Shown: positions 1 through 64,000 of the stretch, in pieces
Numbering within the stretch: the first letter of the stretch is position 1
Layout: the number at the start of each line of letters is the position of its first letter
Source of the DNA: Lacticaseibacillus suibinensis
Lineage (GTDB): Bacteria; Bacillota; Bacilli; Lactobacillales; Lactobacillaceae
Length of the DNA stretch: 64,000 bases
Direction of reading: 5' to 3'
Assembly (NCBI RefSeq): GCF_003946175.1
Contig: NZ_RHOK01000014.1
Location: 1-64,000, forward strand
The notes under the pieces: model-generated
Seen by the model: only the letters and a program-made list of their open reading frames with translations
Database searches by the model: none
Told to the model about the DNA's origin: nothing
Made by a program: the position numbers and the translations under genes

Positions 1-417
1 TCAAGCAGTCCAATCCGCACTGAACCATCGTCCCAGACGTATTCTGAACTATCTTCGCCCATGCGATTACTACCGATGCATGGCGTAACAGCCTAGACCA
101 CTATCAAGAATTCGTTATCATCGTTGCACTTGACTTGAAAATTGAGGAACTGTTTTTTATCGCCTTTTCAATTGTGCAAAGCCAAACAAGCAAAGCTGGT
201 ATTTCGGGATTTATTAATTGTGATATAGAATACGATGAAAATTATTTGCATTTATTAAATGCTGTGTGTTATTTTAGACCTAGTTTCATACCACCGTTTC
301 CCAGTTTCCGTTTTTATACATCAGGGGAAATGTTTGGCGAATAGTCTTGCTTTGCGCTGGGAAAAGGGTGACAATCGTTCACTGGGGGAACGTCATCATT
401 TTTTGGGAGTGTTTACG
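1..417. other. Left-edge stretch without a convincing gene
   Basis: No convincing complete gene is seen here. Bases 120-330 are clearly richer in A+T than the rest of the window. On the minus strand a frame is open from position 62 (ATG at 62-60) to the left edge and would encode MGEDSSEYVWDDGSVRIGLL. It has no ribosome site and the frame upstream closes after about 11 codons. It may be the start of a gene lying outside the window or the remnant of one. A plus-strand 69-codon frame at 135-344 resembles nothing recognisable and is left out. Confidence 0.4.
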
Positions 418-936
418 ATGAAACGCAAGGATATTACTGGCCAAAAATTTGGCCGCTTAACGGTGATGCGCTATGAAGGCGCCGCCAAAAATGGCAATGC
501 CACCTGGCTTTGTCAGTGTGATTGTGGGCAGCGGACCATTGTTGATGGTTACCGGCTTCGTAAAGGGGCCACGACCAGTTGCGGTTGCTACCGGCGGGAA
601 GTGATGCGCGAAGCGATTCGCAAAAACCCGAAGACCGCAGCCAAAATTGGCCAAAAGAATCAATTTGCCGCCACGGAAGGCGTCAATTTGAATGCGACCT
701 TGACGGTGCGCTCGACCAATCAAAGCGGCGTCACTGGCGTCAGCTTTGATCAGCAGTCTGGCAAATGGAATGCGCGTCTGTTCTTCAAGGGCCAACTGGT
801 GCTGAACCGGACGTACTGTTCTTTCGGTGAGGCGGTCACAGCGCGCCAGCGGGCGGAACGGCAATACTTAATGCCGCTGCTGAAACGGGTGCAAACGCCG
901 GAAGCAATATCTTTGATGGAGTTGTTGGAAGCGTAA
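418..936 (+). CDS. AP2-like DNA-binding protein with N-terminal Cys cluster
   Basis: A protein of 172 residues. The N-terminal part has the pattern ITGQKFGRLTV, then CQCDCG and SCGC about 26 residues later, a probable zinc-binding cysteine cluster often found in phage and lactobacillus proteins. The C-terminal part (about residues 100-150) has the AP2/ERF-like pattern SGVTGVSFD...GKWNARL...F...FGEAVTARQRAE. Such proteins are known as DNA-binding or homing-endonuclease-related proteins, but no HNH catalytic motif is visible. ATG 418 was chosen because GGGAGTG lies 7 bases upstream; the frame stays open upstream to about 259 without a better site. The gene stands alone and ends in a terminator. 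Its target is unknown. Confidence 0.7.
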   Translation: MKRKDITGQKFGRLTVMRYEGAAKNGNATWLCQCDCGQRTIVDGYRLRKGATTSCGCYRREVMREAIRKNPKTAAKIGQKNQFAATEGVNLNATLTVRSTNQSGVTGVSFDQQSGKWNARLFFKGQLVLNRTYCSFGEAVTARQRAERQYLMPLLKRVQTPEAISLMELLEA

Positions 937-941
937 GTCTC

Positions 942-970
942 AGCCTGATGGTTCATCAGGCTTTTTTTTT
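942..970 (+). terminator. Rho-independent terminator after the AP2-like gene
   Basis: A perfect 9-bp stem, AGCCTGATG with CATCAGGCT, closes a 3-base loop and is followed by a run of T. Confidence 0.9.
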
Positions 971-1032
971 ACGGCAAAAATCTGTACAATAGCAACAAAA
1001 TCATGGCCAGTGGTGGCCAAGGAGGCAGTAAG

Positions 1033-1638
1033 GTGAAACACTCTAGTCGCACCATCAGTTTGATGGGGATCTTCGGGGCCTTGATTATTTTGCAGGCGTA
1101 CATTCCCATGGTGGGTTACATTCGCATTTTTCCCGCGTGGCCGGCGATTTCGACCATTCATTTGACGGTTATCTTGGGTGGGGTCTTGCTCGGCATCCCA
1201 GGCGGTGCCGGGCTTGGGCTCTTGTGGGGTGTGATTAGCTTGATCAAAGCCTACACGTCAGCCACCGACCCGATGACGTTGTTGCTGTTTCAAAATCCAA
1301 TTATCGCGATTGTACCGCGGGTGATGGTGGGGATCGTCGCGGCAGCGGTGTTTAATCTGCTTGCGCCTAAGGTCAAAACCGGGTTGGGGGCAACGGTCAA
1401 ACTCGTCGCCGCTGGTATTCTCGGGGCGCTCACCAACACTGGACTCGTGATTGGGTTCACCTGGATCTTTTTCGCCAGCCGGGCGACACAGGTGGTGGCC
1501 GGCGCCGACTCCGCCAACTTAGGCTTACTACTGATGGCAGCCTTTGGCATCAATGCCATTGCGGAAGCCGCAATGGCCGGCATCGTTACGCCAATCCTAG
1601 GGCGGGTCCTGCTCGCCGTGCAAGCGCGCAGAAGATAA
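1033..1638 (+). CDS. ECF transporter substrate-binding (S) component, PanT/HmpT-like
   Basis: A very hydrophobic protein of 201 residues with about six membrane segments. The pattern IHLTVILGGVLLGIPGGAGLGLLWG followed by PIIAIVPRVMVGIVAA is typical of S components that capture a vitamin for the shared EcfAA'T module. The sequence most resembles the pantothenate/hydroxymethylpyrimidine branch; the exact ligand is inferred and uncertain. No ATPase or EcfT gene is adjacent, as expected for a group II system with a shared energising module encoded elsewhere. GTG 1033 is preferred because GGAGG at 1021-1025 lies 7 bases upstream. A TACAAT at 985-990 may be its -10 element. Confidence 0.8.
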   Translation: MKHSSRTISLMGIFGALIILQAYIPMVGYIRIFPAWPAISTIHLTVILGGVLLGIPGGAGLGLLWGVISLIKAYTSATDPMTLLLFQNPIIAIVPRVMVGIVAAAVFNLLAPKVKTGLGATVKLVAAGILGALTNTGLVIGFTWIFFASRATQVVAGADSANLGLLLMAAFGINAIAEAAMAGIVTPILGRVLLAVQARRR

Positions 1639-1641
1639 AAC

Positions 1642-1675
1642 AAGCCCCTGAATCGCTGGGATTCAGGGGCTTTGT
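1642..1675. terminator. Bidirectional terminator between convergent genes
   Basis: Arms AAGCCCCTGAAT (1642-1653) and ATTCAGGGGCTT (1661-1672) pair perfectly. The site lies between the ECF gene and the convergent lipoprotein gene. Confidence 0.85.
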
Positions 1676-1682
1676 TGGACCA

Positions 1683-2312
1683 TCAATCGAGTTTGGCGAT
1701 GGCTTTTTGTAAGGATTTCGTTTCGGCGGTGACCGTTTCGAGGTTAGCCGACACGATTTCAGCTTGTTGACTCAAGGAACTGGTGTATTGCATCAGGCGG
1801 GTCAACGCTGCTTCTACCGCCTTGTGATCACTGGGGTCATTGCTGACGGTTTTGAAAAAGGTCGTCTCGGCAGTGGTCAGCTCGTCGTAGTAGGTGACGA
1901 AGGTTTTATGATCCAGATGAGCGAGCTTCAAGCTGTTCAATGCATCCGACAGCCGCTGCTGCGGAAGCTTGCTACCTTGCGCGTTGATCTTGGTCAGCGT
2001 GGTGTTAGCTTGCTCGATTTTATTTTGGCTGGCTTCGAGCTCCTTGTAAGTCGCTTCGCGCTTACTGATGAGCGCCGCCACTGGGCCTTCACTGCTGAAG
2101 TCTTGATTGGGATCCTTGTTATAGGCGGCTTCGAACGTGGATGGAAAAGCGCCAGCATCGGCATCCAGCTCGTTCATCAAAGTCGTCTTCTTGCTGACCT
2201 GAGTCAAAATGGTTTGGGCCGCATCGTTCAATTGTGTTTTTTGGTCAAATACCGCCGTTGAGCACCCTGCTAACAGCAGTAGCCCAGCAATGACCAAGCC
2301 AATTTTTTTCAT
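1683..2312 (-). CDS. YkyA-family cell-wall-binding lipoprotein
   Basis: A protein of 209 residues with a lipoprotein signal peptide: MKKIGLVIAGLLLLAGC has the lipobox LLAGC, so Cys17 should be lipidated and the protein anchored outside the membrane. The mature part is rich in Lys, Glu, Gln and Ala with heptad-like spacing and is predicted to be mostly helical or coiled coil, matching the YkyA family of putative wall-binding lipoproteins. ATG 2312 was chosen because it begins directly before the signal peptide and follows AAGGGGGG; the frame extends 20 codons upstream without support. The function of the family is poorly defined. Confidence 0.8.
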   Translation of the reverse strand: MKKIGLVIAGLLLLAGCSTAVFDQKTQLNDAAQTILTQVSKKTTLMNELDADAGAFPSTFEAAYNKDPNQDFSSEGPVAALISKREATYKELEASQNKIEQANTTLTKINAQGSKLPQQRLSDALNSLKLAHLDHKTFVTYYDELTTAETTFFKTVSNDPSDHKAVEAALTRLMQYTSSLSQQAEIVSANLETVTAETKSLQKAIAKLD

Positions 2313-2379
2313 CGCATGCGCCCCCCTTATCTTCCTATATCCTAGCCGATTAAGCCCCAGAATGCTAGTCATTGAGAGA

Positions 2380-2500
2380 AAGGCAGCGGAGTAAGGCCGC
2401 CTTTAGCCGGATGAGTGGCTTTTCTGCCGTATGTTAGCCTGTATGCGCTACGGGCTGATCAAGCGCCACCAGCCACTTCCTCACGCCAGCGCCACTTGAG
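2380..2500. repeat. Dispersed palindromic element, copy A
   Basis: The left end AAGGCAGCGGAG...GGCCGCCTTTAGCC matches the ends of the elements at 20.5 and 47.8 kb. A block at about 2424-2477, with ATGTTAGCCTGTATGCG, GATCAAGCG and CAGCCAC in order, aligns with 47832-47886. An inverted repeat AGTGGCT (2414-2420) / AGCCACT (2471-2477) frames the block. No coding sequence is seen. Confidence 0.6.
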
Positions 2501-2502
2501 TC

Positions 2503-2511
2503 TGCTACAAT
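2503..2511 (+). promoter_or_regulatory. Extended -10 promoter for the 2529 gene
   Basis: TGCTACAAT is an extended -10 element (TGn then TACAAT) about 17 bases upstream of the ATG at 2529. No good -35 is seen, as is common with extended -10 promoters. Confidence 0.5.
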
Positions 2512-2528
2512 AGGCATGAGGTGATTTT

Positions 2529-3020
2529 ATGGATGATCAAACACTGCTAGAATTAGCGGCTTTGACCCTGCAAGGGCGCGCCGACCATGGCCAGGCTTAT
2601 TTGGCTGAGCAATTGCGGATTCCCGTGGCGCAAGTTTACGCTGGCGATGCCGCGTTGACGACGCACCAGCGGGAGAAATTACGTTATTTATTCACCGACT
2701 ATGAGTGGATGCTGGCGCAAAAGATGACCTTAAGTGAAGACGGGGGCCGGCCGGCATGGCGCTTCCAGGCGGCTAAAGCGACCATCGCGACCGCTTGGTT
2801 GCAAGCGCCGGAAGTCGAAACCGAGTTGAAGAAAACCACTTTGGCGAGTGGGCAAACCGAGGCGCACTTACAAATTCGCCTTGATTATGGTAGCCATGGT
2901 CTCGCCGATATTCTGGACTTCGTGGTGCCCAATCCTGAACTGAAACAACTACAAACCAAGCAACTGACGCTGCTGGAATTTGCCCAAAAGCAGCTGCCAG
3001 CGCCGCAAACGGAGGACTAG
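2529..3020 (+). CDS. Hypothetical protein upstream of a glucosaminidase
   Basis: A soluble protein of 163 residues without signal peptide or membrane segment; I do not recognise a family. The first 60 residues are helical and mildly helix-turn-helix-like (LAEQLRIPVAQVYAGD); the rest is mixed. The start has GAGGTG 6-7 bases upstream. The stop lies 1 base before the ATG of the glucosaminidase gene, whose ribosome site is inside this gene, so the two are almost certainly translated from one message. This hints at a role linked to wall turnover, but that is inference from context only. Confidence 0.65.
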   Translation: MDDQTLLELAALTLQGRADHGQAYLAEQLRIPVAQVYAGDAALTTHQREKLRYLFTDYEWMLAQKMTLSEDGGRPAWRFQAAKATIATAWLQAPEVETELKKTTLASGQTEAHLQIRLDYGSHGLADILDFVVPNPELKQLQTKQLTLLEFAQKQLPAPQTED

Positions 3021-3021
3021 T

Positions 3022-3615
3022 ATGCCAAAACGCCGCAAGAAGCATTTGCCAGCAATGATTACAGGAATATTGGCGGTGTTTTTCGTGGCGGTTGGCGTGG
3101 TGGCTTGTCATCGTTTGACCTTGACCGAAACTCCGAGCAAGCCTGCAGTTGATGAGCACCGCGTCTTCATTAAACGCATCGCGCCTTATGCGCAGGAGAT
3201 GCAGCGCCAGTATTCCGTCATGGCCAGCATTACCTTGGCCCAGGCCATTTTGGAATCCGACTGGGGCCAATCGACACTGGCCAGCGACTACCATAACTTG
3301 TTTGGGGTCAAAGGCACTGATCCAAACACCAGTCGTGAGTTAGCCACGAAAGAATATGTGAATGGTAAGTGGATTACCGTGAAAGCTCGGTTTCGGGTCT
3401 ACGCGAATGACGAGGCCTCCATTAAAGACCATGCCTTGCTCCTAGTGTATGGCACGAAATGGAATGCCCATTTGTATGATCCGGTGCGCCAAGCCACTGA
3501 TTACCAGACAGCCGCCAAGGCGCTGCAAACTGCAGGTTATGCCACGGATCCCACCTATGCCAACAAATTGATTCAGATTATTGAGACTTATAATTTGACG
3601 CAATATGACCAATAA
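3022..3615 (+). CDS. Membrane-anchored GH73 N-acetylglucosaminidase
   Basis: A protein of 197 residues. A basic N-terminus (MPKRRKKH) precedes one membrane segment (about residues 10-31), so the enzyme should face outward and stay anchored. The rest is one GH73 glucosaminidase domain: SITLAQAILESDWGQS carries the catalytic glutamate, followed by YHNLFGVKG and later AGYATDPTYANKLIQIIE, all standard for the family. It would cut the glycan strand of peptidoglycan. No wall-binding repeats are attached, unlike large autolysins. ATG 3022 follows ACGGAGGAC and is translationally linked to the preceding gene. Confidence 0.9.
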   Translation: MPKRRKKHLPAMITGILAVFFVAVGVVACHRLTLTETPSKPAVDEHRVFIKRIAPYAQEMQRQYSVMASITLAQAILESDWGQSTLASDYHNLFGVKGTDPNTSRELATKEYVNGKWITVKARFRVYANDEASIKDHALLLVYGTKWNAHLYDPVRQATDYQTAAKALQTAGYATDPTYANKLIQIIETYNLTQYDQ

Positions 3616-3661
3616 CGAATAATCCGCACATTTTTGACCGAAAATAACGTTTCACTTGAGC

Positions 3662-3688
3662 AAACCCGAATAATCGGGTTTTTATTTT
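3662..3688 (+). terminator. Terminator after the glucosaminidase gene
   Basis: AAACCCGA (3662-3669) pairs with TCGGGTTT (3674-3681) and is followed by a T-rich tract. Confidence 0.85.
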
Positions 3689-3765
3689 GTCCGCGTTTAT
3701 ACCGGTCCATGCCTAACGTAAGCCTTTCACGGTGCGCTTAACCCGCCTTAGGGTCATGCTCATTA

Positions 3766-3830
3766 CCGAACGGAAAATCCACATAATCCCCGGAATTCAA
3801 ATTGTGACTGCCGGGATTTTATGGTAAACT
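3766..3830 (+). promoter_or_regulatory. Promoter of the xpt operon with possible PurBox
   Basis: TTGTGA (3802-3807) and TAAACT (3825-3830) are 17 bases apart and form a good promoter. ATTACCGAACGG (core CCGAAC, 3766-3771) lies about 70 bases upstream of the expected start site, close to the usual position of PurR-bound PurBoxes (core CCGAAC) in lactic acid bacteria. A hairpin AATCCCCGG/CCGGGATT (about 3784-3819) overlaps the promoter. No purine riboswitch was recognised. The PurR assignment is inference. Confidence 0.5.
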
Positions 3831-3868
3831 TTGTGAAACTAAATTGCAGAAAAGGATGGGGAGTAAAC

Positions 3869-4459
3869 GTGAAACTTCTTGAAGACCGAATCAGACAGGA
3901 TGGTCAAGTGTTAGGAGCTGATGTGCTGAAGGTGGACAGCTTCTTGAATCATCAAGTGGATCCGGATTTGATGACAGCGTTGGGCGAGGAATTTTATCGT
4001 CGGTTTCAAGGAGTGCCCATCACGAAGATTTTGACCGTCGAAAGCTCTGGCATTGCGCCGGCGCTGGCGACTGGGATGGCGTTTCACAAGCCAGTGGTCT
4101 TTGCGCGCAAGCACAAGAGTTTGACGCTCAAGGACCATCTGTACACCGCTGAGGTTTATTCCTTCACCAAGAAAACCGCTAATACCATCGCGATTGCGGA
4201 AAAGTTCCTCACCGCCGACGATCATGTGCTGGTGATTGATGACTTCTTGGCTAATGGTCAGGCGGTTGAGGGCTTGCTCGACATTATTCAACAGGCTGGC
4301 GCCACTCTAGAAGGCGTTGGCGTGGTGATCGAGAAGCGATTCCAAAAAGGGCGCAAGTTGCTGGATGACCGGCATATCCACACGGAGGCTTTGGCCAGTA
4401 TCGCCGCCTTTGAAAATGGCCAAGTTGTGTTTAGTCCAGATGAAAAGGAGCAGGCCTAA
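3869..4459 (+). CDS. xpt: Xanthine phosphoribosyltransferase
   Basis: A protein of 196 residues, the usual length for Xpt. It joins xanthine to PRPP to give XMP in the cytoplasm. The PRPP-binding motif VLVIDDFLANGQAVEG (about residues 122-137) is complete, and the family start MKLLEDRI and the segment TVESSGIAPALATG are present. GTG 3869 was chosen because GGGGAG lies upstream and the protein then begins like its relatives. It overlaps pbuX by one base (TAATG), so uptake and salvage of xanthine are coupled. Confidence 0.95.
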   Translation: MKLLEDRIRQDGQVLGADVLKVDSFLNHQVDPDLMTALGEEFYRRFQGVPITKILTVESSGIAPALATGMAFHKPVVFARKHKSLTLKDHLYTAEVYSFTKKTANTIAIAEKFLTADDHVLVIDDFLANGQAVEGLLDIIQQAGATLEGVGVVIEKRFQKGRKLLDDRHIHTEALASIAAFENGQVVFSPDEKEQA

Positions 4460-5796
4460 TGAAGCAGCAAGATGTTTCCGCCCCGAAAGCGGCGGTCCTA
4501 GGCTTGCAGCACCTGCTGGCGATGTATTCAGGGTCAGTGCTGGTGCCGATTCTGATTGGGACGGCGCTGCATTTTTCCAGCGAGCAAATGACTTATCTGG
4601 TCTCCATTGACATTTTCATGTGTGGCCTGGCCACGGCGCTGCAAGTCTTTGCCAACAAATTCTTCGGCATCGGCCTGCCAGTGGTTTTAGGTTGTGCCGT
4701 GCAAGCCGTAACGCCGCTGATTGCCATCGGCCAAAAATTCGACATTCAAACCATGTATGGCGCCATTATCGCCGCCGGGTTGTTTGTCTTTTTGATCAGC
4801 GGGTTGTTCGCCAAATTGCGGCGCCTGTTTCCGCCGCTGGTGACCGGGACCTTGATCACCGTGATTGGCCTGTCCCTGATTCCCGTGGCGTTCCAGAACC
4901 TGGGCGGCGGCAACACCGCCGCTAAGGATTACGGGAGCATGGCCAACTTGGCCGTGGGGGCGTTCACGGTGCTCTTGATTTTGGCCTTTAACGTTTGGGG
5001 CCGCGGTTTCATCCGTTCGATTGCCATTTTGATTGGCATGGTCGGTGGCTCGGTGTTGGCCGGCCTGATGGGAATGATTTCCTTCCAGCCAGTGATTGAA
5101 GCTTCCTGGTTCCATGTGCCGACGCCCTTTTACTTCGGGGTGCCGCACTTTGAATGGAGCTCAATTCTGACGATGATTCTGATTTCACTGGTTTCGATGG
5201 TGGAGTCCACTGGGGTGTTCTTCGCCTTAGGGGATGTTGTTGGCCGCAAAATCGAAAGCCAAGACCTGAAAAAAGGTTACCGCGCCGAAGGGTTAGCGGT
5301 GTTGTTAGGCGGAATTTTTAATACCTTCCCGTACACCACCTTTTCCCAGAACGTGGGCCTGGTGCAGTTATCTGGCATCAAAACCCGCAAGCCCGTGATG
5401 TTCTCTGCATTGTTTTTGGTGCTGTTGGGGCTGCTGCCGAAGATTGGTGCCCTAGCGACCATTATTCCTAACCCTGTGTTAGGCGGGGCGATGCTGGTGA
5501 TGTTCGGCATGGTGGCGGTGCAAGGTATTCGCATGCTGCAGCAAGTCGATTTCCACAATGATAAGAACCTGCTGGTCTCGGCGATTTCGATTGGCTTAGG
5601 CCTGGGCGTGACGGTTCAACCAGATATCGTGCAATTCTTGCCGAAAACCTTGCAGCTACTGTTCTCGTCAGGTATTTTGCTGGCTAGCATCTCGGCGGTG
5701 GGATTGAACCTGTTGTTTAACGCCAAAAAGCCGCAACCAGAATTAGATGAACAAGATGGACTGAATGAAACCGATCAGAAAGAAGGCAGGCCGTGA
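4459..5796 (+). CDS. pbuX: Xanthine permease, NCS2 family
   Basis: A protein of 445 residues with about 12-14 membrane segments that imports xanthine by proton symport. It has the NCS2 features: LGLQHLLAMYSGSVLVPILIG at the N-terminus, VLGCAVQAVTPLIAIG, VESTGVFFALGDVVGR with the central glutamate, and NTFPYTTFSQNVGLVQLSG. The C-terminal tail is short and acidic. It directly follows xpt, the classical pairing, and overlaps the next gene by four bases. Confidence 0.95.
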   Translation: MKQQDVSAPKAAVLGLQHLLAMYSGSVLVPILIGTALHFSSEQMTYLVSIDIFMCGLATALQVFANKFFGIGLPVVLGCAVQAVTPLIAIGQKFDIQTMYGAIIAAGLFVFLISGLFAKLRRLFPPLVTGTLITVIGLSLIPVAFQNLGGGNTAAKDYGSMANLAVGAFTVLLILAFNVWGRGFIRSIAILIGMVGGSVLAGLMGMISFQPVIEASWFHVPTPFYFGVPHFEWSSILTMILISLVSMVESTGVFFALGDVVGRKIESQDLKKGYRAEGLAVLLGGIFNTFPYTTFSQNVGLVQLSGIKTRKPVMFSALFLVLLGLLPKIGALATIIPNPVLGGAMLVMFGMVAVQGIRMLQQVDFHNDKNLLVSAISIGLGLGVTVQPDIVQFLPKTLQLLFSSGILLASISAVGLNLLFNAKKPQPELDEQDGLNETDQKEGRP

Positions 5797-6917
5797 CTGC
5801 ATTTATCGAACCTGGTGCCGGGGTCGGCATCATTGGCGGGGGGCCGCTGGGTTACGCCCTCGCCCAAACGGCAAAAAATCTGGGGATGCACGCCATTGTG
5901 CTGGCGCCCAGTGAAGATGATATTGCACTGACCGCAGCGGATATGCCGCTGGTGGGTGCCGCGGATGACGCTGACGCCTTGGCGCGGCTGGCCTCGGTGT
6001 CCACCATCGTGACTTACGCGAATGAAAACGTGGATGGGGATGCCTTGGCCGAGTTGACCACGAAGACGCAATTGCCGTCGGGCACGGATATTTTAACGGT
6101 GACTCAGGACCGTTATTTGGAAATGGTGTTCCTGGACGATCAGAACATCAATATCTTGCCTTACGCGCAGGTCGTGGGTACTAATGACATCAGCAAGGCG
6201 ATTGAAAGTGTCGGCTTCCCGGCAATTTTGAAACCCATTCAAAAAGATATGGGCGCTGATCAACAGTTGCTGTTGAACGGTCCCGAAGATGTGGCTAATG
6301 CGCAGCAGCTCTTGCAGCAGCGGCCGTACGTGCTGGAAGCCTGGCTGGCGCATCCCGTCGAGTTTGCCGTTGCTGCGGCCAAAAGCGGCGACACGGTGCA
6401 GGTCATGCCACCGGTGCAAACGGTGGTCGATGGCCGCAGCTTGCAGGCGGCGTTTGTGCCCACCACAGCTGGCCCAGAAGTGACGCAGGAGCTGATCCGC
6501 GTGACCAAGCTGATTGCGGAGCATCTGGATTACATCGGGGCGTTTGGCGTGGAATTCTTTATGACTGAAAGTCAAAGCCTCTACGTGAAGCGGATTTATC
6601 CGGCGCCACAAGTCAACACCGCGGTGCTTGCCACCACGGCCGGCATCAGTCCGGTCGAAATGCATCTACGGGCGCTGCTCGGCTGGCCACTGCCGGTAGT
6701 GTCGCTGCTGCGGCCAGGGTTCCTGGTGCCGCTGGCGACGACGCAAAAGGCGGCGGCGATGACCCAGGTGCAGATCAAACCCGATTGGCACTTTGAGTTC
6801 TATCCGGTGGGCAGCGCTCAGCTCGGCGCCATGACCATTTTCCACCCGGCAGCCGAAGCGGTAGCAGCCTTGAACGCGACTGACCATTTTCACTTGTCAC
6901 TGAATAAGGAGGAGTAA
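5793..6917 (+). CDS. PurK-like ATP-grasp protein with degraded active site
   Basis: A protein of 374 residues with the PurK layout: a Rossmann-like start ([21 protein letters not shown]), the segment [11 protein letters not shown], an ATP-grasp region and a PurK-type C-terminus ending in [14 protein letters not shown]. PurK makes N5-carboxyaminoimidazole ribonucleotide. Motifs that are nearly invariant are changed: the ATP loop GYDGKGQ is replaced by KDMGADQQ, and the NE-APRPHNSG block by [11 protein letters not shown]. Catalysis is therefore doubtful. The frame is intact and starts with GTG overlapping the pbuX stop. No purE is adjacent. It could be a regulatory or altered ATP-grasp protein. 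Confidence 0.75.
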
Positions 6918-6918
6918 C

Positions 6919-8217
6919 ATGATCGACCGTTATAGCCGGCCAGCAATGGCGCAAGTGTGGACCGAAGAGAACCGTTACCGCAATTGGCTGGAAGTCGAAA
7001 TTCTGGCGGCCGAAGCCTGGGCCCAGCTGGGGGAAATCCCTGCCGCTGACGTCAAAGCCTTGCGGGCCAATGCCAAATTTGATGTGAATCGCATTCACGA
7101 AATTGAAGCGGTGACGCGCCATGATGTGGTGGCCTTCACCCGCAATGTGTCAGAATCTCTCGGCCCCGAGAAAAAATGGGTGCACTTTGGCCTCACCAGT
7201 ACCGATGTCGTGGACACGGCGCAAGGCGCGGTGTTGAAACAAGCCGATGAAATCTTGCGTGCCGACATCCAAGCTTTGACCGATTTGATCGGCCAGCGCG
7301 CCAAAGAATTCAAGCACACCGTGATGATGGGCCGCACCCACGGCGTCCATGCCGAACCCACGACTTTTGGGCTCGTGCTGGCCACCTGGTACTCCGAAAT
7401 GAAGCGCAATGCCAAGCGCTTTGACGATGCCGCGGCAGATGTGGAAGCGGGCAAGATTTCCGGCGCGGTAGGCACTTTTGCCAACACCCCGCCAGCGGTT
7501 GAAGCCTACGTTTGCGAACACCTCGGCATCCGCGCCCAGGAAATCTCCACCCAGGTCTTGCCGCGGGACTTGCACGCGCATTACATCCAAACCCTGGGCC
7601 TGATTGCCACCTCCTTGGAACGCTTTGCCCTAGAAATTCGGCATTTGCAGCGTACCGAAGTCCATGAGGTGGAAGAACACTTCAACGCCGGCCAAAAAGG
7701 CAGCTCCGCCATGCCGCACAAGCGCAACCCCATCAGCTCTGAAAACGTCACAGGTTTGGCCCGGATTATCCGCGGCTATGCCACCCCAGCTTTGGAAGAT
7801 GTGCCGCTTTGGCATGAACGCGACATCTCACACAGCTCTGCAGAGCGCGTGATGCTGCCAGATGCTACCGGTTTGCTGGATTACATCCTGCATCGCTTCA
7901 CCAATATTTTGGCTAACCTGGACGTCTTCCCAGACACCATGAAAGCTAACATGCAAAAAACGCATGGCCTGATTTACAGCCAGCGCGTGATGCTCAAGCT
8001 AATTGAAACCGGCATGAGCCGGGAACAAGCCTATGACCTCGTGCAGCCTAAAACCGCGCAGGCCTGGGACGAACACCGCGACTTCCGCACCTTACTGGAA
8101 GCTGACCCGGCCGTCACGGACCGCCTCAGCGCGGCCGCCTTGGACGACGCCTTTGACTACCATTACCACCTGAAGCACGTCGATGAAATCTTCGACCGCA
8201 TCGGCTTGGGCGACTAA
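6919..8217 (+). CDS. purB: Adenylosuccinate lyase
   Basis: A protein of 432 residues, normal for bacterial PurB. It acts twice in purine synthesis: it splits SAICAR to AICAR and adenylosuccinate to AMP, releasing fumarate. The family signature [11 protein letters not shown] (about residue 262) is intact, as are [14 protein letters not shown] and [18 protein letters not shown] precedes the ATG. It is the last gene of the xpt-pbuX-purK-like-purB operon and ends in a strong terminator. Confidence 0.97.
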
Positions 8218-8226
8218 ACCCTGAAT

Positions 8227-8271
8227 AATCGGCAACTGTTCTCTCACAAGCGAGTGCCGTTGCCGATTTTT
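8227..8271 (+). terminator. Terminator of the purine operon
   Basis: AATCGGCAAC (8227-8236) pairs perfectly with GTTGCCGATT (8259-8268) and is followed by T residues. Confidence 0.9.
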
Positions 8272-8383
8272 GATTCTTAAAAACGGTTGGCGAAATTTAG
8301 GAGGAAGATTGAAAAAGCTCCCGGAACCGTGAGATTTCGCCCAAAATCGTTGAGCTGAATCCCTGCAGGTTAACACCACGGTA

Positions 8384-8543
8384 GGCCAGGACAGCCGGAA
8401 CAGAAATGGGCTCAGTGGTGAAATTGTTCTTAGCCAACGAATTTGGTTGGCTTAGAACAAGCCGCGACTTCGAGACAAGCTTTGCTTGGCTCAAAGCGCT
8501 GGCCACCACGTTCCAGCCCATTTCTGTGGAGGCGGTCCTGGCC
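8384..8543 (+). other. Large nested-hairpin element, possible structured RNA
   Basis: This intergenic piece folds on itself in nested helices: GGCCAGGAC (8384-8392) with GTCCTGGCC (8535-8543); ACAGAAATGGGCT (8400-8412) with AGCCCATTTCTGT (8515-8527), 13 perfect pairs; GTGGTG with CACCAC further in. Inside are two separate hairpins: TTCTTAGCCAAC/GTTGGCTTAGAA (about 8427-8458) and a GAG-CAAGC/GCTTG-CTC stem (about 8473-8491). No T-box, riboswitch or tRNA motif was recognised. It lies between the purB terminator and the exonuclease gene. It could be a leader RNA, a small RNA or a miniature repeat. Confidence 0.55.
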
Positions 8544-8589
8544 GGCCAGCACTTGCCCTCGCACCCTTTTTTGGGTAATCTGAAGCTGA

Positions 8590-9915
8590 ATGGAGCGTGG
8601 AGGAATGAATCAAGCAGCAGTCATTAAAAAAGTGCAAGCCCCGCTGGCCGAAGAGGATTGGCTATCTGGCCTGCAAGCAGCGCTGACCGCGCTCGCGGCC
8701 TTTAGCGGTGGCACGCCGGAACAAGCCGCCGCCACTTGGGACGAAACAACTGGCCTCATGGTCAATCTGGCCTGTCTTTGGCCCAACGCCGTCCCGGCTT
8801 TGCCGGCACTCAACGCCATGGCCTGTTTGCCCACCGCCCCCAAGCCCAAGCAAGCAGCCGACCGGGTGCTGCGGCGGTTGCTCAACGCTTATACCTTGTC
8901 GCTGCGGGATCCAACGGCGTTACCGCCAGTGCTCGTGGCAGACTGGCCGGCCGTGCGCCAGGTTTACAATCAAATTGCCGCGGTCCAAGCCGTCATGCAC
9001 CAATGGCGCTTGGAACCAGAGGCGCCCAATGTCCAGACGACACTTTACGGTCCAGTGGCTGGCAGCACCAAGAAGCTTTTGACCGCCGCCGGGGTCAAAG
9101 CGAGTTTTGAACCGATGGCCCAGCCTTGGGCCACTGGCTTCCAAGGCGCGGCGATGGCGCCAGTGGTGGTGGGTGAGAAAAGCCGTGATGGCCGCGCCGG
9201 CGTGGGGCAACAGCAGGAGGTCTTGGACCGCGCCAAGGCGTTGCAACTGCGTCATTTTCCGCGCACCAAGCGGCCGGCGTTTGTCCGCCAGGAACAGCCG
9301 ACGTTGTACCATGAAGGAAGCGTGCGCGATTACACCGTCTTTGATCTGGAATTCTCCAGCGGTAATGTCCACGAAGGGATGTTTATCACCGAAATCGGGG
9401 CGGTCAAAGTGCGCGCCGGTCAGATTGTTGACACCTTCAACGCCTTCGTCAAAGTCCCGGCTAAGCACCGCTTGAACGTGTATTCCCAGCGCGTTACCGG
9501 CATTCACGAGGCGACTCTCAAAACTTACGGCCTGCCGGCTGATCAAGCGGCGCGCCAATTTATCGATTTTATCGGCAGCGATGTGCTGTTAGGTTTCTCC
9601 ATGCATGGTGGCGACTTGCCGGTGCTGCGCCGCCAGTTTGGCCTTTATCCGACGGCAGGGCGCCTGATTGATGTGGCGCAGCTGGCCAAGCGGGTGGGGC
9701 CGATGCCCGGCACTCCAGAAGTCAGTTTGACCCGGTATCGTCATTATCTGGGCCTGAGTTTGCTGGCGCATGGCGCGCTGTATGATGCGGTGACGACCCA
9801 CGCCTTGTACGCGTATTTGGAAGGCCACCCTGTAGCGCCAGATGCATTGGTGGCGGAGTTTGAGCAGGTCTTTGCCCGCAGTTTGAAAGGAGCACTGCCC
9901 CATGGCCAAAATTAG
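8590..9915 (+). CDS. DEDDh-type 3'-5' exonuclease domain protein
   Basis: A protein of about 441 residues. The C-terminal half (about 248-410) is a DNA polymerase III epsilon-type exonuclease: FDLEFSSG carries Asp252 and Glu254, GFSMHGGDLPVL the second Asp, and HGALYDA the His-x4-Asp pair, so all DEDDh residues are present. The N-terminal 240 residues, rich in Ala, Pro and Trp, match no family I know. ATG 8590 has a weak ribosome site; ATG 8605 has GGAGG only one base away, so the start is uncertain. The end overlaps the next gene by 14 bases, indicating coupling with the DUF1858/DUF438 pair. Confidence 0.75.
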   Translation: MERGGMNQAAVIKKVQAPLAEEDWLSGLQAALTALAAFSGGTPEQAAATWDETTGLMVNLACLWPNAVPALPALNAMACLPTAPKPKQAADRVLRRLLNAYTLSLRDPTALPPVLVADWPAVRQVYNQIAAVQAVMHQWRLEPEAPNVQTTLYGPVAGSTKKLLTAAGVKASFEPMAQPWATGFQGAAMAPVVVGEKSRDGRAGVGQQQEVLDRAKALQLRHFPRTKRPAFVRQEQPTLYHEGSVRDYTVFDLEFSSGNVHEGMFITEIGAVKVRAGQIVDTFNAFVKVPAKHRLNVYSQRVTGIHEATLKTYGLPADQAARQFIDFIGSDVLLGFSMHGGDLPVLRRQFGLYPTAGRLIDVAQLAKRVGPMPGTPEVSLTRYRHYLGLSLLAHGALYDAVTTHALYAYLEGHPVAPDALVAEFEQVFARSLKGALPHGQN

Positions 9916-10132
9916 TTTAACCACGCCGGTCCACGACTTGGTGGCGGCTCATCCCGATATCGTGCCAATCATGGTGCAGATGGGATTGGACGGGGTGACC
10001 CAGCCGGGGTTACTCAACACGGTGGGCCGCTTCATGACGCTGGAAAAAGGGGCCAAGATGAAGCACATTCCGCTGGCCCAGTTGATTGAGACGCTCACGC
10101 AAGCCGGATTTGAGGTAGAGGCCCATGACTGA
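9902..10132 (+). CDS. DUF1858 domain protein
   Basis: A small soluble protein of 76 residues. The pattern ISLTTPVHDLVAAHPDIVPIMVQMGLDG...LLNTVGRFMTLEKGAKM matches DUF1858, a small domain often encoded beside or fused to DUF438 proteins. Its biochemical role is not established. It overlaps the exonuclease gene by 14 bases and the DUF438 gene by 8 bases, so all three are translated as a unit. The ribosome site AAAGGAG lies within the exonuclease gene. Confidence 0.8.
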   Translation: MAKISLTTPVHDLVAAHPDIVPIMVQMGLDGVTQPGLLNTVGRFMTLEKGAKMKHIPLAQLIETLTQAGFEVEAHD

Positions 10133-11642
10133 AAAAAACGCCGTTGAACGGCAAAAAAAGATAGTCGAAATTCTGCAGATGCTGCACCAAGGCGGCGACT
10201 TTGAAGCTGCCAAGCAAATCTTTGACGAGACCTTTGATGGGGTGGATGTGGCGGAAATCACTGGCGCCGAGCGCGAGCTGATTGCCAGTGGCCTGAACCC
10301 GATGGAAATCCAAACCCTGTGCAATGTCCACGCCGCGGTGTTCCGCGGAAAAATCACCAACCAGAAAACGCCAATGGCCGAAATTCCGGGCCATCCGGTG
10401 CAGGTGATGAAGCTGGAAAATGTGGTGCTGGAATCACTCATGAACGATGAACTGCTGCCAACGCTGAAGAAGTGGATTCAGCAAGCCAGTGCCGGCGCCA
10501 AAACCGACCCGACTGAAGATGCGATTTTGCTGCAGCGGTTGCAGAACGCCTTGGCAGACTTAAGTAAAATTGATGCCCATTACAAGCGCAAAGAAAACCT
10601 GATTTTTCCGTTGATGACCAAGTACGGCATTACCGCCCCGCCAAAAGTAATGTGGGGCGTGGATGATGAAATCCGCAACTGGATCAAAGACGCCCAGCAT
10701 GCGGTGACAGCGCCAATCACTGACCGCTACCAAGCGGAAACCGCCATCGAAAAGGCGGCCAAAGAAGTCGATGAGATGGTGTTCAAGGAAGAAGAAATTA
10801 TGCTACCGATGGTGCTGGAGGTTTTCACCCCCAGCGATTGGGGGATGATCCAGGCCGAAAGCGGACCGATTGGCTACACCCTGATTCCCGATCCCCTGCC
10901 ATGGCAGCCAACTGAAGAAGAGCGCCAGCAAAAGCCCAAGCCGTCCAAGCTCGCTCAGGAATTGAACGCTCAGGCGGAAGCCTTAGCCACCAGCCAGCAA
11001 CTTGGCTCTCAGCGCCCGGCGCAGCCTAGCGACCGTGATATCCTGAGTCAAATTCACCAGGACGTGCCCATGCCAGTGGCACCGCCAGAAGTCATGGCCA
11101 AGCTGCAAGCCAGCCAAGGCAAGACAGGCGAGAGCGCAGGTCCTCGCATCTCTGTTCAAAAGCCGCGCCATCGCGGGCCAGTGGCCTTTGGTTCCGCTAG
11201 CTCTGGCAGTTCTGATGGCCGGGTGGAGATTGACGGGATGCACCCGGCGCGGGTGGTGCTGCCGACCGGGAGTTTTGATCTCGACCAGCTCACCAATGTG
11301 CTGCGGCTGTTGCCAGTGGATCTGACCTTTGTCGATGCCACGGACACCGTGCGCTGGTTCTCAGACAACGGCCACCGGGTCTTTCCGCGCACCACCGCCG
11401 TGATTGGTCGCTTGGTGGTGGACTGCCACCCGCCGAAGTCCGTGGACAAGGTCAAAGCAATTTTGGCCGATTTTCATCGTGGCAAGGAGGACCATGCCGA
11501 TTTCTGGATTCACTTCCGGGACCGCATGCTTTACATTCGCTACTTCGCCATTCACAACCCCGCCGGCGACTATCTTGGGTGCTTAGAGGTCAATCAAGAT
11601 GTGACTGACATTCGCGCCTTGGAAGGGGAAAAGCGGCTGTAA
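10125..11642 (+). CDS. DUF438 protein with hemerythrin-like and PAS domains
   Basis: A protein of 505 residues. It starts with a DUF438 domain (about 1-75), then a hemerythrin-like helical region (HYKRKENLIFPLMTKYGI, PPKVMWGVDDEIRNW, VFKEEEIMLP, about 105-235), a low-complexity Gln/Pro/Ala linker, and a PAS domain at the end (DLTFVDATDTVRWFSDN, CHPPKSVDKVKAILADF, CLEVNQDVTDIRALEGEKRL). Relatives are thought to sense oxygen, nitric oxide or redox state through di-iron or PAS ligands; this is family knowledge, not shown here. It is the last gene of the exonuclease operon. Confidence 0.88.
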   Translation: MTEKNAVERQKKIVEILQMLHQGGDFEAAKQIFDETFDGVDVAEITGAERELIASGLNPMEIQTLCNVHAAVFRGKITNQKTPMAEIPGHPVQVMKLENVVLESLMNDELLPTLKKWIQQASAGAKTDPTEDAILLQRLQNALADLSKIDAHYKRKENLIFPLMTKYGITAPPKVMWGVDDEIRNWIKDAQHAVTAPITDRYQAETAIEKAAKEVDEMVFKEEEIMLPMVLEVFTPSDWGMIQAESGPIGYTLIPDPLPWQPTEEERQQKPKPSKLAQELNAQAEALATSQQLGSQRPAQPSDRDILSQIHQDVPMPVAPPEVMAKLQASQGKTGESAGPRISVQKPRHRGPVAFGSASSGSSDGRVEIDGMHPARVVLPTGSFDLDQLTNVLRLLPVDLTFVDATDTVRWFSDNGHRVFPRTTAVIGRLVVDCHPPKSVDKVKAILADFHRGKEDHADFWIHFRDRMLYIRYFAIHNPAGDYLGCLEVNQDVTDIRALEGEKRL

Positions 11643-11655
11643 CGCATCAAAAAAT

Positions 11656-11699
11656 AAACGGCTTCACCACGGCCAAAAGCCGGTGTGAAGCCGTTTTTA
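11656..11699 (+). terminator. Terminator after the DUF438 gene
   Basis: AAACGGCTTCAC and GTGAAGCCGTTT pair over 12 bp and are followed by T residues. Confidence 0.9.
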
Positions 11700-11733
11700 T
11701 GCGGCCGAGCGGCTGTAATCGAACGCGTGTTTC

Positions 11734-11742
11734 TGGTACAAT
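11734..11742 (+). promoter_or_regulatory. Extended -10 promoter of pcrA-ligA-camS
   Basis: TGGTACAAT lies 36 bases upstream of the pcrA start codon with no good -35. It would drive pcrA, ligA and camS, which follow without an obvious terminator between them. Confidence 0.5.
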
Positions 11743-11777
11743 GAAACAAGATTATGCACCGGTGAAAGGACGATATT

Positions 11778-14018
11778 ATGGCAACAGCCCTACTGCAAGG
11801 CATGAATGACAAACAATCCGAGGCGGTGTTAGCCACCGAAGGCCCGCTTTTGATCATGGCCGGCGCTGGCTCCGGGAAAACTCGGGTGCTGACGCATCGC
11901 ATTGCGTATTTGATCGAAGACAAGGGCATCAATCCCTGGCGCATTTTGGCCATTACGTTCACCAACAAAGCGGCGCGAGAAATGAAGGAACGGGTCGGCA
12001 AATTGCTGGATCCGGAGCTGGCCCGCGATGTCTGGGTTTCAACCTTCCATGCGCTGTGCGTGCGGATTTTGCGCCGCGACATTGAGAAATTAGGCATGAA
12101 CCGCGCTTTCACCATCGCTGACCCGGCAGAGCAAAAGACGTTGGTCAAGCACATTTTGGCTGATTTGAATCTCGACCCGAAACGCTACGACCCGAAAGCC
12201 TTGCTGAGTACGATTTCCAATGCCAAAAATGACCTGCAGACGCCAGAAGATTACGCGAAAGCGGCGGCGTCGCCGTTCGAACAAGTGACGGCCAGCGTGT
12301 ATGCCGAATATCAGAAACGGCTACGGTCCGATCAGGCGCTGGATTTCGATGATTTAATCATGCAAACCATTCTGTTGTTCAAGCAAGAACCTGAAACGCT
12401 TGAATTCTACCAGCGCAAGTTCCAATACATTCATGTCGATGAGTATCAGGATACCAACGAGGCCCAGTACCAGCTGGTGCACATGTTGGCCGATGGTTAT
12501 CGCAACTTGTGCGTGGTCGGGGATGCCGATCAGAGCATCTACGGCTGGCGCGGGGCGAACATGCAAAACATTCTGGACTTCCAGAAGGATTATCCGGATG
12601 CCCAGGTGGTCATGCTCGAACAAAATTACCGTTCGACCAAAACTATTTTGCAAGCCGCCAATGATGTGATCAAAAACAACAAAAAGCGCCAGGTCAAAAC
12701 CCTGTGGACGGAAAATAAAACCGGCGACAAGATCACCTATTACCGGGCGCAAAGCGAACTGGATGAGGCGTACTTCGTCATCAAAACCATCGAAGGCGAA
12801 ATGGCGGATCACCACCGGCGCTATGGCGATTTTGCCATTTTGTACCGCACTAACGCCCAGTCCCGGGCGATTGAAGAAGCCTTCGTCAAAAGTAACATTC
12901 CCTACAAAATGGTGGGCGGCCATAAATTCTACGACCGCAAGGAAATTCGCGATGCATTGGCGTACTTCCGCCTGGTGATCAATCCCGACGATGACATGTC
13001 GTTCAACCGCATTGTCAACGAACCCAAGCGCGGCATTGGTGCCACCTCGCTGGAGAAACTGCAGGCTTTCGCCAACCAAAATGGCTGGTCGCTGCTGGAA
13101 GCGGCGCAAAATGCCGAGCTCTCCCAGGTGTCCGGCAAGGCGCGGACGAGTTTGGCGGCCTTTGGCGAGACCATTGCCAAGCTGGCGGACAAACGCGCCA
13201 GTGGCAGTGTCACCGAGTTGATGGAAGGCATTTTGGATAATACCGGCTACCTGCCGCAGCTGAAAAATGCCGGGACCGTTGAGGCGGATACCCGCATCGA
13301 AAACTTGCAGGAACTGTTGTCGGTGACTCAGCAATTCGACGCTCGCTACGAACCCGAAGATGAGCAAAGCGATTTGTTCGTCGACTTCATCGCTGATTTG
13401 GCCTTGGTGTCCGACCAAGACGACATCGAAGAAGACGCCCAAGAAGTGACGTTAATGACCTTGCACGCTGCCAAAGGCCTAGAATTCCCAGTCGTCTTTT
13501 TGGTCGGCATGGAAGAAGGACTCTTCCCGCTGAGCCGCTCGGCCATGAACGAAAGTGAAATTGAAGAAGAACGACGGCTGGCCTATGTCGGCATCACCCG
13601 GGCCAAGAATAAGCTGTACATCAGTAATGCCTATGCCCGCATGCTGTATGGTCAGCGTCAAAACAATCCGCAAAGCCGCTTTATTGACGAAATCGAACCG
13701 GAATTGCTGGCCACCACCGGCCAAGCCGCACCGAAGTCCGATATTCCGTTCTTGAATCGGACCCAGCGTGCGGTCACGCCAACCTTCAGCCGCCATCCGC
13801 AAGGCACCAAAGCGCATGTGGTAGCCGCACCGCAATCGGCGGCCGGTAAAACCACTTGGGCGCTGGGTGACAAGGCCGTGCACAAGAAGTGGGGCATTGG
13901 CACGGTTGTCAAAGTTTCCGGCACCGGTGATGATCAAGAACTCGACATTGCGTTCCCAGACATGGGTGTGAAGCGGCTACTGGCCGCCTTTGCCCCGATT
14001 GTGAAGCAAACCGATTAA
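11778..14018 (+). CDS. pcrA: ATP-dependent DNA helicase PcrA (UvrD family)
   Basis: A protein of 746 residues, normal for PcrA. This 3'-5' superfamily 1 helicase acts in DNA repair, replication restart and removal of RecA filaments. All helicase motifs are visible: AGAGSGKT (Walker A), TFTNKAAREM, VDEYQDTN (Walker B), GDADQSIYGWRGA, LEQNYRS, VTLMTLHAAKGLEFPVVF and AYVGITRAK. The C-terminal piece WALGDKAVHKKWGIGTVVKV is the Tudor-like domain that binds RNA polymerase. Its stop is 12 bases before ligA, the usual order in Firmicutes. Confidence 0.98.
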   Translation: MATALLQGMNDKQSEAVLATEGPLLIMAGAGSGKTRVLTHRIAYLIEDKGINPWRILAITFTNKAAREMKERVGKLLDPELARDVWVSTFHALCVRILRRDIEKLGMNRAFTIADPAEQKTLVKHILADLNLDPKRYDPKALLSTISNAKNDLQTPEDYAKAAASPFEQVTASVYAEYQKRLRSDQALDFDDLIMQTILLFKQEPETLEFYQRKFQYIHVDEYQDTNEAQYQLVHMLADGYRNLCVVGDADQSIYGWRGANMQNILDFQKDYPDAQVVMLEQNYRSTKTILQAANDVIKNNKKRQVKTLWTENKTGDKITYYRAQSELDEAYFVIKTIEGEMADHHRRYGDFAILYRTNAQSRAIEEAFVKSNIPYKMVGGHKFYDRKEIRDALAYFRLVINPDDDMSFNRIVNEPKRGIGATSLEKLQAFANQNGWSLLEAAQNAELSQVSGKARTSLAAFGETIAKLADKRASGSVTELMEGILDNTGYLPQLKNAGTVEADTRIENLQELLSVTQQFDARYEPEDEQSDLFVDFIADLALVSDQDDIEEDAQEVTLMTLHAAKGLEFPVVFLVGMEEGLFPLSRSAMNESEIEEERRLAYVGITRAKNKLYISNAYARMLYGQRQNNPQSRFIDEIEPELLATTGQAAPKSDIPFLNRTQRAVTPTFSRHPQGTKAHVVAAPQSAAGKTTWALGDKAVHKKWGIGTVVKVSGTGDDQELDIAFPDMGVKRLLAAFAPIVKQTD

Positions 14019-16046
<2,028 letters not shown>

Positions 16047-16061
16047 AGCGAGGCATTTGAC

Positions 16062-17210
16062 ATGAAAAAAGCACTCACAGCGGCCTTGATCCTAGTCGCC
16101 GCCATCAGCTTGGCCGCTTGCGGCAATCTGAGCTTTGACTCTGGCAGCGGCAGCAGTACCAGCGGCTCCAGCAAAGGCTACACCACCACCGGCACGGTGG
16201 ATTCCGGGATGTACGAAGGCGTCATTCAGAATGGCCGCTATAAGACCTCCAGTGCCCGCGGGTTGCAGCTGTCCACCAATCAACAAGGTGGCAATAGTTT
16301 CAACATTAAGAGCATGGAAAATGGCTTGCAGGACATTGCCAAAAAACAGTTCTCCACTTCCAAGTATGTGTTCGAGGAAGGCCAGCTGATTTCCACCAGC
16401 ACCGCCAAAAAGTGGCTCGCGCGTAAAAGCGACGACAGCCAAGGTCTGAACCCCAAAGACAACGGCAAAACCGGTGAAACTGAACGCAACCCGATATACC
16501 TGGAAACCATGGTGGAGCAGGATTACATGACCCAATCTGGTAGTGACATGAGCCTGGGTGGGGTGGCGATTGCCCTGGGGATGAACGCCGACGATTACTA
16601 CCAGAAAGAAAAATATGGTGCTACTTATACCACTCACATCAGCGATGCGGACATGACGACGCAGGGCAAAGCCATGGCCAAGAAAGTGGTGGCGCGGGTG
16701 CGGAAAATGAGCGGCGTCAATAACGATACCCCAATCGTGATAGCCTTGTACAAGCTTGCTGGCTCGGATTCACTGGTCGGCGGCACGTATTTCGACTATG
16801 TGGTCTCCAAGTCTGGAACCGACGTGGCGGATTGGACGCCCGTTAACCAGCAAAACGAAGTGCTGCCGACGGTGGACAATAAAAAGCCCATCAACAAAAC
16901 CGTCTCGACGGACTTTGATAACTTCACCACGAATGTTGAGAATTTCTTCCCGACCTTGGCTGGGGTGACAGCGCAGGCGCATTATAGCGATAACGCTTTG
17001 AATGGGCTGAACATCACCATTAACACCCAGTTCTATGGGGCCACAGAGCTCAACAGCTTCACCCAATACGTGGCGAACGCCGCTAGCAAGTATCTGCCAA
17101 GCGGAGTCAAAATCGAAATTACGATTCAATCCACCCAAGGCATCCAGGCGTTTGTCTCGCGGGAAAGCAGCAGCAAAGACTTTTACACCCATGTCTTTGG
17201 TAGCTACTAA
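16062..17210 (+). CDS. camS: CamS-family sex-pheromone lipoprotein
   Basis: A protein of 382 residues with a lipoprotein signal peptide (ALILVAAISLAAC, Cys20 as the lipid anchor) followed by a Ser/Gly-rich linker. The mature part fits the CamS family: YLETMVEQDYMTQ, LGGVAIALGMN and the C-terminal IEITIQSTQGIQAFVSRE. In enterococci and staphylococci the signal peptide of this family yields a pheromone, but that activity is not predictable here. The position after ligA is conserved in lactobacilli. Confidence 0.93.
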   Translation: MKKALTAALILVAAISLAACGNLSFDSGSGSSTSGSSKGYTTTGTVDSGMYEGVIQNGRYKTSSARGLQLSTNQQGGNSFNIKSMENGLQDIAKKQFSTSKYVFEEGQLISTSTAKKWLARKSDDSQGLNPKDNGKTGETERNPIYLETMVEQDYMTQSGSDMSLGGVAIALGMNADDYYQKEKYGATYTTHISDADMTTQGKAMAKKVVARVRKMSGVNNDTPIVIALYKLAGSDSLVGGTYFDYVVSKSGTDVADWTPVNQQNEVLPTVDNKKPINKTVSTDFDNFTTNVENFFPTLAGVTAQAHYSDNALNGLNITINTQFYGATELNSFTQYVANAASKYLPSGVKIEITIQSTQGIQAFVSRESSSKDFYTHVFGSY

Positions 17211-17216
17211 GCAAAG

Positions 17217-17239
17217 AGCCAGGGCGACCTGGTTTTTTT
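17217..17239 (+). terminator. Terminator after camS
   Basis: A 6-7 bp stem (AGCCAGG / CCTGGTT) with loop GCGA is followed by seven T residues. Confidence 0.8.
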
Positions 17240-17289
17240 GTTGGCCTGGCCATAAATCCCGGCCGGCGTGCCCGCACTGCCGGTGGGTA

Positions 17290-17298
17290 TGGTAAACT
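17290..17298 (+). promoter_or_regulatory. Extended -10 promoter of gatCAB
   Basis: TGGTAAACT lies 50 bases upstream of gatC, the same sequence as the -10 region of the xpt promoter. No clear -35 is present. Confidence 0.45.
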
Positions 17299-17347
17299 AA
17301 GTTGAATAATTGTGCGTTAAAATCGCACAGAAGAAGGTAGGGAGAAC

Positions 17348-17644
17348 ATGATTTCAAAAGAGAGTGTTGCCCATGTTGCCGGACTGGCCAAGTTGGCTTT
17401 TACCGACGATGAATTGCAGCAATACACCAATCAGCTGGATGAGATTTTGAACATGGTCGCGCAGCTGGAAACCGTTGATACGACTGACGTGCCAGTGACG
17501 ACGCAAAGCATCCACCTTGAAAATGTGATGCGCGAAGATGTGGCGCACAACGACACCAAGATCGCCGACTTGCTGGAAAATGTCCCAACCAAGAAGGGGA
17601 CCTTAATCCAAGTGCCATCAATCATTGACAAGGAGGACGACTAA
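17348..17644 (+). CDS. gatC: Glutamyl-tRNA(Gln) amidotransferase subunit C
   Basis: A protein of 98 residues. GatC stabilises GatA and GatB in the complex that converts Glu-tRNA(Gln) to Gln-tRNA(Gln), and often Asp-tRNA(Asn) to Asn-tRNA(Asn). Family features are [17 protein letters not shown] near the start, [16 protein letters not shown] in the middle and a short C-terminus with LREDV-like [17 protein letters not shown] precedes the ATG. It is the first gene of gatCAB, with gatA starting 2 bases after its stop. Confidence 0.96.
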
Positions 17645-17646
17645 GC

Positions 17647-19104
17647 GTGACTTATTTGAAGCAAGATCTCACCTCAGTGCATGAAGCACTGGTCAATGGT
17701 AGCCAAACGGCTAGCAGCCTACTAAAGGCAACTTATGCCAACATTGAGCAAGTAGACGCTGACGTGCAAGCCTTTTTGACTTTGAACCAGGAAGCCGCCA
17801 CGAAGCAAGCCGCTGCAATCGATGAAGCAGGCATCCCCGCTGACCAGCCTTTTGCTGGCGTACCAGTAGGCATTAAAGACAATATTGTCACCAAAGACCT
17901 CAAAACTACCGCAGCGTCCAAGATTTTGGGCAACTTTATGCCGATCTACAACGCAACGGTAGTGGACAAGTTGCATGCTGCCGGCGCGATTACAGCGGGT
18001 AAGCTGAACCTGGACGAATTCGCCATGGGATCATCGACGGAAAACTCCGCCTTCCAAACCACCAAAAACGCTTGGGATTACACCCGCGTGCCTGGTGGTT
18101 CCTCAGGCGGCTCCGCGGCGGCCGTAGCGTCAGGTCAAGTGCCGATGGCGTTAGGGACCGATACTGGCGGTTCAATTCGTCAGCCAGCGGCCTTTAACGG
18201 CATTGTCGGGCTCAAGCCAACTTATGGCCGAGTTTCCCGCTGGGGTGTGATTGCCTTTGCCTCTAGCCTGGACGTGGTGGGTTCGTTGACTCGCACGGTG
18301 AAGGACGCCGCGTTGACCCTAAATGTGATTGCGGGCCATGATGACAAAGATGCCACCACCGCCGATATCCCAGTGCCGGATTACGCGGCCAAGTTGGGCC
18401 AATCCATCAAAGGCATGAAGATTGGTCTGCCGAGTGAATACCTTGGCGAAGGGGTCGATCCGGCGGTGGCCGCGCAAGTGCAAAAAGCCGCTGATCAATT
18501 CCGCGCGCTGGGTGCGACTGTTGAAACCGTCTCGCTACCGCATACCAAGTATGCCGTGGCTGCCTACTACATTATTGCCAGCTCTGAAGCCTCCTCGAAT
18601 TTGCAGCGCTTCGATGGGATTCGGTATGGCTTCCGCGCAGAAGATGTGAAGAACCTGGAAGATGTTTATGTGCGGTCGCGCTCCGAAGGCTTCGGCCCTG
18701 AAGTGAAGCGCCGTATCATGCTGGGGACCTTCAGCCTGTCCGCTGGGTTCTACGACGCCTACTTCAAAAAGGCGGCGCAAGTGCGGACGTTGATTTCTCG
18801 CGACTTTGATCAGGTCTTTGCCGACTATGACTTCATCATTGCCCCAACGACGCCAACGCCAGCCTTCAAGATTGGCGAAAAAGTCACTGATCCTTTGACC
18901 ATGTATATGAATGATATCCTGACCATTCCGGTCAACTTGGCCGGTTTACCAGCGGTTTCCGTACCGGCTGGCTTTGTGGATGGCATGCCAGTGGGGCTGC
19001 AGCTGATTGGCAAGCAGTTCGATGAAGCAACCTTACTGCAAGCGGGGGATGCCTTTGAGCAGGCAAATGACTATGTTGACCAAATCCCGGGAGGTGCGAA
19101 CTAA
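17647..19104 (+). CDS. gatA: Glutamyl-tRNA(Gln) amidotransferase subunit A
   Basis: A protein of 485 residues, the amidase that frees ammonia from glutamine. The amidase signature [14 protein letters not shown] and the Ser-cis-Ser-Lys triad residues ([22 protein letters not shown]) are intact. The start is GTG, preceded by AAGGAGGA inside the end of gatC. It overlaps gatB by one base (TAATG), so the three subunits are made together. Confidence 0.98.
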
Positions 19105-20534
19105 TGAATTTTGAAACCACCATTGGGCTTGAGGTCCACGTTGAGCTGAAAACCAATTCCAAAATGTACTCCCCAACGCCGGTGTCTTACGGTGCTGAAC
19201 CCAACATCAATACCAACGTCATCGATTGGGGCTTCCCAGGGACGCTGCCAACCGTCAACAAAGGCGCGTACAGCTACGGCATGATGGTTGCCATTGCGTT
19301 GCATGCTGACATCACCCGGCACACCCATTTTGACCGGAAGAACTATTTCTATCCTGATAACCCGAAGGCCTACCAGATTACCCAAAGTGAAACCCCACTG
19401 GCCACCAACGGCTGGATTGAAATCGAAGTTGATGGTAAGAAGAAAAAAATCGGCATTCACGAACTTCACGTCGAAGAAGACGCCGGTAAAAATCAGCACG
19501 AAGACGACGGTTATTCATACGTCGATTTGAACCGGCAAGGCACCCCGCTGGTTGAAATTGTGTCTGAACCCGATATTGCCAGCCCCGAAGAAGCCTACCA
19601 GTATCTGGAACAGCTACGCCAAATCGTGCAGTTCACCGGCGCTTCCGACGTGAAGATGGAAGAAGGCTCCATGCGGGTGGACACCAACTTGTCGGTGCGG
19701 CCCATTGGCGCCACCGGGTTTGGGGTCAAAACCGAAATCAAGAACCTGAACTCCTTTAACCACGTGCGTGACGGCCTGGCCTTTGAACAAAAGCGCCAAG
19801 TTCAGGTGCTGATGGCAGGTGGTCAGGTGCGGCAGGAAACCCGGCGCTGGGATCCAGCCAAAAAGGAAACGATTTTGATGCGGGTTAAGGAAGGTGCAGA
19901 TGATTACCGCTACTTCCCAGAACCAGACCTGCCACCAGTCTTCGTCTCCCAGGCTTGGATCGATGACGTGACTGCGAAGCTGCCAGAAGCACCAGCCAAG
20001 CGGCGCGCACGTTACATCAACGAATGGGGCATCCCGGCTTATGACGCCGGCGTCTTGACCTTGACCATGGAAATGGCCAACTTCTTTGAAGCCACCGTCG
20101 CAGCCGGCGCCGATCCTAAGCAAGCCTCTAACTGGCTGATGGGCGAGGTCTCTGGTTACCTGAACGCCGAACACTTGGAACTCAAGGACGTGGCCCTGAC
20201 GCCAGCGCACTTGGCTGAAATGATTAAGCTGATTGCAGACGGTACTATTTCCAGTAAAATCGCCAAGAAAGTCTTCCAAGAAATCATCAAGAACGACACC
20301 GATCCCAAAGCTTGGGTTGAAGAAAAAGGCATGGTCCAACTCTCCGACCCCGCCAAACTCACTCCAATTATCGACGGGATCTTGGACGCTAACGCTCAAA
20401 GTATCGAGGACTTCAAGAACGGTAAAGACCGCGCCATCGGCTTCTTAGTCGGTCAAATCATGAAACAAACGCACGGCAAAGCGAACCCGAAAGTCGTCAA
20501 CCAGATCTTGATGAGCGAAATTAAAAAAAGATAG
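19104..20534 (+). CDS. gatB: Aspartyl/glutamyl-tRNA amidotransferase subunit B
   Basis: A protein of 476 residues that binds the mischarged tRNA and activates its side chain with ATP. The N-terminal kinase-like domain has GLEVHVEL, the family signature [17 protein letters not shown] and [16 protein letters not shown]; the C-terminal YqeY-like tail ends in [19 protein letters not shown], which contacts tRNA. Length is complete. It is followed by a dispersed repeat whose central hairpin may terminate the operon. Confidence 0.98.
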
Positions 20535-20698
20535 GCTGCGGAGCGAGGCGCGCTTAGCCCGACAAATAGCCTAGCTTCAGGCATTACCGGCGTATTTTGC
20601 CGGTGAGGCCTGAAGCATAGCTATTTTCTAGGGCGTTGCCTCGCGGAGCGCAACTTAGATAGGCTGCGGAGGGTGGCCGCTTTTAGCCCGCCCGTCTA
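20533..20698. repeat. Dispersed palindromic element, copy B
   Basis: Two directly oriented end copies, AGGCTGCGGAG...TTAGCCCG (20533-20562 and 20660-20690), flank a triple nested hairpin: AATAGC/GCTATT (20565, 20620), GCTTCAGGC/GCCTGAAGC (20574, 20608) and ACCGGC/GCCGGT (20586, 20599). A further block, GGGCGTTGCC..GCG.AGCGCAACT (about 20631-20656), reappears inverted at about 47964-47989. T residues after the hairpin suggest it also ends gatCAB transcription. Confidence 0.65.
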
Positions 20699-20754
20699 AT
20701 TTTGGTTTCCACCCCTCATTTTTCTCCACCCATTTCAAAACAGGAGGCAAGAAC

Positions 20755-21774
20755 ATGCGACCACGCGCACGTTTGATTTATAACCCAACCAGCGGGAACG
20801 AAGGCATGCGCCGCTATGTGGCGGACATATTAGACGTCATGGAGCAGGCGGGTTATGAAGCGTCGGCGTTTCAGACGACCCCAAAACCATTTTCCGCCAA
20901 AAAAGAGGCGAGCCGCGCCACCAAGGACGGCTTTGACCTGATTGTTGGTGCAGGTGGCGATGGGACGATTAACGAAGTCGTCAACGGTATTGCACCGCAT
21001 CGGCATCGCCCCAAGCTGGCTATCATTCCGGCGGGGACCACGAACGATTACGCGCGGGCGCTGCGCATTCCACGGGAAGATCCGGTGGCGGCGGCCAAAC
21101 TGATTTTAAAGGGGCAGACGTTGCGCATGGATATTGGCCAAGCCAATGACCATTACTTCATGAACATCGCTGCTGGGGGCTTGCTGACTGAGCTGACGTA
21201 CCAGGTGCCATCGGAATTCAAATCGATTTTTGGCTACTTTGCTTATGTCGTCAAAGGCGCCGAAATGTTGCCAGCAGTGCAATCGGTGCCAATGCATCTG
21301 GAATTCGATGATGGCGTGTACGATGGGCCGGCGAGCATGTTCCTGCTAGCGATGACTAATAGTGTGGGCGGCTTTGAGCAAATTGTGCCTGACTCCAGCA
21401 TGGGGGATGGCAAGTTTTCGCTGATTGTGGTGAAAACCGGCAACTTCGCCGACTTCCTGGTGCTGATTGGCAAGGTCCTGAACGGCGGACGCCACACGGA
21501 TGATAGCAATATCATCTATACCAAGACCTCCAAGCTCGTGGCTAAACGCACCGATGGTCAGGAGATGAAAATCAACTTGGATGGAGAATTCGGCGGCAAT
21601 GCCCCGATGACCTTCAAAAATCTCAAGCAGCACATGGAGATTTTTGCCAATGTGGATGAGATTCCGAAGAAGAACCTGGACCCTGATGTCGTCACCGAAG
21701 ATTATGTTGAGGAAGTCGAACATATTTCTCATCAAGACATTAATGGCGATGGTAAAATCGCTAAGGGAGAATAA
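20755..21774 (+). CDS. dagK: Diacylglycerol kinase with C-terminal EF-hand-like loop
   Basis: A protein of 339 residues. It phosphorylates diacylglycerol to phosphatidic acid, recycling lipid left from lipoteichoic acid synthesis. The lipid-kinase catalytic region has RLIYNPTSG, the nucleotide motif GAGGDGTINEVVNG and IPAGTTNDYARAL. The last 12 residues, DINGDGKIAKGE, fit the consensus of a calcium-binding EF-hand loop exactly, an unexpected tail for this family. CAGGAGG lies 8 bases upstream of the ATG. Position between gatCAB and rlmD is conserved. Confidence 0.95.
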   Translation: MRPRARLIYNPTSGNEGMRRYVADILDVMEQAGYEASAFQTTPKPFSAKKEASRATKDGFDLIVGAGGDGTINEVVNGIAPHRHRPKLAIIPAGTTNDYARALRIPREDPVAAAKLILKGQTLRMDIGQANDHYFMNIAAGGLLTELTYQVPSEFKSIFGYFAYVVKGAEMLPAVQSVPMHLEFDDGVYDGPASMFLLAMTNSVGGFEQIVPDSSMGDGKFSLIVVKTGNFADFLVLIGKVLNGGRHTDDSNIIYTKTSKLVAKRTDGQEMKINLDGEFGGNAPMTFKNLKQHMEIFANVDEIPKKNLDPDVVTEDYVEEVEHISHQDINGDGKIAKGE

Positions 21775-21896
21775 TCACTGCGCCCGCTTGGCATCTGCCG
21801 GCGGGCGTTTTGGTGCGGTTGTATCCCACGGCGTTCTCTGGTAAAGTGGGTGGAGTTATTTTCGCGTCTGCCGCATTGCGGCGAAAGGAGTGCCCT

Positions 21897-23264
21897 GTGG
21901 CTAAAGCACCAGTGGTCAAAAATCAAGAACTCACCGTCACCATCGCAGATTTAACGTATGAGGGGATGGGGGTGGCCAAAGTCGACGGCTTCCCGCTGTT
22001 TATCGAAAACGCGCTCCCTGGCGAAGAAGTGCAGGTCCATGTGCTGAAGGTGGAAAAGCAATACGGCTTTGCCAAGCTGGTGAAGCTGCTCAAAGTCTCA
22101 CCAGACCGGCAAGTACCGGTGGACAAAGCCTACACCCAAACCGGAATCGCGCCGCTACAGCATTTGGCTTACCCAGCGCAGCTCAAGTTCAAGCAACATC
22201 AAATTGAAGAGTTGTATCAAAAACAGAATCTGGCGGTGCCAGTGTTGCCAACGTTAGGCATGGCCGATCCGAAGGGCTATCGCAACAAAGCCCAGATCCC
22301 GGTGCGCCAGGTGAACGGTCAAGCGACCACAGGATTTTTCAAGCGCCGTAGTCATGACCTCGTGCCCCTGGAAGATTTTTATATTCAGGATCCGAAAATC
22401 GACGCCGCCGTGGTGGTGGTGCGTGACCTGCTTCGGCAGTACGGTTTAACCGGGTATGATGAGGCCAACAACACTGGCCTAGTGCGCCACATCATGGTGC
22501 GTCGTGGCTATTTCTCCCACGAGATGATGATTGTGCTCGTGGTGACCACCTGGGCTTTGCCACATCAAGATGATTTGGTGGCTGGCATTCAGGCGGCACT
22601 CCCTGAAGTGACCAGCATCATGCTGAATTTGAATGATAAGCGGACCAATGTGATTATGGGCCGCAAGACTCGGCTGCTCGCTGGGCGCAGTTATCTGACC
22701 GATCAGCTCCTGGGCAATACCTTCCAGATTTCGCCGCTGAGTTTTTATCAAGTTAATCCGCAGCAAACCGAGGTGCTTTACACCAAGGCGATTGAAGCTG
22801 CGGGCTTGACGGGGAAGGAAACTGTGATTGATGCCTATTCCGGCATTGGGACGATTTCGCTGGCGATGGCCAAGCACGCTAAGCAAGTTTATGGCGTGGA
22901 AATCGTGCCAGAAGCAGTGGCCGACGCCCGCCAAAACACGCGCCTGAATGGCATTGACAATGCCACTTTCGCAGTTGGTAAAGCCGAGGATGTGATGCAA
23001 ACTTGGCGCGACCAACAGTTGCCGGTGGATGTGCTGATGGTCGATCCGCCGCGCAAGGGCTTGGCCAAGGAATTCATCGACGCGGTAGGCGTCCTATTGC
23101 CACCGAAAATGGTTTACGTGTCCTGCAATCCCGCCACCTTGGCGCGCGATTTGAGAGCCTTGGCGGCGTTCGGGTACCAAGCCACCCAGACTCAGCCAGT
23201 GGACATGTTCCCGCAAACGACCAGCATTGAAAGTGTCACAGTGCTGACCTTGAAGACTGACTAA
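21897..23264 (+). CDS. rlmD: 23S rRNA (uracil-5-)-methyltransferase, RlmD/RumA family
   Basis: A protein of 455 residues that uses S-adenosylmethionine to make 5-methyluridine in 23S rRNA. A TRAM RNA-binding domain occupies the first 60 residues. The methyltransferase part has DAYSGIGTISLAMAKHAK (SAM binding), VDPPRKGL and YVSCNPATLARDL with the catalytic cysteine. The four-cysteine iron-sulfur cluster of E. coli RlmD is not seen, common in Firmicutes. GTG 21897 was chosen because AAAGGAG lies 6 bases upstream. The exact uridine modified cannot be told. Confidence 0.92.
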   Translation: MAKAPVVKNQELTVTIADLTYEGMGVAKVDGFPLFIENALPGEEVQVHVLKVEKQYGFAKLVKLLKVSPDRQVPVDKAYTQTGIAPLQHLAYPAQLKFKQHQIEELYQKQNLAVPVLPTLGMADPKGYRNKAQIPVRQVNGQATTGFFKRRSHDLVPLEDFYIQDPKIDAAVVVVRDLLRQYGLTGYDEANNTGLVRHIMVRRGYFSHEMMIVLVVTTWALPHQDDLVAGIQAALPEVTSIMLNLNDKRTNVIMGRKTRLLAGRSYLTDQLLGNTFQISPLSFYQVNPQQTEVLYTKAIEAAGLTGKETVIDAYSGIGTISLAMAKHAKQVYGVEIVPEAVADARQNTRLNGIDNATFAVGKAEDVMQTWRDQQLPVDVLMVDPPRKGLAKEFIDAVGVLLPPKMVYVSCNPATLARDLRALAAFGYQATQTQPVDMFPQTTSIESVTVLTLKTD

Positions 23265-23275
23265 AACCAGCATAA

Positions 23276-23299
23276 AAGCCGCTCGCTGAGCGGCTTTTT
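23276..23299 (+). terminator. Terminator after rlmD
   Basis: AAGCCGCTC and GAGCGGCTT form a perfect 9-bp stem with loop GCT, followed by T residues. Confidence 0.9.
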
Positions 23300-23357
23300 G
23301 CATGATATTTGGTGCCCATGTTTAACCTAGTGCAAACCGAATGGCGCTAGGTTAAAC

Positions 23358-24077
23358 TTACCGGCCGAGCTCTTCGCGCAGCCGGCGAATGCGTTCAAAC
23401 ACGGCGTCTTCTTGAGCCCGAGCCTGAAAGCCGGCGCGGTGAATAGTGCTGTTAGGCCGATTTCTTTTGGTGTAGCGCACCGCCGGCAAGTACACATATG
23501 GCCCTGGGGTATGCGCAACAAAGCTCGCGGTGAACCAGTAATCTTCCGCCAGTTGCAGCGTAGGGTCGAACTGCAAGTTGGCTGCGGTAATGGCAGCGCG
23601 GCGAAACCCCTTGTTCCAGACATAGCCGCCAATGGCCGTGCCATGATGGCTGACTTGTTCGAACATGGCAGCTTGATCAAGACGCTGCTCCCCTGTGGCC
23701 ACTGGCGGCGTGCGGAACCAGCGGTAACCGACCGCCACCGCGCTGACCGCCGGCGACATGGCGGTTGCCAGTGTTTGCACGAAGTCTTCAGCAATCAGAT
23801 CATCGCCATCGATAAAGGCGACCGCTTCCGTTGTCGCGCGCGCCAGCCCATAATTACGGGCTGCCGACACGCCTTGATGCTGGGGAAACGCGAAATGGTG
23901 AAAATTGGGGATGCCGCGGGTGAAAGCCTCTGCCTGGTTCGCGGTGCCGTCAGTTGAACCATCATCGACTAGCCACAAGTCAAATGGCCGGGTTTGGCGC
24001 TGCAAGGCGCCTAACATACCGGCGAAATAGCTGCCGAGATTGTACGTGGGAATAATGAGCGTTAGCGTTGTTGTCAT
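23358..24077 (-). CDS. Family 2 glycosyltransferase
   Basis: A soluble protein of 239 residues. The GT-A fold signs are TLIIPTYNLGSYFAG at the start, LWLVDDGSTDGTANQA (nucleotide-sugar binding) and VAFIDGDDLIAEDF (the metal-binding DxD). No membrane segment is visible. It probably adds a sugar to a wall or extracellular polymer; donor and acceptor are unknown. ATG 24077 has GAGGTGAT upstream. The gene stands alone, convergent with rlmD. Confidence 0.85.
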   Translation of the reverse strand: MTTTLTLIIPTYNLGSYFAGMLGALQRQTRPFDLWLVDDGSTDGTANQAEAFTRGIPNFHHFAFPQHQGVSAARNYGLARATTEAVAFIDGDDLIAEDFVQTLATAMSPAVSAVAVGYRWFRTPPVATGEQRLDQAAMFEQVSHHGTAIGGYVWNKGFRRAAITAANLQFDPTLQLAEDYWFTASFVAHTPGPYVYLPAVRYTKRNRPNSTIHRAGFQARAQEDAVFERIRRLREELGR

Positions 24078-24134
24078 CTTGATCACCTCGCCGTTATTAT
24101 CCAAACTAAGCGGCCCGGGTCAACTCATCTGCCT

Positions 24135-24188
24135 AAAAGCCCAAAACAGCCCGCCAGCTTCCGGGTCAACCGGATGCTGGCGGGCTGT
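24135..24188 (-). terminator. Terminator of the SPFH operon (minus strand)
   Basis: ACAGCCCGCCAGC (24146-24158) pairs with GCTGGCGGGCTGT (24176-24188), with a second inner stem TCCGG/CCGGA. Read on the minus strand it is followed by T-rich sequence. Confidence 0.85.
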
Positions 24189-24204
24189 GTCGTCCTGATG
24201 AGGA

Positions 24205-25119
24205 CTATTTGCTTTCTTGTTTGAGCAGTTTGCCAACCGCTGGGATTTGACCCAAGGAGTCAATGGCGGTACTTGGCATTACGACCGTATTGGCATCACC
24301 TTTGGCCAAAGCTTCAAGCGCTTCGACGTTCTTGTAGGTGAGGTAAAGTTCGCCATGGTTTTCCAACCCTTCGTTGATGGAGTTGATTTGATCGCGGACC
24401 GCTTCGGCAATCAAGCGTTGGCTCTCGGCTTTCCCTTGGGCGTCCAGAATCTGGGTTTCCTTGCTGGCTTGCGCGTGCAGGATGTCAGATTGCTTTTCCC
24501 CTTCGGCCTTAGCAATGGCGGCTTGCTTCAAACCTTCCGCTTCCATGATGTTGGCTTCCTTTTCCCGGGAAGCACGGAGCAGTTTGTTCATGGATTCTTG
24601 AATTGTTTTGTCCACCTGGATGGAGTCGATATTGACGCGATCGACGTTCAGGCCGTAGCCGGCGGTGGTGGTGGCGATTTGCTGGAACAGGGTTTGGTTA
24701 ATCGTCTCGGTGCCATTGAGGACATCATTCAGATCCATGTTCCCAATGATGCCGCGCAAGTTGGCGCGGGTATCTTGTACCATGGACAGCACGGAGTCTT
24801 TGTTTTGGTAAACATAGGCGTTAACGTCGGTGATATGATACTTCAAGGTTTCGGAAATGCGCACCACGACGTTATCTTTGGTGATGACTTCTTGTTCGTC
24901 GACTTTCAACGGAATTTGCTTCATGTTCACAATTTCAGTGATGCGATAGATGAACGGCGGCACCACATGAAAACCTGGTTCCAGCGTTTGCACGTATTTC
25001 CCTAACCGTTCCACAATGCCGACCTCACCAGTGTGGATAATGGCCACGCTGGAGAACAACATAATCACAAACAAGATGACAATAATTAAAACAATTGCCC
25101 AAATAATGATACTAACCAT
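24205..25119 (-). CDS. SPFH/Band 7 (stomatin-like) membrane protein
   Basis: A protein of 304 residues. One N-terminal membrane segment (IIIWAIVLIIVILFVIMLF) is followed by the SPFH domain (GIVERLGKYVQTLEPGFHVVPPFIYRI) and a long Ala/Glu/Lys-rich coiled coil (about 185-250) used for oligomer formation. Such proteins organise membrane microdomains and protease complexes. AGGAGG precedes the ATG. The gene follows a short NfeD-like gene 27 bases upstream on the same strand, the classical pairing for this family. Confidence 0.93.
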   Translation of the reverse strand: MVSIIIWAIVLIIVILFVIMLFSSVAIIHTGEVGIVERLGKYVQTLEPGFHVVPPFIYRITEIVNMKQIPLKVDEQEVITKDNVVVRISETLKYHITDVNAYVYQNKDSVLSMVQDTRANLRGIIGNMDLNDVLNGTETINQTLFQQIATTTAGYGLNVDRVNIDSIQVDKTIQESMNKLLRASREKEANIMEAEGLKQAAIAKAEGEKQSDILHAQASKETQILDAQGKAESQRLIAEAVRDQINSINEGLENHGELYLTYKNVEALEALAKGDANTVVMPSTAIDSLGQIPAVGKLLKQESK

Positions 25120-25146
25120 TTTTAATTCCTCCTTATGTGTGGCAGG

Positions 25147-25338
25147 TCAAAACACTAACGTTTCGCTTGCCTTACGCACGCTCAGCCCCAACGCCTCTGC
25201 CCGGACGACGACCACTAAATCGCCGCTTTTAGCTTGGTCTAATACGTGGTAATGATAATGAATGCCATAAAGCGCAACATCGCCTGGCCCATCGTGAGTC
25301 AGGGTGAAGGTAGTGCCAATCAGCCGTTCATCTAACAT
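25147..25338 (-). CDS. Short protein resembling the NfeD C-terminal OB fold
   Basis: A protein of 63 residues without a membrane segment. The pattern LIGTTFTLTHDGPGDVALYGIHYHYHV...GDLVVVVRAEALGLSVRK recalls the beta-barrel (OB-fold) end domain of NfeD proteins (LIG...G.V...G......G..V.V......L.V). NfeD partners stomatin-like proteins, and the SPFH gene follows directly. It would be a reduced, soluble NfeD. ATG 25338 has AAGGAGGAG six bases upstream; an upstream ATG lacks one. The family call is inference. Confidence 0.55.
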   Translation of the reverse strand: MLDERLIGTTFTLTHDGPGDVALYGIHYHYHVLDQAKSGDLVVVVRAEALGLSVRKASETLVF

Positions 25339-25388
25339 CTTCTCCTCCTTACTGCTGATGTCCATATCATAGCGAGTTTGGACAGGAG

Positions 25389-25412
25389 TTAATCAGCCTT
25401 TGGACTGATTAA
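25389..25412. promoter_or_regulatory. Operator-like inverted repeat between divergent genes
   Basis: TTAATCAG (25389-25396) and CTGATTAA (25405-25412) form a perfect 8-bp inverted repeat with an 8-base spacer. It lies about 17 bases upstream of a minus-strand TATGAT (25371-25366) and so covers the -35 area of the SPFH operon. On the plus side TATAAT (25468-25473) serves the GH25-like gene. Confidence 0.45.
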
Positions 25413-25516
25413 TTGCGCTATGCACTGTTTATTTTACAGGAAGAATGCCATTAGCGGGTGGCTTAGGTATAATAAACTTTATGCAAAGGCCAATTTGGCG
25501 AAAGGAGACCTTCACG

Positions 25517-26242
25517 GTGCCGAGACGAAAACGTCCCATCTATTCAAATACTTACCGCAAGCGGCGGCGCTGGCTGCTGGTGGCCGCAGTCGTCGCCTTG
25601 CTGGCAGCAGTGGGCCTCGGCGGCTGGCTGTGGAGCCAGCGGCGCACCGGTGTGGCCAAGTATGCGGTGCGCGGGGTGGTGGTCAGCCAAAGCGATGGTA
25701 ACGCCGATTTCCAGGCGCTCCAAAGCGAGGGCTTGCGCTTTGTGTATCTCAAAGGGACGCAAGGCGCGAGCTTTTTCGATGACACGTACAGCACCAACTA
25801 CGAGCAGGCCACCGGCAGCGGGCTAGCCGTGGGCGTTTACCATTACTTCAGCTTTGACAGCGATCCTGCCGTTCAAGCGCGGTACTTTGCCACCAAAGTC
25901 GGGAAAAATCTAGGGACCTTGCCCATCGGCATTCAAGTCGCTTTCTATGGCCAGTATGCGAATAAACCGCCGAAAAAGGCCGTGGTGGCGGCGAAGGTTC
26001 GGGCCTTTATCGTGGAGCTGCAGCGTTACACCACACATCCTTTTGTCTTGATGGGCAGCAAGCAGGTGCTGTCGGATTTGACCGAAGTGGCTTCTTCAGC
26101 GCCGCGCTGGCAGATTGGCGGCCATCCCGGCAAGCAGGCCCAGTATTGGCAAAGCGGCACGCTGAAAGCAGCCGGGACAGATTACACGGCTGTTGCCTAT
26201 TTGGCCACAACGAAGGCCTTCAAAGCCCAGCTCACCAACTAA
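25517..26242 (+). CDS. GH25-fold membrane protein lacking catalytic acids
   Basis: A protein of 241 residues: basic N-terminus, one membrane segment (about 19-38) and a single GH25 (Chalaropsis lysozyme) domain. The fold is recognisable from EGLRFVYLKGTQGASFFDDTY, GLAVGVYHYFSFDSD and YFATKVGKNLGTLPIGI. The acids needed for catalysis are replaced: Asp of GIDVS is Val55, Glu of KATEG is Gln82, and Asp and Glu of LDVE are Gln140 and Ala142. It is probably a peptidoglycan-binding pseudoenzyme. GTG 25517 has AAAGGAG upstream; the next gene follows after 80 bases. Confidence 0.8.
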   Translation: MPRRKRPIYSNTYRKRRRWLLVAAVVALLAAVGLGGWLWSQRRTGVAKYAVRGVVVSQSDGNADFQALQSEGLRFVYLKGTQGASFFDDTYSTNYEQATGSGLAVGVYHYFSFDSDPAVQARYFATKVGKNLGTLPIGIQVAFYGQYANKPPKKAVVAAKVRAFIVELQRYTTHPFVLMGSKQVLSDLTEVASSAPRWQIGGHPGKQAQYWQSGTLKAAGTDYTAVAYLATTKAFKAQLTN

Positions 26243-26323
26243 CAGAATTGTCACTCACTGTTCGCCGAATCGATGGTTGCCAAAGGTTAACCCTGCGATA
26301 ATCATGGATGAGGTGAAAGAACG

Positions 26324-26680
26324 ATGAAAAAATTCTTGATTGCGTTGGTTTTGCTTGTGGCCTTGGCCTTTGGCGGTTTCAAATGGTATGAAGTCACCAA
26401 CTATGGTGGCACGACCTACTACACGAAAATCACCACTGCCGGCACGAAAATCAATCAACGGGACAAAGCCGGCAATGTTTATGCCGATTATCGCTATGAA
26501 CTGACTGGGTACGATGACAAAGGCAAGCGCCAAACCCTGACCTTTAACGCCAACAAATCCCGGCCGCTGCGCCGCGGGGCTTATCTCAAGCTGGTGTATA
26601 ACACGAAAAAAGGGGTCACGAGCTGGGAAGCCGTTGATGCGGTGGACTTACCGAAACAGGCCCAAAATAATCTTGAATAG
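26324..26680 (+). CDS. YxeA-family (DUF1093) secreted protein
   Basis: A protein of 118 residues with an N-terminal hydrophobic segment (FLIALVLLVALAFGGF), either signal peptide or anchor. The rest fits the YxeA family: GGTTYYTKI, YRYELTGYDDKGKRQTLTFNA, RPLRRGAYLKLVYNTKKGVTSWE. These small OB-like exported proteins have no established function. GAGGTG lies upstream of the ATG. It may share a message with the GH25-like gene. A bidirectional terminator follows. Confidence 0.85.
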   Translation: MKKFLIALVLLVALAFGGFKWYEVTNYGGTTYYTKITTAGTKINQRDKAGNVYADYRYELTGYDDKGKRQTLTFNANKSRPLRRGAYLKLVYNTKKGVTSWEAVDAVDLPKQAQNNLE

Positions 26681-26702
26681 AAGGTTGCAACCGCAACTAA
26701 AA

Positions 26703-26740
26703 ATGGATGATCCGCAACGCTGCGGGTCATCCATTTTTTA
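26703..26740. terminator. Bidirectional terminator
   Basis: ATGGATGATCCGCA pairs with TGCGGGTCATCCAT and is followed by six T residues, between two convergent genes. Confidence 0.88.
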
Positions 26741-27100
26741 ATTGTCAGTCGTGGGTTTAATAATTTGGTAGGTGGCGTCTTCCGCCTCGTCGTAAATTGT
26801 GGCGGGCCCAGCGCTGTCAGCAGTGATGATGAGCTGGTAGCCGTAGTGATCGAGAAAGGTCAGCTTGTCGGTGGTGATGCCAGTAACCGTGCCAGGGAGG
26901 GTGCTGCCATCAATTTTGATGTTGAGGGCAGGGGAAATCATCAGCTGGTGGGTTTTATGTGTCAGCTCGTCCAAAAAGGCGTATTTGCCCGTGTACTGCA
27001 GCGCCAAGGCCTCAACGGCAGTGGGTGCTGGGTGCGCGGGTTTACGATGCGGCACCTTTTTTTCGATTGAGTTGACCATTTTTTTGAAAAACGACGCCAT
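26738..27100 (-). CDS. DUF4828 domain protein
   Basis: A protein of about 120 residues. YTGKYAFLDELTHKTHQLMISPALNIKIDG...LTFLDHYGYQLII...ATIYDEAEDATYQI fits DUF4828, a small domain typical of lactobacilli with unknown function. The N-terminus (MASFFKKMVNSIEKKV) is an amphipathic basic helix that may touch the membrane. Three ATG codons lie at 27109, 27106 and 27100; the last has GGGAGGG nine bases upstream and was chosen. It is a single gene, convergent with the YxeA gene. Confidence 0.75.
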   Translation of the reverse strand: MASFFKKMVNSIEKKVPHRKPAHPAPTAVEALALQYTGKYAFLDELTHKTHQLMISPALNIKIDGSTLPGTVTGITTDKLTFLDHYGYQLIITADSAGPATIYDEAEDATYQIIKPTTDN

Positions 27101-27254
27101 ACCCATCATCCCTCCCTGATGTGTGGTTTGAGCAACCCCTTACTCTGATGCTCTTATCATAGCACGCTGAGTATTACATCCGGTTATATTTCTGTTTACA
27201 ATAATATGAGCGAAATATTTCAAAAAAAGGCAGGCGGCAACGCAGCCGGTGAGA

Positions 27255-27263
27255 TGGTAGAAT
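27255..27263 (+). promoter_or_regulatory. Extended -10 promoter
   Basis: TGGTAGAAT lies 26 bases upstream of the oxidoreductase start codon. Confidence 0.4.
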
Positions 27264-27289
27264 GAAGCTATGTGAAAGGAAGGTGCGTC

Positions 27290-28270
27290 ATGAAATTAGG
27301 TATCATTGGGACCAATTGGATTACCCAACAATTCGTCGAAGCCGCCGAAAGTACTGGTGACTATCAGCTCACCGCCATCTACTCGCGGCATGAGGCTACG
27401 GCCGCCGCGTTTGCGGCCAAGACCCATGAGGCGACGCTTTACACCGAGTTGCCAGCATTTTTCGCCAGCGACCTCGACGTGGTGTATATTGCTAGCCCCA
27501 ATGGCCTGCATGCCGAGCAAGCCGCGGCGGCGCTAACCGCTGGCAAGCATGTGATTGTTGAAAAGCCAATGGTGACGCACCCCAGTCAACTGGCTTTGAT
27601 CGAATCCGCGCAAGCCGCACATCCGGAATGCCTGATTTTTGAGGCGGCGCGGCATGTCTATGATTCCAACTTCGCCAAGATCACCGCCCTCGTGCAACAG
27701 CGGCGGGCAACTTTGACTGGGGCGACACTGGTGTATGCCAAATATTCTTCCCGTTATGATGCCTATCTGGCCGGCGAAAATCCCAACATTTTCTCCCCAC
27801 GCTTTGGCGGCGGGGCACTGATGGATTTGGGCGTGTACTCAGTCTATGCGGCGGTGGCTTGGTTCGGGGTGCCGGAGCAAGTTGAGTATCTGCCAAGCAT
27901 GCTGGCCAGCGGGGTCGACGGCGGCGGGGTGGCCCATTTGCACTACACCGATGTCGACGTCAATCTCATACTCGGCAAAAACTACAACACCAGCGCCAGC
28001 AGTGAAATCCATTTTGGCAAAACGACGCTGCAACTCGGGGCCACCGGTAGCCTTGATGAACTAAGGCTGGTTGGCGCGGAAACCGACGACTTGCACGTGG
28101 CGCAACCGGCGAACCCGATGGTGGACGAGGCGCGGTATTTTGCTCACGCCCTGCTAACGCACGATCAGGCCGCTTTTGAGCGGCAATGGCGCCTTGCGAA
28201 GCAGGTTCATCAGGTGCTCGGCGACTTGCGCGGGACCACCACCATCAAATTTGGCAACGACCCGCAATAG
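27290..28270 (+). CDS. Gfo/Idh/MocA-family oxidoreductase
   Basis: A protein of 326 residues. The N-terminal Rossmann fold (KLGIIGTNWITQQFVEAA) binds NAD(P), and VYIASPNGLHAEQAAAALTAGKHVIVEKPM is the family's EKP motif. The C-terminal half is the alpha/beta substrate domain (GGGALMDLGVYSVYAA). The first glycine motif is GTNWI rather than GxGxxG, as in some relatives. It probably oxidises or reduces a sugar or polyol; the substrate cannot be told. AAAGGAAGG precedes ATG 27290. It is followed after 14 bases by the DEAD-box helicase gene. Confidence 0.9.
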   Translation: MKLGIIGTNWITQQFVEAAESTGDYQLTAIYSRHEATAAAFAAKTHEATLYTELPAFFASDLDVVYIASPNGLHAEQAAAALTAGKHVIVEKPMVTHPSQLALIESAQAAHPECLIFEAARHVYDSNFAKITALVQQRRATLTGATLVYAKYSSRYDAYLAGENPNIFSPRFGGGALMDLGVYSVYAAVAWFGVPEQVEYLPSMLASGVDGGGVAHLHYTDVDVNLILGKNYNTSASSEIHFGKTTLQLGATGSLDELRLVGAETDDLHVAQPANPMVDEARYFAHALLTHDQAAFERQWRLAKQVHQVLGDLRGTTTIKFGNDPQ

Positions 28271-28284
28271 GGTAAGGAGAAAAC

Positions 28285-29568
28285 ATGGCAATTGCATCCA
28301 TTTTTCAGCCGTTGTGGCAAGCGGCCGGCTTTACTGAAGAAACACCGATTCAAACGGCGGTTTACCAACCGCTTAAACAAGATCAGTCCGTCGTCGGCCT
28401 GGCTCCCACCGGCTCTGGCAAAACGCTCGCTTTTGGCCTGCCTTTGCTGGAGAAGCTGGTGCCAGATGACGGCCTCCAGCTTCTGATTTTAGCCCCGTCC
28501 CAAGAGCTGGCCATTCAAACCCGTGATGTGCTGCGGCCGTATGCGAAAGCGGCCGGGTTGAATTTGCAAGGGGTGACCGGCTCGGCTAACGTCAAGCGCC
28601 AGCTGGAGGTGCTGAAGCAGCATCCAGAGGTGATTGTGGCGACAGCCGGCCGCCTGCTGGAGCTAGTGGATTCGCGTCGTGTGAGTCTGGCCCGGCTACA
28701 GACACTGGTGATCGATGAGGCCGACGAAATGCTGCGTGAACCAGGTCTGTCCCAGGTGCGCGAATTGGCGCAAGCGGCGCCGGCTGATGTGCAGCTGGGC
28801 TTCTTCTCCGCCACCGATAGCCCCATGTTTCAAGAGTTGGCTAAGTGGTTTGGGCAGGCCGTTGAGCGCGTTGATGTGCGGGCGATTGACCATACCCAAG
28901 GGGCGGTCACGCATTATTTTGTCCAAACTGATAACGCGCACCGCGAAGTCTGGCTCAGGCACTTGGCCCATCTCGACAAGTTCCAGGCGCTGGTGTTCTT
29001 CAATCAAAACGCGGTGATGATGAAGGTGGCGCGCACGCTGAGCCATCAAAGCGTCAAGTTTGCGGTGCTGAACCGCACCGACCGCGCCACCACCCGGGCG
29101 AACGCCTTAAACGCGTTTCGCAAAGGCAAAGTGACCTTGCTGCTGGTGACGGATCTGGCCGGCCGGGGCCTAGATATTCCGCACCTGCCGGCGGTAATCA
29201 ATTACCAGACGCCAACGCGGCCGGAAGCCTACATTCATCGCTCAGGCCGGACCGGCCGGATGGGGGCGGCGGGGATGGTCATCACCCTCGGCGATGATCA
29301 TGACCTGCGTGATTTGCGCCGGCTAGTGCCCCAGTATCAGATTGTCCGGGGCTATTTGAATGACGGTAAAATGAGCACCGAGGCGCCGGTCGAACAGGCC
29401 AAACCAGCCCGCCCAGCCAAGTTGGTGTCGCCAGCGCAACCAAACACGCCGGCAGCGCAGCGCCATGCGCATGCCACTGGCGAAACGGCTGCGCCAGCAC
29501 CCAAGAAAGCCCACAAGAAGAATCGGTTGCGGGATCGGAAGAATAAAGGGAAGCGCAAGGCGAAATAA
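28285..29568 (+). CDS. DEAD-box ATP-dependent RNA helicase
   Basis: A protein of 427 residues. Motifs in order: Q-motif region (TPIQTAVY), APTGSGKT (Walker A), LAPSQELAIQ, TAGRLLELV, VIDEADEML (DEAD), FSATDS, LLLVTDLAGRGLDIP and HRSGRTGRMG. The last 80 residues are a Pro/Ala linker and a strongly basic tail (KKAHKKNRLRDRKNKGKRK) suited to binding RNA. Such helicases act in ribosome assembly or RNA turnover, often in the cold. The short, divergent first domain makes a precise CshA/CshB assignment unsafe. Confidence 0.93.
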   Translation: MAIASIFQPLWQAAGFTEETPIQTAVYQPLKQDQSVVGLAPTGSGKTLAFGLPLLEKLVPDDGLQLLILAPSQELAIQTRDVLRPYAKAAGLNLQGVTGSANVKRQLEVLKQHPEVIVATAGRLLELVDSRRVSLARLQTLVIDEADEMLREPGLSQVRELAQAAPADVQLGFFSATDSPMFQELAKWFGQAVERVDVRAIDHTQGAVTHYFVQTDNAHREVWLRHLAHLDKFQALVFFNQNAVMMKVARTLSHQSVKFAVLNRTDRATTRANALNAFRKGKVTLLLVTDLAGRGLDIPHLPAVINYQTPTRPEAYIHRSGRTGRMGAAGMVITLGDDHDLRDLRRLVPQYQIVRGYLNDGKMSTEAPVEQAKPARPAKLVSPAQPNTPAAQRHAHATGETAAPAPKKAHKKNRLRDRKNKGKRKAK

Positions 29569-29616
29569 GTGGCGCGTTGTCTTTTTATCCGCTCGGTCCC
29601 AGCAACCTGAGCCTGT

Positions 29617-29646
29617 TTGCGATTTCGCTTTCAATATGGCTATAAT
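29617..29646 (+). promoter_or_regulatory. Promoter of the DUF3284 gene
   Basis: TTGCGA (29617-29622) and a consensus TATAAT (29641-29646) are 18 bases apart, ending 47 bases before the start codon. Confidence 0.65.
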
Positions 29647-29693
29647 AGTGTATACAAGTCGGCGGGGGACCGCTAGTTTCGGAGGCTTTTTCC

Positions 29694-30116
29694 ATGAAGG
29701 TTACAGATACAGTTGACGCCCCAGTGGCGTTTTTCTATCAGCGCATTATTGATTCCGTGCTTTATGATATTAACCATGAAAATGGGCAGACGCTGACTCC
29801 AGCGATGTTGCAAGGCTATGAATATCGCAAGTCAATGGGTCCGCGCGGTAGCATTCGCATCAAGATTACTAAGATTGTGCAGAATCAAACCTACGCTTTC
29901 GACTCCTTTGCTGGCCCAGACACGTATCACACGAGGTATGAACTGCGCCCGACTGAAGATGGCCGGACCGAAGTGAGCTATCAAGAAGACGTGGATTACG
30001 CCGAAACGATGAAGAAGCGTAATTCCCAGCTGATGATGATTTTGATTGGCTGGAGCAAGAAACGCCGCATGAAGAAAATGTGGGCACAGATTGCTGCTTC
30101 GCAGGACCAAATTTAA
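29694..30116 (+). CDS. DUF3284 domain protein
   Basis: A protein of 140 residues without signal or membrane segment. MKVTDTVDAPVAFFYQRIIDSVLYDI...YEYRKSMGPRGSIRIKITKIVQNQTYAF...TEVSYQEDVDYAETMKKRN fits DUF3284, a family seen mostly in lactic acid bacteria and likely of the START/SRPBCC-like ligand-binding fold. The function is unknown. The gene is preceded by a strong promoter and followed by tRNA-Arg. Confidence 0.8.
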   Translation: MKVTDTVDAPVAFFYQRIIDSVLYDINHENGQTLTPAMLQGYEYRKSMGPRGSIRIKITKIVQNQTYAFDSFAGPDTYHTRYELRPTEDGRTEVSYQEDVDYAETMKKRNSQLMMILIGWSKKRRMKKMWAQIAASQDQI

Positions 30117-30138
30117 CTTTTCTCCCCGGCAATTTCAT

Positions 30139-30167
30139 TTGCCGATGGTTGATGAATTGGTTAAACT
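30139..30167 (+). promoter_or_regulatory. Promoter of tRNA-Arg
   Basis: TTGCCG (30139-30144) and TAAACT (30162-30167) are 17 bases apart and end 11 bases before the tRNA. Confidence 0.5.
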
Positions 30168-30178
30168 GGTACTTGTCT

Positions 30179-30252
30179 GCAACAATAGCTCATCTGGATA
30201 GAGCAACAGTTTCCTAAACTGTAGGTGGCCGGTTCGAGTCCGGCTTGTTGCA
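30179..30252 (+). tRNA. tRNA-Arg (anticodon CCU)
   Basis: The cloverleaf is complete. Acceptor arms GCAACAA and TTGTTGC pair over 7 bp with discriminator A. The D arm is GCTC/GAGC. The anticodon arm ACAGT/ACTGT holds the loop TTCCTAA, giving anticodon CCT that reads AGG. The T arm GCCGG-TTCGAGT-CCGGC is normal. The CCA end is not encoded. It stands alone. tRNA genes can be integration sites, but no integrase or duplicated 3' end is seen here. Confidence 0.97.
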
Positions 30253-30258
30253 TCGCTT

Positions 30259-30284
30259 GGGGCTGTGACAAATGTCACAGCCCC
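30259..30284. terminator. Stable hairpin downstream of tRNA-Arg
   Basis: GGGGCTGTGAC and GTCACAGCCCC form a perfect 11-bp stem with loop AAAT. There is no strong T tract, so it may end or process the tRNA transcript. The arm TGTCACAGCCCC recurs at about 30419-30430. Confidence 0.5.
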
Positions 30285-30321
30285 TACATTCACTCCGAAT
30301 ATTCCAGCAGAGTTACGTGCC

Positions 30322-30420
30322 AAAAGGCCGGAGCCGAGCAGCTAGCTACGCCATCCACCGAGTCCAAAGTTCGGACTTGGTAGATGGCTAGGCTACCTGT
30401 CGGCTCCAAAACCGCCTTTT
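30322..30420. repeat. Dispersed palindromic element, copy D
   Basis: About 100 bp of nested palindrome: AAAAGGC/GCCTTTT at the outer ends, GAGCCGA/TCGGCTC next, then CTAGCTACG/CTAGGCTAC, CCATC/GATGG and AGTCC/GGACT around the loop. The segment reading GGAGCCGACAGGTAGCCTAGC on the minus strand matches copies B and C, while the inner stem is unique. Confidence 0.65.
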
Positions 30421-30455
30421 GTCACAGCCCCGTTTGTGTTCTAGGAGGTGCAGCC

Positions 30456-31139
30456 ATGATCATCATCCAAACTGCTGGGGCAACGTTATTGCTGTTAGTG
30501 GCAGGGGCGTTGGGCCTTTCATGGCTCAATACCGCCACCATCCAGCACCTAGTCAATGTCCGCGGGAAAAATAGTAGCCAACTATGGCTCACCAAGCCCG
30601 GACTGTGGCTCCATGAGCTGAGCCACGCGTTGCTGGGCCGATTGTTTGGAATGCAGATTGCGGACTTTTCGGTGCATGATAGTCCGCAAGCGAGTTCCGC
30701 GGGCCACGTGACGCTCCGGTTTCGGCAAAAATCTCTGTGGCAGCGCTTCGGCTTGTTTTTCGCCGGCGGGGCGCCGCTGTGGGTCAGTGGTACCCTCGAG
30801 CTCATCACCGCGCGGTATGTGTTCTGGCCGCAGGTGCCGCTCGCTTTGATCAACCAGGCTACCTTCAACCCAGATTGGCGTTGGGCGCTGGCCTGGCTGG
30901 TCGGCGTCTTCTTGATCAATCTCGGGGCCAGTTTATCCGCGGCAGATATCAAAATGATGCTCCGCGGTTTGCCGCTGGCGGCGGTGTTGCTCGTCATCGC
31001 GGCTTTGCTGCTGTGGGCAGTGGCACCAGCCGCATTAACCCACTGGGTGGCCTTAAACTGTTTTCTGGCGCGATTAATCGTGATGCTTGGCGGCATTGCT
31101 TTAAGCACTTGGTTGGTGTGCCGAGTGCTTTATCGCTAA
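30456..31139 (+). CDS. M50-like membrane metallopeptidase
   Basis: A protein of 227 residues with about five membrane segments. LWLHELSHALLGRLFGM in the second quarter has the zinc motif HExxH in a membrane context, as in the M50 site-2-protease group; the partner Asp could be in the C-terminal half (SAADIKMML). It would be an intramembrane protease, but no PDZ domain is present and its substrate is unknown. ATG 30456 has CTAGGAGGTG upstream; the frame runs 24 codons further without support, through repeat D. Confidence 0.7.
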   Translation: MIIIQTAGATLLLLVAGALGLSWLNTATIQHLVNVRGKNSSQLWLTKPGLWLHELSHALLGRLFGMQIADFSVHDSPQASSAGHVTLRFRQKSLWQRFGLFFAGGAPLWVSGTLELITARYVFWPQVPLALINQATFNPDWRWALAWLVGVFLINLGASLSAADIKMMLRGLPLAAVLLVIAALLLWAVAPAALTHWVALNCFLARLIVMLGGIALSTWLVCRVLYR

Positions 31140-31165
31140 CCTTAACCTGATTTGACCACTTGGAC

Positions 31166-31181
31166 CCACTGGTAACAGTGG
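31166..31181 (+). terminator. Small hairpin after the M50-like gene
   Basis: CCACTG (31166-31171) pairs with CAGTGG (31176-31181) and is followed by CTCTTTGTC, a weak terminator at best. Confidence 0.35.
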
Positions 31182-31189
31182 CTCTTTGT

Positions 31190-31222
31190 CATAAGCAAAT
31201 TATTGAAATCATAAGCATATTA
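31190..31222 (+). promoter_or_regulatory. Tandem 13-base direct repeats upstream of glsB-like gene
   Basis: CATAAGCAAATTA (31190-31202) and CATAAGCATATTA (31210-31222) differ by one base and lie exactly 20 bases apart, two helical turns. They sit upstream of a possible -10 TACACT (31247-31252) that has no good -35. This is how activator sites, such as those of response regulators, are commonly arranged. The bound protein is unknown. Confidence 0.5.
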
Positions 31223-31304
31223 ATACTTTTGCCGCGCGGGATTCGATACACTCAAGCTAGGCAGGAAAGTCCTGCCGGCACTTAACGGTGAAAGGAGTGA
31301 GACC

Positions 31305-31574
31305 ATGTTACATTTCATTTGGGTGCTGATTATCGGTGCCGTCATCGGGGCCATTGGCTCGATGATTGTTGGCCGTGATCTCCCTGGGGGCTGGATTGGC
31401 AACCTGATTGGCGGCCTGCTCGGCGCTTGGGTCGGTGGCAATCTGCTCGGCAACTGGGGGCCTAATGTTGCCGGAATGGCCATCATTCCCGCCATCATCG
31501 GCGCCGCGGTGGTGGTTTTCGTCATTTCGTTACTCGTTCGCGTTTTCGGCGGTCGGGGCAAGGCGGCCAGCTAG
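31305..31574 (+). CDS. GlsB/YeaQ/YmgE-family stress membrane protein
   Basis: A protein of 89 residues with three membrane segments and glycine-rich packing motifs: VLIIGAVIGAIGSMIVGRDLPGGWIGNLIGGLLGAWVG is the family pattern. GlsB-type proteins are induced by general stress in enterococci and often lie near asp23-like genes, which are not seen here. AAAGGAGTG lies upstream of the ATG. It may share a message with the next small membrane protein gene, 50 bases downstream. Confidence 0.92.
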   Translation: MLHFIWVLIIGAVIGAIGSMIVGRDLPGGWIGNLIGGLLGAWVGGNLLGNWGPNVAGMAIIPAIIGAAVVVFVISLLVRVFGGRGKAAS

Positions 31575-31624
31575 TCGACTTGTCTGTAGCGTTGATCACC
31601 AGCCGCCGGTGAGGAGGGTTGCTT

Positions 31625-31846
31625 ATGCGCCTCGTGATGCGGATTGGCATCGGGCTGGTCGTGCTGTTAGGCCTAGTTGAAGGTCTGATGCTGATTGCGC
31701 TGATTTGGCCAGTGCCCGGCTTGCGTACCGCGGTCTGGGCGTACTGGCGCCCGCTGCACTGGTTGATGCTTGGTTTGGCCAGTTTTGTGGGCTTGGCCAT
31801 GCTCGGCGGGTGGTTGGCACTGCGCAGGCACCAGGCGCGGCGATAG
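31625..31846 (+). CDS. Small membrane protein after the GlsB gene
   Basis: A protein of 73 residues with two membrane segments (about 5-28 and 46-66) joined by a short Trp-rich loop and ending in RRHQARR, so both ends should be cytoplasmic. The hairpin layout loosely resembles the N-terminal membrane anchor of AmaP, but the rest of AmaP is absent. No family was recognised. ATG 31625 has GAGGAGGG six bases upstream. A terminator follows. Confidence 0.6.
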   Translation: MRLVMRIGIGLVVLLGLVEGLMLIALIWPVPGLRTAVWAYWRPLHWLMLGLASFVGLAMLGGWLALRRHQARR

Positions 31847-31882
31847 CGGCGGCTGGCTGCTTGGCCCACCGGAAGTCCGAAT

Positions 31883-31911
31883 AGATGAGGTTAACGCCTC
31901 ATCTTTTTTTG
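31883..31911 (+). terminator. Terminator after the GlsB operon
   Basis: AGATGAGG and CCTCATCT pair perfectly around TTAACG and are followed by seven T residues. Confidence 0.9.
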
Positions 31912-31984
31912 TGAAAAGATAACGCGAATCAGTCTTGAGGCGGAGGTCGCCAAAGCGACAACCTGTCATAATCGGAACTTGTAC

Positions 31985-32014
31985 TTGGTTGATTGGCAGC
32001 CAAACGCGTATGAT
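31985..32014 (+). promoter_or_regulatory. Promoter of the ABC exporter gene
   Basis: TTGGTT (31985-31990) and TATGAT (32009-32014) are 18 bases apart, ending 34 bases before the chosen GTG start. Confidence 0.5.
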
Positions 32015-32048
32015 GAAATCAACCAATAAAGATGAAGGAAGTGCTCAA

Positions 32049-34382
32049 GTGCTAGAACTTAAACATATCAAGAAATATTATCACGTCGGCGGCACCCTCA
32101 CGAAGGCGCAAGATGATGTTTCTGTGGCTTTTCGTAAGCAGGAATTCGTCGCCATTCTTGGGCCTTCCGGGTCCGGGAAAACGACGATGCTCAACATCAT
32201 CGGTGGCCTGGACCGGTATGATTCCGGCGATCTGGTGATCAAAGGCAAGTCCACCAAAGACTTCAAAGATGCCGACTGGGATGCCTATCGGAATAATTCG
32301 GTGGGGTTCATTTTTCAGTCATATAATCTGATTTCCCATTTGTCCATTATGGAAAATGTGGAGATGGGGATGACCTTATCTGGCGTGCCCGCTGCTGAGA
32401 AGCAAAAACGCGCCGAAAACGCGTTGATTCGTGTTGGGCTCAAGGACCACATGCACAAACAGCCAAGCCAGCTCTCTGGTGGTCAGATGCAGCGGGTGGC
32501 GATTGCCCGGGCAATCGCCAATGACCCAGAAATCCTGCTGGCTGATGAACCGACCGGCGCACTGGATTCCCAGACCTCCGAAGAAATCATGCAACTGATC
32601 AAGGAGCTCTCCAAGGAGCGCTTGGTGATCATGGTGACGCATAACCCCGAGCTAGCGCATAAATACGCTGACCGGGTGATTGAATTTGCCGATGGACAAA
32701 TTAAGCACGACTCCAATCCCCATGTGGAAAGCGAGAAGCAAGACGGTTTCAAACTTAACCACACCAAGATGAGCTATTGGACGGCCTTAAAGCTCTCCGC
32801 GACTAACATTCGCACTAAAAAAGGCCGTACCTTCCTCACTGTGTTCGCCTCCAGTATCGGGATTATCGGCATCGCGGTGGTACTAGCGTTGTCCAACGGC
32901 TTCCAAAAGCAAATCGACAAGACCCAAAGTGAGGCCATGGCTTCGATGCCGGTCACGATTTCGCAGGTGGGCACTGACACCAACGCAATGATGACGGGGA
33001 CTGAAACCAAGACCTTCTCGAAGTCTTCAACAATCACCGCGGAAAAGAGTGCAGCCGACAAGGCGCAACACACGAACAAGTTGACCCAGAGTTATCTGGA
33101 TTACATCGACAAGATGCCGACCAAAGACGCCCGCAGCATCGCGGTCACTTATGGCACCGGCATGAACTTGGTGCGCAAAGTGGCTGGCAAGTACCAAACC
33201 GTTAGCTTTTCGACCAGCAATCCGGACAGTTCCAGCGTAGATGCCAGTGCCATGATGGCGGCGTCCACTGGTGTTGGCGGCAGTGTCTATCCGGTGAAGC
33301 GTACCAGTAGCGGTAAAACGTTCCTGCAGACGTATTACAAGCTGCTCAGCGGCCGCTACCCGACGAAGGCCACGGATATTGTGCTGGTGGTCGATAAGAA
33401 GAACACCGTTAACATCAATGCGCTGAAGAACCTGGGCTTCTCCGTCAAGGAAGGTCAGAAATTCAACTTCAACGACCTGATCGGCACTTCGGTTCAGTTG
33501 GTGGCGAATGATGATTACTACTCCAAGCTGCCAACCGGAACCTATTTGCCCACGCAAGATTTGAGCAAAGCCGCTGCCTCAAGCAACACCGTAACCTTGC
33601 ACATCGCCGGGATTGTGCGGGTGAAGTCCAAGAACTCCGATGGCTTGCTGGCGTCAGGGATTGCCTACAGCTCCGCTTTAACCAAGCAAGTGCTGGATGA
33701 AAATAAATCCTCGGCGATTGTGGCCGCCCAAAAGCAAAGCACCACCAACATCATGACCGGCCAGCAAATGGATCAAGCGACCCGCACTGCCGTTATGACT
33801 ACGCTGGGCGGCGTGTCCACGCCAACTTCTGTGCAGATTTATCCCACCACCTTTAAGCAAAAAGACAAGGTGCTGGCTTATCTGGATAAGTGGAACAAAG
33901 GCAAGGCCAAGGCGGACAAGGTCATCTACACCGACTTGGCAGGCACGGTCTCTGATATGACTGGTGGTTTGATGGACGCCATTACTTACGTCCTGGTGGC
34001 CTTCGCGGGCATTTCCTTGGTCACTTCGATGATCATGATTGCCATCATCACCTACACCTCAGTCTTGGAACGGACCAAAGAAATTGGGGTGCTCAAAGCC
34101 TTGGGGGCTCGGAAGAAAGACATCACCCGGGTGTTCGATGCCGAAACCTTCATCCTGGGCTTTGGCGCTGGCTTGTTTGGGATTTTCGTCGCTTGGCTGT
34201 TGACGTTCCCGATCAATGCCGTCTTGGCTAATGTCACTGGCTTGAGCGGCGTGGCGGTGCTGAATCCGGTGCACGCCATCATCCTAGTGCTGATTTCCAC
34301 GATTCTGACCCTGCTGGGTGGACATGTTCCTGCCCGGATGGCCGCGAAGAAAGACGCTGCTATCGCATTGCGCGCGGAATAA
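32049..34382 (+). CDS. MacB-type ABC transporter, ATPase fused to permease
   Basis: A protein of 777 residues. Residues 1-225 are an ABC ATPase of the LolD/MacB group: LGPSGSGKTT (Walker A), LSGGQMQRVAIARAIA (signature), ILLADEPTGALD (Walker B) and VTHNPELAHKY. Then comes a first membrane segment (TFLTVFASSIGIIGIAVVLA), a large extracytoplasmic domain of about 370 residues, and an FtsX-type block of three membrane segments at the C-terminus. Such exporters move peptides or act in envelope stress by mechanotransmission. GTG 32049 has AAGGAAG seven bases upstream; ATG 32010 is an alternative. No two-component system is adjacent. Confidence 0.93.
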   Translation: MLELKHIKKYYHVGGTLTKAQDDVSVAFRKQEFVAILGPSGSGKTTMLNIIGGLDRYDSGDLVIKGKSTKDFKDADWDAYRNNSVGFIFQSYNLISHLSIMENVEMGMTLSGVPAAEKQKRAENALIRVGLKDHMHKQPSQLSGGQMQRVAIARAIANDPEILLADEPTGALDSQTSEEIMQLIKELSKERLVIMVTHNPELAHKYADRVIEFADGQIKHDSNPHVESEKQDGFKLNHTKMSYWTALKLSATNIRTKKGRTFLTVFASSIGIIGIAVVLALSNGFQKQIDKTQSEAMASMPVTISQVGTDTNAMMTGTETKTFSKSSTITAEKSAADKAQHTNKLTQSYLDYIDKMPTKDARSIAVTYGTGMNLVRKVAGKYQTVSFSTSNPDSSSVDASAMMAASTGVGGSVYPVKRTSSGKTFLQTYYKLLSGRYPTKATDIVLVVDKKNTVNINALKNLGFSVKEGQKFNFNDLIGTSVQLVANDDYYSKLPTGTYLPTQDLSKAAASSNTVTLHIAGIVRVKSKNSDGLLASGIAYSSALTKQVLDENKSSAIVAAQKQSTTNIMTGQQMDQATRTAVMTTLGGVSTPTSVQIYPTTFKQKDKVLAYLDKWNKGKAKADKVIYTDLAGTVSDMTGGLMDAITYVLVAFAGISLVTSMIMIAIITYTSVLERTKEIGVLKALGARKKDITRVFDAETFILGFGAGLFGIFVAWLLTFPINAVLANVTGLSGVAVLNPVHAIILVLISTILTLLGGHVPARMAAKKDAAIALRAE

Positions 34383-34399
34383 CCTATTACAATCACCTT

Positions 34400-34443
34400 G
34401 GCCTCATGGCTTGCGGTTTCACCGCAAGCCATGAGGCCTTTTT
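34400..34443 (+). terminator. Strong terminator of the ABC exporter gene
   Basis: An 18-bp perfect stem, GGCCTCATGGCTTGCGGT against its complement, has loop TTC and is followed by T residues. Confidence 0.95.
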
Positions 34444-34474
34444 GAGGCAGCCGAAAAAAGTTTGGTTCGTCGCC

Positions 34475-34530
34475 TTGACCTGAAACGCGTCCCACAGCTT
34501 ACACTCACCTTGTTGAATAGAAGCGATTCA
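34475..34530 (+). promoter_or_regulatory. Promoter and possible LacI-type operator
   Basis: TTGACC (34475-34480) with a weak -10 near 34499 (TTACAC) may drive the EIIA-like gene. TGAATAGAAGCGATTCA (34514-34530) is an imperfect palindrome (TGAAT/ATTCA) just downstream, the size of a LacI-family operator. The LacI-type gene at 35057 is the obvious candidate binder; this is inference. Confidence 0.4.
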
Positions 34531-34573
34531 AACCGCGGTGAGTCGCCGGGGTGAACTGAAAGGGGTATGCAAT

Positions 34574-35011
34574 ATGCTAAACACGATGGTACGACAACCA
34601 CTCATTGCACTGAAGCTGACCGCACCTTCTGAATTGTCCGCTTTGCGGCAAAGCGCTGAGGCCTTGGCGCGGCGCTTCAATTTGAATGTAACCGGTGTGC
34701 ATGCGAGTTTGCTGGCGAGTGAAGTGAAAGGGGCTCACTTTGTCGCAGCCGAGACCGCTTTGATTTTTGCCAGTGGTCAAAACATCGCCACGCCGCAGGT
34801 GGTGGGCTTGAATTTGAGTCAACCAGTGCGGTGGGGCGAAACGGGCAGCGGCCAAGCGATTTCGCACTTGTTGGCTTTGCTCATTCCCAACGATTATGGA
34901 TCCGAGGTGGCTGAAAACTTGTTGGCCCAGGTGGCTAAGCGCGCACGAACGGCGGCATGGCCGTTGACCAGCGCCGCCGCGCACAAGTATGTCCAGACCG
35001 TGCTCAACTAG
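34574..35011 (+). CDS. PTS EIIA-like protein without an obvious phospho-histidine
   Basis: A soluble protein of 145 residues. The second half, QVVGLNLSQPVRWGETGSGQAISHLLALLIPND, recalls the fructose/mannitol-type EIIA fold (PV.W......V...L.IP), and the first half has matching helices. The GIAIPH motif with the phosphorylated His is not present; the corresponding stretch reads ETALIFASGQ. It may be a regulatory domain rather than a phosphocarrier. ATG 34574 has AAAGGGG upstream. The LacI-type regulator follows 45 bases later. Confidence 0.5.
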   Translation: MLNTMVRQPLIALKLTAPSELSALRQSAEALARRFNLNVTGVHASLLASEVKGAHFVAAETALIFASGQNIATPQVVGLNLSQPVRWGETGSGQAISHLLALLIPNDYGSEVAENLLAQVAKRARTAAWPLTSAAAHKYVQTVLN

Positions 35012-35056
35012 CGAGGGCTGGCCACTTCGGTTAAACTAAAGGGCGGAGGGATCAAC

Positions 35057-36001
35057 ATGACCAATATTCGTGATATTGCCCGGGAGAGTGGCTATTCGGT
35101 GTCCACCGTGTCGCGGGTGCTCAATCACCGGAAATACGTTTCGCCGGCCGTGCGGGACCATATTGAGCAAGTGATGCAGCAGCTGAATTATGTACCAAAC
35201 GCGGTGGCGCGCGATCTCAGCAGTGGCCACACCAAGAAAATTGGCGTCGCTTTAGCCATGGTGGCCCACCCGTATTACACCACGCTGGTCAAAGGTATCA
35301 CGAAGGCAGCCTTTGAGGAAGGGTACCAAGTCACGCTACTGCCGACAGATTATGATGCCAAGCTTGAGCGCCGCTATCTTGAGCAGCTCCGCCAGCACGC
35401 GTTTGATGGCCTGATTTTCACTTCGCATAGCATGCCCATTAGCGAAATTGCGGCGGCGCAGGCGTTTGGCCCGGTGGTGGTTTGTCAAGATCCAGGGTCA
35501 GTCACCATTCCTGCTGCTTTTACGGATCGGCAGGCCAGTTATCATGAAGCCTTTGCCTGGATTAGGCAAGCTGGTTATCAGCGAGTCGGGCTGATGCTGC
35601 CGCGTGACCCGAATGTCAGCGCAACGGCCAGTGCTATGGTGCAGGCGTATACCAGCGTCATCGGCGCCGCGCCTGCCGCCGAGTTAACCTGGATTGGTTC
35701 GATGGCCTATGCCGATGGGCTTAAAGCCGGGGCCTTGTTCGCTGCGAACGGCGCCGATTTCGTCTTTGCTAACGGCGATGACATCGCCTTGGGGGTTCAT
35801 GATTACTACCAGCAAAACAACCTGCCGCTGCCAGGCTTGATGGGGCAGGAGAACCAAGTGTCCAGTGCGCTCCTTGGCATCTCAACCATTGACCACCATT
35901 TTCAAGCGGTGGGGCGCGCGGCGCTGGCGCTGGCTACGGGAGCGAAAACTGGTCAAATCAAAATCGCGTCTGACTTTATTGCCAGACCATATTATTGCTG
36001 A
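35057..36001 (+). CDS. LacI-family transcriptional regulator
   Basis: A protein of 314 residues. The N-terminal helix-turn-helix is complete: TNIRDIARESGYSVSTVSRVLNHRKYVSPAVRD with hinge YVPNAVARDLSS. The rest is a periplasmic-binding-protein-like sugar sensor (IGVALAMVAHPYYTTLVKGI, FDGLIFTS, FVFANGDDIALGV). It probably controls the EIIA-like gene upstream and its own transcription. GGGCGGAGG precedes the ATG. The effector is unknown. Confidence 0.93.
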   Translation: MTNIRDIARESGYSVSTVSRVLNHRKYVSPAVRDHIEQVMQQLNYVPNAVARDLSSGHTKKIGVALAMVAHPYYTTLVKGITKAAFEEGYQVTLLPTDYDAKLERRYLEQLRQHAFDGLIFTSHSMPISEIAAAQAFGPVVVCQDPGSVTIPAAFTDRQASYHEAFAWIRQAGYQRVGLMLPRDPNVSATASAMVQAYTSVIGAAPAAELTWIGSMAYADGLKAGALFAANGADFVFANGDDIALGVHDYYQQNNLPLPGLMGQENQVSSALLGISTIDHHFQAVGRAALALATGAKTGQIKIASDFIARPYYC

Positions 36002-36027
36002 AAAGCCGCTGCGGCGGCTTTTTTCAG
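36001..36027 (+). terminator. Terminator after the LacI-family gene
   Basis: AAAAGCCGC pairs with GGCGGCTTTT and is followed by T residues; it begins at the last base of the stop codon. Confidence 0.85.
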
Positions 36028-36107
36028 TTCTCGGTGCTGTTTTTGGCCGCCCGCGCAGCGAGGCATTATGCTAAACTGATAGCAATATCAGGAAAAGGGG
36101 TCTCACG

Positions 36108-36374
36108 ATGCAAGTTATCATCACCGTCATCGGCACCGATAAAGTGGGCATTATCGCCGCGGTCACCACGAAACTCGCTGCTTTGAATGTGAACATCCTT
36201 GATGTGTCGCAAACCATTATGCAAGGGGCGTTCACCATGATGCTGCTGGCACAGCTGCCAGAAGCCGCCGCCTTCACCAGCACCAAAGCCGAACTGCAGG
36301 ACCTAGGTACCAGCATCGGCGTCGACGTCAAAATCGCGCGGCAAGAAATTTTCGACGCGATGCACAAACTGTAG
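36108..36374 (+). CDS. ACT domain protein, UPF0237 family
   Basis: A protein of 88 residues made of one ACT domain: ITVIGTDKVGIIAAVTTKLAALNVNILDVSQTIMQG. ACT domains bind amino acids or other small ligands. It is always found paired with the DUF711 protein that follows 9 bases later, as here, so the two probably form one ligand-regulated unit. The physiological role of the pair is unknown. AAAGGGG precedes the ATG. Confidence 0.93.
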   Translation: MQVIITVIGTDKVGIIAAVTTKLAALNVNILDVSQTIMQGAFTMMLLAQLPEAAAFTSTKAELQDLGTSIGVDVKIARQEIFDAMHKL

Positions 36375-36383
36375 GAGGTCGCG

Positions 36384-37727
36384 ATGGAAACGCAGCAGAT
36401 CAAAGAAACCATTCAGATGATCAGCGAGGAAAACCTCGACATCCGCACCATCACCATGGGCCTGTCGCTGCTGGATTGCATCACCGGCGATAGCAAAACC
36501 ACGGCACAGAAAATCTATGCGAAAATCACGACGCAGGCGGCGCAGTTGGTGCCAGTCGCCGACGCAATCGAAAATGAATTCGGCATTCCCATCGTCAACA
36601 AACGCCTCAGTGTGACTCCGGTGGCGCTGCTAGCCGGGAGCGATCCGCACCCGAATTTTCCACTGTTCGCGAAGGCAATGGATGCTGCGGCCAAGGCCGT
36701 GAACGTTGATCTGATTGGTGGCTATTCCGCCACGGTGCAAGCCGGTTGCACCCCGGCAGACAAAGCGCTGATGGCTAGCATTCCTGAAGCCCTCGCCGCT
36801 ACCGAGCGCGTGTGCAGCTCGGTGAACGTCGGCTCCACCCGCAACGGCTTGAACATGGATGCCGTGAAAATCATGGGTGAGGTGGTCAAACAGGTCGCGG
36901 CCATCGACCCAGTCAACGCGATGAAACTGGTGGTTTTCGCCAACGCCGTGGAGGATAATCCGTTCATGGCCGGCGCTTTCTGGGGCGTTTCCGAAGGCGA
37001 TGTGGCGATCAACACAGGCGTCTCCGGGCCAGGGGTGGTCCAACGCGCCATCGCGGACCGGCCTGACGCTTCCTTTGAGGAAATCTGCGAAATTATCAAA
37101 CAGACGGCGTTCAAAGTCTCGCGCATGGGCCAATTCGTTGGCAAAGTAGCCGCCGAACGCCTGCACGTGCCCTTCAATATTGTCGACTTGTCGCTCGCCC
37201 CGACCCCAGCGCGCGGTGATTCCGTAGCGGAGATTCTCGAAACCTTGGGCTTATCTCATGTCGGCACGCCTGGCACGACCGCCGCCTTAGCGTTGCTCAA
37301 TGACGCGGTGAAGAAAGGCGGTGTCATGGCCGCCGAACGCGTGGGTGGTTTGTCCGGGGCGTTCATCCCGGTTTCGGAAGATGCCAACATGATTAAGGCC
37401 GCCGAAGCCGGGCAAATTTCGCTGGAGAAGCTTGAAGCGATGACCGCTGTGTGCTCCGTGGGTTTGGACATGGTGGCCATTCCTGGCGACACCCCGGCCA
37501 CTACGATTGCCGGCATGATTGCCGATGAAGCCGCCATTGGCATGATCAACAACAAAACCACTGCGGTACGCGTGATTCCCGTGCCAGGTAAAACTGTCGG
37601 CGATTCAATCAACTTTGGCGGGTTGTTTGGCCGCGCTCCGATCATGGCGGTCAATGACGGGGATGCTAGCAGCTTCGTCTCCCGGGGGGGCCAAATTCCG
37701 GCGCCAATTCATAGTTTCAAAAACTAA
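36384..37727 (+). CDS. DUF711 (UPF0210) protein
   Basis: A protein of 447 residues. It matches the UPF0210/DUF711 family, distantly related to the pyruvate formate-lyase fold: [63 protein letters not shown] and [17 protein letters not shown] are characteristic. Length is complete. The enzymatic activity, if any, is not established. It is cotranscribed with the ACT protein; the ribosome site AGGAGG directly follows that gene's stop. Confidence 0.93.
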
Positions 37728-37741
37728 CTTATTAATTCACG

Positions 37742-37774
37742 ACCTGACCGATCCGCCTTCGGTCAGGTTTTTTC
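37742..37774 (+). terminator. Terminator after the DUF711 gene
   Basis: ACCTGACCGA pairs with TCGGTCAGGT and is followed by six T residues. Confidence 0.92.
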
Positions 37775-37817
37775 ATGCCCGCCACCCTTCCCAATGGACA
37801 GCAAATAGGGGTAATCA

Positions 37818-37847
37818 TTTACAATTATATTTGTAAGAGATTATATC
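37818..37847 (+). promoter_or_regulatory. Promoter with operator-like palindrome upstream of the adhesin
   Basis: TTTACA (37818-37823) and TTATAT (37841-37846) are 17 bases apart. The palindrome TTACAA-N6-TTGTAA (37819-37836) overlaps the -35 element, where a repressor would block transcription. Confidence 0.5.
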
Positions 37848-37878
37848 ATTGATAAGTGTAAGTGAAAGGAAGTGCAAG

Positions 37879-39816
37879 ATGAGTAAGCAAGAACGCCGCC
37901 GCGTGCGCTTGGCAGCATCGCTCGGCCTGACAGTATTGATGAGCTCTGCCATCCTGGGGGGAATGGCACCACTCACGGCGCATGCAGCTGAAGTGGGAAG
38001 TGAACCGACCACGACTGAAGTTTCACCCATGATCACTGCACCAGAGCATCCGAGTGACGGGGTGACGCTTTTACCGGCTGGTGACGAAGCGGCAACGGCG
38101 GAGTCTGATGACACGGCTGAGGAGAACACGGAGGCTGAAATCACCGCGCCTGAAGCTGCGCCGACGACGCCAGCAACTAGCCCTCAAGTTGAGGAGGCGG
38201 AGGCAGAGGCGCAGGCCGGAGCAGAACCAATTGCAGGCGACAACGCGGCTGATACTCAGCAAACGGCCGCAACCGCACGCTTCGAAATTGGCGAGTTAGT
38301 GAGCTAATGGGGTGATGTGCGCTGGTCTTTTAATCAGGGCGTGTTGACCCTTGAAGGTGGCGTCGGCGAGGACACGGGCATGCAATCGCCCTGGGCGGGA
38401 ATCGCGAATACCGTTGAATCTGTCGTTATCACCGGCGATATTACAGCGCCAGCGGACAGCAGCTTCCTGTTCGCCGGGTTTAGTCAGGTGACGCACTATG
38501 AAGGGCTCAATCACTTGAAACTCAGCCGCGCGACGACGACCCGCAACATGTTTGCCGGTAATTATGCCGTCTCCAGCCTGGATGTGGCAAGCTGGGATAT
38601 GAGTAACGTTGGCGAAATGTGGTCCATGTTTGAAGGTTGCATTAGCCTCACCCAGTTAGAACTTGAAAACTGGAATGTCAATCAGGTTTACGACCTAGAT
38701 CGGTTTCTATACGGGACCCGCCTCGAATCGGTCGATCTTTCAAACTGGCACATCGCCGAAACCTATTTGCAGAATACCTTTTCTGCTATGCCAGAATTGA
38801 AGCGTCTGAATATTGCAAATTTTGACATCGTGAGGACTCCGAGCGCCAATCAAATGATACGCAACTCACCGCAGTTGGCCGAACTCACAGTAGGTGACCA
38901 GACTGTGCTAGAAGACAACGTCGATTTGCCGGTGGGACAGCATTGGCAGGGTGAGCGCACCGGCCATCAATTCAGTAGAATATACGGTGGGGGTTATGCG
39001 GATACTTATCGACTCGTTGAAGGTATCCTCAGTACGACCATTGTCCACCTGTTTGATGATCTCAATGCAAAACAGGTTGGCTGGCAGGTCTTGACCGGCG
39101 CGCCAGGGGCCACGATTGCCTTAGCCACCATGAATATTCCTCATGGTTATGAATTAACCGACCCAGCTGCCGCCATCGACTTATCGGCAAATGGCGACAG
39201 GGAAGATGGTTTTCAGTTCCTAAGTATCACATTGAAGCGAGTGCACAAAACAACGACGCGCACGATTGTCTTTGAAGGCTTGGAAAATGAAATTGACGCC
39301 GTGGTTCAGACCATTGCTTGGGATTGGGACTGGTCTGACGCGGTCCAGCCGAACAATTCACGGCTTTTCTTCTTTGATGGTCTCGTGCACACTGCGCAAG
39401 GTGGCTATGATGAATATCCCGTCCCAGAGATTGAAGGCTATGAAGCCAACCTCACCGTGGTAGAGGCAAAGAGCTTTGAGGCTGAACTCAGTGACCTCCC
39501 TGCGGATGAAACCATCACGGTCACCTACACGAAACTCGATTCTGGCGACGGTGGTGACCAGAACCCTGATCCAAGCCCGAGCCAACCAGACCCCGACAGT
39601 GGTGGCGGTTCTGGTGGTAGCACTGGCACCGGCAGTACCGGCACCGGTTCGATTGGCGGCGGTCAGCTGACGAACCTGAGCACTGGCGGCTCGACCACCA
39701 CGAATTCAAACCAGGCCTTACCGCAAACTGGCAGTCAAGTCGCCAGCGGACTGACCTTGTTCGGCCTCGGTCTATTGGGCCTCCTCGGCTTCACCAAGCG
39801 CCGCAAGCGTGACTAA
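37879..39816 (+). pseudogene. LPXTG surface adhesin, BspA-like, split by an in-frame stop
   Basis: One 646-codon frame is broken by a TAA at 38305-38307; both sides are in the same frame and read ...FEIGELVS(stop)WGDVRWSFNQGVLTL. Before the stop lie a signal peptide (about 1-36, cleaved after THAAA-like AHAAE) and a Glu/Ala/Thr-rich linker. After it come BspA-type leucine-rich repeats (VSSLDVASWDMSNVGEMWSMFEGC), two mucin-binding-like domains, a Pro/Ser/Gly-rich stalk and an LPQTG sortase signal with membrane segment and basic tail. A single base change would restore it. ATG 37879 follows GAAAGGAAG. The product as read would be a 142-residue secreted fragment. Confidence 0.85.
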
Positions 39817-39836
39817 TCGCACTTGAGGCCACAAGA

Positions 39837-39863
39837 AAACCCGTGCATCACTGCACGGGTTTT
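39837..39863. terminator. Bidirectional terminator between adhesin and pepS
   Basis: AAAACCCGTGCA and TGCACGGGTTTT form a perfect 12-bp stem. Confidence 0.9.
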
Positions 39864-39877
39864 CGCATACACTAAGC

Positions 39878-41110
39878 TTATGCCCAATCACCATTGCGGA
39901 AAATTGGGATGATGGTGCCATCTTGCTTGATGCCATCGATGTTCATCTGGGCGGAACCCATCATGAAGTCCACATGCGTGTCGGCAACGTTCAAGCCGCG
40001 GGCGGTCAGTTCTGCCGGAGTTAAGTCGACCCCGCCTTTGATGGAGAACGGATAAGCGGCGCCCAGCGCCATGTGATCTGAAGCATTTTCATCGTACAAG
40101 GTGCTGAAGAAAATCAAACCGGACTGGCTAATCGGGGAAGGATCTGGCACGAGTGAGATTTCGCCGAGGCTGCGGGCGCCGTCAATGGCCAGCAAGTGCT
40201 GGAGCACCGCGTCACCTTTATCCGCGTGAGCCGTAACCACTTGCCCATCTTTGAAGGTGAAATGCATGCCTTCGAGGATATTACCGGAGTATGAGAGCGG
40301 CTTGGTTGAAGCAACCGTGCCATCAATGCGGCGATTGTCAGGCGCAGTGAAGACCTCTTCGGTGGGCATGTTCGCCATGAAGCTTTCGCCCCGCGGATTC
40401 AGGGAGCTACCGCCGGCCCAGATGTGGTCAGCCGGCAGGCCCACGGTCAAATCAGTGCCAGGGGCGGTGTAGTGCAGCGCATCGAATTGTTCAGCGTTGA
40501 GCCAGGCCGACTTATTGTGCAACACTTCCTCATGCGCATGCCATGCGGTGACCGGGTCGTCGGCGTAGATGCGGACGGTTTTGAAAATGGCATCCCAGAG
40601 CTTATCCAATGCGGTTTCCGGGTCGTCATCAGGGAACACCTTGGCCGCCCACTTCGGGGAAGCGGCACCAATGATGGTCCAGCTGATGCGGTTCGAAGAG
40701 ATGGCATCGCTCAGCGGTGCGTAGGCTTTTTGGAAGCCGCGCTGGTAAGCCGCGATGCGCGTCGCGTCGATGCCGGCCAAGTTATCAGGGTCGGCGGAGT
40801 GCACGGTGATGCGTTTGGCGTTGTGATCTAGCCAGTAGTTGAACATGGCGCTGGTTTGCGGCGCCTGGTTAGCGAGCCGGTCATCGGCGAGGTTGGCCAT
40901 GTCTTGGCGTTTGATGAAGTCATCTTGCCACCAGACCTGGACTTCGGCGGCACCGCGCTGGTAAGCCGTGGCGGTAATGAGGTGTGCGAGGGCGAGCTGA
41001 TCCGTGCCAATCTGTAGGTAAACCGTGTCGCCAGGCTTGACGCCGACGCCGGTGTCGACGGCCAGGGTCGCGTATTTTTGCAACAGTTCGGCAAAATGCG
41101 GTAAAGTCAT
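39878..41110 (-). CDS. pepS: Aminopeptidase PepS, M29 family
   Basis: A protein of 410 residues, the usual length for PepS/AmpS. These cytoplasmic metallo-aminopeptidases trim amino acids from peptides during growth on protein. Family features: LLQKYATLAVDTGVGVKPGDTVYLQI at the start, LTVGLPADHIWAGG, NMPTEEVFTAPD, EGMHFTFKDGQVV and, at the end, THVDFMMGSAQMNIDGIKQDGT with metal ligands. GGAGG lies seven bases upstream of the ATG. It is a single gene. Confidence 0.93.
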   Translation of the reverse strand: MTLPHFAELLQKYATLAVDTGVGVKPGDTVYLQIGTDQLALAHLITATAYQRGAAEVQVWWQDDFIKRQDMANLADDRLANQAPQTSAMFNYWLDHNAKRITVHSADPDNLAGIDATRIAAYQRGFQKAYAPLSDAISSNRISWTIIGAASPKWAAKVFPDDDPETALDKLWDAIFKTVRIYADDPVTAWHAHEEVLHNKSAWLNAEQFDALHYTAPGTDLTVGLPADHIWAGGSSLNPRGESFMANMPTEEVFTAPDNRRIDGTVASTKPLSYSGNILEGMHFTFKDGQVVTAHADKGDAVLQHLLAIDGARSLGEISLVPDPSPISQSGLIFFSTLYDENASDHMALGAAYPFSIKGGVDLTPAELTARGLNVADTHVDFMMGSAQMNIDGIKQDGTIIPIFRNGDWA

Positions 41111-41413
41111 GAGAATGCCTCCAATTCAAATCATTTTTTTATATTGTACCGGTTCCGGCTGAAGGCGTCCATCACTGGTGGTGAACAGGACTTGAGATAA
41201 CGACTGGACACGATGAATAAATAACTGTTTGGCATAATGGCCGCGCTACGGGCCGCAAAGGCTCATTTGTTGTTAACAAACATAGAGAATTCTAATAAAT
41301 ATATTTGCCTTTTATATATTCTTTGGTAAAATAACATTGTGTTAAGTAGGTTAGTGTTAGTACGAATTGGGAGACCCCGGGTGGTCTCGGGGCCAGAAAG
41401 TGGGGGAACACTT
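41111..41413. promoter_or_regulatory. Divergent intergenic region with tetR-type promoter
   Basis: No gene is seen. The right part is A+T-rich. TTGCCT (41305-41310) and TAAAAT (41327-41332, with TGG before it) form a promoter for the TetR-type gene. TTGTTAACAA (41270-41279) is a perfect 10-bp palindrome upstream. A hairpin GAGACC/GGTCTC lies in the 5' leader at about 41372-41389. Confidence 0.5.
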
Positions 41414-42025
41414 TTGGCAAGAAAGAAAACAATTACGCACGGGCAGATTCTGGCCGCGGCGTTCGGTTTAGTGGTCGAGGAAGGGTTTAAAAGCTTCACG
41501 GCGCGCAACGTTGCTAAGCGCATGGGGTGCTCGACGCAGCCGATTTATCTGGAATTCCGTAACATGCAAGACCTCAAGCTAGCCGTGATGGACGAGATCA
41601 AAGCCACCCTGGCTTCGAAAATTGCCCGTCGTTTCACGACGGATCCAGTGGTTGATCTGGGCCTGGCCTACATCAACTTCGCGCTGGAGAACCCAGTGCT
41701 GTACCGGGCGGTGTTCGTGGAGGATCATTTCGGCGTCACCGACATGCGTGAATACGCGATGACCACTGCCATGAAACGCCTTGATACTTACGCTTTGGCC
41801 GAACCCTTAACCGATGCGGAAAAGCGCAACACGATTATGGGGTTATGGATTGTCGCTACCGGGATTGCAAACTTGATGGCGCCTGGTTTCATCGATATCA
41901 CGCGCGAGCAGATGATCGACATTCTCAAAGCCGTGATTCAAGATTTCATCATTAATAAGCGTTTTTCTGAAGATGCCGCGGCAGTGTGCTTAGCGCCTTC
42001 CATCGCCAATTCCATTGCTGGTTAG
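41414..42025 (+). CDS. TetR-family transcriptional regulator
   Basis: A protein of 203 residues. The N-terminal helix-turn-helix is ITHGQILAAAFGLVVEEGFKSFTARNVAKRMGCSTQPIYLEF, standard for TetR proteins with the recognition helix around CSTQPIYLEF. The C-terminal ligand domain is typical in size but not assignable. A TTG start at 41414, with GGGGG eight bases upstream, gives the normal TetR length; the frame continues upstream to 41339 without a better site. The target could be the DUF2252 gene downstream or itself. Confidence 0.88.
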   Translation: MARKKTITHGQILAAAFGLVVEEGFKSFTARNVAKRMGCSTQPIYLEFRNMQDLKLAVMDEIKATLASKIARRFTTDPVVDLGLAYINFALENPVLYRAVFVEDHFGVTDMREYAMTTAMKRLDTYALAEPLTDAEKRNTIMGLWIVATGIANLMAPGFIDITREQMIDILKAVIQDFIINKRFSEDAAAVCLAPSIANSIAG

Positions 42026-42088
42026 AAAATCGCCTGAGAAGTGGTAGGCTAGAGGCAACTCTAGTCTATTTTTTATGGAGGCAAGCAC

Positions 42089-43447
42089 ATGCAAGCAGAT
42101 ATGGCAGCAGAACTCAAAAGACTGCAAGCCCAAACCACCGTCACCTCAATCAAAGGGCTACATGAACTGGGTAAGGCGCACCGCAATCGGGTGCCAGTGA
42201 CGGCGCTGGGACGGCGGCCGGTGATTAAACGGGATCCGGTGGCGTTCATTGACGCCATTGAAAGCAATCTGATTAAAGAGCTCCTGCCGCAGCGCCACGC
42301 CAAAATGGCGGCTAATCCAGCGGCGTTTTTCCGCGGCACGGCCGAGCTGATGGCCTATGACTTAAGCCATGAGGCGCAATCTGGCCTGCGGGTCTTAACT
42401 GATGGGGATGTTCACCTGCAAAACTTTGGCTTCTACGCCTCCCCAGAGCGCCAGCTCTTATTTGATTTGAACGACTTCGATGAGGCGGCGCCGAATCCCT
42501 TCGAATATGACGTCAAACGTCTAACGACTTCCATCTATCTGTTTGGCGCGGATCAGCATTTTGAGGAATCCGCGTTGGATGATTTGGTCCAAGATGTCGT
42601 GCGTACCTACCGGAAAGCGCTGAAAAATGCCTTCAAGCAAGGTGCTTTGGAACGCTTCTATGCCAGCACGCCGGTTGAGGAGCTAATTGCCGACTTGCCA
42701 GCAGAAGACGCGGCCTTTGTGCGTACCATGGCCGCCAAAGCCGCTAAGCGCGATAACCAGGCCACGGTGAAGAAATTCACCGAATTGGTTGGCCAGCGGC
42801 GCCGGTTCAAAGACGACGCGCCGCGGTCGGTGCATGTCGACCAGGGTCTGGAGATCGCCTTGATGAAAGGCGTGCTGGCGTACCAGCAAACCACCCGCGC
42901 GGATGTGGCGCTGCTGTTGGGTCAGTATCACATCACCGACATCATTCGCCACAGCGTTGGCATTGGCAGTTTTGGTACGAGCTGCTACCTGGTGTTGCTG
43001 ACTGGACTGGGTGGGAGTCATCTGGTGCTACAGGTCAAAGAAGCTCTGCCGCGCCGGCGGGAATTGGCGCCGAATGACCTTACCATTGATCAGGAGCGGG
43101 AAGCCAGCGAAGGGCGGCGGATTATTGCGGCCACGCAGATTTTGCAAAAGGCCTCCGATCCTTTCCTGGGTTGGTTCAATCTCAGCGGCAAGAGCTTCTA
43201 TGTCCGGCAATTCCGCGATATGAAGGGGTCGATTGACGTCAGCACCCTTGACTGGCGGCAATATGCGGCGTATGGCCGGGTTTGTGGCTACCTGCTGGCG
43301 ATGGCCCATGCGCAAAGTCCCATGGCAGCCATTGTCGCTGGGTACATGAATAAAACCTTTGATGAAACCATTCAGCATTGGGCGAAGGATTACTTGCATC
43401 AAGTGATTGATGATTACGCGGCGTTTGTAGCCAAGTATGGGCATTAA
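42089..43447 (+). CDS. DUF2252 domain protein
   Basis: A protein of 452 residues matching DUF2252, distantly related to aminoglycoside-phosphotransferase-like kinases. FFRGTAELMAYDL, the pair TDGDVHLQNFGFYASPERQLLFDLNDFDEA (kinase-like GDxHxxNFG and DxxD) and NPFEYDVKRLTTSIY are hallmark stretches; YVRQFRDMKGSIDV follows late. The substrate is unknown. GGAGG lies 8 bases upstream of the ATG. A small CTAGAG/CTCTAG hairpin with T residues (42049-42071) separates it from the TetR gene. Confidence 0.92.
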   Translation: MQADMAAELKRLQAQTTVTSIKGLHELGKAHRNRVPVTALGRRPVIKRDPVAFIDAIESNLIKELLPQRHAKMAANPAAFFRGTAELMAYDLSHEAQSGLRVLTDGDVHLQNFGFYASPERQLLFDLNDFDEAAPNPFEYDVKRLTTSIYLFGADQHFEESALDDLVQDVVRTYRKALKNAFKQGALERFYASTPVEELIADLPAEDAAFVRTMAAKAAKRDNQATVKKFTELVGQRRRFKDDAPRSVHVDQGLEIALMKGVLAYQQTTRADVALLLGQYHITDIIRHSVGIGSFGTSCYLVLLTGLGGSHLVLQVKEALPRRRELAPNDLTIDQEREASEGRRIIAATQILQKASDPFLGWFNLSGKSFYVRQFRDMKGSIDVSTLDWRQYAAYGRVCGYLLAMAHAQSPMAAIVAGYMNKTFDETIQHWAKDYLHQVIDDYAAFVAKYGH

Positions 43448-43491
43448 ACCCGCGCGACATTTTCAGACACTTTCGCGCGGCGGGAGGATTT

Positions 43492-43500
43492 TGCTATAAT
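43492..43500 (+). promoter_or_regulatory. Consensus extended -10 promoter
   Basis: TGCTATAAT matches the extended -10 consensus fully and lies 42 bases upstream of the BrkB-type gene. Confidence 0.6.
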
Positions 43501-43542
43501 TTAATTGAAGCGGACTAATGCAAACGTGAAAGGAGCGCCGTG

Positions 43543-44562
43543 ATGAACAAGGAAACCAAGCACGGAGCACCGCGCGTCCATAGCACCAAACTCACCGCCG
43601 CGGAAAAAGAAGCGGTGCACAGCGGCCAGGTGCCCCTGGCGTCGCTGCCGGTGGCACGGCACATTAAACTCGGTGAAGCGATTAAGTTAATGATCGATCG
43701 CATCATGGATGCCCAAATCGGCAGTATGGCGGCGGCGCTGGCCTATTACACGCTGCTGTCTTTGTTTCCGATGTTCATTGTGTTCGGGAACTTGCTGCCG
43801 CTGTTTGGGTTCAACTATTATCAGATTCAAGGCTACCTGGGCCAGATTATTCCCGAAGATGTGATGAATTTTATCAATCCCATCATTCAAAACCTGATTG
43901 CCAGCAGTTCAGGCAGTGTCCTGTCTGTTGCTGGGGTGGTGACACTGTGGACTGCGGGGATGGCTGTCAGCGGCTTGAAAACTGGCTTTAACCGAGCCTA
44001 TGAAGTCGACGCCAAGCAAAATTATCTCGTCCAACGACTGCTATCGATGTTGATGATTTTTACCCTGGTGATTTTGCTGGGCAGCGTCATGGTGGCCTTT
44101 ACCTTTGGCCGGCAATTCTTGGAATGGCTGGTGCCCCAACTTGGGTTGTCAACCCAATGGCTGGCGACCTTTAACACCTGGCGTTGGCCGGTCACATTGT
44201 CGGCACTGGCGATTGTGGTGCTGGTCATCGACTACTTTTTGCCCAATGCACGCATTCACTTCTGGACCGTGTTACCTGGTGGTATGGTCACGATTGCCGG
44301 TTGGCTGGGGCTATCGCAGGCGTTTTCCTGGTACATGCGCTATTTTGGCACCCGGATTTCGACTTATGGCACCTTAAGCACGGTGATTGTCTTGTTGCTG
44401 TGGCTGGACTTTATGGCCATGTTGTGGCTACTTGGCGCCGTGGTAAATGCCATCGTCGCGGAGTATTACGGCGGTCGGGCTAAGGGGAGTAAAGGCAAGG
44501 TGCATGATTTTGTGCGCCGCAACCAAAAGCAGCTCAAGCAGCGGCGACTGGAACATCGCTGA
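43543..44562 (+). CDS. YihY/BrkB-family membrane protein
   Basis: A protein of 339 residues with six or so membrane segments, flanked by a charged N-terminal extension (about 45 residues) and a basic tail (RRNQKQLKQRRLEHR). Family features are IGSMAAALAYYTLLSLFPMFIV, VVTLWTAGMAVSGLKTGFNRAYEV and TYGTLSTVIVLLLWLDFMAM. Once annotated as ribonuclease BN, this family is now viewed as inner-membrane proteins of unknown transport role. AGGAG lies upstream; GTG 43540 is an alternative start one codon before. Confidence 0.92.
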   Translation: MNKETKHGAPRVHSTKLTAAEKEAVHSGQVPLASLPVARHIKLGEAIKLMIDRIMDAQIGSMAAALAYYTLLSLFPMFIVFGNLLPLFGFNYYQIQGYLGQIIPEDVMNFINPIIQNLIASSSGSVLSVAGVVTLWTAGMAVSGLKTGFNRAYEVDAKQNYLVQRLLSMLMIFTLVILLGSVMVAFTFGRQFLEWLVPQLGLSTQWLATFNTWRWPVTLSALAIVVLVIDYFLPNARIHFWTVLPGGMVTIAGWLGLSQAFSWYMRYFGTRISTYGTLSTVIVLLLWLDFMAMLWLLGAVVNAIVAEYYGGRAKGSKGKVHDFVRRNQKQLKQRRLEHR

Positions 44563-44645
44563 GTGGTTGGCAGTTATGTGCGCTTAATCCTTGTGATTGA
44601 GCGCGGAGCATGTTGCGGCGGTTAGGTTGCATTTTCAGCGGGGGT

Positions 44646-45722
44646 ATGATGATCAAAAAAATAGCTAAGGGTATTGGAATCGGCGTCGGGGCGGTGGTTT
44701 TGGTGGTGGCTGGATACGTTGGGTATCTGTTCGCCAGTTACCACCGGGTGCCGGATGATCAGCCGCTGAAGGTTGACCAGGCCGCGGCGGTCGAGACGTT
44801 GAAGTCGGGGCAGACCTACCGGGCGATGACTTACAACATTGGGTACGGGAGTTATCCGCCGAGCTATAGCTTCTTCATGGACGGCGGCAAATTCTCGCGA
44901 GCATACAGTGCCGCAGCGGTGCGCCGCAGCCTGGCTGGCGTAGTGAAAACCACGCAGCAAGTCGCCCCGGATGTGGCGTTTTACCAAGAGGTGGATCGCG
45001 ACGGCGACCGGTCGCGGCACGTGAATGAGGTGGCCTTGCTGGCGAAGGGCCAGCCAAATTCCGACTTGGTCTTCGCGCAGAACTACGACTCCGCGTACCT
45101 CTTCTTCCCGGTCACCCAACCGATTGGCGCGGCTAAGTCAGGGTTGGTCACCACCAGCAGGGCGAAGATCAGCGCGGCGCGGCGCTACCAGTTGCCAGTG
45201 GATACGGACTACAACAAACTGATGGATCTCGACCGCGCTTTTTCCATGAGCACGGTGCCAGTCGCCAATGGTAAGTCACTGATCTTAGTGAACGTACACT
45301 TGTCGGCCTTCACGCCGAACCAGGCGGTGCAACAGGCGCAGTTCGCGAAATTATTCAAGTATATTGTGGCGGCCTACGCTGACGGCAACTACGTGATGGT
45401 TGGCGGGGATTATAATCACCGCGTCATCAAGAACGCGCCAGCGGTGTTCCACACCAGTACCAAGCCGCAGACCTGGACGCATCCTTTCCCCGTGAATCAG
45501 CTGCCGGCTGGCTTCTACCAGCCGACAAAGGGACTCGCCGCGGCGGCCGTGCCGTCTGCGCGAGGGCTGGACAAACCGTGGTCACCCAAGACCAGCTTCA
45601 AGACGTTGATTGATGGCTTCATCTTATCGCCGAATATCGAGGCTAAGCAGGTTCAGGTGATTGACACGGGCTTCAAGTATTCTGACCACAACCCGGTTGA
45701 GTTGCGCTTCACACTTAAATAA
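44646..45722 (+). CDS. Membrane-anchored endonuclease/exonuclease/phosphatase-fold protein
   Basis: A protein of 358 residues. An N-terminal membrane segment (GIGIGVGAVVLVVAGYVGYLF) places the enzyme outside. The EEP fold has MTYNIGYGS (metal Asn), FYQEVDRDGDRS (metal Glu), VNVHLSAF, VGGDYNHR and YSDHNPVELRF (catalytic Asp-His). Such enzymes cut phosphodiesters in lipids, nucleic acids or sugar phosphates; the substrate here is unknown. ATG 44646 follows GCGGGGG; ATG 44649 is equally possible. It stands alone after the BrkB-type gene. Confidence 0.88.
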   Translation: MMIKKIAKGIGIGVGAVVLVVAGYVGYLFASYHRVPDDQPLKVDQAAAVETLKSGQTYRAMTYNIGYGSYPPSYSFFMDGGKFSRAYSAAAVRRSLAGVVKTTQQVAPDVAFYQEVDRDGDRSRHVNEVALLAKGQPNSDLVFAQNYDSAYLFFPVTQPIGAAKSGLVTTSRAKISAARRYQLPVDTDYNKLMDLDRAFSMSTVPVANGKSLILVNVHLSAFTPNQAVQQAQFAKLFKYIVAAYADGNYVMVGGDYNHRVIKNAPAVFHTSTKPQTWTHPFPVNQLPAGFYQPTKGLAAAAVPSARGLDKPWSPKTSFKTLIDGFILSPNIEAKQVQVIDTGFKYSDHNPVELRFTLK

Positions 45723-45761
45723 CCGCCGCCCTAATGACGATTTGGCTTGATTCACAATTGA

Positions 45762-46814
<1,053 letters not shown>

Positions 46815-46815
46815 A

Positions 46816-46850
46816 AAATACCGCCATCCAGTAGAGGACGGCGGTATTTG
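46816..46850. terminator. Bidirectional terminator after solitary rmlB
   Basis: AAATACCGCC pairs with GGCGGTATTT around an imperfect inner stem, with A/T runs on both sides. Confidence 0.85.
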
Positions 46851-46858
46851 CGTTGAGC

Positions 46859-47164
46859 TTAGGCCCGACGGTAAGTTTTGACTAACGCTAACCCGATGAT
46901 GACGAACCAAACGCCAACGACACCAAGCAGCGCGAGTGCCATGTACAGGCCAATTTCCCCATCACCGTACTTTAGCAACTGACTGATGACAAAGGCAAAC
47001 CCGGCCAAGGCCAGCAAGCCGATGAGGATGAAGCCGCCCGCAATCAGAGTAAACGTCACTTTTTGACCCCTGGTGCGCTTAACGTTTCCCGCAATGTGCA
47101 AGGCTAGTTTGATTAACCGGGAGTAAACCCCTGCGGCCAATAGTCGTTCTATATATCGGTTCAT
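46859..47164 (-). CDS. Small membrane protein, function unknown
   Basis: A protein of 101 residues with two membrane segments (about 42-64 and 74-96) and an amphipathic N-terminal helix (MNRYIERLLAAGVYSRLIKLALHI). No family was recognised. ATG 47164 has GGAGGAC eight bases upstream; an earlier ATG pair upstream lies before the ribosome site. Convergent with the solitary rmlB; the flavodoxin gene lies upstream on the same strand, beyond a terminator. Confidence 0.65.
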   Translation of the reverse strand: MNRYIERLLAAGVYSRLIKLALHIAGNVKRTRGQKVTFTLIAGGFILIGLLALAGFAFVISQLLKYGDGEIGLYMALALLGVVGVWFVIIGLALVKTYRRA

Positions 47165-47208
47165 GTCAGCGTCCTCCATCATTTTTCCACATTATATCGC
47201 CGCCATTC

Positions 47209-47233
47209 AAAAAAGCCAGCGCTGATGGCTGGC
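47209..47233 (-). terminator. Terminator of the flavodoxin gene (minus strand)
   Basis: On the minus strand GCCAGC and GCTGGC pair and are followed by six T residues. Confidence 0.85.
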
Positions 47234-47250
47234 AGGGTGGTACAGATGGA

Positions 47251-47709
47251 TTAGAGGCTTTGGGCTTTGTTCTTCAGGTCCAGGCAAAACTTCTCTAACG
47301 CCTTAATATCGTCTTCTTCTGGCGCCAAGTCGATTTTGACATTGGCCGCGCCTTTGGTGGCGCCAGTGGCCGCAAACGCCTGGTCGAAATCGTCGACGCT
47401 GGTGCAGAAATCATCGTAGAAGCGATCGCCGCTGCCGCAGCAACCGTAGACCTTGCCGCTCAAATCAAGCGTCTTGAGATCATTGAAAAAGTCCACCGCT
47501 TCATCCGGCAGGACGCCTTCGCCGACGTCGGAATAAGTGTAAGTCGCCACCACGCAGATATCCGCGTCTTGGAAATCTTCGGCCATCGCCTGTGAGACCT
47601 CGGTGGTTTCGACATCGTAGCCGTAGTTCTCTAACTCTTCCTCGACGATGCCCGCGATTTCCTCATTGTTCCCAGTCATGCTGGCATATACGATTTTTGC
47701 AGTCGCCAT
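47251..47709 (-). CDS. Flavodoxin
   Basis: A protein of 152 residues, acidic and soluble, the length of a short-chain flavodoxin. It carries electrons by FMN. AKIVYASMTGNNEEIAGIV is the phosphate-binding loop (T-G-N-x-E), and VVATYTYSDVGEGVLPDEAVDFF and GCCGSGDRFYDDFC are the FMN-contact loops. AAAGGAC precedes the ATG. It is a single gene; its redox partner is not encoded nearby. Confidence 0.95.
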   Translation of the reverse strand: MATAKIVYASMTGNNEEIAGIVEEELENYGYDVETTEVSQAMAEDFQDADICVVATYTYSDVGEGVLPDEAVDFFNDLKTLDLSGKVYGCCGSGDRFYDDFCTSVDDFDQAFAATGATKGAANVKIDLAPEEDDIKALEKFCLDLKNKAQSL

Positions 47710-47777
47710 GAATATTGCGTCCTTTCAGGTTCGATTTGTCCGAATTAGTATAGCAGAAAACAAGGGAAAGGACTAGA

Positions 47778-48080
47778 GAGGCTGCTGAAGGGGGCCGCCT
47801 AAGCCTAACAAGTAGCCTCAGATTGTAGCAGCTGGCGCATGTCAGCCTGTACGCGAAGTTGATCAAATCGCTCAGGCGTCAGCCACCTGGAGCGCAACTA
47901 TGCTTCAGCGGGGTTCATAGTCCAAGGAACAGATAGCTGTATTCTCACAGTCCTAGTTGCGCTGCGCTGGGCAACGCCCGATCATGTAGCTACGCATGAG
48001 GCATCGCCGTCAAAACCGGACGGCGATGCCTCACGCTAGGCTACCTGTCGGGCTAAGTGTGCCCAGCTCCACAGCCTGTC
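47778..48080. repeat. Dispersed palindromic element, copy C, with terminal inverted repeats
   Basis: The ends are inverted copies of each other over about 40 bases: the left end reads AGGCTGCTGAAG then CTAAGCCTAACAAGTAGCCT, and the right end on the minus strand reads AGGCTGTGGAGC then CTTAGCCCGACAGGTAGCCT. Inside are the block shared with copy A (about 47832-47886), a block GTTGCGCTGCGC.GGGCAACGCCC shared inverted with copy B, and a 14-bp hairpin GAGGCATCGCCGTC (47998-48011) with 48019-48032. This is the layout of a miniature inverted-repeat element; no protein is encoded. Confidence 0.65.
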
Positions 48081-48148
48081 TTCGTTATTTTCCCGGGTTG
48101 TGTTATGATTTATCCTGGATTGTAATGAGTCGCATAGGGAGTGAAAAA

Positions 48149-49084
48149 ATGAGTAAGTATTTAGTGACAGGCGGCGCGGGCTTTATTGGCTCGAACCTGA
48201 CCGAACAGTTGTTGACCGAGCCGGAAGCCGAAATCACCATTGTGGATGATTTGTCGATGGGGCTGAAAAGCAACATTCCAGATTCGCCGCGGGTAACGTT
48301 CATTGAACACTCGATTACCGATCATGCTTTCATGAGTCAATTGCTGGTAGATGGTCAGTTCGACTACATCGTTTTGCTGGCGGCGATTGCCAGCGTGGCG
48401 GACTCCGTGGAGCGGCCGTATGAAACCCATCAGGTCAACCAAGAAGCTAACCTGAACATCATCGAAACGCTGCGCGCCCAGCAGATTCCGTTCAAGAAGC
48501 TGTTTTTCTCCAGCTCCGCTGCTGTATACGGCGAGCTGCCGGAAATGCCGAAGCGGGAAGATCAAGCCGTGCAGCCTTTGACCCAGTACGCCGTTGATAA
48601 GTACGCCACTGAGCGCGCCATCATTAACTACAGTCGGCTGTATGACATGCCGATGGTCTGCGTTCGATTCTTCAACGTGTACGGGCCAAAGCAAAATCCA
48701 AAGTCCCCTTATAGTGGCGTGCTGTCCATCATCATGGATAGCCTGATGAACAACAAGCCCTTCACGTTCTTCGGTGACGGCTCGCAAACGCGCGATTTTG
48801 TCTATGTCGGGGATGTCATCAGCGCCATTGTCGGCCTCTTGCACACGCCCGCAGCTAAGGCCGATGTCTTCAACATCGCCAACGGCCAGCAAACCGCGTT
48901 GATGACCGTGGCTAAGCAGCTTGAAAGCCTAACCGGCAAGCGCCTGAACGCCAGCTTCAAGCCAGAGCGGGCCGGAGATATTCATGATTCCTATGCCGAT
49001 GCCAGCAAAATTGACCAGTTTGGCTTCATGACTCACACGCCATTGGCCACTGGGCTGGCTCAGTACGTTGATTCCGTCAAATAA
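48149..49084 (+). CDS. NAD-dependent sugar epimerase/dehydratase (SDR)
   Basis: A protein of 311 residues of the extended SDR family. [17 protein letters not shown] binds NAD, SSSAAVYGELPEMPKRED carries the catalytic Ser, and YAVDKYATE the Tyr-x3-Lys pair; VRFFNVYGPKQNPKSPYSGV is the substrate-binding stretch of UDP-hexose 4-epimerases. A UDP-glucose or UDP-GlcNAc 4-epimerase is most likely, but the substrate cannot be set. ATG 48149 with GGGAG upstream was chosen because it starts directly before the NAD fold. The frame upstream runs through repeat C and is not coding. map follows 18 bases later. Confidence 0.88.
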   Translation: MSKYLVTGGAGFIGSNLTEQLLTEPEAEITIVDDLSMGLKSNIPDSPRVTFIEHSITDHAFMSQLLVDGQFDYIVLLAAIASVADSVERPYETHQVNQEANLNIIETLRAQQIPFKKLFFSSSAAVYGELPEMPKREDQAVQPLTQYAVDKYATERAIINYSRLYDMPMVCVRFFNVYGPKQNPKSPYSGVLSIIMDSLMNNKPFTFFGDGSQTRDFVYVGDVISAIVGLLHTPAAKADVFNIANGQQTALMTVAKQLESLTGKRLNASFKPERAGDIHDSYADASKIDQFGFMTHTPLATGLAQYVDSVK

Positions 49085-49102
49085 ACAGGGAGATGCAAGT
49101 TT

Positions 49103-49897
49103 TTGATTACATTAAAATCACAGCGTGAAATTGAAGGCATGGCGAAGTCCGGCGCCATTTTGGCTGGCATGCACCATGCCGTCGCTGAAATCATTAAGCC
49201 CGGTGTATCCAGCTGGGAAATTGAAAAAGTTGGCCGCGAATACATCGAAAGCCACGGCGCCATTCCTGCCGAACTCGGGTTTGAAGGCTATAAGTACGCA
49301 ACCTGCGTAGCCATCAACGATGAAGTGGCCCATTCCGTGCCCCGCAAAGGGCTGGACCTGAAAGACGGCGACATTGTGACCGTGGACACCGTGGTTAACT
49401 GGCAAGGGTACATGTCCGACTCCGCCTGGACCTACGCCGTTGGCAACATCTCCCCAGAGCGGCAAAAGCTCATGGATGTGACCAAAAAAGCGCTGTATCT
49501 GGGCATTGACCAGGCCGTGGTGGGCAATCGCCTTGGCGACATCGGCTATGCCATTCAGCATTACACCGAAGATGAAATGGGTTACGGCGATGTCCGCGAA
49601 CTGATTGGCCATGGCATTCAGCCGACCATGCATGAAGCGCCGAATGTGCCGCATTATGGCGAACCCGGTCATGGCTTGCGGCTGAAGGCTGGCATGACCA
49701 TCACCATCGAACCGATGATTACCACCGGCACTTGGAAGATCAAAGCCAAGCAGGTGCCGAATGATGACTGGGAATACTACGTCACCGCCGATGGCTCGGA
49801 TTGCGCTCAGTATGAGCACACGTTGGTCATCACCAATGACGGGCCGAAGATTTTGACCAGTCAAGATGCGGTGGCCGACGCAAAATACTTGCTGTAA
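49103..49897 (+). CDS. map: Methionine aminopeptidase, type I
   Basis: A protein of 264 residues that removes the initiator methionine from nascent proteins. The metal ligands are visible: VDTVVNWQGYMSDSAWT (two Asp), GHGIQPTMHE (His), ITIEPMI (Glu) and YEHTLVIT (Glu); the substrate His is in VAHSVP. The start is TTG with CAGGGAG about ten bases upstream. It follows the epimerase closely and ends in a terminator. Confidence 0.96.
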   Translation: MITLKSQREIEGMAKSGAILAGMHHAVAEIIKPGVSSWEIEKVGREYIESHGAIPAELGFEGYKYATCVAINDEVAHSVPRKGLDLKDGDIVTVDTVVNWQGYMSDSAWTYAVGNISPERQKLMDVTKKALYLGIDQAVVGNRLGDIGYAIQHYTEDEMGYGDVRELIGHGIQPTMHEAPNVPHYGEPGHGLRLKAGMTITIEPMITTGTWKIKAKQVPNDDWEYYVTADGSDCAQYEHTLVITNDGPKILTSQDAVADAKYLL

Positions 49898-49911
49898 AAT
49901 GAGAACGGCCA

Positions 49912-49940
49912 GGCCAGTAGATGGTCTGGCCGTTTTGTTT
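49912..49940 (+). terminator. Terminator after map
   Basis: AACGGCCAG pairs with CTGGCCGTT, with an inner CCA/TGG, followed by TTGTTT. Confidence 0.85.
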
Positions 49941-49954
49941 AGAGGAGGATGCGC

Positions 49955-50884
49955 ATGTTATCGATCGTCGTTCCTTGTTATAACGAAGAAGAAACGGTCC
50001 CCTTATTTTACCAGGCGGTCGAAGCCATTCGACCAGAGCTGGGAGAATCCGTCGAGTACCTGTTTGTTAACGATGGTTCTAAAGATCAGACCTTGAATGA
50101 ACTGCGTCAGTTGGCGCTTAAGGACAAAGCGGTCCGCTACTTGTCGTTTTCGCGGAACTTTGGCAAGGAGGCGGCGCTTTACGCTGGCCTGCAACATGCC
50201 AAGGGCAGCTTGGTGGTGGTGATGGATGCCGATTTGCAAGACCCGCCGGAGCTCTTGCCTAAAATGGTAGCCATGCTCAAGCAAGGCGAGATTGACTGCG
50301 TGGGGACACGGCGGGTGGATCGCAAAGGCGAACCCCGGATTCGCAGCTTTTTTGCCCGGCGATTCTATAGGTTGATTAATCGTATTTCCGCCACCGAGTT
50401 TATCGACGGGGTGCGCGACTTTCGGATGATGACTCGGCAGATGGTTGACGCGATTTTGGAACTGTCGGAGTACAACCGCTTTTCTAAGGGACTGTTTAGT
50501 TGGGTCGGGTTCAACACGACCTACCTGGATTATCCTAATCATGAGCGAGTGGCGGGCAAAACCTCCTGGAATTTCTGGCAGCTGTTGAACTACTCCTTCG
50601 ACGGCATCGTGAATTTTTCCGAAACCCCCTTGAACGTGGCCTCGATTGTCGGCGCCGTCAGTTGTGTGAGCGCCGCAGTAGCCCTGGTTTTCATCTTTGT
50701 CCGGGCACTGTTGTTCAACAATTCTGTTGCCGGCTGGCCATCCTTGGTCTGTATCATTTTGTTCCTTGGTGGGTTGCAACTGCTGTCACTGGGGATGATT
50801 GGCAAGTACGTCGGCAAGATCTACTTAGAAACGAAAAATCGGCCGCAGTACATCCTCAAAGAAACCAACGACGACCGCCACTAA
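49955..50884 (+). CDS. Polyprenyl-phosphate-type glycosyltransferase, family 2, GtrB/CsbB-like
   Basis: A protein of 309 residues. The N-terminal GT-A domain has LSIVVPCYNEEETV, EYLFVNDGSKDQT and VVVMDADLQDPPELLPKM; two membrane segments (about 230-255 and 265-290) follow. Proteins of this type load a sugar onto undecaprenyl phosphate for later transfer to teichoic acid or other wall polymers. No GtrA flippase is adjacent, but one follows the related gene at 52972. ATG 49955 has GAGGAGG six bases upstream; ATG 49949 is too close to it. Confidence 0.93.
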   Translation: MLSIVVPCYNEEETVPLFYQAVEAIRPELGESVEYLFVNDGSKDQTLNELRQLALKDKAVRYLSFSRNFGKEAALYAGLQHAKGSLVVVMDADLQDPPELLPKMVAMLKQGEIDCVGTRRVDRKGEPRIRSFFARRFYRLINRISATEFIDGVRDFRMMTRQMVDAILELSEYNRFSKGLFSWVGFNTTYLDYPNHERVAGKTSWNFWQLLNYSFDGIVNFSETPLNVASIVGAVSCVSAAVALVFIFVRALLFNNSVAGWPSLVCIILFLGGLQLLSLGMIGKYVGKIYLETKNRPQYILKETNDDRH

Positions 50885-50885
50885 A

Positions 50886-50917
50886 AAACGCCTGTCCGAA
50901 GGCTTCGGGCAGGCGTT
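50886..50917. terminator. Bidirectional terminator
   Basis: AACGCCTGTCCGAAG pairs with CTTCGGGCAGGCGTT, with A residues before it and a weak T stretch after it. Confidence 0.85.
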
Positions 50918-50940
50918 CGTTGGTGCTGGTGGGTCAGGTG

Positions 50941-51162
50941 CTAGACTGAGAAGTAGACGTTTTCAGTCGTGAGCACCAACTTGGCGCTGTAAGCGGACTG
51001 ATACCAGCTGATATCATCGGTGCCAAAGAAATTCTGAACGGTAATCAATTCGACCAACGCTTTGATGGCTTCAGGATCAACCGTCTCAGGAATGTTGCGG
51101 ATGGTCAGGTTCCGCTTTTTGTTCTGGCTGTCCAAAAAGGTCAACACAAGATTGCCTAACAT
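50941..51162 (-). CDS. DUF2922 protein
   Basis: A protein of 73 residues: LVLTFLDSQNKKRNLTIRNIPETVDPEAIKALVELITVQNFF fits DUF2922. It is regularly paired with a DUF1659 gene, here 34 bases upstream on the same strand. The function of the pair is unknown. AAAGGAGGAG precedes the ATG. Confidence 0.85.
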   Translation of the reverse strand: MLGNLVLTFLDSQNKKRNLTIRNIPETVDPEAIKALVELITVQNFFGTDDISWYQSAYSAKLVLTTENVYFSV

Positions 51163-51196
51163 GAGCCTCTCCTCCTTTCTTCAAGATTGGGTGTCA

Positions 51197-51406
51197 TTAG
51201 TCGGCTTCGACATCACTGGCGATGGTCACTTGGACGTTGGCCAGTTGGTCGCCTGGCAGCAGCGCGGCCAGGGCCTTGCCGAATGCCAGCAGCTCATCAT
51301 CTTGGGCCGTTTGCTTGATGGATCCGTAAGAGCGGCTCAGGGTGTAGTCTGGGTCGCTCGGATCATGGAACGTGAAGCGTACGGCTTGCCGTTTAACGAG
51401 ACGCAT
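51197..51406 (-). CDS. DUF1659-like protein
   Basis: A protein of 69 residues, soluble, with beta-rich pattern (AVRFTFHDPSDPDYTLSRSYGSI...DELLAFGKALAALLPG). It matches DUF1659 in size and layout and is followed by the DUF2922 gene, the usual two-gene unit of Firmicutes. Role unknown. GGAGG lies upstream of the ATG. Confidence 0.8.
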   Translation of the reverse strand: MRLVKRQAVRFTFHDPSDPDYTLSRSYGSIKQTAQDDELLAFGKALAALLPGDQLANVQVTIASDVEAD

Positions 51407-51564
51407 GGGCGATACCTCCCTTCATGATTTAGTCGTAGGATTTTGCCTACACTATATAAATCGATAACTCGGCCAATTTGAAACAGTGATTTGGAAAAAA
51501 GTTCAGATTTCGCTACAATGGAAGGGTTGGTTTCTTGAGAAATGGTAACAGTTGGGGCTTTGGT

Positions 51565-51593
51565 TTGTTGCTAGCCACGGTTATCGCTATAAT
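51565..51593 (+). promoter_or_regulatory. Promoter of mvaK2
   Basis: TTGTTG (51565-51570) and a consensus TATAAT (51588-51593) are 17 bases apart, 44 bases before the start codon. Confidence 0.65.
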
Positions 51594-51637
51594 CAATGTG
51601 ACAGAAATGAAAGATTCGTTGGAAGGGTTCTGATGAT

Positions 51638-52711
51638 GTGGTAACAGCGCAGGCGCCAGGCAAACTTTATATTGCCGGTGAATACGCGGTGGTGGAAACT
51701 GGGTACCCCGCTATTATTGTGGCTTTGAATCAATTCGTGACCGTAACGGTAGAAAAAATGGCTGACTACGGGAGCATCGTATCCAAGCAATATCAGGAAA
51801 ACTCCCTGCTGTGGCAGCGGGATGGGGATGCGATGGTTTTCGACAACCGGGACAATCCGTTCCACTACATCCTCAGCGCCATCAACCTGACGGAAAAATA
51901 CGCCCGTGAGCTCGGGAAGCCGCTGGCGCTGTATAAGCTGTTTGTCGATTCCGATTTGGACTCTGATGACGGCAAGAAATACGGGCTGGGTAGCTCAGCG
52001 GCCGTGACGGTGGCCACCGTCAAGGCGCTGAACAAGTTCTACGACTTGCAGATGTCCGCGGATCAGATCTACAAGCTGGCAGCCATTGCCCATCTGGATG
52101 TGCAAGGCAACGGCTCACTGGGCGATATTGCCGCGTCGGTGTATGGCGGCTGGATTGCCTATCGTTCGTTCGACAAAGCCTGGCTCGCCGCAGAACGCAA
52201 CAGTCACACCTTGGCCGAGCTACTTGAGATGGACTGGCCGCAGCTCCAGATTGACTTGCTGGAGGCCCCGGCGGAAATGCGGCTGCTGATTGGCTGGACC
52301 GGGTCCCCAGCCTCAACCTCACGTCTGGTGGACAAGATTACCATCGCCAAAGCCAAGAAACGGGCCCAGTACGAGGCGTTTTTGGCTGAAAGCAAAGCCA
52401 CCATCGAACAGTTGATTAAAGACTTCCGGGCTCATTCGTTGGCCGGCATTCAGGCCGGGATTCGGCACAACCGGACCTTGTTGAACAACCTGGCTGATTT
52501 CTCCGGCGTTGCCATCGAGACGCCGTTGCTTAAGAAGATGTGTGAGTTAGCCGAAGCGAAAGGTGGGGCGGCCAAGTCCTCTGGCGCTGGCGGCGGCGAT
52601 TGCGGGATTGTGCTGATTGAAAAGCAACAACCGATTGAGCATCTGTTGAGTAGCTGGCAGGCAGCCGGCGTGGAAGCACTCGATTTTCAAGTGCATTTAA
52701 TTCAAGACTAA
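51638..52711 (+). CDS. mvaK2: Phosphomevalonate kinase
   Basis: A protein of 357 residues of the GHMP kinase family. It phosphorylates phosphomevalonate in the mevalonate route to isoprenoids. APGKLYIAGEYAVVETGYPAI is the substrate end, KYGLGSSAAVTVATVKAL the ATP-binding glycine motif, and AKSSGAGGGDCGIVL the third GHMP motif. GTG 51638 has GGAAGGG upstream. Mevalonate kinase and the decarboxylase, its usual neighbours in lactobacilli, are not in this window. It ends in a strong terminator. Confidence 0.95.
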   Translation: MVTAQAPGKLYIAGEYAVVETGYPAIIVALNQFVTVTVEKMADYGSIVSKQYQENSLLWQRDGDAMVFDNRDNPFHYILSAINLTEKYARELGKPLALYKLFVDSDLDSDDGKKYGLGSSAAVTVATVKALNKFYDLQMSADQIYKLAAIAHLDVQGNGSLGDIAASVYGGWIAYRSFDKAWLAAERNSHTLAELLEMDWPQLQIDLLEAPAEMRLLIGWTGSPASTSRLVDKITIAKAKKRAQYEAFLAESKATIEQLIKDFRAHSLAGIQAGIRHNRTLLNNLADFSGVAIETPLLKKMCELAEAKGGAAKSSGAGGGDCGIVLIEKQQPIEHLLSSWQAAGVEALDFQVHLIQD

Positions 52712-52725
52712 ATCCAAAGATAAGT

Positions 52726-52768
52726 AAACGCGGCCGCTTCAAGTTTGACTGAAGCGGCTGCGTTTTTT
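52726..52768 (+). terminator. Terminator after mvaK2
   Basis: AACGCGGCCGCTTCA and TGAAGCGGCTGCGTT pair with one mismatch and are followed by T residues. Confidence 0.9.
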
Positions 52769-52971
52769 CGAAAAACCAGAACAATCCGTTCTTGTCCTTG
52801 CAGATAATACAATTTAATTTTATAATTATTGCAATTAATCGCCGATTTGGAGTGATCGGCTTTCTGGGTTAGGCGGAGTGGGTCCCGCCGAGTATTGAGG
52901 CCAGTGGTGGCAGTGTGTTGGTCATGATTTCCTGTTAGGTTTGGGTTGAAACATGATGGGAAGGGTTAACC
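52769..52971. other. Leader region before the glycosyltransferase-gtrA operon
   Basis: An A+T-rich stretch (52800-52840) is followed by two small hairpins: GCCGAT/ATCGGC (about 52842-52860) with T residues after it, and GGCGG/CCGCC (about 52872-52890). No gene is seen. The first hairpin could act as an attenuator. Confidence 0.35.
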
Positions 52972-53925
52972 ATGACTGACATTCTACTCGCAATTCCATG
53001 CTTTAATGAAGAGGCCAACGTTGAATCCGTGTACGCGCGGATCAAGGCTGACATTGATTTCGCAGGGCTTGGCATTGACCCTGAGATTCTGTTTATCGAT
53101 GATGGTAGCAAGGATCAGACCGTCCAGGTGGTCAAACAATTAGCAGCGATGCATGCCGACGTTTCTTATATTTGCCTTTCACGCAATTACGGCAAGGAAA
53201 CGGCGATGGTCGCTGCTTTTGATTATTTTCATCACGATGCCATGATTATGATGGATGGCGATCTGCAGCATCCGCCGGTGCTCGTCAATGATATGGTGAA
53301 ACTTTGGCAAGCCGGCTTCGAGGACGTCTATGCCAAGCGGAACCAACGGGCCGGGGAAAGTTGGTTTAAAATCAAAACCTCGAAATGGTTCTATGAGTTA
53401 CTGGGCGTCCTTTCCCGAACCCCAGTGACTCCCGATGCCGGCGATTTTCGGTTATTAGACCGCAAAGTCGTGCTAGCCCTCAGGCAACTGCGAGAGACCC
53501 AGCGTTATACCAAAGGCTTGTATAACGTGGTGGGGTTTAAAAAGGCGGCCATTGACTTTGACGCTGCACCACGACTGCACGGCAAAACCAAATGGGGTTT
53601 TCGCAGTTTGGTTAACCTAGCAATGGAAGGAATTACTTCCTATACGACGACGCCGTTACGTTTATCGACCTTCTTAGGTTTCCTGGTATCTGGTTTTGCC
53701 TTTCTTTACATGGTGTACGTGCTGATCAAGACCATGATTATTGGGCCGGACCAGTCAGGGTTCCCAACGATTGTGGTGCTGATTCTGTTTTTAGGCGGGT
53801 GTATTCTCATTTCCAATGGTATTCTGGGAGAGTATCTGGCGCGGGTCTTCATGGAAGTGAAAAACCGGCCACTGTACTTTGTGGAAGAGAAAAAGACCCA
53901 TGAAGTCGATCAGCAGAAGAAATGA
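52972..53925 (+). CDS. Polyprenyl-phosphate-type glycosyltransferase, family 2
   Basis: A protein of 317 residues, related to that at 49955. ILLAIPCFNEEANVESVYARI, LFIDDGSKDQTVQ and MIMMDGDLQHPPVLVNDMV form the GT-A domain; two membrane segments lie near the C-terminus (about 227-250 and 262-285). It probably makes undecaprenyl-phosphate-sugar, and the GtrA-type protein encoded next, overlapping by four bases (ATGA), would move it across the membrane. Confidence 0.93.
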   Translation: MTDILLAIPCFNEEANVESVYARIKADIDFAGLGIDPEILFIDDGSKDQTVQVVKQLAAMHADVSYICLSRNYGKETAMVAAFDYFHHDAMIMMDGDLQHPPVLVNDMVKLWQAGFEDVYAKRNQRAGESWFKIKTSKWFYELLGVLSRTPVTPDAGDFRLLDRKVVLALRQLRETQRYTKGLYNVVGFKKAAIDFDAAPRLHGKTKWGFRSLVNLAMEGITSYTTTPLRLSTFLGFLVSGFAFLYMVYVLIKTMIIGPDQSGFPTIVVLILFLGGCILISNGILGEYLARVFMEVKNRPLYFVEEKKTHEVDQQKK

Positions 53926-54380
53926 CCAACCTAGCGGGCAGAGTGGACTGGGGAAAGATGAAAGAGCTGTTTTTAAAGGGTAAGCAATGGCTTGAGGCGC
54001 GCAAGCTTTGGGATGTTTTTACGTATGTCTTTTTTGGTGGCCTAACCACCTTAGTGAATATTGTTGTCTTTGCCGGTGCCACACATGGCGGGCTTTCGTG
54101 GCAGATTGCCAACTTTTTGGCTTGGTTATTATCAGTCCTATTTGCCTTTGTGACGAACAAGATTTGGGTGTTTAACTCGCATACCGAGAATCTGAGCGCG
54201 TTAGGCTGGGAATTCAGTAAATTCATCATTGCCCGAGTGGCCAGCCTGGGGATTGATTATGGGTTTATGTTGCTGTTTATTCAGGCACTGGGGATGAATG
54301 AGACGGTCGCCAAGATCTTGACGCAGTTCGCCATTGTGGCTGCGAATTATGTGTTTAGTAAGTTTGTGATCTTCAAATGA
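53922..54380 (+). CDS. GtrA-family membrane protein
   Basis: A protein of 152 residues with four membrane segments. DVFTYVFFGGLTTLVNIVVF, NFLAWLLSVLFAFVTNKIWVF and FAIVAANYVFSKFVIFK are the GtrA pattern. The family is thought to flip undecaprenyl-phosphate-linked sugars, here the product of the overlapping glycosyltransferase gene, for decoration of teichoic acid or polysaccharide outside the cell. Confidence 0.93.
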   Translation: MTNLAGRVDWGKMKELFLKGKQWLEARKLWDVFTYVFFGGLTTLVNIVVFAGATHGGLSWQIANFLAWLLSVLFAFVTNKIWVFNSHTENLSALGWEFSKFIIARVASLGIDYGFMLLFIQALGMNETVAKILTQFAIVAANYVFSKFVIFK

Positions 54381-54507
54381 GAGTGCTCTATGTTGTTTAT
54401 TGAGCGGCGGTTGTGGGCGGCATCCGGTTGTTCGTGTAAGAGTTCACTGTAAAGGTTGGGGTGAATGAGAAAACCTGGATATCAAGGCTATAAATTGGTT
54501 AAAGTGA

Positions 54508-54542
54508 AACTCCCCCAGCCACGTACTGCAGCTGAGGGAGTT
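54508..54542 (-). terminator. Possible terminator after the GH25 lysozyme gene
   Basis: AACTCCC and GGGAGTT arms pair with an inner AGC/GCT. The tract following on the minus strand is only moderately T-rich. Confidence 0.5.
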
Positions 54543-54585
54543 AGATTATTAGAAGAAGATTTTCAGGATGATCAATCCGGGTGAG

Positions 54586-57243
54586 CTAGCGATTGATTTT
54601 TACCCCACGAGCGTCAATCCAGAGTTGGCGACCATTGCTGAGCTGAATCAAGTAGAAGCGGTTACCCGCTGCTGTTGGTCTTGTTGTGGTGACGTCCTTG
54701 AGAATCTTTACGCTCTGTTTATTGAACTGAAGGGCGTTCGTGTTTGGCAGCACCGACATTGCATCGGTGTAATACGGGGCAGAGTACAAACCATCACTTC
54801 GGCCAGCCTGGTTAATGGTTCCGGTCAGAGAGACCGACTTCTCACTAACAATCGTGTCGTAGCTGATCGGTTTCAGCGCAAGCTTGTCAATCCACTTGGT
54901 GGTCCCGTCTGGCAACTTAACCTTTGCGTAAGTGCCCTGACTAGTGGTGCCTTCTTCGAGCACGGTGACACCGCGGCCGTTGAAGGTTGTTGCTAGGGAG
55001 TTAGGCGTTACGCTATCCAGGTTGCTCTTGTATGGATGCGCGTACAGCCCATCCTTACGAGAGCTTTGGTTAATGACAGCGGTATAGCTCACCGTGTGTT
55101 GGTTGCTAACGGCGTCAAGCGGAATCAGCGTGACACCATTGGCATCAATCCACAGGCTTCGCCCGTTCGTTAATGTAATCTGGTAAAAGCGATTGCCTGC
55201 AGCAGCAGAGCGATTCGTCGTTTTCTCAGCGGTGATTTTGACCAGTTGGTTATCAAACAAGCGGGCGTTCTGATTTGGGGTGACCGTTAGGACATCTGTA
55301 TACCATGGAGCCGAGTATAAGCCGTCCTGCCGGCCACTCTGATTGATGCGGCCACCTAACGAAAGGGGCTTGGTTGCAGTTACCGTATTCAGGGTAAGGA
55401 GCTTGATCCCACGGCTATCAATCCAATGTTTGTTGCCATTTGCAAACTGAATCTCATAAAAGTGATTGCCGAGTTTGCTATTCCGTGAGGTTGTCTTCTC
55501 GGTTAACACGGTCACGGCTTGCCCGTTGAACAGTTTTGCATTCTGATTTGCCGTGATGGTAAGGGCGTCGGTAAACCATGGCGCCGAATATAACCCGTCC
55601 TGGCGACCAGTTTGGTCGATTACGCCGACGCGGTCCAAGGTGGTGGTGCTCGTAACTTTGTCGTAGATATCCGTGGTTAAACCGCGTTTATCAATCCATT
55701 CGACTCGGCCATCGGGAAGGGTGATTTCGCAATAAGTGCCATTTGGAATGGTTGCTTCAGCACTAACGGTGACGATATCACCGTCAAATTGAGGCGCATT
55801 CGTGTTGGCGTAAATATTGGATAGTTTGGTGTTGTATGGTCCATCTGGATATAGTCCATCGCTGCGTGTGGTTTGCACAATTTTAGCGCGATAACTGGTC
55901 TTAATCTGATGAGTTGGGGTGAGAAAGGGTACAACTTTTACGGCACGAGTATCAGTCCAGAAGGTTCTTCCGTCGACTAACCGCACCTGATAGAATGTGT
56001 TGCCAGACGCAGCACTGCGAGTGGTTGTGGCTTTGCTGAGAATCTGGACAGTCTGCCCATTAAAGGCGGTTGCATTTGTATTCGGGGTAATAGTCATGTT
56101 GTCAGTATAGTAAGGCGCTGAGTAGAAGCCATCTTGGCGGGACGATTGATCAATCTTCCCTCCTAGATTCACTGCTTGGGTGGCAGTGACCTTGTCATAA
56201 ACGATTGACTTAGAGAACAAGCTCGAGTAATCGATCGAGGCATCCACGCTTGCGCTGTAGCCCGGAATTCTGGCCACTGAGGAAAACTGCCAGGCGCCAA
56301 AGTCGAGATTCCACAGGTTCGACGCACTGGGCGTGTATGGATACTGGGCTACCCAGGTTCGTGCTTTACCAACGGTACCGATGGCTTGATTTGACCAGCT
56401 ATAGTTCTGTCCTGTGTAGAGGACTTGATTGGTGTAGCCCTTAGCCTGCAGTGTGCTCCAGAAGGCGTTCAGGTTAGTGGCCACGTCCCCGCCAACATCA
56501 GTATCTTCCAAATCAGCCACCACTGGCGCCGACTTGTCGACGCCGAGTTGTGCTAAGGTCGCAGCGTAATAGGTCGCTTCTGCGACTGCTGCGGACTTGG
56601 TGGCGAAGTGGACGTAATGATAGGTCGCAACTTTTAGCCCGGCGTTTAGTGCATATTTGAGCTGGGTTGCTGCATAGGGATTGCGATAGGAATTGCCTTC
56701 TGAAGTTTTGACGATCACCGCTTTGACGCCAAGTTGTATAAGCGTGGTGTAGTTTGCCTGGGACATCGCATTTTGATATGAAGCCACATCGATTGTGTCG
56801 ACGCGCGGGAACCCAGCCTGGCCAATGGTAAAGCTAGTCACTGTATCAGCGACCTGGACGATTTTCTGGCTTCGCCCGGTTTTCTTGTAGTCTTCTGTGG
56901 CCTCTGCTTTGGCAAAGGCCAACCATGCACTGGCTTGATTGGTCGTTATTGTTGTGGGCATACGCAGATAGTGCGTGCTCGAAGTTGACCCAGTTTCGTT
57001 GATATCGCTAGCTGTGAAGGTATGCTGCCCTTGATCGCCCAAGGTACCTTGCTCGATACTCGCTTGGCTGTGATGATTCGTTGTGTGAAAATCTATTGTT
57101 TTCGGGCTCGTGCTGACCAATGGGCTAATAATTTTCGAATTGATAGCCTCTACTGTCTTGGGCTGTGGACTTGTCATCATCAATAGGCAAAGACTTCCTC
57201 CGGTGAGAGTGGTAAAGACCAGATGTTTTTTTAAAAAATTCAT
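54586..57243 (-). CDS. Secreted GH25 lysozyme with six GW-like repeats
   Basis: A protein of 885 residues. A signal peptide (about 1-33) is followed by a variable Ser/Thr-rich region and a GH25 muramidase domain (about 145-345) with intact catalytic acids: Asp152 (TIDVASYQ), Glu182 (VKTSEGN), Asp244 and Glu246 (VVADLEDT). Six repeats of about 85-92 residues follow (from about 349), each with (I)(D/N)Q(S/T)(G/S)R.DG.Y and ending W(I/T)D..; these resemble GW/SH3 wall-binding modules. Repeats 2 and 5 are a shorter type. The enzyme probably binds and cuts wall or surface polymer. AGGAGG precedes the ATG. Confidence 0.93.
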   Translation of the reverse strand: MNFLKKHLVFTTLTGGSLCLLMMTSPQPKTVEAINSKIISPLVSTSPKTIDFHTTNHHSQASIEQGTLGDQGQHTFTASDINETGSTSSTHYLRMPTTITTNQASAWLAFAKAEATEDYKKTGRSQKIVQVADTVTSFTIGQAGFPRVDTIDVASYQNAMSQANYTTLIQLGVKAVIVKTSEGNSYRNPYAATQLKYALNAGLKVATYHYVHFATKSAAVAEATYYAATLAQLGVDKSAPVVADLEDTDVGGDVATNLNAFWSTLQAKGYTNQVLYTGQNYSWSNQAIGTVGKARTWVAQYPYTPSASNLWNLDFGAWQFSSVARIPGYSASVDASIDYSSLFSKSIVYDKVTATQAVNLGGKIDQSSRQDGFYSAPYYTDNMTITPNTNATAFNGQTVQILSKATTTRSAASGNTFYQVRLVDGRTFWTDTRAVKVVPFLTPTHQIKTSYRAKIVQTTRSDGLYPDGPYNTKLSNIYANTNAPQFDGDIVTVSAEATIPNGTYCEITLPDGRVEWIDKRGLTTDIYDKVTSTTTLDRVGVIDQTGRQDGLYSAPWFTDALTITANQNAKLFNGQAVTVLTEKTTSRNSKLGNHFYEIQFANGNKHWIDSRGIKLLTLNTVTATKPLSLGGRINQSGRQDGLYSAPWYTDVLTVTPNQNARLFDNQLVKITAEKTTNRSAAAGNRFYQITLTNGRSLWIDANGVTLIPLDAVSNQHTVSYTAVINQSSRKDGLYAHPYKSNLDSVTPNSLATTFNGRGVTVLEEGTTSQGTYAKVKLPDGTTKWIDKLALKPISYDTIVSEKSVSLTGTINQAGRSDGLYSAPYYTDAMSVLPNTNALQFNKQSVKILKDVTTTRPTAAGNRFYLIQLSNGRQLWIDARGVKINR

Positions 57244-57910
57244 TTCTTCCTCCTGATCGGTGCTACATCAGGAATTATTCTAGCGGAAGGTTCTTGTTAT
57301 TTCAATTTCACGCATTTAATCTCATTGAACTGTAACATTGTAATCTTTCATCGAAGGCATGAGTGCTCGGTTTGCTGAATCGACGTTAATCCAATTCAAC
57401 CACATATTCTCTGTTTACAAACGTGGGTGAGACCGCCGTGGGGCTATGGCAACGATATAGTGGTGAAGTATATTTCAAAACCGTACTTGACAGGTGCGGG
57501 TTATTTTTAGAAATAGTTCACCCTAACTCTCATTCGGTATACGAAGATAGTAATATTGCCTGCGTTCACGGAAGATAGTGAAATTACGGAGATCATCTTC
57601 AAAAGACAAGTAGTCAAAATGACGCTTTCGCAAATATCGAGCGAGTGGTGTTGTGGCTACTTTTCACTATCTAGTTGTATATTTGTTAGTTGGTTAGGTT
57701 ATTTACAAATGTCAGATGAGAATTTTGGGCCTAGACAGGTAAACACAAATGCCCTAGTGACACGAGCTCGCGTGGTCCAATCATCAGAGATGGGCTAGCA
57801 AGAATGCGCCTCTCTTCCATTTTGTCGAATTTTTCGCGGTGGCACCGCCAACAAGGTTGCCTTTCTTCTCCGAGGTTAACGAATACCCGTGAAAGCCAGG
57901 TATTGTAAGT
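57244..57910. other. 667-base gap without a convincing gene
   Basis: The sequence is A+T-rich and marks the edge of the polysaccharide region. The longest plus-strand frame here (57556-57798) has no ribosome site and no family resemblance. No repeat, tRNA or clear terminator is seen. It may hold the lysozyme promoter (near 57300) and decayed sequence. Confidence 0.5.
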
Positions 57911-59443
57911 TTAACGGTGTAAGACTTCCCTTATTAGTCGAATTGAAGCTTTCTGACTCTTGCTAGTTGAAAATGTGAGTAGGAGGATAGCAAACACAAT
58001 TGCTGAAACGATGAGGCCGAAGACTAAGACATTTAGTAGTCCGGTAATTTGAAGATTGAGGGCATCTAAAGCAAACATTTCGCCGCCCAGCAGAATTGCG
58101 AAGATTGCCAGATAAGACCAATATTTACGATAAAAGCTCCAAATCGTTGTGTGGAAGGCTCCGGAAAATAGTATCCAGGGATCCCACCAGGAATTAACGA
58201 GTATGTTCCCAATCACCGTCCCTATCAAGACGCCGTTAATACCAAGTGAGGTATACTTTACAAGAATGAGACTGAGCCCAAAATTAACAACCGCCTCAAC
58301 AATTGATTTAATTCTATACCCCCAGAATAGACCATAAGCATTAATCATATTGAGCGCAGGACGAAACTGGGCGAACACAAAATTGATGATGATAATTGTT
58401 AGAGTTGTTTTTGAAAGTTGGTAAGTATCCCCAAGCCACAATTGTATGAACGGTGGGAAGAAAGCAAATGAAACCAGACCAATGAAGAAGACCACAAATG
58501 CGTTTATATACGTGAACTGGTTGAAGAGTGTTATTTGTTTCGCGGTATTATCTTTCTCGGTGACACCCAAGTTTCCAAAGCTGGCTATCGCAGCACTGAA
58601 GACTTGAGCAATGAGGGTGCTGATGCTGTTAAGTACGAGGGCATAATTGGAGTATAGCCCGACTATTGAGAGACCGATAAATTTAGAAATTAGAATATTA
58701 TCGGTGCCGTTTACAACGATTGAGCCAATTTTAGAAGACACGGTACCGATAACATTGTGCTTGATTCCCTGAATAATGGTTGGGTCCACAGCGGTTGAGG
58801 TTTTTTGTTTCAGATAAGGATATCGCTTGTGAGATTGATAAGTGATGGCGATGTTTGAGAAAAGGTTGCCAAGAATAAACAAAAGCAGGTATCCAAAATA
58901 ACTGTGGAAGAAGAGGAGGGCAATAATCTGGCCAATGTATCTGAGTGCTGAAAAAATTAGCTGGTTGACAGAATTAACATAACTTCGTTGATCGGCGATT
59001 AAGAGAGAACGATTGTAAGTAAAGAAGTAACTGACAACAGTGCTTAGAAGATAGAGAATGAAATAGAACCGAACATGGGGCACTGAGGACGAGTCGTGAA
59101 TGAACCACGGCACAAAGAGAGACAGAATTAGGCCACCAACTAAGATGATACTACCTATGGTGTTATAAACTCTCTTAAACAGATGCATGATGGCGGTGAT
59201 TGTTGATTCGTCTTCTTCAGCTAGAGGGCGGTATAACGCATAGCTAAATGCAGCGCCGATACCTAACTCTGCGAACGAAAGAAACTGTATTAAGTTGCCA
59301 AAAAGGCCGTTCGCGCCTAAGTATGTTGCACCCAAGGTACGAACGAAGACGGTCTGGACACCAAATTGGCCAATCATCATGATTGCTTGAGTCAGTAAGG
59401 CTGCAGTGGCATTTTTAATTGAAGCGCGTTTTCTTGAAATCAT
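57911..59443 (-). CDS. Polysaccharide flippase, Wzx/MATE-like
   Basis: A protein of 510 residues with 12-14 membrane segments. RASIKNATAALLTQAIMMIGQFG...FVRTLGATYLGANGLFGNLIQFLSFAELGIGAAF is the typical start of polysaccharide flippases, which move lipid-linked repeat units outward. Base use is clearly richer in A+T than in the housekeeping region. ATG 59443 was chosen because it begins just before the family start; a GTG at 59494 is an alternative. It lies between the lysozyme and a glycosyltransferase. Confidence 0.92.
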   Translation of the reverse strand: MISRKRASIKNATAALLTQAIMMIGQFGVQTVFVRTLGATYLGANGLFGNLIQFLSFAELGIGAAFSYALYRPLAEEDESTITAIMHLFKRVYNTIGSIILVGGLILSLFVPWFIHDSSSVPHVRFYFILYLLSTVVSYFFTYNRSLLIADQRSYVNSVNQLIFSALRYIGQIIALLFFHSYFGYLLLFILGNLFSNIAITYQSHKRYPYLKQKTSTAVDPTIIQGIKHNVIGTVSSKIGSIVVNGTDNILISKFIGLSIVGLYSNYALVLNSISTLIAQVFSAAIASFGNLGVTEKDNTAKQITLFNQFTYINAFVVFFIGLVSFAFFPPFIQLWLGDTYQLSKTTLTIIIINFVFAQFRPALNMINAYGLFWGYRIKSIVEAVVNFGLSLILVKYTSLGINGVLIGTVIGNILVNSWWDPWILFSGAFHTTIWSFYRKYWSYLAIFAILLGGEMFALDALNLQITGLLNVLVFGLIVSAIVFAILLLTFSTSKSQKASIRLIREVLHR

Positions 59444-59631
59444 GGGATTGTAAACCTCTAATATAGATTGAAGGGTTGTGACTCCTTGAGTCACGAAAAA
59501 ACAGCTCCTAGATAGCCTAGCATGGTCGGATGCTAGAAGCGGCGATGATAGTCAATTTTAGTGATAGCTTAAGATACGCACGGGCAAGGCACTTTCAGGC
59601 TGATGAAAGTCAGTTTATGTGAAAGTCAAAA

Positions 59632-60588
59632 CTATTTGAGATGTCGATTTCGAATTTTTGAGGGGACAAGAAGAAGAATATTGGTCTGATAGTTGAAAGT
59701 CTTGTCTTTCATCAGCAAATGGCTTGTAACTAACGTTGAATGTTTAGAAAACGGATGCCAAGACTCGAAGAGCGTTGCAATCGTCTCGCAATCAGTCCGT
59801 TGGTCATCGGTAAGATATTGTCCGTAAATCTGCGAGAAGAGCTGCGCTTGTCTGGACGTCCCATTCAGAAAATAGCGATCGCTCAATGTCACAATATTCT
59901 TAAGTTGAGTAATCAAAGACTTCCGCATCGGAGCGCCGATGGTATTAGAACCATGTTGCCTGTAGGCGACCAATTGGTCGGGTAGGAAATACACTTTACC
60001 AAATGCGCTTGCGGCCAAAGCAGCCCACCAGTCGTGCATGCGCATCAACTCGAAGTTGATATCCGAAAGCGGGCCAATCAACAGATTCCGCAAACTTTGG
60101 TTCATCATGCAAGTACAGCCGGTGACAGTATTAATACGGAGAAAGGCCTTATATGAAGTGTTGCCTGGAGCAATAGTCGTCTGCTCGATAGGGCGGTTTA
60201 GGGCATCAATTTCTTTGAAGTTCGAGTAAATTAGGGCTGGTTCTGCCGAGGATGTCGCGTCCAGCTTTGCTGTTAATTTTTCTAACTTTTGTGGGTCCCA
60301 AATATCGTCCTGGTCGCTAAAGGCATAGTATGGACTCTCGTATTTTGTTAACAGGGTGAGAAACGCCTTTTTTATGCCCATATGCGGCTCGTTACGCAAA
60401 ACTGTGATTCGAGAATCCTGCTGGGCATACTTGGTCAAAATTTTGAGCGTATCGTCAGATGATCCATCATCGTGCACGAAAAGATGCCACGCTCTGTGTG
60501 TCTGACTAATAAACGATTCAATTTGATCGGAGAGAAATTTCTCTCCATTGTAAGTGGACATGCATATAGTAACTTGCGAATTTGACAA
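59632..60588 (-). CDS. Family 2 glycosyltransferase, rhamnosyltransferase-like
   Basis: A protein of 318 residues. VTICMSTYNGEKFLSDQIESFISQTHRAWHLFVHDDGSSDDT and YYAFSDQDDIWDPQKLEKL (metal-binding DxD) are typical of the WcaA/rhamnosyltransferase-like group, and WWAALAASAFGKVYFLPDQLVAYRQHGSNTIG is its acceptor part. No membrane segment is seen. With dTDP-rhamnose genes next door, rhamnose is a plausible donor, by inference. The start is TTG 60588 with AGGGATT upstream. Confidence 0.88.
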   Translation of the reverse strand: MSNSQVTICMSTYNGEKFLSDQIESFISQTHRAWHLFVHDDGSSDDTLKILTKYAQQDSRITVLRNEPHMGIKKAFLTLLTKYESPYYAFSDQDDIWDPQKLEKLTAKLDATSSAEPALIYSNFKEIDALNRPIEQTTIAPGNTSYKAFLRINTVTGCTCMMNQSLRNLLIGPLSDINFELMRMHDWWAALAASAFGKVYFLPDQLVAYRQHGSNTIGAPMRKSLITQLKNIVTLSDRYFLNGTSRQAQLFSQIYGQYLTDDQRTDCETIATLFESWHPFSKHSTLVTSHLLMKDKTFNYQTNILLLVPSKIRNRHLK

Positions 60589-60849
60589 TTCTAATCCCTT
60601 CAGTCCTTAAAAGTATCACAACCGCGTTTTCGAAAACTAGCGATGGTGAGTGGCTACCCCAAAACCGTGCGCACAACGTTCAGCCTAACAAATTTGAAGT
60701 GCAATCTCAACGCTCCTGAGGCGCACTTGTTTAAGCATTGTCACTTCTGGTACGTACTTATTTCAGTATATTTTAAACAATAGCTGATGTGCGCTGTGGT
60801 ATGGTTAATGGTGACTAATAATTATACTGACACTGTAGGGGGTTTTAAT
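60589..60849 (+). promoter_or_regulatory. Divergent region upstream of the rml operon
   Basis: No gene is seen. TATACT (60823-60828) is the most likely -10 of the rml operon, 22 bases before the TTG start; a good -35 is not present. The region separates the minus-strand glycosyltransferase from rmlA. Confidence 0.4.
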
Positions 60850-61727
60850 TTGAAGGGCATTATCTTGGCGGGTGGATCTGGCACTCGACTTTATCCAATT
60901 ACGCGAGCGATTTCAAAACAGCTCATTCCCATCTATGACAAGCCGATGATTTACTATCCAATGTCCACCTTGATGCTGGCTGGCATCACGGACATCATGT
61001 TGATTTCAACGCCGAAGGATTTGCCGCGGTTCGAGGAGCTATTTGGCGACGGCCATGAACTAGGGCTTAATCTTCAGTACAAAGTTCAAGAACATCCAAA
61101 TGGGTTGGCCGAGGCCTTCATTCTGGCGGCTGATTTTATTGGCAACGATTCTGTTTGCCTGATTCTTGGGGATAATGTCTTTTATGGCGGCGGCCTGTCC
61201 AAGATGCTTCAACATGCAGCCTCAAAGACACAAGGCGCAACGGTCTTTGGATATCATGTGAATGATCCGGAACGCTTCGGGGTGGTGGACTTTGATGAGC
61301 ATATGCACGCTAAGTCCATTATCGAAAAGCCGGAGCATCCAGCGTCCAATTATGCCGTTACCGGCTTGTATTTTTATGATAATGATGTAGTTGATATCGC
61401 CCGTCAGATTAAGCCGTCAGCGCGGGGGGAATTAGAAATTACTGACATTAACCAGGAGTACCTTCGACGTGGTCAGTTAGATGTCGAATTGTTAGGCAGG
61501 GGTTTTGCCTGGCTTGATACAGGGACACACGAGTCCTTGCAGACGGCTTCAGCCTTTATTGCCTCTATTCAGCATCGGCAGAATTTACAAATCTCATGCT
61601 TGGAAGAGATTGCATACCGGATGGGGTATATTGATCTCCATCAGGTCGAAACACTTGCACAACCACTTAAGAAGACGGAATATGGTCAATATCTTCTACA
61701 ACTCGTACAACAGGAGGCAGCCAAATA

Positions 61728-61728
<1 letters not shown>
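60850..61728 (+). CDS. rmlA: Glucose-1-phosphate thymidylyltransferase
   Basis: A protein of 292 residues, full length for RmlA. It joins dTTP and glucose-1-phosphate, the first step to dTDP-rhamnose. [36 protein letters not shown] is the nucleotide and activation loop; [29 protein letters not shown] and [12 protein letters not shown] follow. TTG 60850 with GTAGGGGG upstream gives the standard start; upstream codons lack support. It overlaps rmlC by one base. Confidence 0.97.
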
Positions 61729-63328
<1,600 letters not shown>

Positions 63329-63336
63329 TCAACGTT

Positions 63337-63363
63337 AAACGAAGCCTTTGCTTCGTTTTTCTT
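63337..63363 (+). terminator. Terminator-like hairpin inside the rml operon
   Basis: AAACGAAG (63337-63344) and CTTCGTTT (63351-63358) pair perfectly and are followed by TTTCTTT. It lies between rmlB and rmlD, which have the same direction. Confidence 0.75.
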
Positions 63364-63385
63364 TAGAAAACGTAGAGGTGCAAAA

Positions 63386-64000
63386 TTGAAAATTTTAATT
63401 ACCGGGGCTAACGGCCAGTTGGGCACAGAACTTAGGTATCTGTTAGACGAGCGTGGGGTCGCTTATCGGGCCACTGATGCTAGTGAACTGGACATCACGA
63501 ACCGGCAGCAAGTGGATGAGTATTTAAATAGCTATTCACCCGATGTGATTTATCACTGCGCCGCCTATACAGCCGTGGATAAAGCGGAGGACGAGGGCAA
63601 GGCGCTTAATCAATTGGTGAATGTTGATGGTACCCGTAATCTCGCTCAAGGAGCCGCTCGAATCGACGCGACAATCGTCTACATCAGTACTGATTATGTT
63701 TTTGATGGTGATAGCAAAGAGATTTATACCGTTGATGATCAGCCGGCGCCGAAAAATGAATATGGCAGAACCAAGTATGAAGGGGAATTGGCGGTTCAGC
63801 AGTTTGCTCCCAAACACTATATTATTCGCACGAGTTGGGTCTTTGGTAAGTATGGGCATAATTTCGTCTACACAATGCTGAATTTGGCCAAAGCGCATGA
63901 TACTATCACGGTTGTGGATGATCAGTTCGGCCGCCCAAGTTGGACCAGAACACTGGCCGAATTTATGACCTATGCGGTAGATAAGCGGTTGGACTATGGC
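63386..64000 (+). CDS. rmlD: dTDP-4-dehydrorhamnose reductase, cut by the window edge
   Basis: The first 205 residues are present; the end lies outside. It reduces the last intermediate to dTDP-L-rhamnose. KILITGANGQLGTEL binds NAD(P)H, DVIYHCAAYTAVDKAE and VYISTDYVFDGD follow, and the catalytic Tyr-x3-Lys is in NEYGRTKYEGE; RTSWVFGKYGHNFV is the substrate part. The start is TTG with AGAGGTG upstream, 57 bases after rmlB. Confidence 0.95.
   Translation, partial: MKILITGANGQLGTELRYLLDERGVAYRATDASELDITNRQQVDEYLNSYSPDVIYHCAAYTAVDKAEDEGKALNQLVNVDGTRNLAQGAARIDATIVYISTDYVFDGDSKEIYTVDDQPAPKNEYGRTKYEGELAVQQFAPKHYIIRTSWVFGKYGHNFVYTMLNLAKAHDTITVVDDQFGRPSWTRTLAEFMTYAVDKRLDYG

Follow-up and report, generated by a model that had tools for sequence, protein, structure and literature searches.

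The window, by which we mean the whole 64,000-nucleotide stretch of Lacticaseibacillus suibinensis DNA analysed, carries at 25517-26242 an open frame for a protein of 241 aa that begins with GTG and is preceded by GAAAGGAG, so that both the intact frame and the good ribosome site attributed to this gene by an earlier, sequence-only reading are indeed present (Table 1). The similarity of the orthologues (M-xRRKRPIY...), for each of which the start was taken as the start codon nearest the match, reaches as far as this GTG, which is therefore favored over the in-frame ATG codons located upstream. The promoter-like site preceding the gene is weak taken alone, the consensus scan having yielded 5 such sites in the region against 2.0 expected. 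The 2.56-Mb assembly to which the window belongs contains four GH25 matches, and the nearest named orthologue found is that of Lacticaseibacillus suilingensis (96-97 % in the best segment).

Table 1. Genes, sites and key residues at the locus and the second GH25 gene of the window; positions are those of the window, and several of the 40 loci of other genera counted here stop at contig ends.
Feature	Position	Strand	Basis or remark
SPFH (Band_7) protein	24205-25119	-	divergent to the pseudo-GH25 gene
72-aa protein without Pfam match	25147-25365	-	divergent to the pseudo-GH25 gene
Promoter-like site ATGCCA-17-TATAAT	25445..25473	+	consensus scan, 10/12 matches
Ribosome-binding site GAAAGGAG	25500..25507	+	sequence; similar sites precede many orthologues
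Gene for membrane-anchored pseudo-GH25 protein, 241 aa	25517..26242	+	GTG start, open frame
Predicted cytosolic tail, residues 1-18, motif PIYxxT(Y/F)xxRRR	25517..25570	+	
Predicted membrane helix, ~residues 19-41	25571..25639	+	hydrophobic stretch in translation; helix 10-40 in model
GH25-fold domain, residues 50-235	25664..26221	+	Pfam, model, fold matches
V55	25679..25681	+	D in 37/37 intact relatives, 0/80 Lactobacillaceae orthologues (one gapped here)
Q82	25760..25762	+	E in 37/37 intact relatives; in the genus E 16 / Q 14
Q140, first DXE acid lost	25934..25936	+	
A142, catalytic Glu of DXE lost	25940..25942	+	
T224, fourth key acid lost, unnamed in the sequence-only reading	26186..26188	+	D in 37/37 intact relatives
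YxeA / DUF1093 protein, downstream	26324..26680	+	adjoins in 12/18 named Lacticaseibacillus loci; near 3/4 outgroup copies
DUF4828 protein, syntenic neighbour	26738..27109	-	within reach in 19/40 loci of other genera
Gfo/Idh/MocA dehydrogenase, syntenic neighbour	27272..28270	+	31/40 loci of other genera; 33/41 named loci
DEAD-box helicase, syntenic neighbour	28285..29568	+	36/40 loci of other genera
Contrast GH25 protein with GW repeats, acids present	54586..57243	-	

Upstream of the gene, the SPFH gene is found in 16 of the 18 named Lacticaseibacillus loci, divergently oriented in 15; the upstream neighbors vary by genus and include a sugar kinase (recognized by Pfam) and permeases and a regulator (recognized by eye). 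The downstream genes recur, and the chromosomal place is mostly conserved across genera. The antisense position of the DUF4828 gene between the pseudo-GH25 and Gfo/Idh genes is likewise kept in many genera. Operon logic was discarded as a functional clue, since the conserved dehydrogenase, DEAD helicase and DUF4828 genes offer no link to the cell wall.

Translation, Pfam and structural model agree on a layout in which a basic tail, predicted to be cytosolic, is followed by a single membrane helix and then by a GH25-type barrel. The protein scores 73.6 bits against the Pfam GH25 profile (PF01183; cut-off 27), the only NCBIfam match of P0001 lying far under its cut-off, and an AlphaFold2 model built from 79 rows (mean pLDDT 94.5, pTM 0.84) displays the barrel behind one long N-terminal helix spanning residues 10-40. 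The best solved match of the model is 2wag (Foldseek E 8e-14; Z 25.4, rmsd 3.2 over 202 residues), and the first 19 VIA rows are all GH25 structures. The fold landmarks of a GH25 muramidase named in the sequence-only reading are thus borne out by profile and model, according to which the protein is predicted to span the membrane once (bitopic) and to expose the barrel of these enzymes on the outside. Its descent from the GH25 muramidases (CAZy GH25, PF01183), with which it shares this barrel, is clear; unlike them, it has lost the four key acids along with a large part of the groove signature, and it is anchored in the membrane and has a tail that is conserved. The next structural match, at Z ~14, is Rv2525c (4pmq, 4pmr), a protein of related barrel fold having only 10-11 % identity to the window protein. 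Rv2525c we take to be a DUF1906 protein; the DUF1906 model is not among the Pfam matches of the window protein at E 0.01, while the fold similarity to Rv2525c amounts to Z ~14.

The available text of one report on GH25 enzymes describes a catalytic DXE motif (PMC7954357), and that of another lists four strictly conserved acids, D6, D90, E92 and D171 of PlyB (PMC3712932). By alignment these correspond to V55, Q140, A142 and T224 of the window protein, the equivalence of D171 and position 224 being the probable one in view of the C-terminal ID(M/L)N motif. The DXE motif is therefore replaced by Q140-V-A142 and the other two strictly conserved acids by V55 and T224. The sequence-only reading had placed the loss at Val55, Gln82, Gln140 and Ala142; these four residues are present as it stated, but position 82 does not belong to the four strictly conserved acids and T224 had been missed. 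With T224 included, none of the four key acids is left and the acid at position 82 is missing as well, so that the conclusion of that reading stands and becomes stronger.

The loss is shared by the orthologues, in which conservation at the substituted positions was examined as that reading had proposed. In a set of 80, made up of 30 sequences of the genus (window included) and 50 from 24 other genera, none of the four acids is kept in 75, one in 5 and more than one in 0, the gaps of three incomplete rows, two of which lack one key position each and the third of which lacks three, being scored as not kept; D140 and E142 occur together in 0/80. All four acids are kept, on the other hand, in 37/37 close intact relatives aligned with the dead group (alignment A3). 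Position 142 is occupied by T, S, A, V, G or N within the genus and elsewhere also by Q, D, E or other residues; E or D is found there in 6/50 orthologues of other genera (E in 2/50), which could mean weak activity in those proteins. From alignment and model we infer that the window protein is inactive; that it is catalytically dead and kept appears very probable, and the existence of a real, conserved pseudoenzyme branch of GH25 is well supported.

This branch is widespread. Within the genus a match is found in 30/30 genomes (own included), 28 of which have one intact frame and 2 a copy split between frames. The split copies, G004:C26:13165-13874 (L011) and G021:C12:57842-58476 (L034), represent either true breakage or assembly error. 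When 201 Lactobacillaceae genomes of 40 genera were searched with one query, a hand-made consensus, 168/201 gave a match at E 0.001, the weaker of these being probably ordinary GH25 enzymes; best matches at E 1e-15 or better occur in 25/40 genera and none so strong in the remaining 15/40, from which it follows that some lineages can do without the protein. Among 246 genomes drawn from the whole order, matches that strong are restricted to Lactobacillaceae and one other family (f2), the best elsewhere being ~1e-9. The window gene and its L. suilingensis counterpart differ with dN 0.019 and dS 0.346 (dN/dS 0.055); ten pairs were computed and one was dropped for saturated whole-gene dS, the nine usable pairs yielding dN/dS 0.041-0.150, three of them with near-saturated dS. 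Judged from these ratios, the gene is under purifying selection. The premise that the protein is kept for another task consequently receives strong support from the family-wide orthologues, the synteny and the dN/dS of 0.055.

Family f2, which belongs to the same order, carries the gene in 4/18 genomes, and its copies are half-way forms: E142 is kept in 4/4 and D224 in 3/4, and D55 and D140 are gone in 4/4. Homologues of YxeA and Gfo lie close to the gene in 3/4, two of these having also RlmD and DagK and one DEAD, and L127 has none of these neighbors; the three copies with shared neighbors are thus orthologues by position too. A quick tree joins f2 and Lactobacillaceae in one group (SH-aLRT 99) and 43 Lactobacillaceae rows in another (97); this tree, made of 67 chosen rows from which the substituted columns had been removed, results from a short search without bootstrap, leaves 26/64 inner branches open and is rooted on a long outgroup branch. 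Alignment and tree suggest that D55 and D140 were likely lost first, E142 and D224 later. Three copies having E142 and D224 and lacking D55 and D140 (L125:4992-5756, minus strand; L126:4950-5714, plus strand; L128:4986-5765, minus strand) are useful for testing the loss order, and the partly intact outgroup copies, together with the intact relatives, make both this order and the switch of function testable.

The intact relatives come from a genome scan that gave at least 573 relatives, of which the best 80, ranked by similarity and hence representing the nearest only, were kept. Positions 55, 82, 140 and 142 are occupied by D, E, D and E, respectively, in 38 of these 80 (L176-L180, L182-L214). 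They are small GH25 proteins of Lachnospiraceae, Cellulomonas and others that resemble the window protein in having the GH25 domain behind an N-terminal segment (37/38 measure 242-314 aa), and among the matches listed they form the nearest intact branch of the tree; they differ from it in their acids, all four of which are present in the 37 taken into A3, and in their tails.

In the tail of the dead proteins, P7, I8, Y9 and T12 each reach 3.5-3.6 bits, whereas the domain averages 2.46 (gaps left out of the calculation). The loose pattern P/V-I/V/A-Y/F-x-x-T/S within the first 25 residues is present in 30/30 proteins of the genus (window included) and in 22/50 others, distributed over 8/24 other genera; it is found in 1/38 intact relatives, there in a chance-like sequence, and in 0/4 f2 copies. 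Judged by this distribution, the motif seems to belong to part of Lactobacillaceae only. One degenerate DNA spelling of the tail motif gave 2 matches in the genome, this gene and a permease-like frame (recognized by eye), and 1 in the reversed control. That Thr12 might be a kinase site is only a suggestion.

If the protein no longer cuts peptidoglycan, for what task has it been kept? An answer can be sought in the contrast between the 42 dead rows of A3 (window plus 41 named loci, whose species are for the most part also those of the 80-set) and its 37 intact rows. Out of 34 domain positions that are invariant in the intact set, 17 are still strongly conserved in the dead rows (two of these 17, positions 65 and 84, as another residue) and 11 are variable. 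The variable ones include 55, 140, 142, 179, 200 and 224, which by information content now rank between the 11th and the 42nd percentile of the domain; position 82, where the dead rows have Q or E, still ranks at the 75th. Y179, R200, W208 and the aromatic residue at 59 (Y/W in 35/37 intact rows), invariant or nearly so in the intact enzymes, are variable in the dead group, in which Q58 (41/42), Y77, L78, D89 (42/42) and, in the tail, I8, Y9 and T12 (32/42 each, 5 gaps) have become newly fixed. Judging by their place in GH25 enzymes, the relaxed positions would line the groove. As far as alignment can tell, then, selection maintains the fold but for the most part no longer the old groove signature, and for this reason a scaffold is ranked above a lectin.

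The best explanation overall is that of a bitopic pseudo-muramidase which no longer cuts peptidoglycan and which, without catalysis of its own, serves as a scaffold or regulator linking cytosol and wall, a reading that we consider evenly poised between right and wrong; the scaffold or regulator role taken by itself, deduced as it is from the conservation pattern, is put forward tentatively, at somewhat under an even chance. In this scheme a partner in the cytosol would recognize the short basic PIYxxT tail, or Thr12 would be phosphorylated; the dead barrel, held near the membrane, would in turn contact an envelope protein, by which wall synthesis or hydrolysis would be placed or tuned. Against such a role speak the nature of the conserved neighbors (dehydrogenase, helicase), which are not wall genes, the absence of the tail motif in 28/50 orthologues of other genera and in 4/4 outgroup copies, the 15/40 genera without a strong match and the 2/30 split copies of the genus.

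The second possibility is a lectin-like protein, whose barrel would still hold on to glycan strands at or close to the old groove but leave them uncut, thereby tethering the membrane to the wall. Glycan binding had been named in the sequence-only reading as an example of the task for which the protein is kept, and the location predicted for the protein, at the outer face of the membrane, is compatible with it. However, if the old cleft still had a conserved ligand, more of its positions should have stayed fixed, so that the relaxation of Y179, R200, W208 and the aromatic 59 besides the acids argues against plain glycan binding there; the proposal is left unsupported, and glycan binding in the old groove, lowered from first choice after the conservation contrast, is now regarded as rather unlikely. 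Glycans may be bound elsewhere on the barrel.

A residual or altered catalysis, directed at another bond or substrate and relying on D60, D89 or the E142 of some members, could be proposed because D89 is invariant in the 42 dead rows, position 60 is D in 32/42, and E142 occurs in 4/4 members of the outgroup family as well as in the two orthologues mentioned above. Nevertheless, position 60 is N in 8/42, the alignment puts neither D60 nor D89 in the place of any of the four acids, and all four are missing from the window protein, so that we hold this explanation to be very improbable. A decaying, stray pseudogene or an annotation artefact, as might be imagined from the two genus copies in two frames (G004, G021) and the 15/40 genera without strong match, is hardly credible and was rejected in view of the 28/30 intact genus frames, the selection acting on the gene (dN/dS 0.055 for the window pair), the synteny mostly conserved across genera and the transcription of the probable L. 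casei orthologue.

This last, L. casei BL23 LCABL_12360, is filed in the available part of PMC3288076 as a putative GH25 muramidase of 28.0 kDa without signal peptide; it is included there among twelve non-carboxypeptidase genes found to be transcribed and is not among the seven proteins detected by proteomics. Its identity with the L. casei orthologue of the window protein is probable from this description, the computed mass of five casei-group-like orthologues (27.6-27.9 kDa) being compared with the 28.0 kDa given. A GH25 pseudoenzyme would also call for a correction of the annotation, since Pfam passes the protein as GH25 and a probable member has been printed as a muramidase (PMC3288076). 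For L. plantarum, the accessible portion of PMC3533731 names Lp_1158 and Lp_3093 as GH25 proteins. Among the open-licence PMC papers listed, judged by title and opening of the abstract, an inactive GH25 or a GH25 pseudoenzyme of this kind in Lactobacillus was not met with.

Dead wall hydrolases serving as regulators are known from other folds, EnvC and NlpD, both degenerate LytM factors, being examples. The comparison with EnvC and NlpD would be one of working principle only, the fold being unrelated: the window protein has the GH25 and not the LytM fold. With a GH25 pseudoenzyme that is widespread and mostly syntenic, the dead-hydrolase regulators would gain a further fold, and this in bacteria of industrial importance. 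Going further, one may imagine a transmembrane coupling protein of Lactobacillaceae derived from an extinct muramidase, in which a cytosolic kinase or a division/elongation partner would read the PIYxxT tail and the dead barrel would relay the signal to the wall machinery; this is a speculative and, in our estimate, unlikely extension that, if true, would define a new fold class among the dead-hydrolase wall regulators.

The window offers its own counterpart to the dead protein in the GH25 gene at 54586-57243. The acids with which it had been credited are there, IDV, SEG and DLE being aligned and VDASIDY coming next in the translation. The product, encoded on the minus strand, is an 885-aa protein with six GW stretches and is perhaps, by a correspondence that we infer, the counterpart of LCABL_02350, the 100.5-kDa GH25 protein of L. 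casei described in the available text of PMC3288076.
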